From contig JAETXT010000015.1 in the NCBI GenBank assembly GCA_019188255.1, positions 1,364,001-1,428,000 of the forward strand: a stretch of DNA of 64,000 nucleotides, given 5' to 3'. This DNA is from Verticillium longisporum (taxonomy: Eukaryota; Ascomycota; Sordariomycetes; Glomerellales; Plectosphaerellaceae). Both the position numbers and the translations under genes were made by a program. Below are positions 1 to 64,000 of the stretch, piece after piece. The notes under the pieces are model-generated. The model had not been told where the DNA came from, ran no database searches, and saw only the letters and a program-made list of their open reading frames with translations. Numbering within the stretch: the first letter of the stretch is position 1; every line of letters begins with the position of its first letter.

Positions 1-3000
1 GACGTTTTCTGTTTTGTTAGCATGGGGTCATGATCGTGATCCCCAGGTGTTCGTTCAATAGAGTATGATTCAAATGCCGTGTTTGGTCGCCGTTGTGTGT
101 TTTTTGTGATGTCCGCGTGTGAAGGTTAGTGCTTCACCATAGTGCTCCCGTGGCCGACCCACGAAAGTTTCCTCTGCAGCCACGTCGCAGCAAATTTCAC
201 CAAGGCAAATAAAGTTATCGTGTCGAGCGTAATGTGCGATGTTTCTCACCAAAAGGCCAATCGCATCCCTGCATCATCCATCCACAATAGAAGAGACCAA
301 TTTTGTGCGATCTGTTGTGCAACAGAGTCACTGCGTCGCCGCTGTTCCTGCTCCACGGGGTGCTTGCGCTTGGGGTGGGATGCCACTTGTTGGTCTTCGC
401 TTGCCCTCTTGACGATGACGATGGATGGAGTGGTGGTGCCGGTGACCGATGGTTCTCTCGTGACATTTTGGCTCGTGGTGTTTTGGGACATGGCCAGTTT
501 GGACTTGCCGGGCTTGCAATCTTTTTCTTTCTCTTTCTTTTTTTGAGTTCTTTCAAGGGTAACACAACGTCCCATGCCGTATGGTAGCCGTTGTCGCCTA
601 GAGTCACATGCGTCTCGTCCTGAGCGGCTTATTCGCTTGAAGGGTCGGTATGGACTTGAGACGACGGCATTGTTGTTCTGTTGGAGAAGGCGTCTACATG
701 CTTGGGTGCCTGACTGGGGAACAAAGGAGCCAGAATGACCAGACAGTACGCTGAACTTCCTCAATACGTAGACTGACGTTACTTGGGGCCGATAGCTATG
801 CAGGGTTGGGTTTCTGGTCGTGATTGAGGGGCTGAGAACTGGGAGGTCCTGTGCGTGATCCCCTGGATGGCATGTATGGACGTGTCAGCAAGAGAGCTTG
901 TAAGAATGAGAGCTGAGATTATCTCTGGACCCTAACAGTGGATATTGCGGCAGTGGGCTCTGCATGCCTGATGTCAGTCAACTGAATCCGATGAGCTGTC
1001 GTGACGCATCACATAGTTCGTTTCGATTGAGCGTTGCTATACCTGACCCAATGGCAATGGTGGCAGGATGCGTGGAGATCTGATCTGAGGAATTATCTCA
1101 GAGAACTCCCTGCGAAAGAGATTATGGACAAGGTATTGCAGAACGTGGTATCGACTGTATCCGATATTGCTTTCGGGCTTGGTTGCGCTCGATTTCTCGG
1201 TTTCGCCTGGAAACCCTATCACGGGACAAGCTTATCTGGGCATCACAGCATGCCAGACTTTGATTTAGCACAAACATAACGTCCTCTCAATTTCATTCAG
1301 GCCCGGAAGAGGGCCATACCCACGATGCATCTCCGGTGGGAGCAGCGAGCTGATCCTCTTCCCCGCATCATGGACCCCGTCCTGATCGCGTCCCCCCCGG
1401 AAATCTCATCTGACACGACTGGCGCCCATGTGATGCACCCTTTCGGCCAATACTGTCCGTTTTGAGATGGTTTGTCCGGGGGCCAAGCCAACAACATGCA
1501 CCAAGGGGGGACATAGCCACAAAGTTTGACTCTACGAGGGAAGCTGCATCGTGGTTCAGAGCTGGGGAGTAGCATTCGGGCGTCTCGGGACCGCTAGGAC
1601 GGGCTTGGGTTGCCCTTTTTCGACGCGTACCCGGGTGACAGCTGCATGAGGCTGGGGTCGTATCTGAGGCTCATGGGGTATTGGCGTGGCTGTATAGTTA
1701 CGGACTGCTGGCTTTGGGACAGGATGTTGAAGTTTAGGGCAGGTTGCATCACCTTTGCGCTACGTCGAAACCACTATCGCCCTTGTACAGCAAGGGGGAG
1801 GCAGATGCAAGAGGCAGGATCCAGGTCGTCGGGATGAGCAGAGCTTATCATTCTAGTCCGGCTGTTTGATAGATGCAAAGCCTTCCTATGGTTGGAAGAT
1901 ACTAGAAGGGTGGACCACCTCATGATGCATGTTAAGATGATGCGAATAAACTGGCGGCAGAAAATGGAATGCCCATAGTAGTAAAGGTTGGTAGAAAGGC
2001 GAAGTTCATCAGGCACTGGAGGAAGAAAGAAGAAGCAGGAAAAGCAGCATTGATTGAGCGATGCGGGAGCTATGATCTCCCAAAACAATACATAGTCAAC
2101 GCAACACCATGCCCTGGCCGACAACCGAGGCCATCACCAAGCCACCAAGACTTCATCTCTCGGCCTTCAGCCTCATGGCCCGACATGTCCCGTAGGACGC
2201 ACACCACTCAGCCGCCCGTCAGGAGTATGATAGAGATCTTCTGAGGATGCCTCGGCTGTTTCACTCGGTGTGATGAGTCTAGATTCAGCCCAGCGAGGCA
2301 TATGTAGGGTCGAGGTGACGTGGCGTAGGAGACTCAAACAGGAGTCTATCACGAAGGATCGAGAGAAACAATTTAATCAGAAGAAGCTCTAGGAGTGGCA
2401 GTCAAGAACATTTCTATCGTGAGCATTGCCACTTTGAGCGAAACTTGCGAAGTGAATGTACGCCGCACATGTGAAAGTGTTGGCTGGCTGTCGTGAGTTG
2501 GATCGCCATGGCGTGGCATGCAGATGTGGCGGGCGGTAGGCATATCGTGGTGCTCACGTTCAGCGCGTGGCATGCAGCCTCTTGGACGTTGGAATTACCT
2601 TAGCTCAGGATTACCTGGGCGTGGACGCACGCGTCTGGTCAGCTAAGGCTGGTTTGCGTTGTCAAGGTTCTGACATGGAGAGAAAGGGAGAGATAGATGT
2701 GCGGGGAAGGGAAGGGCTGGGAAGAAGAGCGAGATGAGCCAATGAGACGATGAAGGAAGAGTAGAGTTGCCGAGGCACGCCTATATCGGGCTTGGTGTCT
2801 GGCGTTTTGGAGAATAGCTAGATGGCGGGGGAAATGAACAGTCTGTGGCGTTGGACGTTTCTTTCGTACTATCGAGGTTCAAAGGATTGCAGTGAGCAGT
2901 GAGCATGCAAGTTGACATGAAACGAAATGACCACGAGACATGCAACCGGTGTCTGAAGATGGGGACGACCCAATATTGGGAAACACACGAACGAGAGCGC

Positions 3001-4570
3001 CCTTATTGTCAATGCCCTCTGTCTCTGCCTTTCGGGGGACAGGGTCTGGCCTGGCCTGGCCCGTTCTCCCCCCATAACTGTCTCTTGACAGTGGCCAAAG
3101 TCGGAACTGGCCGCATCGTGATCATGCCCTCAACCTTAACACGTCTCTCCTCCATTCGTGCCGTGCCATGTGTTCCCCACGCGCCTACGCTTGAGTGCAA
3201 AGAGGAGCAAAGAGGAGCTGGTGCGTGAGTTTGAGCGGCGCAAGAGGCTCAGAAGGGTATGCGCTCCGCACATGGTAAACACGCCAATGTGTCACCGATC
3301 ATGACGATGAGCGAACAGTCGACGACAGACCACATGCTGATCCATCTCGAGGAGGCCCCCCAGGCATCCACAGCGCCCACCGCATCCATGCGCCCCCCTC
3401 CGTCCTCCGGGGAAGAACAGCCTTCTGACGGGGGCATACAAACGCAACCAGACGAGCGAGATGCTCATGGATTTTCGCATCTAGCACCAAAACGGGCAAT
3501 GAACCGTGGACTGGGCCAATTATGGCGTCGTGCCAAGAAATCGGCCGCACCAAGTACCGGTTGGCTTTGAACGAGGGCGGCTTTGGAGGGGGGAAGGAAA
3601 TGGAGGCAAAAGGAGGGGGGCGTAGTAGCAAAGCAACAGAAGCAGCAGCACGAGCATCATCAGCTGCGGTCGGTCGTGGGCCTTGACTGTGGCTCTGGGG
3701 CCACCCCTGGTTCACTCCACCTCCCTGCTCCCCCGTATTTCTCCTCTCGCGCCCTGTCTCTCTCCGCTCCTCTCAGGTGTTTGGTCGCTATCGGTGTTAA
3801 GCTGACTCTTGTGCGTCCGGCTTAGGTTCTACCCCGCAGCCGGGGCGAGATGGGGGCACTCGGGTAGCCCACATTCCCCAGATTCACCGTTCATTGCGGC
3901 GCCCTCCTTGCCCTCCTCCCCCCCTTTTGCACAAGACGCTCGAGTTTATCTGCCCCAGACAATGTGCTCCCACTAAGTCGGACGGTTGGCCAAGACGCTG
4001 ATGGCTGTCGAAGACCGCCACCCTCGGCATCTTGGCTCGCTCTTCTTTGTCTGATTGGCTCTCGCAACCGTGTTTGTGTGCTTCTTCCGAGCAGCGCCAG
4101 AGCGGCTTGTCACCCCCCTTTCAAGGCAGGGCAACGCCAGGCAAGGCAAGCCCAGCCAAAGCTGGGGAAAGGCGCGTGGAGCTTGCCGGGTGGTGCAAGA
4201 TGCTAGGTTCGTAGTGTGTGATGCGTAATGGGGGCCCCATGAATAGGTAGGTGAGGGTGGATAGTGATGGGAGGGGTCCCGATCCCATGGTATGGGTCTG
4301 GTGTGGCCTGGTCTGGGTCTCGTCTGCTCTGGGACACGTCGCCGGTCGATCTACAAAAGGCCTGGGTGAGAAGCTTTCCTGAAATCCGATGCAAAGAGAA
4401 AAAAGGGTAGGCCCAAGACTCTCTCATCCCATCCTTCAAGGTCCCAAAAACGTCTCGGGGTGCACAAGCGACGACACGACAAGAACCAAGACCAGTACCT
4501 CACCGGCTGTTTCCCGAACAGCTTCATCCCATACTCACCCGCTCATACTCTTTCATACAGCCTGCCCATC
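1..4570. other. gene-free 4.6 kb left flank
   Basis: I see no convincing gene here. Open frames exist on both strands but none shows a recognisable domain, consistent codon use or fungal splice pattern. The last few hundred bases (about 3.7-4.57 kb) are C-rich and pyrimidine-rich, as expected of the promoter and leader of the transporter that starts at 4571. Confidence 0.5.
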
Positions 4571-6288
4571 ATGAGCCCACGCGATCGTGAGCTCGAGAAG
4601 GAGGACTTCGAGACCGAGCACATTGGCGACAAGGCGAACCGCGTCGACTCGGCCGATGGCGTCCGCACGCCTGGTTCCTCTGCTCCCGACCATGGCTTCA
4701 CGCCTGAGGAGCAGCGCAAGATCATCAGACGCGTCGATCGTCGCCTTGTTGTCATCGTCGGTCTGATGTACTGCGTCTCCCTCATGGATCGAACCAACTT
4801 GTCGGCCGCCGCCATTGCCGGCATGAATGTCGAGCTCAACCTCATTGTCGAGAACCGATACGTATGCAATACCCTTGAACCCCCAACTTCAGTGCCTGTG
4901 AATGGGTGCACCTTGGCTGACCACTGGGATACTCACAGAGCATCGCGTCGCTTGTCTTCTTCATCCCCTACATCCTCTTCCAGCCGCCGTCGACCATCAT
5001 CGTCCGCAAGCTGGGACCTCGCATTCATCTCGCAGGCATCTGCCTCATGTGGGGTAGCGTCATGATCGGCATGGGCTTTTCTCAGAACTTCACCCACCTC
5101 GCCGTGTGCCGTGTCCTTCTTGGTGTCCTTGAGGCTGGTTTCTTCCCCAGCTGCGTCTACCTGCTCAGCACCTGGTATACCCGATGTATGTGTTGCTCTT
5201 CAATCTTGTTAATGATGTCCGTCGCAGTTGATTGAGTATCATACTGACGTCTTGGCGTAGTTGAGGTTGGCAAGCGGTACTCCGTCTTCTACCTCCTCGG
5301 ATGCGTCGCCTCCGCCTTTGCTGGCATTCTGGCCTACGGCCTCATGCAGATGAACGGCCTCGCTAACCTGACCGGTTGGCGCTGGATCTTCATCATTGAA
5401 GGTATCATCACCTGCCTTCTCGCCGTCCTCGGCTACTGGCTGCTTGTCGACTTCCCCGATTCGAGGCGCAAGACTTGGAACTTCCTCGGCGAGCGCGAGC
5501 TCGAGTGGGTCGTTGCCCGCGTGACCCAAGACCGGGGCGAGGCCAAAACGCCCCCTTTCAACCCCCGCCGCTTCTTCGCTGCCGGCGCCGACTGGAAGAT
5601 TTGGGCTTACGCAATGATCTTCTTCAACACGACCACCCTGTCGTATGCCCTCGCCTACTTCCTGCCCATCATCCTCCAGATCAACATGGGCTTCACCGTC
5701 GGCGAGGCTCAGTGCCTTGTCCCCCCCTACGCCTTTGCCGGCTGCGTCATGTTCGCCACGGCCTGGCTCGGCGACAAGTACCGCGTCCGTGGCCCCATCA
5801 TCATCATCAACGTCATCCTCTGCCTCATCGGCCTCCCCATCATGGGCTTCCACCCCAACGCCAACGTCCGCTACTTTGGTGTCTTCCTCGTCACCGCTGG
5901 TGCCAACTCCAACATCCCCGCCGTCATGGCCTACCAAGCCAACAACATCCGCGGCCAGTGGAAGCGTGCCTTCTGCAGCGCCACTCTTGTCAGCTTTGGC
6001 GGCGTCGGCGGTATCGCCGGCAGCCTGCTCTTCCGCGCCCAGGACATGCCCCACTACCGCCCCGGCATGTACGCTTGCATTGCCTGCTGCCTGCTTACTC
6101 TCATCCTTGTCGGCATTCTGAGCCTTGACTTCAAGAGGCAGAACGGCAAGGCCGAGCGCGGCGAGAAGGAGCTGGAGAATAACGAGGTAAGTTTTTGTCC
6201 CCGCTCTCCTGCAACCAACTTTGGTGATACCCCTGAGACTAACAGAGCGCAGGAGGACTCGCAGCGCGGTTTCCGCTACACGTACTAA
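4571..6288 (+). CDS. MFS transporter, Dal5/allantoate-permease type
   Basis: Plasma-membrane major facilitator of the anion:cation symporter group (yeast Dal5, Tna1, Seo1 relatives), which import small organic anions such as ureides, vitamins or carboxylates. Exons are 4571-4861, 4939-5185, 5261-6186 and 6253-6288, giving 499 residues. All splice phases close and the last exon restores the aromatic RYTY tail common in this family. Visible motifs are a charged cytosolic N-terminus, then DRTNLSAAAIAGM at the end of the first membrane segment, and WYTR-x-E-x-x-x-R across the second intron, a family hallmark. About 12 hydrophobic segments follow. Using the earlier acceptor at 6245 for the last intron would shift the frame and lose the tail, so 6252 was chosen. 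The substrate cannot be read from sequence. Confidence 0.9.
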
Positions 6289-7139
6289 AGCGTGACGTGC
6301 CAACGGGCTGTCGGTGGAATGAGCGTGACTTTTATGAATGGAAATGAGAGCGATTATTGCTGGAAGTCGCTGCTGTGACTCCTTTCAGTAGGAAACGATT
6401 CTGTAGCTGGTCTAATGGGAATATAAGTTGCAAACTGTGAAATCGTCGCCGAGGCGTACTCGTGTTTTTTAAAGTGTCCAAGTGAGGACGTTTGATTAGA
6501 ATATTCCGGTGGCGTGCCGAGGTAGCGTACGGCAGTTACTGAGGCGTTGCGCCGATGCGGGGCCGTGCCGTTCTTATTTCGAAGTAGGGGTCACACCTGA
6601 CAGGTCACTGTGTCATATCATTGGCTTCCGTTCGATTTCAAGTACGATTCTGTGCCGTAGTATGTCATCCGGAGGCGCGGATCTTGGTTCCGTGCGTCAA
6701 ACTTCTTGTGGTGGTGATGGTACTTTTGCTGTGGTGGCTGCATTGAGATTACCCCTCATGTCCATGCGTGATGGCGGCCTCGGCACGATTTTCATAGCAA
6801 CAAATCACCAACAATCACATAGTCAGTCACTGATGTGAGAGAATCGAATGGCATTTCATTGTCATTTGCGCTTGGATTATTAACGCTTTGTCCGTGTAAG
6901 TTGGTTCCACTTCCTTTGCGATCATTCAGGGAAAATGGGTGGTGACTGGGGTTTCTTCGATTGTGGCCAATAATACCTTGCTGGGAAATCCTCGCATTTC
7001 CTTCTTCATAATTTAGAGCCGGTGATTAAACATGAAGCTGCTTTTATCATTGCCGTACTGGATCCTTCAGGCTGTTTGCCATATCCTTAAATTGGGCTTG
7101 TTTGCTCTCAGCGTTTTGGACGCTGCCAAGACGACCTGC
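6289..7139. other. intergenic region between convergent genes
   Basis: The 850 bp between the convergent transporter and GMC oxidoreductase genes holds only their 3' ends. I see no coding signal, repeat or RNA gene. Confidence 0.5.
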
Positions 7140-9068
7140 TTAGGCAGTGTCCTTGATGATGTCCGACAGTCTCTCTGCTAGAGCATATATTGTCGAGGTC
7201 AGATGACCACTGGTCTGGATTGGCATTACCGATGCATCGACGATGCGAACGTTGGCTGTGCCGTAGACCTTCAGCTCCGGGTCAACCACACCCCCTAGCT
7301 CCCTCGACATCATGGAGGCTGTGCCGACCGGGTGTGCATTGGGAACAGCTGGGTCAGTCTCGTCAGATCGTCTGTTGTTCCACAGGTGTCATGAAAGCTC
7401 ACCGTTATTTCGCGCCCACGTCTCCCATTGCGCGTCAGTGGCATCATCGGGCAATGTCACAGCATCTGGCAAAACCTGACCGCCCACATAAGCAGCGACC
7501 GGCTCTGATTGCCAGAACCTCTTGGCCAATCGTCCTGCAGCGACAGTTGTTTGAACATCGAAATCTGCGAGCATGAGACGAGGATCGAATAGCGGCTTGT
7601 CGATGTCTTCCTTGGATGACAGGTGAACGCTGCCCCTAGAGAAGGGGAATAGGATCCAGTAGTCCGAGAATTGAAGACCCACTGCGATAATGGTAAGGAT
7701 CTCGGCAATGGTGGCGCTCTTCTTGAACATGAGGTCATGCTGGATCGTAAATAGTTTCTCGATCACAGTTGCATTCAGCGCTCCGTCTCCTGAGGCCTCG
7801 ACTGATGCCCTAGCGAACTCGGGGATGCGAGCACGAGAAGAAGCTTCCACGGCTGCCAGCCGCTCACCGAAAAGGTTCTCTGCTGTGATGTACGCATAAA
7901 ATGCGTTGGTAGATTCTTCAAGGTTGCCATTATACACGAGCGTATGATGAGGTTGTTCCAGAAGGTTCTCGCCGACGCCTGGAAGATCGATTTTGGTCTC
8001 AATACCAAGAGCTTTGAGTATCCTGCCGATTCTCCTATCAGTTTGGACCAGTTGCGAACGCTGAGACGGATACTTACTGAGGATTACCAACGCCTGAGCC
8101 TTCGAGTACACCTGGCGTCCGGATTGCCCCAGCCGACACTACAACCTCTTTTGTGGCTCTAATGATCTTCATTTCACCTGCTTCGGTCAGATACTCAACT
8201 CCATTTGCGACTAACCCTTTTCCCTGGCATTGTGTCTGCTTCCGCAGCTGACGAGCCCACGTAATCCGCTTGACGGTGCCTTGCAGAATTTGCAGATTGG
8301 GGCGATGTTCGACAGGATGTATGTATGCTCGAGAGGAATCATATCGAACGTTGAGCGTCGGGTCCAGAGTTGATGGTGGATAAGAGTACCCCCGAACGCT
8401 GCCGCTGTTGAAGTCGGGGTTACGCGGGACGGAAAGGCTCTCCCACGCCGCGTGTAGACGAGGCGACGCCGAAGTGTTGGTGAACGCGGGGGCCAGACCA
8501 ACATGCAGCGGGCCTTTGAATCCGTGGTGCTGCGGTTCATATGATGCACCGGCAGCCAACTGGTCCTCCCGGGGGATGAAGTACTTCTCCGACTTTTTAA
8601 AGTATGGGAGCATGGTATCCCAGTTCCACCCAGGATTTCCGAGTTCTTCCCAAATATCAAACTCAGCGCGATTGCCCCTCACATAGGCCATACCTGTAAT
8701 TTTCAGTCTCTCGCTCCAACATGCGATACCGTGTTGCTCTTACCATTGATTGCGCTGGTCCCGCCCCAAACTCTGCCTTGGTGCAGGGTCACGGATCTGC
8801 CGCCCGCATGGACCTGTGGTGTCGTGGTGTAGTTCCAGTCGAGCCGAGTGTCAAACGCCTGGGCAAACTGGTCGGTCCCCCTGATGTGTGGATTGTCTCG
8901 TTCATCAGTGCCAGGTTCCACCACGACGACGTTCACCGACGGGTCCTCTGAAAGACGATTGGCAACAACCAACCCAGCTGTTCCGGCCCCAACAATGATG
9001 TAGTCGTATGACTGGGCATGAGCTAGTGTCAACCCCAGAACTGAGATAACTGCTGGGTGGAACCTCAT
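7140..9068 (-). CDS. secreted GMC-family FAD oxidoreductase
   Basis: Glucose-methanol-choline oxidoreductase: an FAD enzyme oxidising an alcohol or sugar, probably outside the cell. Reading from the minus strand, exons are 9068-8744, 8693-8078, 8022-7403 and 7348-7140, giving 589 residues, normal for the family. A signal peptide of about 19 residues is followed by the FAD-binding GAGTAG (27-32), the WGGTSAING region near residue 105, and the second GMC signature around GAIRTPGVLEGSG. The C-terminal active-site pair is present as AHPVGT and SGHLTSTIYA in the last exon. For intron 2 an acceptor 12 bases earlier is also in frame. I preferred the later one because it gives NPQILKALGIE, the usual spacing. 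The exact class (glucose oxidase, aryl-alcohol oxidase or dehydrogenase) cannot be told. Confidence 0.88.
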
Positions 9069-9167
9069 TCTAGCAGCCTATTGTGTCGACACAGCTAGAT
9101 GGTCAAAAGTTCGTGATGGCGACCTGGGCTTTCTTGGGGTGTGTTTTTGTATATTGAGGCCGTATCA

Positions 9168-9259
9168 GGTTTTAAAGGTTTTAAAGGTTTTAAAGGTTTT
9201 AAAGGTTTTAAAGGTTTTAAAGGTTTTAAAGGTTTTAAAGGTTTTAAAGGTTTGAAAGG
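9168..9259. repeat. 9-bp tandem repeat, about 10 copies
   Basis: The unit GGTTTTAAA is repeated head to tail about ten times without variation, except for a G replacing an A in the last copy. It lies about 100-190 bp upstream of the GMC oxidoreductase start codon, so it sits in that gene's promoter. Such near-perfect arrays usually differ in copy number between strains. Confidence 0.95.
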
Positions 9260-9771
9260 CCACGCAAAGTCCGCTGCGCACTGAGTGGCATGCGGGTCGT
9301 CGCTCCTCGGGCATATTTCAAGATCTTCGGTCCCGACGGGTAGCTGAGCTTGTTGCATTGAAGACGTTCGCCTAGCCTTTACTGTCAAGGGTCTGGCGGG
9401 AAAGCGATATTCTGCTTCGTTGAATGATATTTAGCCGAAACTGCAAGCCTGTTCAATCGATTGCCTTCCAGGTCGCGCCACCATCGTGCATGGTCATCTT
9501 TGTATGTCGTCCAATGGCAGATGACTAGCGACTCGCGGTTCAGGATTTTGAGCGGCGTTCAGGATAAGGCCTTGAGAAACCGAACTTGACGGTTATTGGG
9601 AAAACTGGCAGTCTGGCCCTGAGCATAAATTGAACCCTGACAAACCCGGTTCCGAAGCTGTAGTGAGCGGCATGAAAGGATGTTAAACTCGAATTATGGA
9701 AGACATTGTGGGATTGGATATTTGTGAATATGGCGCGGATAGCATTCTGACGAATATGCATCCGCGCCACT

Positions 9772-9866
9772 TCTGGGGCCATCCGTTCAACTTACACGCG
9801 ATTGTGACCCTCCCAGCTCTGGGGCCATCCGTTCAACTTACACGCGATTGTGACCCTCCCAGCTCT
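9772..9866. repeat. 46-bp perfect tandem duplication
   Basis: A 46-bp unit beginning TCTGGGGCCATCC occurs twice in direct succession (9772-9817, 9818-9863), followed by three bases of a third copy. The copies are identical, so the duplication is recent. It lies in non-coding DNA. Confidence 0.95.
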
Positions 9867-10317
9867 CGTCAAAAGCATGCGAAGTTTGAGAAAGCTGCCA
9901 TCTTAGGTAAGATAAGCATTGGCGCATTCTGCAACCTTCCTTGGATTACATTTCAAGCCACAAAAACAAAGATTGAACATGGCTCGGAAGTGTCATATCC
10001 CAGGACGGCCAGGATCGACGCTTTGCCGTGTGGATTCGAGGCGTGTGAGTGCAAGTAGCACTCCAACATTGCACTAAACCTAGAGTTCAAAGCCTCCAGA
10101 GGGTTTGCTGCGATCATTCCGCCATGCACTATAATGTCGTCTAGGCTGAGCCTAGGCTAAGTCTCCTGTCGGCTGATACTTCATTGAATGTAGAGACACC
10201 GAGACCAAATGGACAAGCTTCAATCGGTTGTCCAAACTATAGCACTCATCTCCCCCTAGAAGTTTGAAAATAAGAAGAATCGATACGAATGTTCCTGCCT
10301 GAAACTGAGAGTCACAA

Positions 10318-11207
10318 TCACAGATCTCCCTCCAGCAGGGGCGGGCCGTGGAAGTGCTGCCGACCGTACGCAAGATACCACAGCAAACTTACACCTGCAA
10401 AGCCTGCGAACACAACGCTGGGATAGTTCATCGTCGATGCATCCACTGGCAGGGCCACGGGCATGCAAAAAATGACCATCGAGAAGGCGTTCCATGTGAT
10501 ACAAATCATGTTGATAGAGAGGCCTAACCTCCCGTGGCTGAAAGGGGAGTTGGCCACGGCGCGTCAGCCTCGCAACACACTTACAAAAACCGGAAGTCCA
10601 TATGAGGTGGATAGAAAGACGGCGCGCACCCCTGTAATGCCATTAATAGCAGCCGATGAACCGAAATAGATGCATGCGAGAAGGGCGTTGACCGCGTCCG
10701 TCAGCCTGAGCGACCAGATTGGAACTCCCAGTCGTCTATCTACGCGGCTCCAGATGTGATGTCCTGGAATCGCTTTGTCGCAGGCAAAGGCGTAGGTAAT
10801 CCGGGATGCTGCAGTGATGGCACCGACACCAGCAAACAAGAGGATACCCAGTGGAAGGAACAGGAGATCAAAGCCGCCGGCAGCTGAGCCGTTAACGGTC
10901 TTGAAGAGAAGATCGATGGGTTGACCGTTGGCGACGGATAGCAGCAGTGACACGTCGGGGAGCACAAAAAGAATAGGAATCAGATAGACCAAGCCAGTTA
11001 TGCCCATGGCGAGGACAGAGAGAACTAAGCCCTTGGGGACCTCTCGGCGAGGATTCGGAACCTCTTCACAGATTAAAGCGACCATACCGTAACCGATCAT
11101 GGTAAATCCTCCTGTGAACTTATTAGTTTTTAGAAGAGGTTAATGCAGATCACTCTTAACGTACCTTGAAGCAAACCAACGAAAAAGGCCCAACCGGTCG
11201 TCCACCT
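10318..11207 (-). pseudogene. broken amino-acid/GABA-type permease (3' half)
   Basis: Relic of an APC-superfamily amino-acid/choline permease (Uga4/GabA-like). The minus strand reads WTTGWAFFVGLLQ, then a 53-bp intron (11164-11112), then the conserved stretch with CEEVPNPRREVPKG and TGLVYLIPILFVLPDV, a membrane-segment run, and MNYPSVVFAGF and HFHGPP near the natural end. Two lesions are visible. First, an in-frame TGA at 10566-10564 splits the loop between LLRG-like and SHGRLG segments. The frame is otherwise continuous on both sides, and no GT-AG intron in the right phase removes the stop. Second, upstream of about 11207 I find no exon for the first half (about five membrane segments, 200 or more residues). 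A sense codon such as CGA changed to TGA would fit a C-to-T mutation. No functional product is expected. Confidence 0.8.
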
Positions 11208-13521
11208 AGATGCAGAAGCGCAAAGTGAGTAAAGACAAACTCAGCACTCCGCGTTGAGCTCAAGTTCATACTCGCTCTTCATACGGACTTATATGTTCAA
11301 AGAAGAAAGGTTGCACGTAGTGCATACTTTATAATATAATCCAGCAATCGAGAAGCCCAACTCATTCAAGTGCTCGTCTCAACACCAAGCCGACGCTAAC
11401 GTGAATATCGTTTAAACCATTGGGATATTCAACAACACAGTGGTCGTGCAGGGATATTCGTTCTACTGTGGCTGAACAAGTCGCGAGTCCCCGTTGGGCA
11501 TCACGCGACATGGTCAAGAGAGCAATTGAGTTATAGGGTCCAGCTTCTGTGAGTACTACAGAATGAAGATTGTGGTTTATCCTGACGCGTACCAGGGTGA
11601 ACATGGTGTTGGCTTGGTCAAAAGAGACTATGTGAAACACGAATTCGGCGAGGCGACCGTTGAGGCAATGCGACGGGTGAGTTGTTCGTGTTGGTCTTGG
11701 CGCTTTCTAATAGCATGCAAATAAGAGAGGCATTCGATCCTCTTTGCCTCTTGAATTGCGATGAGGTTATAAGGATGCAGAAGCCTGGTGTTAGGGAGGT
11801 TGCCGAATGGTAGATCAAGAGTCACAACTTGTTCAGGATTCATAAGTTGGCAACCTAATTGCTCTGTGTATCGTGCTTATGCACAGGCTGCTACTCTCAC
11901 TACTCAACTCTGAGCTGCAGATTGGAACATCTCTTGGATATAAAAGGCGTGGTTGTGATAACTATAGTCGCCTTTGGAAGACATCGACGGTTTACTTGCC
12001 GCCTCACCGCTATGTCCATATGAAACACTGTCTACCAGCAGGATAGAACAGTCTAGGCCAGAGCTCGCGGCGCTTGATGAGATGGAGCCAAGTCATATTT
12101 GATCTTTCGCGCGAGCGCGCCGTGCTGAGTAACCCCACTGGAGCGGGATGCCTATACCATATGAGTCTCCCTGCGAGGAAGTCTTGCAAGTCGTACCTTA
12201 CAAGTTGTCCCAAGCGCCGGTTTTACACGTGATACGTAATGTCAACACCGCTGGATCCTTCGGTTTGTTGGTCGAGGGTCTAGTCCTCCTCTTACACTCT
12301 TGAGGGTCTTCATGTACGGTATTGTAATAGTAAAGGAACGGAAGCAGGGTATCCTTCATAGAGGGCTGACCCAGTGAGGGGGCAAGCGCGATGAGGCACT
12401 TCATCCAAGAAAGGATGTAAGCCTATGGTGTGAAAAGTATACTTAGAGACCCCTTGAGAGATGGATGACGCTTGACGTGAGACTCTCGTGGCATTGGCCT
12501 ACTACTCAATAAGAAAAGGTGAGAATCTTCAGCCAGTATGAATTGCAATTTGCACCAATAATGATGTAGAGGGCGCGGCACCCTGAATGCAAGGTTCGCG
12601 TCTATACTCTATACATCTGACTCGGTCATGCATTCTAGACGAATGCATCTTGGGATTATCAACGCTGGGTGTCTGGCTTATGATGCTGGCCATGAGTGAT
12701 CCCAACTTGATCATCTCCAAAAAGAAGCGCAGCCTCGAAAACACGTCTGACCGCTTACTGAAACCGAGTGTCATCCCCAGTGGCGGGAAAATTACCAGAC
12801 GAAGCCACCAGTTGCTGAGTCCCCGCCGACGCTTCGGAAACAAGAATTCCACCATTCACATACGACTTGAGATCCATAGGTACATGATGGAGGCTGTTGC
12901 TAGTGACCTAGTAATGCAGCCATCAGATGGGTTCCGTCGCATGCCGACATCTGGGGGCTTGTGGAGCGTTAGCTGAGGTGGGTCGGCAGTGGGGTCGGAG
13001 CTGTCGACACGGCGGTCGGAAGCCCGCAGTGCTACCAACCCGATGCGACGGCCGGGACTCGTTTGGTTTGACGGGTCGTCAGACGTTGCAATGATGGACA
13101 GAGAGAGCAACCCAACAACTCGTCTCGGCGCAGTACATGTCTTGGCTCGACATACATAGTTCAACGAAAGGTCTCTGCCTCCAGGGTTTACTCATCAAAT
13201 TATCCAAATGCCGTCGTATTGTTAGTGGGCATGAATGTTGCCCATCGGAACGATGACCGCTACTAGAACGTGGCGCCCCACTGACTCGACTCCTCCCCCA
13301 GGATCAGCCGACGGTGATCGCCTCCCCACCGAACCAAGGTTTCGACTCCACAAACATCTGACTCGACGTCGGAGGCGACTGACTGGTACGATTCAAGAGT
13401 GACATATGTATAAAGAAGCCATCGATTCCCTGCGATAAGCAATTTGTAGTAGTCTGCAATTCAGTCACTTCAACACCAAGTCCAAGGACCGACGACGCAG
13501 CTGGCAGAAACGATCTTCATC
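11208..13521. other. gene-free stretch
   Basis: No recognisable gene. The missing 5' half of the permease pseudogene should lie at the low end but could not be found. The final 150 bp form the leader of the second transporter. Several CGG/CCG triplets occur around 13.0-13.4 kb but make no clear symmetrical site. Confidence 0.45.
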
Positions 13522-15252
13522 ATGGCCGACATTAAAGACATCGCAACAAAGCCCACCGGCGAAGAAAGAAAAAGTGGTGTCGAGTACGTTGAGGAGGAGC
13601 TTGGGAAGCCGAGTGTGATCAACGAGGATGTCAATCATCCGGACCCTGAGTTGTACATCGAAGCCCTCGCAAGGTACCCCAACGATGAGTCGATCGATCA
13701 GGTGGCCGAGAAAAAGGTCCTCCGCAAGATTGACATGCGAATACTGCCCCTTTTAGGCATATGCTACTTCTTCTACTACGTTGACAAGACCACTCTGTGA
13801 GTAGAGTCCTTTCATCCGGAAATTACATGCACTAACGAGTACAGATCCTATGCAGCCATCTTTGGCCTCAAAGACGATCTCAATCTCAAGGGCGACCAAT
13901 ACTCCTGGCTCTCGAGCAGCTTTTACTTTGGTTGGCTGATCTGGGCAATTCCCTCGAACCTCATCATGCAGCGCTGCCCGCCTGCTTGGTACTTGTCCTT
14001 CAACATCTTCATGTGGGGTGCGTTGCTCATGGCACAAGCTGCAGCTCATAACTTCTGGGGCCTGCTAGCCCTCAGAGTTCTGTCTGGTGCTTTTGAGGCC
14101 ATCGCAGATCCTGCTTTCATGTTGATCACTTCAATGTACTACACCCGCGAGGAACAGCCCTCGCGCATCTCGGCTTGGTATGCATGGAATGGCATTGGTG
14201 TTGCTGGAGGAGGCTTGATCGGTAAGCCACAGCCATCCTTGGTTCATTTTGCAGCTACTGACGACTTAGGCTACGGCATTGGACATATCAAGGGAGCATT
14301 GGAGTCATGGCGCTACGAGTTCCTTGTCGTCGGTGCATTCTGCTCATTCTGGGCTATCATCCTCTGTTTCATGTTGCCGAACTCGCCTCGCACCATCTGG
14401 GGCTTCGACCGCGAAGAGAAACTGATCATGATCGCTCGTATGCGTCGCAATCAGACGGGAATAGAACAACGGATAATCAACTGGGGCCAGATCAAGGAGG
14501 CATACTGCGATTACAAGACCTGGCTCTTCACTCTGCTCGGCTTCGTTGCCAACGTTCCCAATGGAGGCATTTCCAACTTCTCCACGCTGGTGATCAAGGG
14601 CCTTGGATTCGACACTCTCGAGACCGCTTTGCTCGGCATTCCTCAGGGTGCTCTGGTGGTCGTCTGGATTGGCCTGGGTGCTCTCGCCAACAGATATATG
14701 CCCCACAACAGTCGCACTTTGGTTTGCGCAATCTTCATGATTCCGACTATTGCTGGATCTCTCGGCTTCCTTCTTGCCCCCAAAGACGCCTACGTTGGAC
14801 GGCTTGTCTGCTTGTATGTGGGAGTGGCTCTGACTTTGTAGGCTCAAAGCTAACAATCATTTCCTAGCTACCTCACCGGCTCGTACCAGGCATCATTCGT
14901 CATTTCTCTTTCTCTGATCACCTCCAACACGGGCGGTCAGTCGAAGAAGATGATTGTTTCAGGCATGATCTGGTTCGGCGCCTGCATCGGCAACATTGTC
15001 AGCCCATTCTTCTACCTCACTAAACAGGCCCCGAAGTACCAGCTCGGCATCGGCTCCATCCTCGTGGCGAACTGCATTGAGCTCGCTCTCTTCTTCGTGT
15101 TCCGCTATGCCTTCAAGTGGGAGAACAAGAGAAAGGAGGAGAAGCGTGCCGCCATGCGCGCCAACGGCAGCTTTATGGCCGATGAGCTCAACGTCACTGC
15201 CTTTACAGATATGACGGATAAGGAGAACCCTAACTTTGAATACGTCTACTAG
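13522..15252 (+). CDS. MFS transporter, Dal5/Tna1 type
   Basis: Second anion:cation-symporter-type MFS permease. Exons are 13522-13796, 13845-14221, 14270-14813 and 14868-15252; phases close to 526 residues. The N-terminal 80 residues are hydrophilic and cytosolic, followed by RKIDMRILPLLGICYFFYYVDKTTLSYAA, the usual start of the first membrane segment with its DKTTL/DRTNL-like motif. YYTREEQPSRISAWYA matches the family's middle-loop signature and YLTGSYQASF the later conserved segment. For intron 3, a donor 31 bases downstream (inside ACTTTGTAGG) is also in frame; the earlier GTATGT donor gives the more typical protein. The gene runs head to tail with a dehydrogenase 635 bp downstream, which suggests a small uptake-and-oxidation pair. 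Substrate unknown. Confidence 0.88.
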
Positions 15253-15887
15253 ACAGCTGAGCGCAGCTTCGACAGCGCAGCGCCATAGGTATCCCGAGGA
15301 ACGACCTTGTTTCTGCTAGGGCTCAAACCAACGAGTATTCATTCAAGTCAAAGTCACTGCTAGAAACAATCGATTCTTCATTCAAATTCGCCTGTGAAAT
15401 CAATTGGGTTGGTCGAGGTTGCCATTTGTGACGCGATCGAGGCACTGCATCTTTGTTGTCGCTTTAAGAACGGTACTCGTCGTGATGCGGCTCTAGCTGG
15501 TTATCATTGAACTCACTCGCCACGAACTTGGAAACACTCGGCGTATCCCCAGTCATCGGCTCCAGTCCAACGTGTTGCACTCGCGGAAAACTATTGTAGT
15601 GCTAAGACTTAAGGCAATATATTATATACCTCTAGTAAAGGGCCGCGTTTTTAATATAGGGGGTTCAACATGTCGGGCGACATTACCCGACATGACAATT
15701 TTTAGCGTTGGCCGGAACCCGGGTGTCGTTTCGCGGCATTCCGACGAAGTCCGAACCCCGCCTCGGATGCGCAAAGCATGCGGCGCATGCCCCATAAGTA
15801 CCTGTACTGAATCGATCGCATTCAATCCATAGAATTGACAGCCCATGCTCGCCTTCTGTATCCTGCACCAGCGCTTCACTCACCATT
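15253..15887. promoter_or_regulatory. intergenic region with CGG/CCG palindromes
   Basis: Between the transporter and the dehydrogenase. At 15670-15693 two 8-bp perfect inverted arms, ATGTCGGG and CCCGACAT, flank an 8-bp spacer. This makes a CGG-N10-CCG arrangement about 195 bp before the dehydrogenase start. A second symmetrical pair, CGG-CATT-CCG, lies at 15734-15743. Binuclear zinc-cluster regulators of fungi typically bind inverted CGG triplets, so these are plausible operator sites; which factor binds is unknown. Confidence 0.45.
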
Positions 15888-16699
15888 ATGTCCACCATTA
15901 AAGGCAAAGCTTTCGCCATTACAGGCGCAGCATCAGGAATTGGCCGCGCCACGGCAACCCAGCTCGCGTCTCTCGGCGCTCGGCTGTCCCTCGCCGACGC
16001 CAATGCATCGCTTCTTGAAGAGGTCAGAGCTGAACTGGCAGAAGTCGCCGGCCCAGAGAACATTCACTCGAAACAGGTCGACGTGCGAGACCGGGCAGCC
16101 GTTGAAGGTTGGATCCACGAAGCTGCTGATGAGTTCGGCCAGCTGGATGGCGCAGCAAATCTGGCAGGCGTCATTGGAAAGCAGCAGAACATTGCTTCCA
16201 TTGCGGAAATCGATGACGACGACTGGGATTTTGTTATGGGAGTTAACATCAAGGGCGTATTGAATTCGTTGCGGGCACAGATCCCAGCATTGAAAGACGG
16301 CGCCTCTGTGGTCAATGCTGCATCGATGGCAGGAATCATCGGCTTGCCGAACAGCCCTGCCTATGTCACAAGCAAGCATGGTGTTGTGGGTTTGACGAAG
16401 ACGGCCGCGAAGGAGCTCGGGTCGAGACACGTGCGGGTCAATGCAGTTGCTCCGTGAGTGATAACGCGTTGTGTCCAGATGTGAAAGAGTCACTGACAGT
16501 AAGCAGCGGCCCCATTGAGACACCTCTCTTGGAGACATCGATTCAACGTCGGGGTGAGAAGCCGACATCTTATTCTATGGCTTTGCCAAGACAGGGCCAA
16601 CCGAACGAGGTCGCCGCACTGATTGTATTCTTGCTGGGAGACGAGAGCAAGTTCATCACAGGTTCAGTGTACCAGATTGATGGCGGCTTGGTGTGTTAG
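15888..16699 (+). CDS. classical short-chain dehydrogenase/reductase
   Basis: NAD(P)-dependent oxidoreductase with a Rossmann fold, probably cytosolic. Exons are 15888-16453 and 16507-16699, giving 252 residues, standard for classical SDRs. The cofactor motif TGAASGIG spans residues 12-19, NLAG (a variant of NNAG) 91-94, the catalytic Ser is 146, and Tyr159-x3-Lys163 lies in YVTSK. The C-terminus PGPIETPL, then FITGSVYQIDGG, is typical of this class. An Asp after the second beta strand (SLADAN, near residue 37) favours NAD over NADP. The intron falls inside NAVAP-GPIETP with correct phase. Its position just downstream of an anion transporter suggests they handle the same compound, but this is inference. 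Confidence 0.9.
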
Positions 16700-19600
16700 A
16701 CGGATGCCATGAGAAAAGTCGTCAAATATCCTCCATTGGTCGTCAATTGAGAACCGTGATTGCGAACAGGTGTTGCGTTGGTTCTGTGAGTGCGGGTTGA
16801 CCCGTAAAACACTACAGGAGGCACTTGGCTCCAGTGGAAGTAAGTTCTGAATGGAATTTTCTGCTGGATAAACTCAAGAGGAGCTTCAAAGTCGTTTCGA
16901 CTGTGGCATGAAAAGTTACGACTTTTCTGTCACTGCGAATGAGCATTCGAGTGGACATGAAAGCTAGGGTAACCCGATGAATGTGTCATGATATATCGTA
17001 GCTATTGTCATCCTGCTGTTGACGATTACATATACCTTGAGCGCGTCAAGGCGGCGAGGTATCGTACTGCGAGAGCGTGAGGGCGGGTCAGCCCATAACA
17101 CAAAGAAAGGTTCAAGCCACTTTCTTCAACGGTGAACAGAGCACCTTATATGTTGCACTGGGTCTTCTGCGTCTGCACACGTGCAGAACAGCGCATATGG
17201 GGAATCGAAGAAAATGGGGCACCAAGCATGATATACGCCCGCAAAGCCCTATGGACCAGCGGGCAAGTGCCAGATCTCCGGCAGACGAGGACCGCAAGCC
17301 TTCGCCAAGAGGGGTTTGGGAGGGGGCGAGCGCCCGCAAGGAAGCAGGAACAGAAGTCTGCCGAACTTGATCCAGGTCGAAAGATGGTGCTAGTCTAGAG
17401 GATGGGAGCTTTAGGACTGTTATGAGATCCGGCAGTTGACACCTTGCGGGCGCAGAGAAGCAGGGACGCAAGCGCGTGCAATGTGGTATCGATCGCGGAG
17501 CTGCATGGTGGACGATCACCCGGCTTCGAGGTGGCATGCACCCAGAAAAAGGAATGAAACGACTCGATCTAGATGGTGAATCTGACACTTGAGCTTTTAC
17601 GATGATGAAGGTTGATGGCCTGCTCCTCGTAGATCAACTTGTGAATAAGACGGGGGATCGGTTTGACCCTGAGCGAGCAGTGTCTGCAACGCCTTCGGCT
17701 TGGTGGTGCCGCGCTCAAGTGCAGCGGCAAAGAGTGCGTTTTGCCTATCTTCAGGGTCATGCTTGCCGGCCACTAGGATTGTCTCTCTCAGGTAACTATT
17801 AGGGTCAGACCTCTCCTCCGGTATCAGGACCGAAGCTGATCAAAGACGCGCTGAGGGAGGTTGACGGTGGGATGGCGGCTGGGCGCTTGGCGGTTGGAAA
17901 TGTTAGCAAGCGCAAACACTAATGGAACATCGTTGATAACGCAGACTGGTCAGAAAGGCACTCGTCCGGAACCTGAATGCCGGAACCGTGAATAGTATTC
18001 GCATTGCAGTCTACTTTGTGTTTGTTTGGCCCAGAATCCGCTGCATTTGGCGTGTCGTTGGCGTCTCCAGGTAGGCTCGAGGTGGATGGTCGACGTCAAG
18101 AAGGTCTCGCAGGGATTCCCTTATCTCGCCAAGAACGTGCTGCAGCCATCGACCCACTTTGCCGAGAGATAAGAGAGCTCCCAATCAGACGTCATCCTTA
18201 CCGAACAAGCCCCAAGATTCAGACCTCCTCTCCTCTCCATGATGACGAGGATTCCTTCAATGAGGACTTCAGGCCTGTTGGAAAGTACGATTATTTGGAT
18301 TGCAAGGAGAATACCTCAGTCCAAGTCATCTTCATTTGGCGGTCCGACCATAACGAGAGGCAGGCCAGAGATGTCTCGGGCTGGTCAAAGCACGTCTTTG
18401 GACGTTACTGTCGTGCTGCTGCATGGTTGACCACCCTAATTAATACCTGCACTCGCTCATTCGCTCAATACCCTGACAGGGTGTATGGCCGTAGGGGAAT
18501 AAGGTGCTGGCGCAGATGACAGGCAGGGGTGGAGGATGGATGAACGAACCCCTTCTTTCGAGGTTGGAGCTTTGACTCGTTGGTTCCGACGGCATGGAAG
18601 CTCTGGCAGATAAGCAGGAAGGATCAAGAACGAGGTCGCCTCAGGCCAACTCGTCAGGACTGCTATTTCATTCGGCGACCGAGATCTCCTGTGGTGGTAG
18701 GATGGCCCTGGACCTGGGTTCTGCCTGACCATGTCTTTCACTTTTGGGATTGCCAGTACCACGCGATGCTCTCCGTACACAAGTGCCGCGATCGAGTCTA
18801 CCTACCCTCTAAGTTGCATGGTGCCTTGGCGATACCGACAGTGGTGCAGCGAGCGGAGGGATCATGGCAGGCGGTCAGCAATTGAGGAATTAAATTTCAT
18901 CGACACAAAGCATGTCCTTGGCGAGAATACCCCGGTCGCAATGGCACGATGTTCGGTTGGTTGACGCCAGTGATGGAGGACGCATCGGTTGGTAGGTAGG
19001 TACATGTAGTTCTGTCGATGTGTGGTACATGAAGGTTCGGCAAGGTGGGTGCATTCACCGAGGCACCAGCCACATGCTCTGTGGGGGTCAATGCCTAACG
19101 TCCGACCTTGGTGAGGTGAGCAGTCACAGAAGCACGTTGAATTAGCCAGCCGCGCAGTGCGAAGCGGTTGGTTTCTTCTTTTTCAATTGATATTGTCAGA
19201 CAGTCCTGCAGGTGCCTCATTGTGCCCTTCAACGTCCGATGAACTAACTGGTCAATGCAACAGGCCTTCGTACCTGATACCCTGGCACTAGCCACTCCAG
19301 CACGTCCACACGCCAAGCACGTGCCCCCCCATGTTCCCCGGCGCGAGCCATGTCCTTATCAGTTCCACATCCATGTCCCCATGTCCAAAGTGGCCATCCG
19401 CCTTCTGTCGCCCGATGTGGCGTGGCACGACTCGTCTTCCCTTCCCACATGAACACCAACCCGTCCAAGCTTCGACGCACCAAGGCTACCTTGTCTCATA
19501 TTCTACCTCTATGTTGCAGGATGTGCCTCCAGAAGCAGACACACGGCGTTCCTAGCTTGCTCCGATCACTGTCCCGACATCTTGGCACCGCGCTCTGCAC

Positions 19601-20122
19601 CACTGTGATGCCACCGCGCGTCGACACCATTGTTCCGGGGAAACAACCCTCCCTGGTGTGATTCTCTCTCTGGTGTCATTCCCTGTTCGCTCGCCGATCC
19701 ACTCCGTCTTGTTGCTATCGTGAGGGATCCCCATGCTCCCAAGCCGCCATCCCATGCCCAGACCGACCCGGCTCGCTCAGTTATCGACCCTCCATTGATA
19801 CGGACAGGGGTTCGCTTCCCGTCTGTCCACCTACCTTGCGGTACTTGCCTCGCTATCAAAAGTCTTGTCTGTCATTTCTCAGTGCAGGAAGGATCGCGCC
19901 TTGCAGCGAGAATGGAGATCACGCCTTGGTCTGTAGGTTCTTATTTAGGCTGCCTTTACCCCCGGCCTCTGTGTGACTGCAATCTGTTCTCTCATCTCGT
20001 GTCAGCTGTTGTTCGACAATCCTCTGTCGCTCTTCCTTCACGAGTGCTCTTGAAGAATTCAGGACGAGGCCTTCTGGTACCAAAACAATACTAAAAGTAT
20101 CGACAACCATTCCCTGCCGCCA
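16700..20122. other. 3.4 kb gene-free stretch
   Basis: No protein-coding gene recognised. Scattered open frames up to about 170 codons lack domain similarity or splice logic. The last 700 bp are pyrimidine-rich and form the promoter and leader of the ammonium transporter, with GATA-factor sites listed separately. Confidence 0.45.
19715..19858. promoter_or_regulatory. three HGATAR sites upstream of the ammonium transporter
   Basis: On the reverse strand CTATCG (19715-19720), TTATCG (19781-19786) and CTATCA (19853-19858) each match HGATAR, the core recognised by AreA/Nit2 GATA factors that switch on nitrogen-scavenging genes. They lie 265-408 bp before the start codon. Clustered sites ahead of a Mep-type gene fit nitrogen-starvation control; the short motif also occurs by chance. 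Confidence 0.5.
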
Positions 20123-21745
20123 ATGTCTGCTGGCCTCTACACCGAGGCCTACAACGGCACTGAGGGGGCGGCCGACGATGGCACCTCAGCTGGCGTTGCC
20201 AACATGAACGTCTGGTACGAGGTGAGCAGATGACAACCCACGTTCTGCAGACATGGCGTCGTGCTGACTGTTCTCTTCCTCTATAGTCTGGTGACATTGC
20301 TTGGATGTGCACCTCCTCCGCCCTCGTTCTGCTCATGATCCCCGGTGTCGGCTTTTTCTATGCCGGTCTCGCTCGGCGAAAGTCGGCTCTCTCACTCATG
20401 CTCATGATCATGCTCGCGCATAGCGTCGCGACAGTACAATGGTTCTTTTGGGGCTATTCCTTGACCTTCTCGCAAACGGGCAACGCTTTCCTAGGCAACA
20501 TGGACTATATCGGTTTCCGTAATGTTGTCGCCCAGCCAGTTGGCGCCATCCCAGAGATCATGTTTGCCATCTACCAAGGTCTCTTTGCTGCCATTACGTG
20601 AGACTCTCTCTGGCGCCGTCTTGCAATCTTCTTTCTAACAGGCCGCAGTCCCGCCATTGCCATCGGTGCCATCGCCGACCGCGGTCGCATCCTTCCCGCC
20701 ATGGTATTCGTCTTCATCTGGGCCACTGTTGTGTACGACCCCATCGCCTACTGGACATGGAACGCCAACGGCTGGCTCCTCGAGCTCGGCTCTCTCGACT
20801 TCGCCGGTGGCACTCCTGTCCACATCAACTCTGGTGTCGCAGCCGTGGCCTACTCCCTCATGCTCGGAAAGCGATCTGGCTACGACCGCCTCCACGGCCT
20901 CCCCTACAGGCCCCACAACGTCACGAATGTCCTGCTCGGCACCGTCTTCCTCTGGGTGGGCTGGTTTGGCTTCAACGGTGGCTCGACCCTCGCCTCGAAC
21001 ATTCGCACGCCTGTCGTCCTCTTCGTCACCAACCTGGCCGCCTGCATCTCCGGCCTGACCTGGGTCCTACTCGACTACCGCCTGGAGAAGAAGTGGTCCA
21101 CCATTGGCTTCTGCTCTGGTGCCATCTCTGGCCTCGTCGTCATCACCCCTGCCGCAGGCTACGTTCCCATCTGGTCCGTCCCCGTCTTTGGCATTGTGGG
21201 TGGTGCTGCGTGCAACTTTGCCACCAAGCTCAAGTTCCTCGTTGGCATCGACGAGGCCCTCGACGTTTTCGCCGTCCACGGTGCCGGTGGTATTGTCGGC
21301 AACCTGCTGACCGGCATCTTCGCTGCGTAAGTTTCCCTCACCTCCGAGCCTTCCTCTGGGATCTCCCTGCTAACCCATACCTAGTGACTACATGGCCGCT
21401 CTCGACGGCGCGACCGAGATTGACGGCGGCTGGATCCAGCAGAACTACGTCCAGTTTGGCTACCAGCTCGCTGGCACCGTCGCCGGCATTGCCTGGTGTT
21501 TCGTCATGACCTGCCTCATCTGCTTCGTCTTGAACCTCATCCCCGGCCTCAGCCTTCGCGTGAACATTGATGAGGAGGAGCTTGGTCTTGATGATGTGCA
21601 GTGCGGCGAGTTCGCCTACGACTACGTCGAGGTCACGCGCCACGTGTCCGACATCCTGACGGGCCAGGACCCTCATGCTGGTCTCGCGGGTACCTCGGCC
21701 CACAGCTCCGAGCCTGAGAAGGCTGCGCCTGCTGCTGCTGCTTGA
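20123..21745 (+). CDS. ammonium transporter, Mep/Amt family
   Basis: Plasma-membrane ammonium permease of the Mep/Amt/Rh family. Exons are 20123-20221, 20287-20597, 20649-21326 and 21385-21745, giving 482 residues; all phases close. Eleven or so membrane segments are apparent. The twin pore histidines appear as His195 in HINSG and His347 in AVHGAGGIVGN. The segment MIPGVGFFYAGLARRKSAL near residue 50 is the strongly conserved family start. The hydrophilic C-tail (about 70 residues, with DDVQCGEFAYDYVE) matches the regulatory tail of fungal Mep proteins. For intron 2 an acceptor 7 bases earlier exists, but only 20648 keeps the frame. The extracellular N-terminus carries an N-glycosylation sequon, NGT. 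It corresponds to MepA/MeaA-type genes, but I do not assign which paralogue. Confidence 0.93.
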
Positions 21746-22883
21746 AATTAGCCGTGTGGCGAGGAGGACTGCTACGGCATGTCAACAAGGGTGTCGAGGA
21801 GGGAAGAGGAGATCATCACCAGCACTAAATTCATACTTCACTCTCATTTCAATACCACAACATTCCTCTTTTAAAATGTTTCTCAAAATGATTGGCTGTC
21901 TAGACATACCTTAGACCGCTTCTTAATAGTCCGGACAACCTGCATTAATCAACGAATCGGCAATCTTGCCACCATCCTGGCTGGTGAGTAGATCCTTCCG
22001 CCACTTGAACAGTCTGCAACGCCGTCAGCCCGCATACGAGCATTTCTACACATCGACATTCGCCCCAAGGAGCTCTTGCAGCCAGCGAGTGTCCTCCGTA
22101 CAAGCAACCTCATAAAGAGGCCATCTTTGAATTCTGGCAACTCTGCTTGCACCCGCTCTCTGATTTCGATACCAATCGATCAAGGTGCGAAATGACGGAC
22201 AAGAAGACGGAGTATCTCGAAGCTGTCGTTCTCGATGGAAAGCCTTAGCAAGGTTCCGCTGCCATGCCAGCGGAGTTCCAGAACTGATCGGCAGCGGGAC
22301 GCTCTATCCCATTGGTCCGGTTAGTAATTCTGTTGGCCCAGTACTGTCACGACGCCAGGAGTCCAGTTCGCCTCCACAGCGATCACCAACGACGAACGCC
22401 CCCCACGGTGGCTGCGAGCATGCTTTTGAGCTCCTGCCAGTCATCATGCGTATCGCTGGCTCCCGGCTGCGCAAACCCCTATCAGGTGCGCAATCGACTT
22501 CGCGTTCTTGGTCGTAGTCATCAAGTTTCGTGTGGTCTTCTTCCCACAAGGACGTTGCCTTTGGTATGCATGCTCCAAAGGATACGAGGGAAAAAACAAT
22601 TAAACAGGTTTGCTGAGACGTACACACGTAGACCTGGTGGCCGTCCACAATCGTTCTGAGATAACTCGACCACCTCCATGCACTGTTAACTTTCTTAACG
22701 TCATGGAGTAAGCTAGGAGTTAACAATAATTGAGAGGCATTCACTTTAGCCCAGAATGTGAAGGATAACTTGAACACCAATGCGTACAGCCATACAGCGG
22801 TAGAGTCAGAAACGCTTTTCTTACAACAGGTATGGATTCAAAAAAGCATGCGAAGAAGACTACCAGACCCGGCAGCTCGGCTA
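21746..22883. other. intergenic region between convergent genes
   Basis: This 1.1 kb stretch separates the 3' ends of the ammonium transporter and the glucanase. Nothing recognisable was seen. Confidence 0.5.
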
Positions 22884-23957
22884 TTACTGCCAAAGTGTGA
22901 CTGACAAGCCGATGAAAGCCATGCTCACAGCAAGCAGAACCTCACCACCACGAGACGAAGCCGCTCCAGAGCCCACGTTCACAGGGGCGGGAGCACCACT
23001 GTCAGCGGCACAAGTCAAATTGAACCTGGCGGTTGTTTTGAGGTTGTCTGTGATCCCAAACTTCTCCGTAATCGCCGGATTGGAATCCCTGATGTTATAC
23101 CACCAAGTGTTCACTCTTCCGAACAGCCTGTCACATCCGATGAGCTGCCAGTATTGTGCCGCATTCGAAACACTGGCAATAGCCTCCCCAGTGGTAGGAC
23201 CAGACACAGGGTACCCAGTCTCGGTGACCCAGACAGGTTTGTTGCCTGCGAAGGTGAAAGTCTGGTTGTATATGTCGTCGAAAACAGCTGTTGTGTTGCT
23301 GAATGCGTTTCCTCTGTCGGCCTCGTAATAGGTGTACACGTCGGTTCCAATCCAATCAACTTCGTCAATGACGTCTGTGTTGCTGCTGTTGGCCCATGCG
23401 CTCCACGAGTCCACATGACCGATGGGCTTATTTCCCAAGATCGTTCCATTGATGGCGGAGCGGACTTCGCGAATGAAGCGCACAATGGTGTCGGGGCCCT
23501 GTCCCAACCCAGCATTGTTGGCGACGCCGCTTTCGGAAAGACGGTACATGTCCTCGCTTCCAACGGAGATAGCCAGCACAAGGTCGGCAAATCGCTGGCC
23601 GTATTGTTCAATGGCGCTGTTCATGGCAGCAATCTCTTGGTCGATCGAGTTGGTGCCGGAACACCAAATTCCAAGAAGCATCGTAGTGTTGGTGTTAAGC
23701 GCCGCTTGAAAAGCCGAGATGGGGGTGTTCGTGGTTCCCGCTTGAATCATGGTGTACAGGCGCACGCTGTTGAAAAGCCCAGGGGAGCCGCGGAGTCCTT
23801 GAGCCGTCTTGAACTCATTTTCAAAGTCGGACTCAACTTTCGCTTTCGAATCAGCTTTCGTGGCTCCAGAGTTAAACCCCAAGACACCTTGAGGTAACTC
23901 CTGGCCCACGACGCTGAGGGCCAGGAAGGACAATAACGAGAGACTAGTGAAATACAT
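22884..23957 (-). CDS. GPI-type GH17 endo-1,3-beta-glucanase
   Basis: Cell-wall glycoside hydrolase of family 17, acting on beta-1,3-glucan in wall remodelling. It is a single exon of 357 residues. An upstream in-frame ATG at 24128 would add 57 residues with no secretory character. The start at 23957 was chosen because it opens directly into a signal peptide cleaved near residue 18. The proton-donor region reads AISVGSED (Glu135) and the nucleophile region WVTETGYP (Glu246), both typical of the family. Several N-glycosylation sequons are present. The C-terminus has a small-residue stretch (GSGAASS), a short spacer and about 15 hydrophobic residues ending the protein, as in GPI-anchor signals. 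It resembles EglC-type enzymes. Confidence 0.9.
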   Translation of the reverse strand: MYFTSLSLLSFLALSVVGQELPQGVLGFNSGATKADSKAKVESDFENEFKTAQGLRGSPGLFNSVRLYTMIQAGTTNTPISAFQAALNTNTTMLLGIWCSGTNSIDQEIAAMNSAIEQYGQRFADLVLAISVGSEDMYRLSESGVANNAGLGQGPDTIVRFIREVRSAINGTILGNKPIGHVDSWSAWANSSNTDVIDEVDWIGTDVYTYYEADRGNAFSNTTAVFDDIYNQTFTFAGNKPVWVTETGYPVSGPTTGEAIASVSNAAQYWQLIGCDRLFGRVNTWWYNIRDSNPAITEKFGITDNLKTTARFNLTCAADSGAPAPVNVGSGAASSRGGEVLLAVSMAFIGLSVTLWQ

Positions 23958-25006
23958 TACGACAATAAAGGAGTGAAATTGGCTGAGAAGGAGAAGAAAT
24001 CGGACTTCAGGGGAACGGAACGGCCGTGGCCGGACTGGCCGCGTACTATATGTTCTATCGTCTGGACTGAGCAGCAAGTCTGACGGATAATCCGGCAGGG
24101 ACAGCTGCCGTTGCAGAAAGGGGCTCACGCAGAACGATCGTTGGTTTCATAGGTTGTATAAGCCCCTTATTAGAGTTATAGTGATGCGCTGGCTTGGCCG
24201 CCATTCTGGTCGACGTTGAAACTTTAAATAACTGCCGGTCAAGCGTTCCTCGAATGGCCAGCAAGGAAAGCCTCCGGCTGCGACGTCGACAATCAACAGC
24301 CGGAATTGAATCCTGAAATTTTGTCCAATGAGGGCCACAAGTACAAATCTACGGACATGCTCGATCCCCGTGGCATACTACAGACCACGCAAAGTTCATT
24401 TCTCCCTAACTGATGTCACCCACTTTCCGCCGCCGTGGTATGGACATGCTCTGCGCCAATCGCATCATGGTGTCGCATCCGTGCGAACGTGCCGACACAA
24501 TCAAGGCGATTGGTAACTGAGAGCGATTACAGGATGCGACCTCGAATTACGTGCAGTTGAGGACCTTTGGACAGATGTCACTGGCAATTTAAGTGATCAA
24601 AGAGTGAGCCGACTGACATGCCTCGTTGTGCAGTGGTTACCCGCAGTCATGGCTTGCCACATCTACTGCGGTCTCTGACTTCGTAGAGTACCGAGACCTC
24701 GAGTCCGAGAGAACGCACAACACCGGCCGTCATGTCGCTTGAGTTCTGTCGAAGGTCTTTACCTTGCCACGGCTTGCTCTGGGTTACCGATCGGTGAGCT
24801 CGGTGAGGCTTATCGGAGAGGCCTGGAATTTGCTTATCAGCTCCACTAAAAAGTTTCCCATTCGATTCTTCTCCCCCGCCATCCATACCGACACATCGAC
24901 CTTCTGAATCTCCTCAGCTTCTATCACTAGGCTTCTCGACATAGCGATCCCCCTTCTCTGTCGATGAGACAAGTCGAAAACATTTACTCATAAACCACCC
25001 GACGCC
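23958..25006. other. intergenic region between divergent genes
   Basis: Shared upstream region of the glucanase (-) and the small protein gene (+). No gene, repeat or RNA recognised. Confidence 0.5.
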
Positions 25007-25505
25007 ATGGCTCCCTCCGCCAAGAACCTCGCAGGTACCTCTCGCCCACACGCCCACGCCAAAGCCCGCAAGGCCAAAACCCAGCAGGCGCGCGTTGCTC
25101 TCGCCAATGCGAACCGCGTCGCAAAGCGCGATGTAAGGCGCGGCGCCCGCCCTGGGCTACTTCCCAACAGCGGACCACAAGCAGCACTGAGCCGCAAGAA
25201 GGCGCGCAAGGTCGAGAAGGCACTGGCACACGCTGCGAAGAGGCGGGAGGAACAAGGGGATGTTGAGGGCTTGGACGAGGACGAAGAGGCGGACGAGGAA
25301 TACGTTGATGCGGAGGATGAGGAGGAAGAAGCTGGAGTTGAGATGGAAGGTGGGATTGTTCTCTGATCGGTCATATTGTGCGCTTGCTGACCCGAATACT
25401 TCAGATGCTGTCGAGCCCAAGACGTCGAAGAAATCGAAGAAGTCGAAGAAGGGGAAGAAGGCTGCTGCGACAACAACGGATATGGAGGTCGATGATATCG
25501 CTTGA
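25007..25505 (+). CDS. small Lys/Arg-rich protein with acidic stretch (unknown)
   Basis: Exons 25007-25349 and 25405-25505 encode 147 residues; the 55-bp intron closes the frame and has normal borders. The first 85 residues are strongly basic and Ala/Lys/Arg-rich, with a helical run containing ALSRKKARKVEK. A block of Asp/Glu follows (about 85-112), then a Lys-Ser repeat region (KKSKKSKKGKK) and an acidic tail. This pattern is typical of nucleolar and ribosome-biogenesis factors. It is loosely reminiscent of Alb1-like proteins, but I cannot claim the family. Nuclear or nucleolar location is inferred from composition only. Confidence 0.7.
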
Positions 25506-27348
25506 ACAGCTCTCCGTGAAACGGGATGGCTTATAGAGAGGGAAGCGAGCCCCGGAATGTACTTATCAGGCCAGGGGCTTGCTTTGATCACAATGATGTG
25601 CGCCCAAACAGCCTACTTCCCAGTGTTCTTACTAACAAATGAGCAGTGACGAACTTGGAATTCGGTTTATCGATTCGTGCTGCGGCACCTTCAGATACTT
25701 GGGCGAGATGGTTTTGGTGGAGGCCAGCGTGATTGAGCGCTCGATTGCGTTCAGGAGTGCAATTACAAGGTTTGTCGAAAGTGGCAAACCGGACAAACAA
25801 AGATCCCGGCAAGGCCGGCTCGTCTGTAATCGACGACAACACCATGGACCATTCATTACGACGGAGTGCTGTTTTGCCATCTACAAGATTCGAGCAACAA
25901 TGCCTAGTCGCACCAGATTTAGCCACACCGCGTCGCCGTCACCGAAACACAGAGCACATACAATCACCACCCCTAACGTTTTCCATTGATAGCGTCGTGA
26001 TGTGCTTAAGAGGTCTTTTCAAAGCAAATGAGATGTGGCGCGTGAAACTGGCAGAACTTTGCCAGTGAGACAGCTATTCGCGTCTTGGCACCCTCGTACA
26101 ATTTCGCATGGCACACACAGTGCAGATCGTTGGCAGGGTTGCGATCCTCGTTAGGGCGAGATGGCGATCTGGCTATCCCTTCCCAAGAGACCTAGCAATG
26201 GGCGGCACGGGAACGTGAGCTTTGCATCTCGGGAGCACCGGTGTACCAAGCCTACCTGCCTGACTTTGACAAGGTCGCCTTCTCCCCTGGTGCCTGACAA
26301 ACCATCCAATCGAAGTTCTTGGAGGTGGCCGGGGCCTTGTCTTGGTTGCATGATGTGGGCTAGGAAGTTTCTAGTAGGAAGCGGGCCGCCGAAATGGAAC
26401 CTCTGAAGAACATCCTTATCGGAGGCTGGGCGGAGGAAATGGGTTCGTCATGGAGCCCAGTGAAGTACATGTACTTTCGGCAAGGCACTGAGACAACGAC
26501 ATGCTGTGCAAATTGACTTTGGCCTGGGCTTGCCAGTCTTCAACGGCGCTCCATGGCTGCTGATTAGCCATGAGATGAAGACTTGATTTGCACTGCTCGT
26601 CGCCCAGGCCCAGCATTCCTGTTGCAAGTACAGAAGAGCTGTTCTTTTTTTTTGGCCATCGACTCGTCGTATTCAACCTGCAAAGGCAACGACTGCCTCG
26701 ACACCACACTATCGAGCTGATTCTTCGTGAACCCCTGTAGAGATGGAGAAGCACAACGACCTGCCCGAAACGGCACTCGATCCCCGCATCTCAAGGCTAG
26801 GACACGCGGGCGTGGAGCAGATTGCAGGGCACGGGACGCGACTGGGCCCAGCAGCTGCAGTGTAATTCCGCGATGCGCGCATTCTGGATTCTGCCCAGAG
26901 GGGGGAGCCTGCGCGTTGCCAACACCCGCCCATACGACCTTGAACTGCTCCATAGCTATCGAGCTGCCCAAAACAGAAACGCCATACGGTACGGTGACGC
27001 CAGTGATGAGCTCTAGCCAACAAGCCTAGCTCGGCAGACCCAATTAACCTTGTGAGACCTACGGTAGTCGTCGCCGGTCAGTCGCCCTGTCGCCAGGCCG
27101 CCCTCTGAGATCACTCCTCGTGCGACGCTACGGGCTGCCGTAGATGCCACTGGGCCTGCATGCCAACAAACGGGGAGGTCCGCCACTGAAATGAACCCTT
27201 GGCATACGATCGTCTGTGTCTCCCCAGCACGTGTATAAGTAGGACCGATCCGCTACAATGGATCTCGGCGTTGCCTGTCCTGGCCGGTTGATCTGTTGAC
27301 TCGTTCCTCGTCCCACCAGTGTCTTCCTCTCCAGAACCGCTGCCCACC
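25506..27348. other. 1.8 kb gene-free stretch
   Basis: No recognisable gene. A run of 10 T lies near 26.65 kb. The final part is the promoter of the carboxypeptidase. Confidence 0.45.
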
Positions 27349-28825
27349 ATGAAGTCCTTTACCACCGCCGGCGCCATCGCGTCGCTCGCCCTTCTCGCCG
27401 AGGCCTGCATCCTGCCCGAGGAACTTGCCAATGGCGGCGAGGCCGTTGTCAAGCGCCAAACCGGAAACACAGGCCTGGCCATTGGCACTGGTAACAGGTT
27501 CGCGAACGGCACCGTTCCCCGCGGTCTCGGCACTCAGCCCCCGGCACCAACCTCGAGACCCTCCTGAATGTCGGCGAGATCACGGCTGCCGTCCAGGCTC
27601 TCGTCGACGAGTACGATCTCGAGTCCTTCGTCGCACCCGTCAAGACGTACGAGGGCGCCGAGATTGTTGGTGCCAAGGTCGGTGGCCAGAAGAACTGCTC
27701 TTCCAGCTACCACGTTTACTTCAACGGCGCCATTCACGCCCGTGAGCGCGGCTCCTCCGATAACATCATCTATTTCATCTCGGATCTGCTGTATGCCAAC
27801 AAGCACAACACCGGCCTTCAGTACGGTGGTCGCACTTACACCAACTGCGACGTGCGTCGTGCCCTTGCCGCGGGTATCGTCTTCACCCCTCTTGTAAGCC
27901 AATGCCGTCCTCGAGCAATTCCAAGCGCAGAGATACACCAATTTGTATCTAATCGGATGACTTACAGAGCAACCCTGACGGTGTCGCTTGGGACCAGAGC
28001 ACCAACACCTGCTGGAGGAAGAACCGCAACCCTGCGGCCGCCATTGCTGGTAACCCTGCTTCCGTTGGCGTTGACCTGAACCGTAACTTTGATGTTGTCT
28101 TTGATTTCCTGAACAAGTTCCATCCCGAGGTCGGCCCCAACGTCGCCTCGAAGAACCCTCGTGGCCAGACCTACCAGGGCGCGTCTGCCTTCTCCGAGGC
28201 TGAAACCCAGGCGATCAAGTGGGTCATGGATGAGCACGAGAACTTGCGTTGGTACATGGATGTCCACGCCTATACTGGTGTTCTGTGAGTGTTCTACTCT
28301 AAACCGTCCCTCTGAGAATGTAATCATTTTGCTAATCAAGCCGAACATAGGCTGTACGCAAGCGGAATCGATGAGCTTCAGAGCCGTCACCCCGAGCAGA
28401 ACTTCCTGAACTCGACCTACGACAACGTCCGCGGCCTAATGCCCGACGACCCTCAGAGCTGCGCGGTCTACGGTGAGTACATCACGCAGAAGGACTGGTC
28501 CGACAAGTCGTTCGCCGCCATGCGTTCCGTCAACGCCATGGACGCCGCCACTGGTCGCCACTACGAGGCCATGTCCGCCGCCTACCTGTACCCTACCTCC
28601 GGTGCCTCGGATGACTATGCCTGGGCCCGCCACCAGATCGACCCCAGCCTCAACAAGCTTCACGGCTACTGCCTCGAGTTCGGCTTCGGCAACACGGCGG
28701 CCAGCTGCGCCTTCTACCCCACGAGCGAGATTTACCACCAGAACGCTCTTGAGACCGGTGCCGGCTTCATGGAGTTCCTCCTGGCTGCGACCGAGATTGG
28801 CTTGGGCGAGGAGGGTACTTGCTAG
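27349..28825 (+). CDS. secreted M14 zinc carboxypeptidase (frame break or 47-bp intron)
   Basis: Extracellular metallocarboxypeptidase of family M14, removing C-terminal residues from peptides. A signal peptide (about 1-19) precedes a propeptide-like region with KRQ. Zinc ligands appear as HARERG (His, Glu) and DVHAYTG (His); DLNRNFD holds the Asn-Arg pair and CLEFGFG the catalytic Glu. Later exons are 27968-28284 and 28351-28825. The first exon (27349-27893) is not open throughout: the frame changes at a run of five C at 27538-27542. Either one base is missing there, in which case the coding-like NRFANGTVPRGLG segment before it belongs to the protein, or 27491-27537 is a 47-bp GT-AG intron. 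Removing that intron restores the frame and gives 429 residues, but it lacks an obvious branch site. The active site is intact in both readings. Confidence 0.8.
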
Positions 28826-29344
28826 ATTTGAGGAACAAGAATTTTGTAGTGACTTGACTCTAATCAAGGTGCGGCCTGCATATTGAGTTCTACATGCCCG
28901 AAGCTCGGCTTTGAGGGAGACAAGCATGCCGTAGCCTCGGATGAGAAAGGGTCGACAATGACGAGATGAGCCATGACGTAGTGTAAAACGTAATGTACTC
29001 CCACTTTTGGGCAATGATCACCTCCCATCGATGAAACATCTTATGCGACCACTTTGCAACCGCAGCGATCAAGTTCAACATGAAGGATCCAGAGGAACAG
29101 ATGCCCGCACGTGCTGCCTCCGCACAGATAAGGGGGAGGTCCAATTCTTTGAGGAGCCAAGCCATATGCTGGCCTGAAGAGGTGATTGAGATATCGGTAA
29201 TTGCAAGATATGCACTGGCGCCGAATCAAGCGTGAAGCACGCAGGCTTGACTAGATACTGATCCCGCACTACTGGATTACCGGTCCACGCCAGGCAACTA
29301 TGCATATAAGAAATACAAAATCGCAAAATATATAACACCAGGTA
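28826..29344. other. transition from gene-rich DNA to the AT-rich block
   Basis: 3' flank of the carboxypeptidase. Base composition is ordinary to about 29.3 kb, then drops abruptly. No gene seen. Confidence 0.5.
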
Positions 29345-30370
29345 TTCGCCGGTGGTTACCTACCCGACTACTAGTCTAGCCCTTATATAGATCATAGTTC
29401 AGAGAAATATCCTCTAAGTATAGTAAACTTTTCTTCTAAGTATAGTAGAAGGGTTATAGACCTATGGCCGAGTATAATATATATTTTAGCTTTTAATACG
29501 GTTAATATTAATAATATCTAATAATTATATATAAAGATCCTAGTAGTAATATATAGAGCCTACTACTTTAAATACTATATTTAATATCCTAGAGACTTTC
29601 TAAACCCCCGCTTATTAATAAACCCCCTATTTAATTTAGGAAATTACTTCGATCCCTAATTAGCTATTAAAGTTACGCTTTTAATTACTTTATTTTATAT
29701 AATAAAAGAGAAGATAGAAAATTATATAATCTCTTATATATTTCCTTAAATCTCTAATATTTCCTTAGCTTAGCTTATACGAATAAACGTATACTTCTAG
29801 GCTTATTATATAACTATATCCTATCCTTAGCCGACTCGTCTATTAATAGAGTAGATCTCTACTATTTAGTATTACTTTATAGAGCGGATAGATAAGCTCT
29901 TATTTACTTATTTTAATTTTCCTTATAAATAATTATAATAACCTTAAAAATCTAATTAAATAAATAAATTACTTAATCTCTTTTCCTATAATAGTATAGG
30001 ATTTTAAAGGGCTAATTAATAACCCTATAAAAAGCTAGGGTAGGGAACGATATATATTATATATATAGTATTATATATATATAGTATTATATATATATAG
30101 TACCCGATATCTTATATATTAGCTTAAGCGGGCTATATAGAAACTATAATTATACTATTTTAGAACTAAACGCTACTATTTAAATACTATCTCTATATTA
30201 AAATAATATATAATCTACTTTACTTTAATAAATTATAATATATTTTACTATTTTATAGCGAGAGGTTTATATATAAAATATTTAGGATTAGAACTATTAT
30301 TAATCTTTTTATAATAAGAAATTTATAATATTTAATATATAAAGAGGGGGGATAGAAATAGTTAACTTAA
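29345..30370. repeat. AT-rich RIPed DNA, origin uncertain
   Basis: Heavily mutated and hard to align. By position it may be the 3' end of minus-strand copy A. At 30045-30105 a short array of a TAGTATTATATATATA-like unit occurs about three times. Confidence 0.6.
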
Positions 30371-32402
30371 TTATTTTATTAATAATTAATATAATATTAA
30401 AAATATTATTCTAGAGTCTAGTTCGTTCTTTCTATTTATCTATCTATTTATAGGTAAAAAGCTATAGATAGCTTATATTTAGCTCTAAGTTAAATAATAA
30501 GTAATTTCTAGAAATTATTAATAAAGAGCTTATCTCTATTTAATATTAATTCTTTTAGGAGTCTATATTATCCTATAATATTCTTAAAGAATATATAAAT
30601 AAAATCTTCTATTATTCTTATAGCTTTATATAGGAGAAAGTAGGAGTATTTAATAAATTAATCGATAATTATTAGGATATTATCGTAAGAGGTCTTAATT
30701 AAGGGTTCCTTCGATAATAATAAGCTAATAATAAAGTCTAATAAGACTAACTCCTAGGCTATAGTTAATATTAATAGTACTTTAAGTTCTCTATAGGGCT
30801 TATATCTCTCTATTTTACTTTTCTTATAAAGGTTATAATTATAGATTATTATTATAATATCCTATTTAATTCCTTTAAAATTATAATATTTTCTAAATTA
30901 AGCGAATATTTTCGCTACTCCTTAGTATCTATAGGCTTTAGCCCTATAGACTTATTCGATAAGCTCTATAATACTCTTAACTAGCTTAGCGGGTTTTATT
31001 TATATAGTAATTATTAAGGTATAATAATATAGGATTAGATTTCCTTCTTTATCGTTTACGAGGATTACGTTATTATTTAAGGGTATAGTTTATTCGTAAT
31101 CTAAGTATCTATTTAAGATATTTACTTTATTATTCTTAGATCCTTTATAATAGATAATAGTAAAATTAAATTCTAAAAGTAATTCCGCTTATTTAATCTA
31201 TTATTTATTAAAGTCTTTATTTATTATAAAATATATAAGATTCTTATAATTAATATAGATTTTAATTTTATATTATACTCTAGAGAGATATATTCTCTAT
31301 TCTTTAAAAGCTTTAATAATTATTATAAGTTCTTTATTATATATTTAATAATTAAGCTCTAATCCGTATAGCTTTTTCGAGAAGAATACTATTAAATATA
31401 ATCGTCCTTAATCGTCCCTCTAGCTTAACTATCCCTTAATAGCGAAATTAGAGGTATCTATCTCGATTTCTATAGGTTTTTCGGGCCTATTATCCGGAGG
31501 ACTAGCTCGCTAAGGATAATATCGATAATTTAGCGAAATGCTTTTTCTTAGGGTTCGTTTTATACGAACTCTATTTCCTTAATTATAAGGTTTATTAAAG
31601 GATTAGCGGTCTTATTATATCTTTTTAGGAATTATTAATAGAAATTAACGAAACCGAGGAATACTTTAACGTCTTTAACGTTTTTTAGTATAAGCTATTC
31701 CCTAATAGCTATTATTTTAGATTTTTCTATCCTACTTTCTCCTAGGGTAATCGTATATCCTAGGAAATCTACTTCCTATATATAGAATTTAGCTTTTTTA
31801 AGCTCTATTAATAGCTTATATTAATATAATCGTATAAGGACTTAATAGACGTATCCCTTATACTCTTCTATCGTCTTCGAGAAAATTAGAATATTATTAA
31901 AGTATATTATTATAAAGATATCTAGGAATTCTCGTAATATATCGTTAATTATATTTTAGAAGGTTATAAAGGTATTAATTAATCTAAATAATATAATTAA
32001 ATACTCGTAATATCCTTATCGTATTCGGAATATTATTTTCTATTCTTCTCTATCCTTAATATAGATAAAATTATATACTCCTTTAAGATCGAGTATTATA
32101 AACTAATGAGCTTTTATTAATATATCCCTAAGTTCTAATATTAAAGGTAATAAATAGTAATTCTTAATAATAATATCGTTTAATTATCTATAATCGATAT
32201 ATAATCTTTCTTTATTATTCTTCTTTAATATAAAGAGAATCGGGTATCTTATTAAGGATATCGATAATCGAATATATCCTTTTCTAAAGTTCTCTTTAAG
32301 ATATTTATTAAAAGTATTTATCTATTAAGGGTTTAATCTATAGATCTTATTAAATTAAGGGCTCTCCTTTTCCTTAATTAGGATTTCGTAGTTATAGTAT
32401 AT
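30370..32402 (-). mobile_element. copy A (left part): RIPed chromovirus pol
   Basis: Minus-strand, RIP-mutated copy of the intact element. 30.4 kb aligns to about 34.88 kb and 32.4 kb to about 36.88 kb, covering integrase, RNase H and reverse transcriptase. Frames are full of stops. It ends where the truncated plus-strand LTR of copy B begins; copy A resumes at 41646 with only about 140 bp of its sequence missing. Confidence 0.85.
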
Positions 32403-32688
32403 TATAACGCCCTAGCCCGGTCATCACTAGGACACTAGGCAGGACACCCCGTAGGCGATCGGACGCGCTACACGGACCTATAGGATCACTTACGTAACCG
32501 TGACTAGATCACGATTCTCAAAGTGATCCGGTCACTAACTATACCGTAACCTAAGTAATAGGATTACGATAAGAAAGGTAAGCTATCTAATATAGACTTA
32601 CTAATTTAATACGATAAGGATAGAATAATAGGTATATAAGGATAAATATTCGATATTTATAAATATATTCTTTTTTACGATAGTTACT
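32403..32688 (+). repeat. truncated RIPed LTR of copy B
   Basis: Starts TATAACGCCCTAGCC, the RIP-changed inverse of the end of the left LTR of the intact element. It continues through the same U3 type (type 1) and TATA region, and breaks off inside the R/U5 part, where it joins reverse-transcriptase sequence directly. Its U3 is clearly less mutated than the surrounding pol. Confidence 0.8.
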
Positions 32689-33076
32689 TAATTCTCTTTA
32701 TATTAAAGAAGAATAATAAAGAAAGATTATATATCGATTATAGATAATTAAATAATATTACTATTAAGAATTACTACTTATTACCTTTAATATTAGAATT
32801 TAGGGATATATTAATAAGAGCTAATTAATTTATAGTACTCGATCTTAAAGGAATATATAACTTTATCTATATTAAGGATAGAGAGGAATAGAAAACGGTA
32901 TTCTAAATATAATAAAGATATTATAAATACTTAATTATATTATTCGGATTAATTAATGCTCTTATAACCTTCTAAAATATAATTAATAATATATTACGAG
33001 AATTCCTAGATATCTTTATAATAATATATCTCGATAATATTCTAATCTTCTCGAAGATAATAGAAGAATATAAAGG
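32689..33076 (+). mobile_element. copy B (left part): RIPed reverse transcriptase
   Basis: Plus-strand RIPed remains of the reverse transcriptase, from the region matching ILFVPKKNGKERL to the one matching YLDDILIFSKTMEE. It stops exactly at the first base of the LTR of element C. Gag and protease of copy B are missing. Confidence 0.85.
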
Positions 33077-33509
33077 TGTTACGACCTGGCAGCTTCCGAA
33101 GGGGGAACACTGTCAGAGGGTTAGGGTTGCTGTTTGCAGAAGCTTAGGTTGTGACTCTGAGACGATGTGGTGTCGTAAGGCGTTGCGCACTCGTTACAAT
33201 GGATACAAGGTAAGACTTAGATTGATCACTGTCGTGAGAAAGAATGTATCTACAAGTACCGAATGCCCGTCCTTATATACCTGTCATTCTGTCCTTGTCG
33301 TGTTGGGTTGGTGAGTCCATGTTGGATGGCTCACCTTTCTTGTCGTGATCCTGTTGCTTGGGTCACGGTGTGGTTAGTGACCGGATCACTTTGAGAATCG
33401 TGATCTGGTCACGGTCACGTGAGTGATCCTGTGGGTCCGTGCGGCGCGTCCGATCGCCTGCGGGGTGTCCTGCCTGGTGTCCTGGTGACGACCGGGCTGG
33501 GGCGTTACA
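33077..33509 (-). repeat. LTR at the left (3') end of element C, U3 type 1
   Basis: 433 bp, bounded by TGTTACGACC and GGCGTTACA. The first about 259 bp (core promoter, R and U5 in element orientation) match the other LTRs almost base for base. The remaining 174 bp (U3) match only the truncated LTR at 32403. A minus-strand TATATAAGGA box lies at 33280-33271. Confidence 0.93.
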
Positions 33510-33524
33510 TGATTCTCCTCCTCC
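33510..33524 (-). other. polypurine tract
   Basis: Read on the minus strand this is GGAGGAGGAGAATCA, directly before the 3' LTR. It is the expected primer site for plus-strand DNA synthesis of an LTR retrotransposon. Confidence 0.75.
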
Positions 33525-33614
33525 AGGTCGATGTCCCAGCGACCCTTACTTGTAAGCGCCGCACCCCAGGTAATTATGTCCCTCAACTTGTTCTTCCTTC
33601 ATGATACTAACGAA

Positions 33615-34237
33615 ATGTCGAGTCGTGTCGAAAAACCAAAGTCCCTGTCTGCTCGAAAGCGACAAGAACAGTTTGATTTTATTGAGCTTCGTGGCTACGA
33701 CGTCATGCCGTGTTCCTTCTGCCAACGGAAGGGTTGGAAGTGTCGTATGGTGGAGGGCGTCAGTCGCTGCTCCGAATGCGTTCGTCGCGGTCGCTCCTGC
33801 GATGGTTCGGGGTGCCCGTCAACGCTCGTGAGTGCCTGTAGTGGTGTCTCTCTCGCTTTCTCAGTCCGCTAACCCATAGTAGTGTCTCGCATCACCCAGG
33901 AGCTAGGCAAGCTGGACAAGAAGGAGCTGGATGAGGAGGCGCGTTTGGAGGAGCTGCAGTCTCAAGTGGCGGAAGCTCTCAGTCGTTTGAAGCGCCTTCG
34001 TACTCAGAAGCGATCTCTTCATGAGAGGGGTGTGAAGATGGTGAACCAAGGGTTGCAGTCTCTGGACGAGTTGGATTCCGCGGAGCGGAGGAGTCTGAGG
34101 CCGTGGTGGCCGTGCAAGCGGCTGGGGGTTTCGGGGTTATTGATTGGAGCGCCTTGGGCTCCTTTGACCCGGAGTCGCTTGATTTCCTTGGGACTGGTGA
34201 TACTGCTTCAGCAACTGTGGGCAGTTCAGGTTCTTGA
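33615..34237 (+). CDS. antisense zinc-cluster/coiled-coil gene carried by element C
   Basis: Opposite in strand to gag-pol, between pol and the 3' LTR, overlapping the last about 100 bp of pol tail to tail. Exon 1 (33615 to about 33831) encodes a basic leader and six cysteines spaced C-x2-C-x6-C-x8-C-x2-C-x6-C (codons 33711-33800). This is exactly the pattern of Gal4-type Zn2Cys6 DNA-binding domains. A roughly 48-bp intron (about 33832-33879, weak GTGCCT donor) leads to a second exon whose first 60 residues form a charged heptad-like helix (EEARLEELQSQVAEALSRLK), as in the dimerisation coil after many zinc clusters. Near 34086 the frame shifts by one base. The new frame runs on as an acidic, Gly/Ser-ending tail to a stop at 34237. 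An alternative start is 33576. Function is unknown; a role in regulating the element or host genes is inference. Confidence 0.6.
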
Positions 34238-35471
34238 TTGGTTCCCATGTATTTTCTTCATGCCCATAGTTTTTCCATTTGATGAGGTATTCGTCTTGTT
34301 TGTTCGTTTTTCTGTAGTCGATGATTCTTTCGACTTCGTATTCGTTTGTGTCTTCTACTTCCACGCTGGTTGCGAGTGGTGCGTTCGGTGGTGCTGGTTC
34401 CAAAAGTGCTATGTGAAAAACGGGGTGAATCTTCATGTTCTCTGGCAATGAGAGGTGGTAGTTGGTATCCGAGAGTTTCTTGAGAATTTTAAAAGGTCCT
34501 AGTTTCTTGAAGTCCAATTTGTCGTTTGGTCGTTTGGTTTTGATGTTTCGGCGGATAAGGTAGACGCTACCTCCCTCCTGTAAGGATGGTCCCTTCATCC
34601 TTGTTTTGTTGGCGTACGTGGTCATTCTGGTACGTACGAGCTCGAGGTCGAGCTTGATCTGGTCCTGGATCTTGCGGATGCTGGCCGCAATGTTGGTTGC
34701 TTTTGGCGTGTCTGGTGCTTCGCGGCGTTCCGCGTAGGCTGTTGGGTTGTACCCATAGTTGGCATAGAAGGGTGACTCCTTTGTGGACTCGCTTGGTGAG
34801 CTGTTGTATGCAAACTGTGCGATGGGTAGTAATGTGACCCAGTCATCCTGTTGGTAGTTGATATAACACCGGAGGTACTGCTCCAAAGTCTGGTTCGTTC
34901 TTTCCGTTTGTCCGTCTGTCTGCGGGTGAAAAGCCGTGGATAGTTTATGTTTGGCTCCAAGTTGAGCGATGAGTGACTTCCAGAAGTTACTGGTGAAGAG
35001 CTTGTCTCTATCTGACACCAGTTCTTTTGGGAGTCCGTGCTGTCCTACAATGTTTCTGAGGAAGACATAGGCGAGGTCTTCTGCCGTTCCTGTGGCTTTA
35101 TACGGGAGAAAATATGAGTACTTAGTGAGTCGGTCTACGACTACTAGGATGTTGTCGTAAGAGGTCCCAGTTAAGGGTTCCTTCGATGGTGGCAGGCTGG
35201 TGATGAAGTCCAGTGAGACTGACTCCCAGGCTGCTGCTGGTACTGGCAAAGCCTTGAGTTCTCCGTAAGGCCTGTGCCTTTCTGCCTTGCTCTTTTTGCA
35301 GAGGTCGCAGTTGCGAATGACTGTTGTGACGTCCTGTCTGGTTCCTTTGAAGTTATGGTGTTTCTTAAGTCGAGCGAAGGTCTTCGCTACTCCTTGGTGC
35401 CCGTGGGCCTTGACTTCGTGGACTTGTCGAATTAGTTCCAATGCTTCCGTAGGTGGTCTGGCGGGTGTCAC
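34137..35471 (-). CDS. pol: pol, 3' part: integrase and chromodomain
   Basis: Integrase region of the chromovirus polyprotein. The zinc-binding HHCC domain lies at the start (HGHQG through CDLC). The DDE triad appears as LDFITSLPP (Asp), VSDRDKLF (Asp) and GQTERTNQ (Glu). The C-terminal part holds the GPY-like KKLGPFKILKKL segment and a chromodomain read as EYEVERIIDYRK, YLIKWKNYGHEENTWEP and so on, which in relatives binds methylated histone H3. It lies in the -1 frame relative to the preceding RT part. The true reading continues upstream through LIPYHRTLAVTTRV, so the split reflects a one-base change rather than a separate gene. Confidence 0.9.
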   Translation of the reverse strand: MTPARPPTEALELIRQVHEVKAHGHQGVAKTFARLKKHHNFKGTRQDVTTVIRNCDLCKKSKAERHRPYGELKALPVPAAAWESVSLDFITSLPPSKEPLTGTSYDNILVVVDRLTKYSYFLPYKATGTAEDLAYVFLRNIVGQHGLPKELVSDRDKLFTSNFWKSLIAQLGAKHKLSTAFHPQTDGQTERTNQTLEQYLRCYINYQQDDWVTLLPIAQFAYNSSPSESTKESPFYANYGYNPTAYAERREAPDTPKATNIAASIRKIQDQIKLDLELVRTRMTTYANKTRMKGPSLQEGGSVYLIRRNIKTKRPNDKLDFKKLGPFKILKKLSDTNYHLSLPENMKIHPVFHIALLEPAPPNAPLATSVEVEDTNEYEVERIIDYRKTNKQDEYLIKWKNYGHEENTWEPIKNLNCPQLLKQYHQSQGNQATPGQRSPRRSNQ

Positions 35472-37540
35472 GCGAGTGGTGACTGCCAGCGTTCGGTGAT
35501 AAGGGATGAGATTCCCTTCTTTGTCTTTCGCCAGGATGGCGTTAATGTTGGGGGCGTGTTTTGTTCATGATCTGAGCGTCTGCTCAGAATGTCTGCCCTG
35601 CCATTCTCAGATCCTTTGCGATAGATGATGGTGAAGTTGAATTCCGAAAGGAATTCTGCCCATCTTATTTGGCGTTTGTTGAGGTCTTTGTTCGTTGTGA
35701 AGTGTGCAAGATTTTTGTGGTCGGTGTAGACCTTGACTTCGTGTCGTGCTCCGGAGAGATACGTTCTCCATTCTTTGAAGGCTTCGATGATTGCCATGAG
35801 TTCTTTGTCGTGTATCTGATAATTGAGCTCTGGTCCGTGTAGCTTCTTCGAGAAGAACGCTACTGGGTGCAGGCGTCCTTGGTCGTCCCTTTGTCCTAAC
35901 TGTCCTCCAATGGCGAAGTCGGAGGCATCTGTCTCGACTTCCATGGGTTTTTCGGGGTCTATCATTCGGAGGACTGGTTCGCTGAGGACGGCATCGATAA
36001 TTTGGCGAAATGCCTTTTCTTGGGGTTCGTTCCATGCGAACTCTATTTCCTTGACCGTGAGGCTCGTCAAAGGATTGGCAGTCTTGCTGTATCCTTTTAG
36101 GAATCGTCGGTAGAAGTTGACGAAACCGAGGAATGCTCTGACGTCCTTGACGTTCTTTGGTGTAGGCCATTCCCTGATGGCTGCCACTTTGGATTTTTCC
36201 ATCCTGATTTCTCCTGGGGTGATCGTATACCCTAGGAAATCTACTTCCTGTGTGTGGAACTTGGCTTTTTCTGGTTCTACTAACAGCTCGTGCTGGTGTA
36301 GTCGTGTGAGGACCTGGTGGACGTGTCCCTTGTGTTCTTCCATTGTCTTCGAGAAGATCAGAATGTCATCGAGATATACCACCACGAAGACGTCCAGGAA
36401 TTCTCGCAGTACATCGTTGATCATGTTTTGGAAGGTTGCGGGGGCGTTGGTCAATCCGAATGGCATGACCAAGTACTCGTAGTGTCCTCGTCGTGTTCGG
36501 AATGCCGTTTTCCATTCCTCTCCATCCTTGATGCGGATGAGGTTATATGCTCCTTTGAGATCGAGCGCTGTGAACCAATTGGCTCCTGCTAATGCGTCCC
36601 TGAGTTCTGATATCAGAGGCAATGGGTAGCAGTTCTTGATGGTAATGTCGTTCAACTGTCTGTAGTCGACGCATAGTCTTTCCTTGCCATTCTTCTTTGG
36701 CACAAAGAGAATCGGGTATCCTGCTGGGGATGTCGATGGTCGGATGTATCCTTTTCTGAGGTTCTCCTTGAGATACTCGTCGAGAGTATCCATCTGTCGA
36801 GGGTTCAATCCGTAGATCTTGTTGAATCGGGGGCTCTCTCCTTCCTTGATTGGGATTTCGTGGTCGTAGTGTGTGTGCTTAGGTAGCACCGTGTCGACTT
36901 CTTCCCTGAAGATCTTTTCGTACTTCCAGTATTCCTTGGGTACGTTCTGCAGTCTTTCTTGCTGTTCTGTTGTGAGCTCCTCCGGGGTTGTCTCCTCTGA
37001 GTTGTCCCTATTCGTGAGGGCTAGTTGGAGGTCGCTTGAGAGACCGCTCGTGGGTCTTTCCTCAGGGGCTGACGTACTCCACTGGACGCGGCCAGCTGTC
37101 CAGTCAATCTGAGGGTTCCATTGTCTGAGCCATGGGATGCCTAGGATGATTTGTTTTCCTCCCATGTTGGTGATGTCGAAGGTTATGTGACCTTGACGGC
37201 GAGAGATGAACACCTGGAGGGGCGCAGTCTCCGTGTTCACGATCCCTCCTCCGTATGAGACCGCTTGTCCTTCCACCGTGCTGAGTTGATAGGGTTCCTC
37301 CTTATATTTCCATGTGATCTTATTCTTGTTGATGTATTCGGGGCTCATGTAGTTGCCCTGGGCGCCGCTGTCTAGTAGCGCGCTTGCCCATCGTCCTCCT
37401 ACGTTTATTCTCACGTAGAGGTGATTCGTGCCGTGGGTTCGTTCGGCTGAGCAGATCGCTCTTACTTCCTTCGTCGGTCGTTGTCCCTGTCCGACCGACG
37501 CTTGCCTTTTCCCGAAGGCGGCGGCGTGGTAGGTGGCCAC
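35468..37540 (-). CDS. pol: pol, 5' part: protease, reverse transcriptase, RNase H
   Basis: The open frame covers 690 residues in the -1 frame relative to gag, overlapping gag by 79 bp. The retropepsin active site reads LLDSGAQGNY (Asp57). Reverse transcriptase includes KKNGKERLCVDYRQLN, FTALDLKGAYNLIRI and the catalytic YLDDILIFSK. RNase H begins at EVETDASDFAIGGQL and continues to VYTDHKNL. The natural entry is by ribosomal slippage from gag, not at the first ATG. The last about 25 residues are off-frame after the run of five G at 35550-35554; the authentic frame resumes as the integrase reading. The protein would otherwise be about 1,130 residues. Confidence 0.92.
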   Translation of the reverse strand: MATYHAAAFGKRQASVGQGQRPTKEVRAICSAERTHGTNHLYVRINVGGRWASALLDSGAQGNYMSPEYINKNKITWKYKEEPYQLSTVEGQAVSYGGGIVNTETAPLQVFISRRQGHITFDITNMGGKQIILGIPWLRQWNPQIDWTAGRVQWSTSAPEERPTSGLSSDLQLALTNRDNSEETTPEELTTEQQERLQNVPKEYWKYEKIFREEVDTVLPKHTHYDHEIPIKEGESPRFNKIYGLNPRQMDTLDEYLKENLRKGYIRPSTSPAGYPILFVPKKNGKERLCVDYRQLNDITIKNCYPLPLISELRDALAGANWFTALDLKGAYNLIRIKDGEEWKTAFRTRRGHYEYLVMPFGLTNAPATFQNMINDVLREFLDVFVVVYLDDILIFSKTMEEHKGHVHQVLTRLHQHELLVEPEKAKFHTQEVDFLGYTITPGEIRMEKSKVAAIREWPTPKNVKDVRAFLGFVNFYRRFLKGYSKTANPLTSLTVKEIEFAWNEPQEKAFRQIIDAVLSEPVLRMIDPEKPMEVETDASDFAIGGQLGQRDDQGRLHPVAFFSKKLHGPELNYQIHDKELMAIIEAFKEWRTYLSGARHEVKVYTDHKNLAHFTTNKDLNKRQIRWAEFLSEFNFTIIYRKGSENGRADILSRRSDHEQNTPPTLTPSWRKTKKGISSLITERWQSPLA

Positions 37541-39405
37541 GTTGTGTTTAGATTGCTTGGGTCGAGGTTGTCGTCGTCCTTATAATGGACCCTGAAGAGT
37601 GGCTTCTTGACGTGTTTCATACGGTGAAGCCTCCAATCTCTGGCCTTGGCCATATAGTGCTTTATGCACGCGTCATTATCGCAGTCCTCCCATCTGGCAT
37701 GGTCTTGGTAGCATTTGTCGTGATAAGCGGGGTCTGGTCGGAACGTGAGCCGACCTTGACTGTATTCGTCCATGTGTAGGATCCATTTGCGACTTTCCTG
37801 TTCGAACTCTACCGTTACTCGTGGCTCGGTCCAGTGGTTGCGCGGGAGAAACCGGTGCGCGGCTTTCTCTTTGAAATGATATTCGCAGTCGTCGTAGACA
37901 CATTCGGGCCAAAACAACTGATAGTGTTGTTCGTGGGCGTGGTGGAGTGCTGGATGGTCTCCTACCATGAGTCGTACGTTTTCTTTCGTGCTTTCTTGCT
38001 TTCGGGCGCTGGCCTTCCATGGCTTGGTCCCGTAGTAGATGAGTTCGTCCCACGGTACAAGGGGATCGTAATCCTCACTAGGGTTGCTAACGGCGTAGGT
38101 CTGTGTTGGGATGTGGAGTTGAAGTTGTCCCAACGGGGGTTCCTCCTCCTGGCTTGCTTGCGTGTATTCGTCCCATTCCTCGTTGCTCATAAGTCCAACG
38201 TGGAGTGCGGCCTGTGGTTCCGGGTGAGCTTGTTCATAAGCCCTTTCTTCGTCTGTATCGATTTCCTGGGTCTCCGGCGTTACTTGCTGGGCCCATTTCT
38301 GAATTCGTCTTTCCTTCCTGGTGGTGACCATCATGGCCAGGGTTCTTTGTCCCGTAGGTGCCCTGGGGAACCATCCATTCTGTTCCTTACTGTCCTTGTG
38401 GGTCAGGCAATCATCCTGGTAACAGAAGGTCCAGTTAGTTTTGGCATGGTCCTGGTGTTGAGTATGGTTGAGCTGTCGTTCGTTTACGGGTTTCCAGGGC
38501 TTCTTAGGTTGCCGGCATTCTCGAGCCATATGCCCGTTTTTGCCGCAGTTGTAGCATTTCATGTCCTTGAGATCCTTCGGTTTGCCATGTCTGGTATTGT
38601 CGAGCTCCATGGGTCCTGCATGGGTGGTCTGTCCCCAAGCCGTGCTGACGCGGGGTTTGTCGTGCTGGTACTTGCGTCCTTGATTGGATCGGTGGTGGGG
38701 AATGCGAGGGTTCCATGGTCCTATAGCGGGCTTTCGTCCCTTTTCTATTCTGCGTTCGTACTGGCGATCGTCGATTTTGACGGCCATGGCGATGTACTCG
38801 GTGAGGGTTTCGGGTCTATCCTCCCGGATGAGGTCGTCCTTGACGGCGTCTTTGAGTCCTTCGTAGAAACGGGCCATGAGAGCGGACTCTGTCCAATCGA
38901 GTCGACTGGCTAAGAGTCGAAACTCCGTGGCGTACTTAGTGGCTGGCCCGGTCTGTTTGAGCTGAAGGATTTTTCTTTCGTTTTGTCGTTCCTCGTCCAC
39001 GTCCCCAAACGCTCCTTTAATGGCTTCTTCGAATGCGTTCATACCTGCGTAGATGTCCTGGGTGGCCTGCTTCATATCTTCTTTCTTGGTGTGGGTGGAA
39101 TAGTCCCTAATGAAGGGTTCGAACCAGTGCAAGGCGTCCCCTTTGAGGTAAGAGGAGGCGTTGGCGACCTTCTCGCCCCAGTACTTAAGTTGGCCCTCAT
39201 TGGCTTTGTGGTACTGGCGTACCTGGGTGATGAAAGACTGAAGTGCCCTAGGGTTGCCGTCGAATGACTGAGGGGGAAGAGCCTTCATGCTCGTTCCGCC
39301 TTGAAGTTGTTGCATTGAGGCTCGGAGCTGTTCGTTCTCCGAACGGAGCTCCTGGATCATAGCGGCCAAGTTGCTGGCGCTGTTTCCGACGCTGTTGGTG
39401 GACAT
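37462..39405 (-). CDS. gag: gag, nucleocapsid/capsid polyprotein
   Basis: 647 residues; forms the virus-like particle of the retrotransposon. A short coiled coil near the N-terminus (ELRSENEQLRASMQQLQ) precedes the retrotransposon gag domain (about 45-215, with WGEKVANASSYLKGDALHWF and the ATEFRLLASRLDW segment). A single CCHC zinc knuckle, CYNCGKNGHMAREC, holds Cys284, Cys287, His292 and Cys297. The C-terminal half is long, charged and rich in His/Trp/Asp, longer than in simple Ty3-type gag. It ends in a basic stretch that overlaps pol. The start was chosen at the first ATG, 74 bp inside the 5' LTR boundary. Confidence 0.92.
   Translation of the reverse strand: MSTNSVGNSASNLAAMIQELRSENEQLRASMQQLQGGTSMKALPPQSFDGNPRALQSFITQVRQYHKANEGQLKYWGEKVANASSYLKGDALHWFEPFIRDYSTHTKKEDMKQATQDIYAGMNAFEEAIKGAFGDVDEERQNERKILQLKQTGPATKYATEFRLLASRLDWTESALMARFYEGLKDAVKDDLIREDRPETLTEYIAMAVKIDDRQYERRIEKGRKPAIGPWNPRIPHHRSNQGRKYQHDKPRVSTAWGQTTHAGPMELDNTRHGKPKDLKDMKCYNCGKNGHMARECRQPKKPWKPVNERQLNHTQHQDHAKTNWTFCYQDDCLTHKDSKEQNGWFPRAPTGQRTLAMMVTTRKERRIQKWAQQVTPETQEIDTDEERAYEQAHPEPQAALHVGLMSNEEWDEYTQASQEEEPPLGQLQLHIPTQTYAVSNPSEDYDPLVPWDELIYYGTKPWKASARKQESTKENVRLMVGDHPALHHAHEQHYQLFWPECVYDDCEYHFKEKAAHRFLPRNHWTEPRVTVEFEQESRKWILHMDEYSQGRLTFRPDPAYHDKCYQDHARWEDCDNDACIKHYMAKARDWRLHRMKHVKKPLFRVHYKDDDNLDPSNLNTTWPPTTPPPSGKGKRRSDRDNDRRRK
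37507..37513 (-). promoter_or_regulatory. -1 ribosomal frameshift heptamer GGGAAAA
   Basis: In gag reading the codons run TCG GGA AAA GGC, so G-GGA-AAA fits the canonical X-XXY-YYZ slippery pattern in the zero frame. It sits inside the 79-bp gag/pol overlap. Slipping back one base continues as AGG CAA GCG, which is the pol frame. Placement, phase and direction all agree. I did not examine the downstream structure. Confidence 0.8.
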
Positions 39406-39478
39406 TGTTCCTGTGGTAAATATTGCTCAGTGTCACAAGGTAAACCTACTGAACAAGAGTGATCAAAATGTTACGACC

Positions 39479-39944
39479 TGGCAGCTTCCGAAGGGGGAAC
39501 ACTGTCAGAGGGTTGGGGTTGCTGTTTGCAGAAGCTTAGGTTGTGACTCTGAGACGATGTGGTGTCGTAAGGCGTTGCGCACTCGTTACAATGAATACAA
39601 GGTAAGACTTAGATTGATCACTGTCGTGAGAAAGAATGTATCTACAAGTCCAGAATGTCCGTCCTTATATACCTGCCATCCTGTCCTTGTTGTGTTAGGT
39701 GGTGAGCTCATGTTGGATGGCTCACTGGTTAGTTGTTGGTGATCCATGATGTTAGGATCACGGTGTGTTATCCCGTGAGCCATTCCCTGGCTCACTGCGG
39801 CGTCCTTGGTGAGCCCGACGACTCACCCTTTATGTCTGAGTGAGCCATCACGTGATTTGCCAGGTGGGCCCGATTCTTATCTTATCGCGTTCCCTGATCG
39901 CGGGGTCGTCGATTCGCGGCCGCCCTGCTTCCTTGGTTGTTACA
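39479..39944 (-). repeat. LTR at the right (5') end of element C, U3 type 2
   Basis: 466 bp between TGTTACGACC and GGTTGTTACA. The first about 247 bp are nearly identical to the left LTR. The last 219 bp (U3) are unrelated to it but match the RIPed LTR at 41170-41645. The internal sequence next to it (minus strand TTTTGATCACTCTTG) does not begin with TGG, so I cannot name a tRNA primer. Confidence 0.93.
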
Positions 39945-40480
39945 ATATATTAAAAGCGATTAATATTATAATTAATATCTATAAGATCTAGGACTAGATT
40001 AAGCTCGACCTTAAACTTATATATATTAGAATAACTATATATATTAATAAGATAAAGATAAAAGGATTATCCTTATAAGAAGGAGATAGTATCTATTTTA
40101 TCCGCTAAAATATTAAAATTAAATAATTAAACGATAAATTAGATTTTAAGAAACTAGGATTATTTAAAATTCTTAAGAAATTCTCGAATATTAATTACTA
40201 CCTCTTATTACTAGAGAATATAAAAATTTACCCTATTTTTTATATTATACTATTAAAGTTAATACTATATAATATATTATTTAAAATAAACGTAGAAATC
40301 GAAAATATTAATAAATATAAAATCGAAAGAATCCTCGATTATAGAAAGATAAATAAATAAAAAGAATACTTAATTAAATAAAAGAACTATAAATATAAAG
40401 AAAATATATAGGAATTAATTAAGAACTTAAACTACCTATAATTACTCTAAGAATATTATCGCTTAATATAAAACTAAAGT
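39945..40480 (+). mobile_element. copy B (right part): RIPed integrase tail and chromodomain
   Basis: Plus-strand remains matching the intact element from the ASIRKIQDQIKLDLEL region to the end of the chromodomain, with TG-to-TA changes throughout. About 1.6 kb of pol between here and the left part of copy B (ending at 33076) is absent. Confidence 0.85.
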
Positions 40481-41169
40481 CGGAAAATTCCTCCCCGAAG
40501 CTTAATAAGGACTAGTCTACGACGCTACTAGTACCCTACTCTTAAAAGTCCTATATTATATTAGCCTCTTAAGCCTCGAGGCTTAAGTTATCCCCGCTTA
40601 AAGGAAGGACGCTATCCTCCTTATCTAATTAACGAATCCTATAAATAAATAACTCTTCCCTACGAGCCTTCGCCGCTTTCTATATCTTACGAAGACGGGA
40701 TAAACGACCTAAAGCTATCGCTAATTTCGTTTAGAATACCTCTAATTCTATTTTAATATCCTTAATCTTAGCCTCTCGCTTCTTCTACTCTATAAGAGCT
40801 TTTTCTATTAAACGATTATTAAAAGATAGACCTATAACCCTATTAAGGATTAATTTATATATAGAAACTACGCTTATATTATTATAAGAGCGACCGTAAT
40901 GGATATACTCCTTATAGCGAGAAGAATTAAGGGCGATCTTATAGACGAGATATCGCTTAAAGTACCCTATATAAAGCATCCTAATTTCGCCCTTAGAATT
41001 AATTAAAGTAATAAACGCTTTTCTTTAATCGGTTTTAATAGATAGACGTTTTATAATACGACCTAATATTTTATTATAATTAATAAAGATAATAAGAGAA
41101 GAACTACCGTAGGTAGCTAGGACTTACTATTTATAGCCGCTAGGATATCGGCCTAGAAGAGGAGTATTA
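40481..41169 (-). pseudogene. RIPed antisense zinc-cluster gene of copy B
   Basis: Antisense to copy B, in the same place as the antisense gene of element C (between pol and 3' LTR). From 40979 downward an open stretch of 64 codons contains Tyr at positions 3, 6, 13, 22, 25 and 32. Their spacing is exactly that of the six cysteines of the intact gene. TAT/TAC for TGT/TGC is what RIP would produce. Both copies share GRS before the last position, but other residues differ widely. Further along, a helix-like run (IALGRLSRLRKI) parallels the coiled coil of the intact gene. Stops throughout the rest make it non-functional. An AGAAGAGGAG polypurine tract precedes the LTR. Confidence 0.75.
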
Positions 41170-41645
41170 TATAATAACTAAGGAAATAGGGCGGCCGTAA
41201 ATCGACGACCCTGTAATTAAGGAGTATAATAAAATAAGAATTAGGCCTACCTAGTATATTACGTAATAGCTTACTTAGATATAAAGGGTAAATCATCGAG
41301 CTTACTAAGGACGCTATAATAAGCTAGGGAATAGTTTATAGGATAATATACCGTAATCCTAATATTATAAATCACTAATAACTAAATAGTAAACTATCTA
41401 ATATAAGCTTACTACTTAATATAATAAGGATAGGATAATGGGTATATAAGGATAGATATTCTAGACTTATAGATATATTCTTTCTTATAATAATAATTAA
41501 TCTAAATCTTACTTTATATTTATTATAACGAGTACGTAATACCTTATAATACTATATCGTCTTAGAATCACAACCTAAGCTTCTACTAATAATAACCCTA
41601 ACCCTCTAATAGTATTCCCCCTTCGGAAGCTACTAGGTCGTAATA
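41170..41645 (+). repeat. RIPed 3' LTR of copy B, U3 type 2
   Basis: Starts TATAATAACTAAGG and ends GGTCGTAATA, the RIP-altered inverse of the type-2 LTR (39479-39944). About 476 bp. It differs in U3 type from the truncated 5' LTR of copy B at 32403. Confidence 0.88.
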
Positions 41646-42850
41646 CTAATTAGAGGTCGCTTAAGAGACCGTTTATAGGTCTTTCCTTAAGGGCTAATAT
41701 ACTCTATTAAATATAGCTAGCTATCTAATTAATTTAAGGGTTCTATTATCTAAGCTATAGAATATTTAGAATAATTTATTTTCTTCTTATATTAATAATA
41801 TTAAAAGTTATATAACCTTAATAGTAAAAGATAAATATTTAGAGGGGCGTAATCTCTATATTTACGATCCCCCCTCTATATAAGACTATTTATCCTTTAA
41901 TTATACTAAGTTAATAAGGTTCCTATATATATTTCTATATAATCTTATTCTTATTAATATATTTAGGATTTATATAATTACTCTAAACGCTATTATCTAA
42001 TAGTATATTTATCTATTATCCTTTTATATTTATTCTTATATAGAGGTAATTTATATTATAGGTTCGTTTAGCTAAATAGATTACTTTTAATTCCTTTATT
42101 AATTATTATCCTTATCTAATTAATACTTACCTTTTCTTAAAGGTAATAGTATAATAAATAGCTATATTATATTTAGATTATTTAGATTAAAGTTATTATT
42201 GTCTTTATAATAGACCCTAAAGAGTAGCTTCTTAATATATTTTATATAGTAAAGCCTTTAATCTCTAGCCTTAGCTATATAATGCTTTATATATATATTA
42301 TTATTATAGTCCTCCTATCTAATATTATCTTAATAATATTTATCGTAATAAGAGGGGTCTAATCGGAATATAAGCTAACTTTAATTATATTTATCTATAT
42401 ATAGGATCTATTTATAACTTTCCTATTCGAACTCTATTATTATTTATAGCTTAATCTAGTAATTATATAAGAGAGACTAATATATAGCTTTTTCTTTAAA
42501 ATAATATTTATAATTATTATAAATATATTTAAGCTAAAGTAATTAATAGTATTATTTATAAATATAATAGAATACTAGATAATCTCCTATTATAAATTAT
42601 ATATTTTCTTTTATATTTTCTTATTTTCGGGCGCTAGCCTTCTATAGCTTAGTCCTATAATAGATAAGTTTATCCTATAATATAAGGGGATTATAATCCT
42701 TATTAGGATTATTAATAATATAAATCTATATTAGGATATAGAGTTAAAGCTATCTTAATAGAGGTTCCTCCTCTTAATTTATTTATATATATTTACCCTA
42801 TTCTTTATTATTTATAAGTCTAATATAGGATATAGCTTATAGTCCTAAGT
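41646..42850 (-). mobile_element. copy A (right part): RIPed protease and gag
   Basis: Continues copy A: aligns from about 37021 to 38220 of the intact element (protease, zinc-knuckle-proximal gag), minus strand, with strong RIP changes and many stops. Confidence 0.82.
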
Positions 42851-44050
42851 AAGCCGAGAAGTATCCTTCCTTACTATAAACGTAGATAACGAAATGCGAG
42901 ACTTAGAGCTATGTTTATTATTATATACTCTACGGGAGATAAATCTCATTATATACTAATAGCCGAATTGAGTATCGGCGATAGGAGTGACTAGTAGGAA
43001 CTAACTCTATATAATATACTCTCTTTTATACTATGAGGAGAAAACGAGCTATACTAAGTCCGCGCCACTATCTAAGCCTAGCTAGTTTAGCCTGAAGCCA
43101 CCCCCCTACCTATATTACTAAATTGCGATCCGGCTTAGTAGTATTAGTAGGAGCTTTAGAGCTACTTCTTATTCTCTATCCTCGGTTTAGCGGTAAGATA
43201 TTAAACGAGTTATTTATAATTTAGCTAGGCTCTAGATATTATCGGAGCCTGCGGCCTAGCTCCTCTAAGAATATACTAAGGTGTATTATAACTTTAGGAT
43301 TATTACTATTAGGTTAAGATCCCTCTCCTAGCTAGTTAGTCTACTAGTTACGAAGTAGGCTCTAATACTTAATAATTATTTAAACTCGAGTATTATAGGT
43401 CGTAAGTTAGAAAATATAGTTCTCGATATATAAATATATCTTTTAATAATAGACTTATAGATAATAAAGTCGTCTTCTCGTAGTTAACTAATTTATAGAT
43501 TATAGATTAAGGACTATTATATAGTATAAATGATTTAATAAGAAGGTTACTATGCCCTAATTAATACTTAGCTTATATTACTCGGTTACTATAGCGGCTT
43601 TCTATTATATAGATTCGGTCCTAACTTAGTTTCTCTAGGTAAAGATATAATATATATTTATACTATTAATTAAGCGATTTAGCCTTTCGAGTTTCCTATT
43701 AATTTCTATCTTTTATAAATACTATTATATTCTATAACTTATACTACTAATCGTTAGAATTAAAGTTCATGCTTATTCCTTTCGCCTCAAATCCTCTCGC
43801 GAAAAATTCGGCTCTAGTAAGAGCTATAACGAAAAAAGTGGCTTTATTAGCTATACTTAAGAATAGAGGGCGCATTTACTATTAACGATATAGTAATAGT
43901 TTTAGGATAAATATAGTAGGAAAACGTATATAACCTAGGTTTTACTGCTCGGAACGTTTCGTTTTTAGTATAAACTTCGCTTATTATAATTATATTATTA
44001 AGTAGCTCCCGGCTTATTACCCTAGAATTACGCCTCTAGACCTACCTAGC
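42851..44050. repeat. AT-rich RIPed DNA of unknown origin
   Basis: RIP-like composition but I could not align it to element C. It may be another transposon family. No usable open frame. The solo LTR is inserted in it, and the same kind of sequence continues after 44508. Confidence 0.55.
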
Positions 44051-44508
44051 TGTTACGACCTGGCAGCTTCCGAAGGGGGAACACTGTCAGAGGGTTAGGG
44101 TTGCTGTTTGCAGAAGCTTAGGTTGTGACTCTGAGACGATGTGGTGTCGTAAGGCGTTGCGCACTCGTTACAATGGATACAAGGTAAGACTTAGATTGAT
44201 CACTGTCGTGAGAAAGAATGTATCTACAAGTCCAGAATGTCCGTCCTTATATACCTGCCATCCTGTCCTTGTTGTGTTAGGTGGTGAGCTCATGTTGGAT
44301 GGCTCACTGTTATGTCGTGATCCTGTTATGTTGGATCACGGCTCACGGCGATCCAGGCATAACAGTGATCCTTAGCCCTGGATCACTGTTCCTGGTGATC
44401 CCGTCACGTGACCTAGCCTTGGCGAGCCTTATCTTATCAGTGACCCTGGATCCTCTGACGTGGGGCTTGTCTGCGGCCGGTTGTTCGACCCGTGCTCGTT
44501 ACACTAGC
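44046..44508 (-). repeat. solo LTR with 5-bp target duplication, U3 type 3
   Basis: LTR 44051-44503 (453 bp) flanked by CTAGC on both sides (44046-44050, 44504-44508). The first about 257 bp are nearly identical to the right LTR of element C. The U3 half (44308-44503) is a third, different type. It is un-RIPed. A solo LTR with intact target duplication arises by recombination between the two LTRs of a former full insertion. Confidence 0.92.
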
Positions 44509-45788
44509 CTAGGAGCGGTCGATAAACGACTAAGATTACTATAATAAAAATAAAGAATCTACGTCTTATAGAGCGGAAAAGGCTCTTAGAGCTAGAAGAT
44601 ATTATTATAAAGATATAGGGAATATATTTACTTTTTACTAAAGCGATAATATCTTATACCTTCTAGGTATTATATACGATTAAATAGGTTATCTAATCTC
44701 TATATTATAGCTAATATAAGATAATAGTTTAAGAGCCTTTAGCTATTATCTACTAAATAGATAGAGGCTTTACTTATATATATACTAGATATAGATAATT
44801 CTAATTAAGCTTCCCCTTCTCTCTCTCTATATTATTAGCTAGATATTATAATATAAGTATAAGTATAGCTAGGCTAGATCCTTAGATAGGTCGTATTCTA
44901 TAGATACCTCGTTACGAATTTACTAAGAAGTATTATAATTAATCTAATACTAAAGGCTTCGGGTTATAGTATATAATAATGAATTAGATAAGAAACTAGG
45001 TAGCTTAATGCTTAGCTTATTTCAAGCTAGGAATTAGTAGATTAAAGATATTATAATATACTTACTTATAAAATCTAAGCTCCTAGGTCTTAACTTAATA
45101 GTACCCCTTAATTAAATCGGAATACCGAAATTAAGGTAAGATATTTAGACCCCCTAAGACTATATAAGCTAAGGCTGCTAATTAGAATATTATATATATA
45201 AGCGCTTATAGTAGGGCTTAAAGCGGCGGCTTAAAGAGGGGAAAGATTATATAGGCGCGTACTGTACGGGCTATCTTGGCCTTGTAGTAGAGACTTCTCC
45301 GAAACGTAATACTGCCCTTACTAGTTTATCTAGGGGAGAGCGGACGGGATCCCGAGGTTTCTAGTAGGTATGGTCGTATATAGTGGAATCTGGTGATTCT
45401 GGCGTTCATATCGGCTTGATCGTGTGTGCTGGGCTGGGGTGCTGAGGGAGGGCGGCTTTGAGTGTCTAGTTTTCCGAAAGCCTGTGGCTTCAACAAGTCG
45501 TTATCTCTTGGTACGTCCCTCACGTCCTGCTTCCACTGAAAATGGTCGTACGATAGTTTGGAGAGGCACACTGGGGTGTTTGTGGGCGATTGCTCGGACA
45601 AGGCAGCTGCTGCCCTTGTCGTAGGCGGCATCCTAGCGCCTTGATCCCAAGGGACCCAACCACAGACCCATCGACTTGATTAGTGGTCAGGCACGGACAG
45701 GAAGCATATGCAGCATCAAAGAAAACGTACGAAAGCATATAGATCTATTCTGAGAATCATAGTGTCTTGGAATTCATGCTAATCACCC
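44509..45788. other. end of AT-rich block and 3' flank of the glycosyltransferase
   Basis: RIP-like AT-rich DNA to about 45245, then normal composition. A 101-codon minus-strand frame at 45326-45631 has no recognisable features, and I do not call it a gene. Confidence 0.5.
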
Positions 45789-46853
45789 TCAGGCAGCATT
45801 CATTCTACCCCTCCAATACTGCCTGATACCACTGTCAACATCCCTCAGTGGTGTACCGACGCTCCATTGCCTTGAGTCATCTTCGGCAACGTCCAGCCAA
45901 ACCGGCATTGCCTCGGCTCGGTTGCCCAACCCAGCAAAGTGCACCAAGAAGTCTCCCCTCCTGGCGTGGTGTTCCTCCAGCAAGTCAAGGTTCGCCTCGT
46001 CAAAGTCCTCTTCCGGCCTGGGGTATGCGTTGAACCACCATTGCGGCACCCATGCCACCTGTTTCGCGAACTGGAATTCTTGCATTAGCATGGCCATCGC
46101 GCTTTGCTCTGTGAAAGGAAGATCCACGCCAGGCCTGAAGTATCTCAGTGCCAAGATGGCCGCAAACAGGTCAACGCTCCAGCGGCTGACGCGCAAGAGG
46201 AAGATGCCGTTATTCAGCCCATTCCAGTCCTTCGTCGCAACAAGGTTGATTCCGGGCCGCTCCACTCCATCCGCCTGTTCGGCGGCTTCACTCGGAGGCC
46301 ACTTTGCTGCCGGTGGGAGAAAGCTTGAAGGCGATCGGCAGTTGTCGAGGATGATGCTATCCCTGTCTACCCAGAACAGCCATTCAAGGCGTTCGTCCTC
46401 AGGCTTCTCCATTTCCGATAAGAGGAGCTCGAGTATAAAAGCCGGCTTGTTCCACAAGTCGTCCACAATCTCGGCACAGAGCACGTGGACTTCAGACTGA
46501 TGCATAAGGCTATGTCGCAGATGGGTGCGCAAAGCACGCTTGTAATGGTCCTCCGGCTGCCCAAACTGCGCTGTCACCGTCGCAACCCGGAGCTGAGCCC
46601 CATAGCGCTTCTCGGGCTGACTCTGACATATCTTGATGTTGGTGTCGAGGTCCGATGCGTTCGTCGATCGGATATCGGGGAAGCAGTCGTTGTCGCCATA
46701 ACAGTGCAACTTTGCCTTGACGAGGTTTTGACTTCGAAGTGATATCGTAGGCAATGATTCCCGGTACGTCCAAGTCACTTGCAGAAGGACGACCAAAGGA
46801 AAAACAATGCTGAACACCAGCACGAAAGTGCGGCGGAAAGCTTGGACGCGCAT
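45789..46853 (-). CDS. GT34-type (MNN10/GMA12-like) glycosyltransferase
   Basis: Golgi type II membrane glycosyltransferase of the galactosyl/mannosyltransferase family 34, which extends N- or O-linked glycans. Single exon, 354 residues. A short cytosolic tail is followed by one membrane anchor (about residues 9-27, FVLVFSIVFPLVVLLQ), then the luminal catalytic domain. The nucleotide-sugar/metal motif is FWVDRDSIILDN (Asp-x-Asp). NNGIFLLRVSRWSVD and FTEQSAM are characteristic of the family. The first gene on the right side of the repeat block, it shows no RIP damage. Donor sugar (galactose or mannose) cannot be told. Confidence 0.85.
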   Translation of the reverse strand: MRVQAFRRTFVLVFSIVFPLVVLLQVTWTYRESLPTISLRSQNLVKAKLHCYGDNDCFPDIRSTNASDLDTNIKICQSQPEKRYGAQLRVATVTAQFGQPEDHYKRALRTHLRHSLMHQSEVHVLCAEIVDDLWNKPAFILELLLSEMEKPEDERLEWLFWVDRDSIILDNCRSPSSFLPPAAKWPPSEAAEQADGVERPGINLVATKDWNGLNNGIFLLRVSRWSVDLFAAILALRYFRPGVDLPFTEQSAMAMLMQEFQFAKQVAWVPQWWFNAYPRPEEDFDEANLDLLEEHHARRGDFLVHFAGLGNRAEAMPVWLDVAEDDSRQWSVGTPLRDVDSGIRQYWRGRMNAA

Positions 46854-47590
46854 TCTCAGCTCGCAAAAAAAAAAAAAAGGTGGCAGGCCCGAGGCATTTC
46901 ATGGCCGGTCCCCCCCTTCAAGCACCTCGTCGATATATATGTTAGCATTCTGAGATTGGCGCATCTTGACACGGGTCGACGGGATGAGACATGTCGAAGA
47001 CTCGCATGAGTGGCACAATCCTTCGTGTGTGAGAATGAGGTATGCGGAGGAACAAAACGATTCTAGGTGTAAAAAGTTCGGAGACGGATACTCCATGTTC
47101 CTCAATCCGCCAGTGTGAAGCGAGAAAAGCGACATATCAGGTTAGAGCAGGCTGAGAGGCGTCGCTCATGCAGCCAGATTGGGTGTAGCTGAATGTGCAG
47201 ACACAGGTGGGCGGGCGGGGTTGAGTTCTAGACACAACTAAACAGCCATTTTTGGCCCTCCTTGTCACTGCCAGCGTCAGAACCACAGCGTGTTTCGTAC
47301 CTCATTCTGGAGTACGTGAAGATGGGGTCTCTGGGAAGGGACCGAAGTCGACTACTGGTAGATGAGTGCAATGATGCTCAGTTTCTCGCAATACTGTTGC
47401 CAACCCTCCATTGGAGTAGTTGAAGCCTTCGTGCACCACGCGACGTTATGCATTGCCGATGGCCTCTGGCTGGCGGCCGCTATCTTGAAGCTCGGTTGTA
47501 CCTGGCCACGTATTGCAAGCGGGCCGCTGGATTTGGACGCGCTGGATTTGGATGCACCATTTATACACTGAGAAGAGAGGCCGCCTCGGC
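46854..47590. other. intergenic region
   Basis: Upstream of the glycosyltransferase, with a run of 14 A at about 46866. No gene seen. Confidence 0.5.
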
Positions 47591-47775
47591 CGTATGATGC
47601 CAAGCTCGGCGTCATGTAGAAAATCATTGCACACGACCCCATTCAACATGACATCTTCACCCCCTTGTTCCTCAGAGCCCGCATCATGGTTCCCCATCGC
47701 GACATCATTGCCCACGAGCTCCTGGCTGAGTGGATGAAGGACAACCAGATTACTGTCACCCATCTGACGCCTGCC
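47591..47775 (+). pseudogene. relic of an aminoadipate-reductase-like adenylation domain
   Basis: The plus strand reads IAHDPIQHDIFTPLFLRA, then LLAEWMKDNQITVTHLTPA. This is the conserved core of the adenylation domain of Lys2-type alpha-aminoadipate reductases and related NRPS-like enzymes. An in-frame TAG at 47617-47619 lies just before it. No further homologous sequence is found on either side of these about 60 codons, whereas a full gene is over 3 kb. It is therefore a fragment left after deletion or transposition. Confidence 0.65.
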
Positions 47776-48721
47776 TGGCGACGATTGAGAAGTGGGAGGA
47801 TTTCTTCCGGGACAACCCGGGCCCCAACGCCCAGAGAGCCTTGCTTCGCCTTCTTCTGTCTGGGCCACCCCTGCCCTCCCCGGCGCAAAGTACCCGTGTC
47901 CTTCTCAGGGGGTACGCTGCGGTTGCAGTACATGATGAAGGAGACAGAATCGTCTTCGAAGGTCGCCTGCGCCAAGGACAATCGGCGGTGCGTGCTGTCT
48001 GCGTTGTCTGAGTCCGATCGCAGTCGCAGCCAGTGTCAGCGCGCACAAGGCCACTCCACACGACGTCATCGTGCTCAGCCGGGAAATGACGTATTGCTTA
48101 ATGTAAATACAACTTTGAACGTATAGAGTTCTATAAAAGCGCTATATTATAGTTCCGATAGACTTAACAAATCAGAGTTTAATTAAATCGTCCAATTATA
48201 TCTAGTGAATTCGGAACCTATCTATAGAGTCTTAGTCTACTTTATACTTTTATACTGCAGTGCTTCATAGCCGTTATTACCTGTACTGTACTATTCGGCT
48301 TCCGCTCGAGAGTTTGACTTTCATAACCGCGGCAGTACTCCGTACAATTCAGTTCAGTCTCTATGCTGACTTTGATGTCTCAGGCTCCTCGGCTTGGTTA
48401 GGGCCTTAGTTGGTAATACAAGGGGGTTACTGATGTCATAATCCAACTGCCGAGCTGGCGTGGCCTCATCAGCATAACCAATTTCACTTCTATTACGGCT
48501 TAATTCCGTCTCTACAACTAAGTTCCGGATTTTCGAGAGTCCGAACCGCCTAAGTGGCTTCGTTTTCTGTTTAACATTCGAGGACACAGTTCATCATAGA
48601 CCGTCCCTTATAAAGCAAAAGACATCTATAAATATGGATAGAATGATCTGGAGTTATTTTTTAATTTGCTTTTCCTAAACCACTACAGCTTACTCGAAGA
48701 CATCATATTCCGTCAGCCACA
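47776..48721. other. intergenic region
   Basis: Mostly featureless; AT-richer from about 48.08 kb, possibly lightly RIPed. It ends with the TA-rich promoter of the secreted-protein gene. Confidence 0.45.
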
Positions 48722-49481
48722 ATGAAGTTCTCAAGAATCGTTACAGGTGCAGCACTTCTAGCCCGCACATTCGCTATTGCCATCCCGCAATCCGATACCG
48801 ATACAACTGAGCAAACGACAGATGCGGCTCCCGACTTGACGCATTTGGTTATTGGACAAACCATAGGGCCTCTCATTGTCGATGTAAGTAGCGTCTTCGA
48901 GCTTTACAGGTAAAATCCTAATTATCTAGGCTATCGGCGAACCGATTGCGAGCGATGTTAAAATCAACAAAGCTTCTGATGAACTCTCGGGTGAGAAAGT
49001 GGTTTTCACCCAACCTACCACCCGCAGAATCTTCAATCTGGTTCTCAAAGATGCATTCGCGAAGTTTGTTCAATGTCCACAGAATATCAAGTGGGGAGTT
49101 ATGATGATTTGGAATCCTTTCGAGGAGAATGCGGCACACGAAGCTCTTGCTACGACAGTCTTGCAAACCAGCATCAATTTGGTTAAGCACACTGGTACTT
49201 TCACCAAAGATAATCTAAATTGGGCGGACATTGGTGGTGGATGGATCAACTTTGCAGCAAACGTCCGGTTACATGCCGATTACTACAATTCATTCAAGGA
49301 GTCGACCAGCCACATAAGTGTCTATATGACTATTCAAGGTTGGGTAAACCTTTCTAGTAACAAATTCCTTCTTCAAAAAGTTGTGGCCGGTCCAACAGTT
49401 TGGTATAACGGGGTTCGGTACCAGATGACGGATGGCTCTAGCATTATCTCGAGTTGGTCTTTTGATGCAGGCCAGCTTTGA
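48722..49481 (+). CDS. secreted protein of unknown function
   Basis: Exons 48722-48883 and 48930-49481 (46-bp intron) encode 237 residues. The N-terminus is a clear signal peptide, probably cleaved near residue 19-21, followed by a Thr/Asp-rich stretch. The mature part has a single cysteine and alternates polar and hydrophobic residues (for example HISVYMTIQGWVNL and KVVAGPTVWYNGVRYQM), suggesting a beta-rich fold. I recognise no family. It lies about 3.5 kb from the RIPed transposon block, in DNA of lower GC than most neighbours. Candidates include a small secreted effector or an extracellular lectin-like protein; both are guesses. Confidence 0.75.
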
Positions 49482-50909
49482 TCAGTTGATTTAACTCGCT
49501 GTCACGTACTAAGGGGAACAGGGTTGAACAAGTTCTGAGGATCTATGAAACCTTCCATGTAAAGATGGTAGGGGGAATGGGAGGCTTTTATTTCTATGAA
49601 TTTACGAGTATGAATTCAAATATATTTGTGCGAGAAGTATTCAACATACTTTAGTTATATTACGAATCCTTTTAAAGAAGTCTATTTATGGTCATATTAT
49701 CGAAGCTACGACTCTATATCTAGAGATAGTAGTACTATAGAGGGTGCCTTAAAGGGAGCGTTAGATAGCTCACTCCATAATATCTTAAGAAAGGAAAGAC
49801 AATAACTACTAGCTAATGAACAGATCTAGATAAAGGTTTAAAGTAATTCTCTAGAAGTTATAAAATAAGAAGGAAGGAGGGTTAGAGTAGTATGTCTCTA
49901 TGAGAATGCCTAGGGGTAGTTTCGTTGGCTTGAAGCATGACAATGCGGATGATCGATGCTTGAACCGATTCTTGTTATAAACGCTCATCCGTTCTGCTTC
50001 CACGAAATTGATCATATGAGAATTTATGACAGCCACGGCCGATTCACACCTCAGCTTCGACTTACCATGTTGGCGCCAGTCGCGCATGGGTGAACCTTTC
50101 ATCAACCTCAACCAAGGATGGCAAGCGTTCCTAGTGGCTGTGCTTCCCAGCCGAACCGAAAAGACCTTGCGGTTCATGACGCTACGTCTCGGGAATTTAT
50201 TTCAGCTTTTTCACTGGATTCCGTGCAGGCAAATGAGTCGACTGACTATGTTGAGACGAGGGAGAAATAGTTCTGGTAAAAGCGAAATAATTCGTGTTAT
50301 GGCTATAGATGGCTCCTATGATTGGCATCGTTGCGTGGCCGCTCGAAGTAGGGCGTTGTCTAAACCGAGTTGTACCATGAAGACAATTGGCCGTCAAATG
50401 AAGGCGAGTTGTTCTATGCGTATGCCTCGCCTAATCGTCGAGGGAAAAGGGGCGTGGTGCATGACAAGTTGAACTGAAGGAAATGACGGGGGGTGGGCGC
50501 CGGATCTTGGAGGCCCGCCGAACACGACAAGCCTGGACCAACCATGGGCCTCCTAATTGACATGCTGTAGAAGATGGGGCACGTACCACAGCCGCGCCAG
50601 TGATAACACGAACGAGATAGGCGAACGGAAAGAAGCGCCAGCCAGGCGCGCCCGAAGCCTCCGAGGACCAAGTCTGTCTCTCCCTTGCCCTGCTCTACTC
50701 ACGACGCCAGCAAAAAAGCAACTGATCCACGAAGCAATCGACAACCTAGAATTAATCCATCAACACCATCGCACACGGCCAGCCGCGCCTACATTCCACC
50801 GCCACTTCGGCTCCTCCAAAAAAGCCGTTCCATCGATCGAGTTCGCGCTACGGTACCTGCTACACGATCCTGACCAAGGGCCCGGCCCCCCCTTTCCCGA
50901 AACGCCGCC
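49482..50909. other. intergenic region
   Basis: AT-rich from about 49.5 to 49.9 kb, ordinary afterwards. No gene or RNA recognised. Confidence 0.45.
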
Positions 50910-52571
50910 ATGACTTTGACCACCATCAGGCCATCGAGGCCTTTGAGCAGCATGGCCTTGCCTTCGATGATACCATACCGCATTCTACAGCTTGCTTCAA
51001 TCGCTGCATTTCTTCCCATGGCGCTGGGACACGATCATGGCGTCAGCCACATCGCCGAGGGCGAGTCCGTCTCGCCAGAGCCAATTGTAGGGATTCACAG
51101 CGTATTGGATACACGGAGACGGCAAGTTGACTGACGGCACAGGACTCGACATTGTGGGTTCACATCTTTACTATGATGCTCGCCTTTGGCATCATCTTCC
51201 CCATCGGAATGGTGCTGGGTGTATGTGCTTTCCTTCACCTATCCCATCCTGTAGTTCGCACGCTGATCATGTTCTTTGCAGATCACCAAAAACCGATGGC
51301 ACGTCCCGACCCAGGTTCTCGGCACCGTAATCGCTGTTGTCGGTTACTTCATTGGCCACGCCCACGGCGGACGCGAATTCATTCACAATAATGTTCACGC
51401 CAAATTCGCGAATCTCCTCATGTTCATCCTAGCCGGCCAGGTGACGCTCGGTGTCTACCTTCGACTACATCTCGAAAAGGGAATCCACGGCCGCATCCGT
51501 CGCATCGCCCGCCCCTTCCACGGCGTCCTCGGCAAGGCGATGCCTGTAATCTCGTGGGTGCAGATCTTGTTTGGTGGCATCACGGCGCTTGGTTTCTGCC
51601 AGGGCGACCATCTCGGACAGTGCGCTGCGCATTTCATCATGGGCTCGGCCTTCATTGCCTACGGCATTCTCTTGACGCTGCTCCTGCTCGTCGGCCAGAT
51701 GTGGCTGCGCAGGACAGGGCGGTCGCAGGAGTTCTTTGACAGCGTGGTCATCGCCGCCTGGGGCTGCGTCAATACCTTTACCGAGCACCACTGGGGCACC
51801 GCCTGGGTCAAGAACGACTGGCAACACACCACCATGGGCATTGTCTGGTGGTGCGCCGGTCTCGCGGGTGTCTGGTTGAGCAAGGATCGCGACGGCAACC
51901 CCAAGCGAAACTTCATTCCCGGCTTCGTCATCTTCATCACGGGCTGGGCTATGTCTGCGCATCCTCAGGAGCTCCACGTCTCCGAAGCCACCCACTCAAT
52001 GTTCGGCAAGACTTTGATGGCTGTTGGCATCACCCGTATCATTGAGATTGCATTTGTGGTGAAGGACGAACATAGTCTTTCCGAGGATGGCCGGACATAC
52101 AACAGCTGGCAGCTGATTCCCGCATTCGTAAGTAACAACACTCTGCTGGCGATCTGAACAACCGAGCTAATGTGCTGCCAGCTGCTGTTTGCGTCTGGAT
52201 TCCTGTTCATGGGCGCCACCGAGGAACAGATGCTTCTCGTCGACCAGTCGTCCATGGATCACGTCGCCTACATCCTGATTCTCTTCTCCTTCGCCTTCCT
52301 CTTGTTCCTTTTTGTCAACATGCTCATTAGCCTCTACGAGCGTACGTTATCCGCCGAGGGCAAGGTTGTCCTCCCGAACGGCAATACGCACGGGGCTGAG
52401 TCGCGCCAGCTGCGGGATGCCGAGGAGTTCGAGCTCGAGGGTCTCATGAGTGACGATGATGAGGAAGATGCCAGGAAAAAGGCGAGGCGGGGTGACGAGG
52501 AGAGGGGCATGTCGAGCCCCAGCACAATCGGCAGCACAGTAGGAGGCAACAGCGATCGTGTGGCGAGATAA
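50910..52571 (+). CDS. Ytp1-like multi-pass membrane protein
   Basis: Exons 50910-51086, 51143-51220, 51282-52127 and 52182-52571 give 496 residues; all phases close. An N-terminal hydrophobic signal/anchor is followed by a His-rich GHDHG segment, then DSTLWVHIFTMMLAFGIIFPIGMVLG, typical of the cytochrome-b561-like DUF2427 part. The C-terminal Ytp1 domain carries many membrane segments with conserved WGTAWVKNDWQHTTMGI and LYER near the end, then an acidic cytosolic tail (MSDDDEED). Histidines within the membrane helices could bind haem or metal, as in b561-type proteins. Yeast Ytp1 has no firmly established function. Met15 or Met20 are possible alternative starts. Confidence 0.87.
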
Positions 52572-53121
52572 ATGGGGTCTTTGAGGTTCAGTTCGAGTCG
52601 TTAGGTTGGTGCATTGGGCGGTGTTTTGCTCTTTTGTGATAATAGTGCTGAGAATCTAGAGTGTCAAGAATGGCATGAGCGTCCGTATCATGCCAATATC
52701 TTATGTACCACAAGGTGCAGCAGCAGCAGTATCGCGGTTCACGAGTGACTAGGTAAGCTTACTATCATCGATATGAGCTCATCTTTGCATTACTCCGTCA
52801 TTCCGGATCTTCTCCGTCAATTACCCAGCGATCCGGAGCGCGATGCTGCGCTGAATGGGGTATGACAAATGGAGATCTGCGACGACGAAGACGGTAATTT
52901 GACGACCGGGCCCAAATGGTTGCCTGGCGATGACAAGATGTCACTATGCGAACAACAATGCAGCCTCGATAACAAAACTGCCATTCCCAAGGCCCGCCGT
53001 GCCTCGCATGTGTGACACAATTCTTCGTATCGTGCCTCACCACAGACTCCCAAAATCGAGGCAACCACCACAAAGACGAAGCCGCATTCACATCGAGCCA
53101 AGTGCCGCACACAGACACACA
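52572..53121. other. intergenic region
   Basis: 550 bp between two plus-strand genes with no recognisable content apart from the promoter of the ThuA-like gene. Confidence 0.5.
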
Positions 53122-53829
53122 ATGCCAAAGCCTCACATCCTCCTCTTCTCCAAAACCACCGCCTATCGACACACCTCCATCGAGCCGGCTGTCGCGGCCC
53201 TCCTCGCCCTGGCATCGACCTCTGGTCTCTTCACGGCCGCGCACTCGGAGGATGCAGAGGCCAGCTTCGCCGGCGACTCCCTGCGCGCCTTCACGGCCGT
53301 CATCCTGCTGCACTGCTCGGGTGAGTTCCTAACGGTCAAGCAGCTCGGGGCGCTGCAGGTGTTTGTGCGTCGCGGCGGCGGCGTCGTCGCCGTCCATGGC
53401 GCCGCCAGCGGCATGAAGAGCAGTCTATGGTACGGCGAGCTCGTCGGCGCGCACTTTGACATGCACCCTCCTCCGGAGCCTGGAACTGTCGTGGCCGAGG
53501 GGCGGCATTACATTCTCGGAAACGCGACGGGCAGGGAGCATTGGATGGATGAGTGGTACAACTTTGTCACGCACCCGCGTGCTCGGCAAGGGCTGCGGGT
53601 TCTGCTGAGGGGGGACACGACCAGTTTCCAAGGGGGCAGGATGGGGGACGATCATCCGCTCGCGTGGGTGAGGGAGTTTGAGGGTGGCAGGTCGTTCTAC
53701 ACGGCGCTGGGGCATTTTGACGAGGCGTACAGCGATGAATGGTTCATGGCTTTGTTGACGAGGGGCATACTGTGGGTGTCACGAGCCGAAGAACCATGGA
53801 ACCCCGAGACTAGGGCGACGGGAACGTAG
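53122..53829 (+). CDS. ThuA-like (class I amidotransferase fold) protein
   Basis: 235 residues, single exon. The frame is open for 64 codons upstream, but the ATG at 53122 begins the conserved domain directly (KPHILLFSKTTAYRH). The fold is that of ThuA/trehalose-utilisation proteins: RGGGVVAVHGAASG, HPPPEPGTVVAEG, then DDHPLAWVREFEGGRSFYTALGH, and a closing LLTRGILWV. In bacteria and fungi such proteins are linked to sugar metabolism, but the reaction is not established. Cytosolic, no signal peptide. Confidence 0.85.
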   Translation: MPKPHILLFSKTTAYRHTSIEPAVAALLALASTSGLFTAAHSEDAEASFAGDSLRAFTAVILLHCSGEFLTVKQLGALQVFVRRGGGVVAVHGAASGMKSSLWYGELVGAHFDMHPPPEPGTVVAEGRHYILGNATGREHWMDEWYNFVTHPRARQGLRVLLRGDTTSFQGGRMGDDHPLAWVREFEGGRSFYTALGHFDEAYSDEWFMALLTRGILWVSRAEEPWNPETRATGT

Positions 53830-53898
53830 TTTAAAGCACATGCTTTGATGGGTATCAAGATGAATAGTACAGGCTAGATATACAAGCACGAGACATCC

Positions 53899-55314
53899 TC
53901 ACTCCAGTCTGTATCGCACGTCCATCCGCGTATTGAGCACAGCGGACCATATGTCATGTTCGAATCCCGGTACATGGAGCAGGATGCCCAGCTCCTGGCT
54001 CGTGTACCAGCTCGCACGATCAAGGTTGCCAGAGCCGAGCATCAGATACTCTCTATCCACCAGTGTCATTTTGAGATGCGACACCACCGGCTCGTCTGGG
54101 CTTTTGGTGGCTGGGCGGTAGTAGTAAATTTCAAGACGGCCAGGTCGCTGACGTTGGGCCTCCATATCAAAGGCGCGCGAAGTCCAGGACGCCGTCAAGG
54201 CTTCGTAGCGATTGATGAGGGACCGTATGGTCCACTCTGTCGTCGTGCAGGCTGTGACGAGCTGCTCGATCAGCATCATGTTCCGGCTCGTGCGAATGCG
54301 GACGTTAACGCCACGAGCAAGTGATGCGAGGAGCGCGTCGACAACGGCGCGGCAGGTGAGGTTTGGCGTGATGATATCAATCTGAGGTTGAGCCGAAGCG
54401 AAGAGGTCGAGGAGAGCAGCATTCAGAGGGGTTGCCGGGGAGGTCAGGCGGCCGAGGAAAGGGATGTAACGGAAGCTAGGGTTGACATGATGAGACGATG
54501 GGAGGATCATGGTGGGTGTTGGCGTTGGGTCAAGTAGCCGCTTCTGGCAAGCCGAGTCAGGCTCGTTCCGGGTCGGCTCGATCGGCGGTATCGACTGGGC
54601 ATCACGGGTCCGGCTGTCGTCCCAGTCGGCGACCTGCCGTACATTGCCGTCCCACACACTTGCATAGAACCGCAGCAGCTGCTCGACAGCTGGGCCGGTG
54701 AATTCGACGCATCCCTCAAACCACACCTCCCAGCTAATGTTGCAACTCGGCATGAAAGCGCGCTCACGGTCGACGATGACAAACTTGGGGTGCATGACGC
54801 TGAACGGTAAGAAGAAGAGGCTCTTAACGGAAAGATCGATGCGGGCCGCCTTCAAAACATCGTCGGGCGGCAGACCCAGCTTGGCCCAGGCAGAGGGACG
54901 GTAGGCGTGACCATCGCGAGACCATGGGTGGAATATCTTTTGGAAGAACGAGCGCGAGGAGAAGCCGATGCGAATGCGAAGACGTGGCAAGGCGGAGCTG
55001 TCAGCATTGGAGGCGATGGTCTCGCGTCGATGTTTGGCCAGCTCGTGAAGCGTCTCGTGAAGCGCTCGCAGGGTGTCGGATTCGGCCCAGAAACAGGTCA
55101 CAAGGATAACTTCATGATGAGCTGTAAGGATTGCTGGCAGCAGTGTCTGCTTGTAGATGGACACGCCACTGCCGACAGTGATGGACTGAGGGTTGCTTGT
55201 TGTGACGAGCTCCTCAGGGTTCGAAAGGTGGTAGTTGGGGAAATCATGGAGCTGCTCATGTCGGCGCGTCTTGATGCTTCGTGACCAACGATCAACGAAT
55301 GATGATGGAAACAT
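53899..55314 (-). CDS. phospholipase-D-superfamily protein with two HKD motifs
   Basis: 471 residues, single exon, tail to tail with the ThuA-like gene (69 bp apart). Two H-x-K-x4-D motifs are present: MHPKFVIVD (His175, Lys177, Asp182) and SHLKMTLVD (His413, Lys415, Asp420), the latter followed by GSGNLDRASW as in cardiolipin synthases and related phosphatidyltransferases. The enzyme probably hydrolyses or transfers phosphodiester head groups through a phosphohistidine. There is no signal peptide or strong membrane anchor. A Pro/Thr-rich linker (about 245-275) separates the two halves. Substrate unknown. Confidence 0.88.
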   Translation of the reverse strand: MFPSSFVDRWSRSIKTRRHEQLHDFPNYHLSNPEELVTTSNPQSITVGSGVSIYKQTLLPAILTAHHEVILVTCFWAESDTLRALHETLHELAKHRRETIASNADSSALPRLRIRIGFSSRSFFQKIFHPWSRDGHAYRPSAWAKLGLPPDDVLKAARIDLSVKSLFFLPFSVMHPKFVIVDRERAFMPSCNISWEVWFEGCVEFTGPAVEQLLRFYASVWDGNVRQVADWDDSRTRDAQSIPPIEPTRNEPDSACQKRLLDPTPTPTMILPSSHHVNPSFRYIPFLGRLTSPATPLNAALLDLFASAQPQIDIITPNLTCRAVVDALLASLARGVNVRIRTSRNMMLIEQLVTACTTTEWTIRSLINRYEALTASWTSRAFDMEAQRQRPGRLEIYYYRPATKSPDEPVVSHLKMTLVDREYLMLGSGNLDRASWYTSQELGILLHVPGFEHDIWSAVLNTRMDVRYRLE

Positions 55315-58300
55315 GGTCGATGGCGTAGTTCTATGGAACGCGTCAGCAACAGCTCATTCCCATGCGGCGCCGGACTGGTTGCAAACAGCCGCGGGCGTGT
55401 CCTGTGGTCGTCTCGGTTGTGCCGGGCTGAGTTGAGTTTCAGGGCGAAATGCTCAGCCTCAATGTATGGGTCGTAGGATACGAGGCCGAATGATTGACTT
55501 CAGATGCCGAGTATTCGCGAGTGATATCACGAATGCGATGTCGATCTGGGCACATACTCCATTGTCATGAACTGGAATGAAAGCCTCTTCACGTACCATG
55601 CATGCCCCTGACAGCCAGCAAGGGTTGAGAAGATGAACCTCGCGATGACGACAATGTTGAGATGCCAAGGTATCACCAGCCACAAAGGCCAGGCCCGAAA
55701 CGCAGGTCATTAGCCACACTCGCTTCTCGAGGAAATAAATGGCTGGTGTTATTCTCAGAGCAGCTGGCTGGGGTGTACATGTACATCCTAGGTGGGCAGC
55801 CAATGGGCCCCCACCTACCAACCAGCCTCAGTAGCACGACACACCACCACCCTTTCTGGCCTTCTGCCGAACTCCGGGCCGTCGTGCCAGGAAACACCCC
55901 TCCTCTGGAATTTGCGTTTTGATCTTTTCGACTTTCGACATGCAAGCAGGGCCAACGCATGAACTCTTGCGGATGATCCGGATCATCAGACTCGGGTGCC
56001 GTGGCAAATATTCTGTCGACTTGGAGCCGGCATTCGGATCGCTTCCCTGCTCGCATCACACGGTAGAGACCTGACAAAACACTTGATCAACGGGGCCTTT
56101 GCAAGACAGACCTGACACCAGGCGCTGGTAGCCAGCCCCGGGAGTCGCCGTGGCCACTGCGACAATGTCTTGTACCTCTGTTGATCGACGGCCAGATCGG
56201 CCATGTGCAACACCGTCTGAACAGAAGACCATCCCGCTGCCCTTCCATTGCTCGTTTGTCGACCTGGTTTGGCAGGCGATCAGCTTGATGGCAGGTGTCC
56301 GTCCATCAGTGCCAGGGATGGAGAAAACGTCGGGGTGACCTCCGCGATGGCTTGCATCGGGTCACCAGAGAGGCTGGGTACAGTGATCAAATCTAGTATC
56401 ATCCTCCGGCTCCCCGCACTCTGCACAGTCCCAAAGTCGTAAAATCGGAGGACCCCGCGATCGCAAAGTCGTGACCAAGCTCTGCGGCTAGAAATGCACC
56501 GAAAAGCACACCATGACAGACCAGTTGACACTTTGCTCGCAGACGGCAGTTCCGCCGGCGGCGAAGGAGTGGTCTCGAACTCCTTAGGCTAACCCACCTA
56601 CTGCGCAACGATCACGTCCCCCCAAACAACGTGGGCCGTGTGTCAGGCGTGAAGCGTGGGAGTGTGGCCTCGGAAAACTGGGCTACCCTCCGTGCGTAAA
56701 GATCGACTCTGCATGCCCAGGAAAAGGGGGGACAGGGGACGGATGGCAAATGACAGGACCTCGTTGTGGGAGAGCCCATCGAATGCCGCCACACGTTGGT
56801 ATTTGGAGCTGACACTGGGCGGCTCGAGACATGCTCAACCGTCTGCCAGAAAAAGAACTGGATACGAGGCTGGGTAAACCCAAAACGGAATCCGAGGATC
56901 GATAGGGCGAGAGATGAACAAGGACGATGGCTAAGCAAGTCAGGTGGAACGAGAGACGTGAGAGAAAGAATGGACTGGCGCTTGTTGCGTCGTTTTTGGG
57001 TCTTCGCGGGCATCGAATAAAAAATACGGACGTATGACAGACGCGGGTAAAGGTGGTAAAAGCTCAATCACCCGAGTCAGTGCTGAGTGCTGCTGTTTCG
57101 GCGTGATCGTCTTTCGACCTCTCGTTCCCCGTTTCCTCGCAGCGCACACAAGAGGAGCAAAGTGGGTACTACGGCCCCAACGATTTTACTTGAGTGACGA
57201 GCTAACCATATGCTTGTTGACGCTCGCTGCTGCCGGTACATGCCTAAGGTACCTACCTACCTACCTCCATGAGGTACCTGCCTTGCTTACCTGCCCAGGC
57301 AGGGCACCCAATAGTATCTACTCCTGAAAGCAGTGAAAAGAAGGCTGGCTCTTGCTTCCGCCAGCGTTCGATCCAACTTCCCCAAAAGGCAGGTTCAATG
57401 GAAAGTAGACAGGCTTGCAGGAGGAAGGCCCGCGGGCTCACTATACCGTGCAGCCGGACAGACGTGATTAGGGGCGAGTGCGTGAGGCGTTGAGGGGCTG
57501 CGGAGGACGAGGGGCAACTGCATGATGCCAGCCAGTGGGCTTGTCCTCTGTGAAGTCGTGGCTGCCCCCCTAATGCAGCCCGATAAGACCCCCAGTGGAG
57601 CTCCTTTCTTATCCTGTCCTCAATGAGCACAGGAACACAATGACCGGCAGGGGCAGTGGCAGGACCCGGCCACCCATCGGAGGCACCTTCCATTTTATGG
57701 GGAACACTGAGCACTACTGTAACTACCTTACAGTACATGGTACAAGTACAGCACACCCCCTCACCCGAGTTGCTCGTTCTGCCCACGCCCAAGACACCCA
57801 TGGGCCCAGCCATGGCCTGTTGTCACAGGTCTCTAGACCTTCCCGCCGCCCTGTGAGCCCAGGCAGGCACTAACACGGCGGGACCCAAACAGCCACCTCG
57901 TGCGTCTGGCCCCTCCCTTCCGACCCTCCGCACCCACCCTGCCACCCCCTTCAGGTCAGGTACCTTACTTACCTCAGGGCCCCAACCACAAACCTCCGGG
58001 ACCAGGCTTGGCTTGGTCTGGTCGCGCCGAGCGTGAGGACTGACCCAAAACGCTCTCTCGCCAGGCCATCATGGATAAGGGGGGCCTCTTGACGGACTAA
58101 AATCCGGGAAAACGACGAATGAAGACGATCCCGACTGGTCGGATGGCTCTTCCTCTGTACTGCGAGCGACTCCTCAGACGCCGACTCGGATGCTTAACGA
58201 GCCAGATATTAACTGATAAAGTACCTTCCACCCAACCCCCAGTGCTATCCTTCACATCCTACCCCCCCCCATCCCCCCACCTTCTATCACCCGCGCGCTC

Positions 58301-58645
58301 TTCAACCGGGGTATCGCTCCACCATTCCCCTCGCTCGTCCCCTGTCTTGGCCTGCCACCCGCTGCCCTACTCGTTGAATCGGTCAGGAGTGACCCCCCTG
58401 TCTATCGACTCCAACCCCTCCAAACCTTGCCGGACGCCAACTTGCCACTTTGCTCACTCTTTTAGTCCTGAGAGCTCGCCCTTCCTCTTGGCTTTCGAAT
58501 CTTTTTGTATACCATTTTCTTTTTTTGCCAGCTGGACTGTCCATCGCCAACACACAAGACATACGCGGCAAACTCCCTATTCACGCCTCGATTGACATTG
58601 ACATATCACGCTGCAACACGAGCGCACCGCCCCCACTCATTCACC
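55315..58645. other. 3.3 kb gene-free stretch
   Basis: No gene recognised. Short TACCT-type repeats occur at 57248-57270 and again near 57957-57975. The last 500 bp are C/T-rich, a typical leader for the BAR-domain gene. Confidence 0.45.
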
Positions 58646-60085
58646 ATGGGTCTCAGCAGGAAAATCGACCGTGCCTTCCAATGGGCTGGGGAGAAGGTCG
58701 GCGGCGAAAAGACCGCTCATTCGGATGAGTTCAAGAACCTCGAGACCGAGATGACCCTGCGCCATGAGGGTAAGCAGCGTGCTTCGGCTCCCAGCTGCCG
58801 TAATCAACGCATACTGACCAAACTCGCAGGCATGGAGAAGCTCCAAAAGTCCACCAATGGATACGTCAAGTGGATTTCCCGCCGCGGCGAGGCTCCCGAG
58901 GACAAGGAGAAGGCTGTGCCCATTGGTTTCGTCGGACGCATGATGGTTACTCACGGCGAGGACTTTGAGCCAGACTCGGAGTTCGGCAACGGATTGATTG
59001 GTACGTTGACTTCTCGTCTGGTTCGTGGACCACTGCTGATATTTCAACAGCTGTTGGTCGTGCCAATGAGCGCATTGCCGAGACCCAGGAAGCCTATGCT
59101 GCGGAAGTCAACCAGAACTGGCTCGAGGCCATTGAGCGATCCCTCGCCATGATGAAGGAGTACCAGGTTCGTTCACACCTGTCTCGAGTTCATGGAGCAT
59201 ACCATGGTTAACATGCTTTCTCTCCAGGGCGCCCGCAAGAAGCACGAGTCCCGCCGTTTGGCCTACGATGCCAGTATCAGCAAGATGAACAAGGCCAAGC
59301 GTGACGATTACCGCATCGAGGAGGAGATGCGCTCCAACCGTGCCAAATTTGAGGAGAGCGGCGAGGATGTTATGCGCCGTATGCAGGACATCAAGGAAGC
59401 TGAGGCTGACAACGTTCGCGACCTCTCCAACTTCCTCGACGCCGAGCTCGAGTACCACGAGCGTTGCGCCGAGGAGCTGCGTCGGGTCAGACAGGCGTGG
59501 GCTACCAATGTCAGCCAGACGTCACCAAACCGTCTGGACCGCATCAGCTCAATTGAGCGCCGCCCGACAGGCCGCAGCCGTGCCAACACGGCGCGCTCCT
59601 TCAATGACTACGCCCCGCGCAACCAGATTTACGAGGAGCAAGAGCCTGAGCCAGAGGCGCAGCCCGTCCGCATGCCGTTCCGGTCTATGCGCTCCGAGCA
59701 GCGTTTCGCATCAACACCAGAGCCTCCCGCGCGCCCCTCATTTGGTCGCTCGCAGACCTTCCAGGGGCCAGCAAGTGAGCGTCGCGCATCCGCGATCCCT
59801 AGCATGCCCAGCATCAGCGCGCGCCCGACCACTCGCACCAACACCAACTCGCCCTACGCGCGTGAGGATGTGTTTGCTGATGACTACGACGAGAGCACGG
59901 CCAGCGGCAGCGGCAGTCCTGACTGGGGCGCTCGCAGCGCCAGCCCTGCCACGAGCATGGGGAGCCTTACACGAAGCACAAGCAACCTGGGCATCAAGAA
60001 GGCACCTCCTCCTCCCCCGCCCTGCCGCAGCAAGAAGCCGGCACCTCCCATCCCTCCTAAGCGCGCCTCTGAGGTGGGCTACTAG
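58646..60085 (+). CDS. BAR-domain adaptor with proline-rich tail
   Basis: Exons 58646-58769, 58830-59000, 59051-59166 and 59228-60085 give 422 residues. Residues 1 to about 240 form an N-BAR/endophilin-like domain: an amphipathic start (GLSRKIDRAFQWAGEKVG), then long charged helices (ANERIAETQEAYAAEV, EEMRSNRAKFEESGEDVMRRMQDIKEAEADNV, LDAELEYHERCAEELRRVR). Such dimers sense and bend membranes during endocytosis and actin-patch formation. The C-terminal half is disordered, Ser/Arg/Pro-rich, and ends with PPPPPPCRSKKPAPPIPPKR, a cluster of SH3-binding motifs, so it likely recruits an SH3 partner. It lacks the SH3 domain found in Rvs167. Confidence 0.9.
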
Positions 60086-60698
60086 AGGGCATCTTCTTGG
60101 ATACCCAATGTTGATTATTTATGATCCTTTCTTTGGTATGATAGAATGGGCTGGGATTGACCTTGCTCGGGAGCATGGCGTTTGGTGTCGCATGGGCGTC
60201 AGTCTTCCAGCTAGCATGTAGTTTTTCAAATATTGGGGCCTCGATCAACGACTGTTGCCAATTTACGAACAATTGTTGACTATCGCTGTCTTGGAGCATG
60301 CCTCAAACTCTGCTGCACTGATCGTTGAACTACAGGCTGTTGATGAATGCGCCCCCAATTTGCTCTACGAAGAGTCCGCGTACATTGCGTCAACAACGGA
60401 GTAAAAATCAAACAAATGGTTCAGTTCGATGGAACAGCCTGTGTGCTCATCACGACGAAAGACGCGGTGGTGCAAGTGAAGCTTCGACAGTCATCTACCT
60501 ACTGCACGTGATTGGACCCCACAGCTTATCGTCGGCTTATCTGAGAGCGAGTCAAGGGTTGGCAAAGGTGGAAGCTCCAACGTCGTCTTCAGTATCCAAC
60601 CTCTGGTTAGCAACTAATACAGAACACTCTTTCTAGACCTGCTTTTCTATGATTCCCACTGTTTGAAGTTCACATTCACTGCCCGCCATCCAGCCATA
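60086..60698. other. intergenic region
   Basis: 600 bp with no recognisable content besides the 3' end of the BAR gene and the leader of the cyclin-like gene. Confidence 0.5.
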
Positions 60699-61952
60699 AT
60701 GGCGACAGAAGATGCGCGCTACCGGCTCTCCAGCCAGTTTCGCCTCTGGTCTTATCCATCACCCAAACTGGCCGACCTTCGCGAGTAGGCAAACGCGCCC
60801 GCCGCGCGGCAGATCAGCACACGCCTGCGCGAGACGAAGCCCGATGGGCCGCTGCCCGAATTCCTGACTGCCGCCGAAGAAACTGTACTGCTCAAGTTCT
60901 TTACGGTCGAATTGATCCGCGCGGCCATCTTTTGCGACCTGCCGACCGAGATACGCGCCACCGCTGCCGTGTTCCTGAGGAGGTTCTACATAACGAATTC
61001 CGTCATGACGTATCCGCCGACGGATTTGTTGAAGACGTGTTTGTTCTTTGGGGGCAAGGCTGAGGGGTACTTTCCAAAGCTGTCAAAGTGAGTCTTGTCT
61101 TGTACCTCGGATACACCCAGCAACGGTCCTGCTTCGAGGTTGCTGACGGGACCAGGCTGGCAGACAAGTTCCCCAACACGACCGAGGAGGAGATTCTCGC
61201 CGGCGAGTTCCTCCTGTGTCAGGGCATTCGGTTCGCCTTTGACGTGCGACACCCTTTCCGCGGGCTCGAGGGCACGATTCTTGAATTGAGGCGGCACAGC
61301 GACATCAAGGTAAGGAGGGGAAGTCCCGAGGTAGTCATGTCTTGCTGACCGCTGGTAGACCTCTCGAATCGATGCTGCCCATCAGAGAGCACGCGAGATC
61401 CTCAAGTTTAGTTCTGTTGTCACCGAGGCCTACTTCCAGTACACAGCCAGTCAAATCATGCTGGCAGCTCTCTCTCGCCGACGAAGGGCTGTGCGATACG
61501 ATTCTCGATGACACATTTGCAAAAGCGTCTGGCGATGCCTTGGAAGTTAAGGCCAAGCTCACGGCAGCGGTCCGTGCCTGCAAGGAACTGCTGTCCACAG
61601 AGCTGCCCGAAAGAATGCAGGACTACTGGGGAACGGTGAGGCCCCCTCGCGCCACAAGACGTGTGATGGTCCGCAGTTCGCTAACAGTATCAAGCCCGAG
61701 AGCATGAAATTGATACGACCGCTGGTTAAGAAACTCAAGAAGTGCAGGGACCCCGATCGCGCGGATCTCGTCGCCCTGCAGAAGGCGAGGCGGGAGGCAG
61801 CCGCCTCGGCGACGGCAAAGGAGAAGGAGGTGCGCAAGGGAAGCAAGCCTGGGCTGGATGGGGGCGCACTTGGCATGCCCCTTGGAGGACTTGACAGGGA
61901 CACGAAACGGAGGAAAGTGACCGGGGACGATGTCTTCGGGGGCGCTCTGTGA
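60699..61952 (+). pseudogene. cyclin H (Ccl1/TFIIH-type) gene with stop codon and frameshift
   Basis: Homologous along its whole length to cyclin H, the partner of the CDK-activating kinase in TFIIH. It starts EDARYRLSSQFRLWS and carries the cyclin box with TVELIRAAIFCDLPTEIRATA and FYITNSVMTYPP; EEEILAGEFLLCQGIRFAFDV, EILKFSSVVTEAYFQYT and a Lys/Arg-rich tail follow. Exons are about 60699-61087, 61156-61309, 61359-61635 and 61677-61952 (last intron only 41 bp). Two lesions are visible. Codon 30 is TAG (60786-60788), and no in-phase intron removes it. At the CT run 61468-61476 the frame changes, consistent with loss of one CT unit. Beyond that point the correct frame continues to the natural end. 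Because the gene is normally essential, either another copy exists or the sequence has errors. Confidence 0.8.
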
Positions 61953-63888
61953 AATAGGGAGGCTCTCTGTGAGCACAGGGAGAGCAAGAGGGGGGGACTA
62001 GTTGCTCGAGTCGTTGCGTCGTAAGCACTAGGAAGTGGCTGGGCAGGTGGTGAGGGAAAGGCGGGTTGTTCTTTGGCAGTCCACAGGCGTTGTCCGTGAG
62101 GGCGGAGGGGATTCGAGGGTGGACATTCAGTTCTCGACAGCTAATTCTGATACCCCTTATTTTTCTGGACTTTAGGGTAGGCATTGAGTTTGATGGACTG
62201 GATGATAGAGCAACTCGATCCGGCTTAAGGATTGTATATGTGGACGTTTGCTCCATCCAGACTTGCTAAACGCCCCGTGGCGAGAACTAAGACAATTGGA
62301 AGGCTGGGATGCCTTGCTCGGTCCGTCTACTCGGTCCTCGCGCGACGCAAACGAAGACGACATCACGGATGAGGACGAATCCCTATGTACAATGTGCCCC
62401 GGGTCGCTGTTGGTCATCGGACCAACCGAATGTCGCGACTAACAAAATCCCCGACTCTCACAAGCGGCTCGGCGCGGCACCTTAGTGGATGGGATGATGC
62501 TTCGGCCAGTAAACGCGATGAACCTCTACGACGAACGCAATCCTGGGTTCGATGACGCGTATGAGGGTGTCGACATTGCTATTTCTTCTTCCTATTCCAC
62601 CCTGCCAAGCCTCGCGAGATGTTTCAGGACCTCCAAGGACTTCGAAGGCATCTTGGCAGAACCGCGCTGGGTGGCAATAACGACCGCTTACAGGTGATTT
62701 CGATGGCGAATTCCAAGAGATAGGCGGCGTAGCATCTCGCTGGTGCTGCACTAGAAAGATGAGCTTGTGCCTCGCCTTAAGCTCAAGCATGGCGCCGAGG
62801 CCAAACGACGGGGATACAACTTACTTTCCTTGGACGGCTTGAACGGACCTGACCACGCCAATGGCAGCATGCCATGCAAGCTAGGGTTGGCTTGGCTGAG
62901 CTGTGTGTTTCTCGAGCCGTCGCAAGCTGTCTGGGCTACGGCCAATCCAGATGAGGCGGTCATGCGGGGAAGTGCGAGTGGGTTGGGCCATTTGGATCGC
63001 GAGCTGCTCTGGCGTGGTTGTGCGAGTTGCGCTAAGGCCTGACTGACGACATTGACTTCGACTTGCACCATCAGCCGTGCAATCAGCCGGTCGAGAACGC
63101 GCAGCTCGGGACCGGGGCAACGAGCAATGGAAACCAGGTTTTTCCCGATGGCGCCCAGCCAGATCACAGGAGGACCAGTTTGAGCATTCTTGGAGGATTC
63201 ATGAGGTCAATTGAGGTCGGCAAGCTTCGCCATGCCGCTTGACATGTCGTTTTGATATTCAATCAAACATTCCTATTGCCCCACTGATCCCGGAGCTCAG
63301 GCCGGAAAAGCCCCATGTTCGGCCCCGCCGTTTTCGGATGGTGGAGCTCAAGCTGCAGTGCAAGCTCAAGCACATCACGGCACTGCGAAGCACTGCACCT
63401 GGGCGGTCTTGCATCACCAAGCTACGGCCAAGCTGCTGGCGAGCTCGTTCCCCGCCCGATCACTGGCTTCAACCCTTGTCGACTTTAGTCAAAGATCGGC
63501 TTGGCGCAGCGGATGAGCGGCCGGCGCACCCAATCGACTACGACCTGTTGCCCGAACTGGCTACGCCGTCCTCCTCGCCATGCCATGACGACCGCGGGTT
63601 GTCGTGTCCTGTCGCAGCTAGCAAGACAGGATTCCTGCTTTGTTCTCGGGAACTCGATGGCGTGGCAAGACGCCTAGGCGAACCTTTTGTGTCCAAGCAT
63701 TTTCCCTCGTGCTAGACGTATGCCTCCCTTAGACCACACCGAGCTGAGGATGCTCTGCCTTGTCTGGCGAGCTCAGCCGAAGCTTTTATAGCTGGATCAC
63801 CCCCGTTGCATGTGTAGCGCCCCAGAGTTCCCATCTTACTGCCAGCTATCCAATTTGCCCATCACACATTCGCTCAATAGAAGCCATC
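61953..63888. other. 1.9 kb gene-free stretch
   Basis: Several open frames of 60-160 codons on both strands, none with a recognisable domain or splice pattern. Confidence 0.45.
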
Positions 63889-64000
63889 ATGCTGTACAAG
63901 AGCGTTCTCCCCTTGGCACTCGCCACCGGCGTCTTTGCACAGAGCGATACGCCTAGCCTGACGGAGGCTTTGGCGTCCCAGAATGACACCCTGTCATCCC
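63889..64000 (+). CDS. 5' end of a secreted, probably fasciclin-type protein (partial)
   Basis: The first 37 codons before the window ends. They encode a signal peptide (MLYKSVLPLALATGVFAQ) followed by TPSLTEALASQNDTLSS, which resembles the start of fungal FAS1/fasciclin-domain surface proteins. An N-glycosylation sequon (NDT) is present. The promoter just upstream contains TTTTATA at 63784-63790. The family call rests on about 20 residues. Confidence 0.55.
   Translation, partial: MLYKSVLPLALATGVFAQSDTPSLTEALASQNDTLSS

What the first reader, a model, noticed from the sequence alone, without database searches (positions are those of the whole stretch)
33615..34237. A Gal4-like zinc-cluster gene carried antisense inside a Ty3/gypsy chromovirus
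Between pol and the 3' LTR of element C, on the opposite strand, lies a gene with six cysteines in exact Zn2Cys6 spacing (3,7,9,3,7) followed by a coiled coil. Such a module is typical of fungal transcription regulators, not of retrotransposons. A regulator encoded by the element could control its own bidirectional LTR region, antisense-silence pol (the two genes overlap tail to tail), or act on host promoters. The cysteine pattern and strand are seen directly; the function is inference. I have a vague impression of similar uncharacterised fungal proteins but cannot cite any.
Basis: partly seen in the sequence, partly recalled or inferred. Interest (0 to 1): 0.87.

Follow-up and report, generated by a model that had tools for sequence, protein, structure and literature searches.

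The report
Retrotransposon with swappable antisense regulator cassette
A fungal retrotransposon carries, on the strand opposite its own replication genes, a conserved gene for a likely DNA-binding regulator; this gene is swapped between otherwise nearly identical elements together with a promoter region full of repeated sites that the regulator is predicted to bind, much as phages swap their repressor and operators.

Summary
In detail: six cysteines in Zn2Cys6 spacing, then a predicted coiled coil, antisense between pol and the 3' LTR. It is a real, old gene. All 40 scored copies of the conserved pol end in this genome (probably Verticillium longisporum) have it in antisense; relatives occur in eight other named fungal genera. 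Two pairs of intact families in the same genome give dN/dS about 0.06. The window's copy itself is frame-broken and sits in a chimeric element.

The new finding: elements with 99-100% identical gag and most of pol carry antisense genes of three types (A, B, C), about 40-60% alike, each joined to its own U3. Every U3 read holds 7-8 distinct half-sites GTGA-N(1-2)-C (about 1 expected), partly as facing palindromes near a conserved TATA box; the commonest half-site differs by type (GTGACC, GTGAGCC, GTGATCC). In 14 of 14 insertions with target duplications both LTRs match the gene's type. I infer a self-encoded dimeric regulator, likely an activator, of its own LTR, exchanged as a regulator-plus-operator cassette. 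Binding, expression and sign are untested. The elements match VdLTRE2/3/4 (2012), where I saw no mention of an antisense gene; closest known cases are plant Retand TRP28 and HTLV-1 HBZ.

The parts
33077..33509 (-). 3' LTR, type A (433 bp); positions 1 to about 265 (U5, R, core promoter) are common to all types, the rest is the type-specific U3 part
33274..33279 (-). TATATA, candidate TATA box of the sense LTR promoter (LTR position 198-199 in all five LTRs read)
33311..33430 (.). array of repeated GTGA-N(1-2)-C half-sites in both orientations (candidate operator or upstream activating sequence); type A has GTGACC most often
   Evidence: binding untested
33615..33827 (+). antisense gene, exon 1: basic N-terminus and six-cysteine cluster
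33828..33882 (+). intron (GT..CTAAC..AG), phase-1 position shared with families II-V; predicted from sequence and from the relatives' protein sequences
33883..34237 (+). antisense gene, exon 2: coiled coil and acidic C-terminus with a V(I/V)DW motif; last ~100 bases overlap the end of pol; frame broken in this copy
34137..37579 (-). pol of the chromovirus: protease, RT, RNase H, integrase, chromodomain (two open frames in this copy: 35468-37579 and 34137-35564)
37462..39426 (-). gag with zinc knuckle
39469..39944 (-). 5' LTR of the window element, type B (100% to the LTR of L031), unlike its own 3' LTR
40422..41063 (-). second antisense gene in the window, type B, RIP-degraded, again beside and antisense to a pol end (40001-40426 +); its LTR at 41169-41643
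44051..44503 (-). LTR of type C (100% to the LTR of L032)

Best explanation
The antisense gene encodes a conserved six-cysteine protein with a predicted coiled coil, which would bind as a dimer to the repeated GTGA-type half-sites in the U3 of its own LTR type and thereby likely activate that LTR's promoter. Shown: the gene is antisense between pol and the 3' LTR in all 40 scored copies; its exons are under strong purifying selection in the two family pairs tested; gene type and U3 type go together; the U3 holds type-specific repeated half-sites upstream of a conserved TATATA; gene plus U3 has been exchanged between nearly identical gag-pol backbones. Inferred: that the protein binds those sites, that it acts as a dimer, that its acidic, tryptophan-containing C-terminus activates, that the same U3 also drives the antisense gene, closing an autoregulatory loop, and that the intron survives because it lies on the strand that is not reverse transcribed. 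On this reading the cassettes are specificity groups: an element would respond to its own regulator and much less to those of the other types, and template switching at R and in pol during reverse transcription would be the route of exchange.
For: Relatives and alignment. dN/dS 0.056 (bootstrap 0.019-0.117) and 0.061 (0.030-0.106). Gene at 40 of 40 scored pol ends (82 candidates): with 4, 21, 22, 44. Identical backbone, different cassettes: L031 and L032 are 100% identical over about 4.6 kb of gag-pol (99% in one 150-bp block) and 36-63% in gene plus variable U3. Both backbones carry types B and C. 14 of 14 insertions with a 5-bp duplication have one U3 type at both ends, the type of their gene. 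Half-site array: 7-8 distinct sites against about 1 in shuffles, 0 of 500 shuffles reach it in any of 5 U3s, and at most 3 in any of 572 internal windows of each of 5 elements; in a blind scan no internal window has a 7-mer four times, only LTR windows do. Commonest half-site follows gene type in 5 of 5, from 3 types. C against C2: site positions 82% conserved, other U3 positions 51%, 2 of 188 shifts as good. Palindromes at 52 and 116 places, reversed controls 0 and 0. Zinc cluster models fit LAC9 and Pho7. C-terminal 60 residues net charge -4 to -14 in 16 of 16 proteins examined.
Against: No expression, binding or mutant data. The recently multiplied type A copies carry a frame-broken gene, so in cis it may be dispensable, or the breaks may be assembly errors. 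CGG/CCG, the usual Zn2Cys6 target (recalled), is not enriched in any of 5 U3s. Pfam Zn_clus scores are below the cut-off for types A and C, with no hit for type B. Gene and U3 are neighbours, so linkage alone could keep them together. The B-B2 footprint is weak (23 of 211 shifts reach it), and type A's repeated 7-mer is not significant on its own (30 of 300 shuffles). Type A also holds GTGATCC three times, B and B2 twice each, so the half-sites are not exclusive to a type. The GTGA-N(1-2)-C pattern was defined after looking at the sequences. Sign (activator or repressor) rests on composition and position only.
Confidence: 0.5

Rival explanations
1. The protein is a repressor of its own LTR: an element-encoded copy-number or superinfection control, like a phage repressor with its operators, the cassette types being immunity groups.
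For: Same evidence for pairing of gene and sites; exchange of regulator plus operator on a common backbone is the phage immunity pattern (recalled). A burst of copies whose gene is frame-broken is what loss of a repressor would allow.
Against: Acidic, aromatic C-terminus looks like an activation domain; type II, with an intact gene, multiplied as much (11 copies); sites lie upstream of the TATATA rather than over it.
Confidence: 0.25
2. The protein is real but binds elsewhere (host promoters, or acts in integration or packaging); the U3 array is bound by host factors or forms RNA hairpins, and gene and U3 travel together only because they are neighbours.
For: Adjacency explains linkage; the palindromes could form stem-loops in RNA; CGG is not enriched; half-sites are shared in part between types.
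Against: The same heptamer recurs in different palindromes and as single half-sites, which hairpins do not require; the commonest half-site changes with the gene type; exact type B palindromes are seen only with LTR spacers in the 50 of 52 places listed.
Confidence: 0.2
3. The open frame is a by-product with no function of its own, or a decayed passenger gene.
For: Broken in the window copy and its sister copies.
Against: dN/dS about 0.06 in two family pairs; relatives across several orders of Sordariomycetes (orders recalled); conserved intron position.
Confidence: 0.03

Closest known systems
VdLTRE2/3/4, Ty3/gypsy elements of Verticillium dahliae (PMC3441728)
   Same: LTR lengths 476/433/455 match types B/A/C; element length 6935 equals L031; 'nearly identical GAG and POL' at 82.5% overall identity; chromodomain.
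   Different: The words antisense and opposite do not occur in its main text, and in the passages I saw neither an antisense gene nor cassette exchange is mentioned. Its sequences were not held for comparison.
Retand (TRP28), Grande and RIRE2 antisense ORFs of plant LTR retrotransposons (PMC11963269)
   Same: Conserved antisense gene between pol and 3' LTR, predicted to bind DNA, suggested regulatory role.
   Different: Non-chromovirus plant lineage with a TRP28 domain; no Zn2Cys6 cluster, paired U3 sites or cassette exchange in the abstract, Background and Discussion, the parts I read.
HBZ of HTLV-1 (PMC4776189, search listing only)
   Same: Antisense gene of a provirus for a bZIP factor; spliced and driven from the 3' LTR (recalled).
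   Different: bZIP protein of a retrovirus; no homology known to me; no swapping with the LTR known to me.
Fungal Zn(II)2Cys6 (Gal4-type) regulators, e.g. LAC9 and Pho7
   Same: Cysteine spacing; models match 1cld (33 residues, 1.8 A) and 6e33 (35 residues, 2.0 A); predicted coiled coil after the cluster.
   Different: About 200 aa, no large middle domain, weak Pfam score, candidate sites without CGG triplets.
Lambdoid phage immunity regions (recalled)
   Same: Regulator gene and its operators exchanged as one block on a common backbone.
   Different: Retroelement in a eukaryote; regulator function here is only inferred.

Membership tests
Fungal Zn(II)2Cys6 cluster proteins | C-x2-C-x6-C-x(5-12)-C-x2-C-x(6-8)-C (spacing recalled) | tested here: met
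   x2,x6,x8,x2,x6 in the window; three cysteines invariant and three nearly invariant in 26 of 37 relatives aligned
Fungal Zn(II)2Cys6 cluster proteins | Pfam PF00172 profile | tested here: inconclusive
   Window 11 bits, cut-off 21; 16 of 26 relatives match at E<=1, best 1.7e-4; type III 13.1 bits, type II none
Fungal Zn(II)2Cys6 cluster proteins | Fold of the binuclear cluster | tested here: inconclusive
Fungal Zn(II)2Cys6 cluster proteins | Binds two zinc ions and DNA | not testable with these tools
   needs biochemistry
Ty3/gypsy chromovirus | RT, RNase H, integrase and chromodomain in pol order | tested here: met
   RVT_1, RT_RNaseH, Integrase_H2C2, Chromo above cut-offs; integrase core rve 26.5 bits, below its 32.6
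VdLTRE2/3/4 | LTR and element lengths, nearly identical GAG-POL | tested here: met
   Lengths in PMC3441728; gag-pol. Type A here is 3 bases shorter than printed for VdLTRE3, type C within a few bases
VdLTRE2/3/4 | Nucleotide identity to the deposited sequences | not testable with these tools
   records not held here
Retand/TRP28 elements | Antisense gene between pol and 3' LTR | tested here: met
Retand/TRP28 elements | Non-chromovirus lineage | tested here: not met
   chromodomain present
Retand/TRP28 elements | TRP28 domain | not tested
   no TRP28 profile was used
HBZ-type retroviral antisense genes | bZIP domain | tested here: not met
   no bZIP family among the Pfam hits shown

The most novel reading that the evidence does not exclude
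Fungal chromoviruses have a modular immunity-like system: an antisense-encoded dimeric zinc-cluster regulator and its matching palindromic U3 operators form one exchangeable cassette, with deep cassette lineages shared across fungal orders that reassort on common gag-pol backbones, so that elements in one genome belong to separate regulatory specificity groups. This would be the eukaryotic retroelement counterpart of phage repressor-operator immunity regions.
Probability: 0.4. Interest if true: 0.92.

Novelty: new variant of a known kind. Interest (0 to 1): 0.8.

Why it matters
How LTR elements in fungi get their promoters switched on, and why sister families with the same proteins coexist, is open. 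A self-encoded regulator paired with its own promoter sites would give a direct, testable answer: families would be regulatory groups, not protein groups. It also adds a third case (beside plant Retand and HTLV) of a DNA-binding-type gene antisense at the 3' end of a retroelement, suggesting that this position is repeatedly favoured for regulators. The cassettes give ready pairs of protein and site for binding assays.

Tried and rejected
Chance or a spurious ORF: rejected. Host gene caught by one insertion: rejected (40 of 40 scored copies; nearly identical cassettes at 11 and 10 places). Gene unique to Verticillium: rejected. Gal4-like CGG sites in the U3: looked for, not enriched in any of 5. 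Relatives in viral contigs: 7 stretches matched a pattern, none confirmed by tblastn. Foldseek against solved structures: nothing at E<=0.001 for the whole protein or for exon 1; in the second look the long helix matched only helices of other proteins. NCBIfam: nothing near its cut-offs.

Antisense position in other species, from proteins only: the C-terminal 20 residues were asked whether they could be coded opposite the end of the Verticillium chromodomain. Of 59 proteins 10 were left out beforehand (fragments or frame-damaged), 49 tested; 6 Verticillium-type ones fit by construction; of the other 43, 9 outranked every internal window of their own (P0007, P0016, P0022, P0023, P0024, P0053, P0056, P0058, P0059; several are close relatives of each other) and 34 did not. 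The run-on tails of P0019 (Corynascus) and P0020 (Staphylotrichum) both fit best opposite the same pol stretch just beyond the gene, but neither score exceeded all 60 shuffles. So antisense position abroad is likely, not shown.

Frame breaks of the type A copies, real or assembly error: left open. A type A copy (L001) measures 6825 bases against 6828 printed for VdLTRE3; a host peptidase-like gene at 27.35 kb also seems frame-broken (by eye).

Literature: no paper on this antisense gene surfaced (open-licence PMC papers only). Seen: PMC11963269 abstract, Background, Discussion; PMC3441728 abstract, section 14, passages; PMC7482064 passages; PMC3145793 passages; PMC4776189 listing only.

Full report
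WHAT IS THERE. The window is G000:C7:1364001-1428000 of a 72.0 Mb, 16-contig genome, probably Verticillium longisporum: the best named relatives of the gene are V. dahliae and V. longisporum proteins, and one V. longisporum protein (P0038) is letter for letter the family IV protein. The gene has an intron, most likely 33828-33882; the same phase-1 position holds introns of 51, 52, 49 and 62 bases in families II-V. Because this intron lies on the antisense strand, the sense genomic RNA that is reverse transcribed would not lose it (inference).

IT IS A REAL AND OLD GENE. A search of 5.8 billion proteins gave 37 relatives; families II and III gave 11 and 13, of which two were known already. Named sources outside Verticillium: Neoarthrinium, Corynascus, Staphylotrichum, Parathielavia, Metarhizium, Colletotrichum, Trichoderma, Fusarium oxysporum. 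Where a source gives a name it is hypothetical, uncharacterized or Zn(2)-C6 domain protein, once 'chromosome segregation ATPase'; most carry none. The alignment of 26 shows the cluster, a helical region and an acidic tail, in most with a V(I/V)DW-like motif. A tree of 42 proteins splits type A from types B and C with support 97/86, and other genera stand on both sides, so the cassette lineages look older than the genus.

IN THIS GENOME it comes in at least five families beside pol: I (the window; 10 copies identical over 623 bp, one at 98%, and RIP-degraded ones), II (11 copies), III (4), IV (3), V (2). The conserved pol end was scored at 40 places (82 candidates); at 40 of 40 the gene lies next to it in the antisense direction (checked by hand). 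The representatives of families II-V read here are open as they stand. Between II and IV there are 41 synonymous differences in 143 sites and 9 nonsynonymous in 454; between III and V 78 in 136 and 28 in 438; dN/dS 0.056 and 0.061, bootstrap 0.019-0.117 and 0.030-0.106. Leaving out the last 35 codons, which overlap pol, gives 0.038 and 0.047. Between types dN/dS is 0.37-0.45 with dS above 1.1, near saturation.

THE CASSETTE. Window, L031 (II) and L032 (III) share gag and most of pol at 99-100% nucleotide identity. Against the window this runs from about 35.6 kb to the R-U5 part of the 5' LTR; L031 against L032 from about 34.85 kb. Towards the 3' LTR the three pairs fall to 21-63% in gene plus variable U3, and rise again to 98-100% in the outer 150 bases of the LTR. 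L033 (IV) and L034 (V) share a second backbone (94-100% with each other over gag-pol; 74-100% to the first). L031 and L033 carry cassette B (79-93% alike), L032 and L034 cassette C (48-89%). Both backbones thus carry both B and C, which needs recombination. The five LTRs share their first 265 bases or so, including a TATATA; the remaining 150-210 bases differ by type. In 24 elements checked for flanks, 14 have a 5-bp target duplication and all 14 have the same U3 type at both ends, that of their gene (A: L001, L002, L004, L005; B: L031 and six more of family II; L032; L033; L034). Of the other ten, six have unlike LTRs (window, L008, L009, L010, and family II copies at C9:3747532 and C1:3085922), two have like LTRs and reciprocal flanks (L003, L007), one has like LTRs and a shared 4-mer, one has like LTRs and no match. 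Unlike LTRs without duplications point to crossing-over between elements after insertion, or to misassembly. Among 18 further type A loci (L011-L028) the type A U3 is next to the gene in 17; in one of these (L028) a type B U3 also lies within the searched stretch and scores higher; in L024 none was found, where the match to the gene is also incomplete.

THE SITES. A count of repeated 7-mers, without a preset motif, finds GGCTCAC four times in the B and B2 U3s (0 and 1 of 300 dinucleotide shuffles reach it), GGATCAC five times in C and C2 (0 and 0 of 300), and GGATCAC or CGTGACC three times in A (30 of 300). A scan of 170-bp windows over five elements finds no 7-mer four times in windows starting between positions 481 and 6199; all such windows lie at the LTRs. 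The general half-site GTGA-N(1-2)-C, defined after seeing these, occurs as 7-8 distinct sites per variable U3 against about 1 in shuffles (0 of 500 in each of 5) and at most 3 times in any of 572 internal windows per element. The commonest variant is GTGACC in A (4, beside GTGATCC 3), GTGAGCC in B and B2 (4 and 4, beside GTGATCC 2 and 2), GTGATCC in C and C2 (5 and 5). The sites largely alternate in direction, many 15-20 bp apart, from LTR position 234 to between 347 and 390, 36 bases and more from the TATATA, and include facing palindromes with spacers of 7-9 in B, B2, C and C2. C against C2: 82% identity at site positions, 51% elsewhere, 2 of 188 circular shifts as good; B against B2: 94% and 81%, 23 of 211. 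Genome-wide the B palindrome occurs at 52 places, the reversed control at 0; the 50 listed all have an LTR B or B2 spacer. The C palindrome, which type B LTRs also hold once, occurs at 116 places, control 0; of 50 listed, 5 have other spacers, two of them inside an LTR hit, three unplaced.

HOW IT LIKELY WORKS. A dimeric regulator read from the 3' end inward on the antisense strand, whose sites sit in the U3 between the sense core promoter and its own start. In the 5' LTR the same sites would control gag-pol. I favour activation because of the acidic tail and the upstream position of the sites; repression is the main rival. The swapping of gene and sites as one block is the argument that they are partners, weakened by the fact that they are neighbours. 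R as one end of the exchanged block fits strand transfer during reverse transcription (established knowledge of the family; inference here).

WHAT WAS KNOWN. The elements fit VdLTRE2, 3 and 4 of PMC3441728: LTRs 476, 433, 455, nearly identical GAG and POL. That paper reports ESTs for all three, one matching only VdLTRE4 and one only VdLTRE3; since the backbones are nearly identical these probably come from the variable part, strand unknown. VDAG_06271, matched by the type C protein (P0047, 100% over 84% of the query), stands without function in a table in the section on wilt pathogen-specific proteins of PMC3145793. Plant Retand elements have another antisense gene in the same place.

LIMITS. 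No transcripts, no binding data, the genome unnamed, contexts in other species not readable. The window's own copy is frame-broken, so the argument rests on its intact relatives.

Noticed in passing
33077-39944: The window's element has a type A 3' LTR and a type B 5' LTR, and its two flanks lie in RIP-degraded pol sequence without a target duplication: a chimera by crossing-over, or a misassembly.
   Followed up: yes
L003 and L007: Two type A copies on contigs C13 and C5 have exchanged flanks (GCTAG and CCCTT crosswise), as a reciprocal crossover or misjoin would leave.
   Followed up: partly
L008 and L010: Two type A copies on contigs C2 and C1 share both flanks, but L008 differs from L001 at about 95 places inside pol and L010 at one.
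   Followed up: no
L035 (G000:C4:227603-235102), about 804-1400: A single relative of the antisense gene with no gag or pol hit in the 7.5 kb held; possibly a host gene derived from it, or a remnant.
   Followed up: partly
27350-28825: A carboxypeptidase-like host gene (named by eye, not searched) seems frame-broken near its 5' end, so single-base assembly errors may also explain the broken frames of the element.
   Followed up: partly
30382-32684 and 40001-42183: RIP-degraded chromovirus pieces on both sides of the element, one with its own degraded type B antisense gene.
   Followed up: partly
P0047 / VDAG_06271: A protein tabled among wilt pathogen-specific proteins in 2011 matches the antisense gene of a type C element, with relatives in Fusarium and Trichoderma.
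   Followed up: partly
G000:C1:5713755, C2:820335, C2:2351513: Three GTGATCC palindromes with spacers not seen in the LTRs read here; other LTR types or host sites.
   Followed up: no
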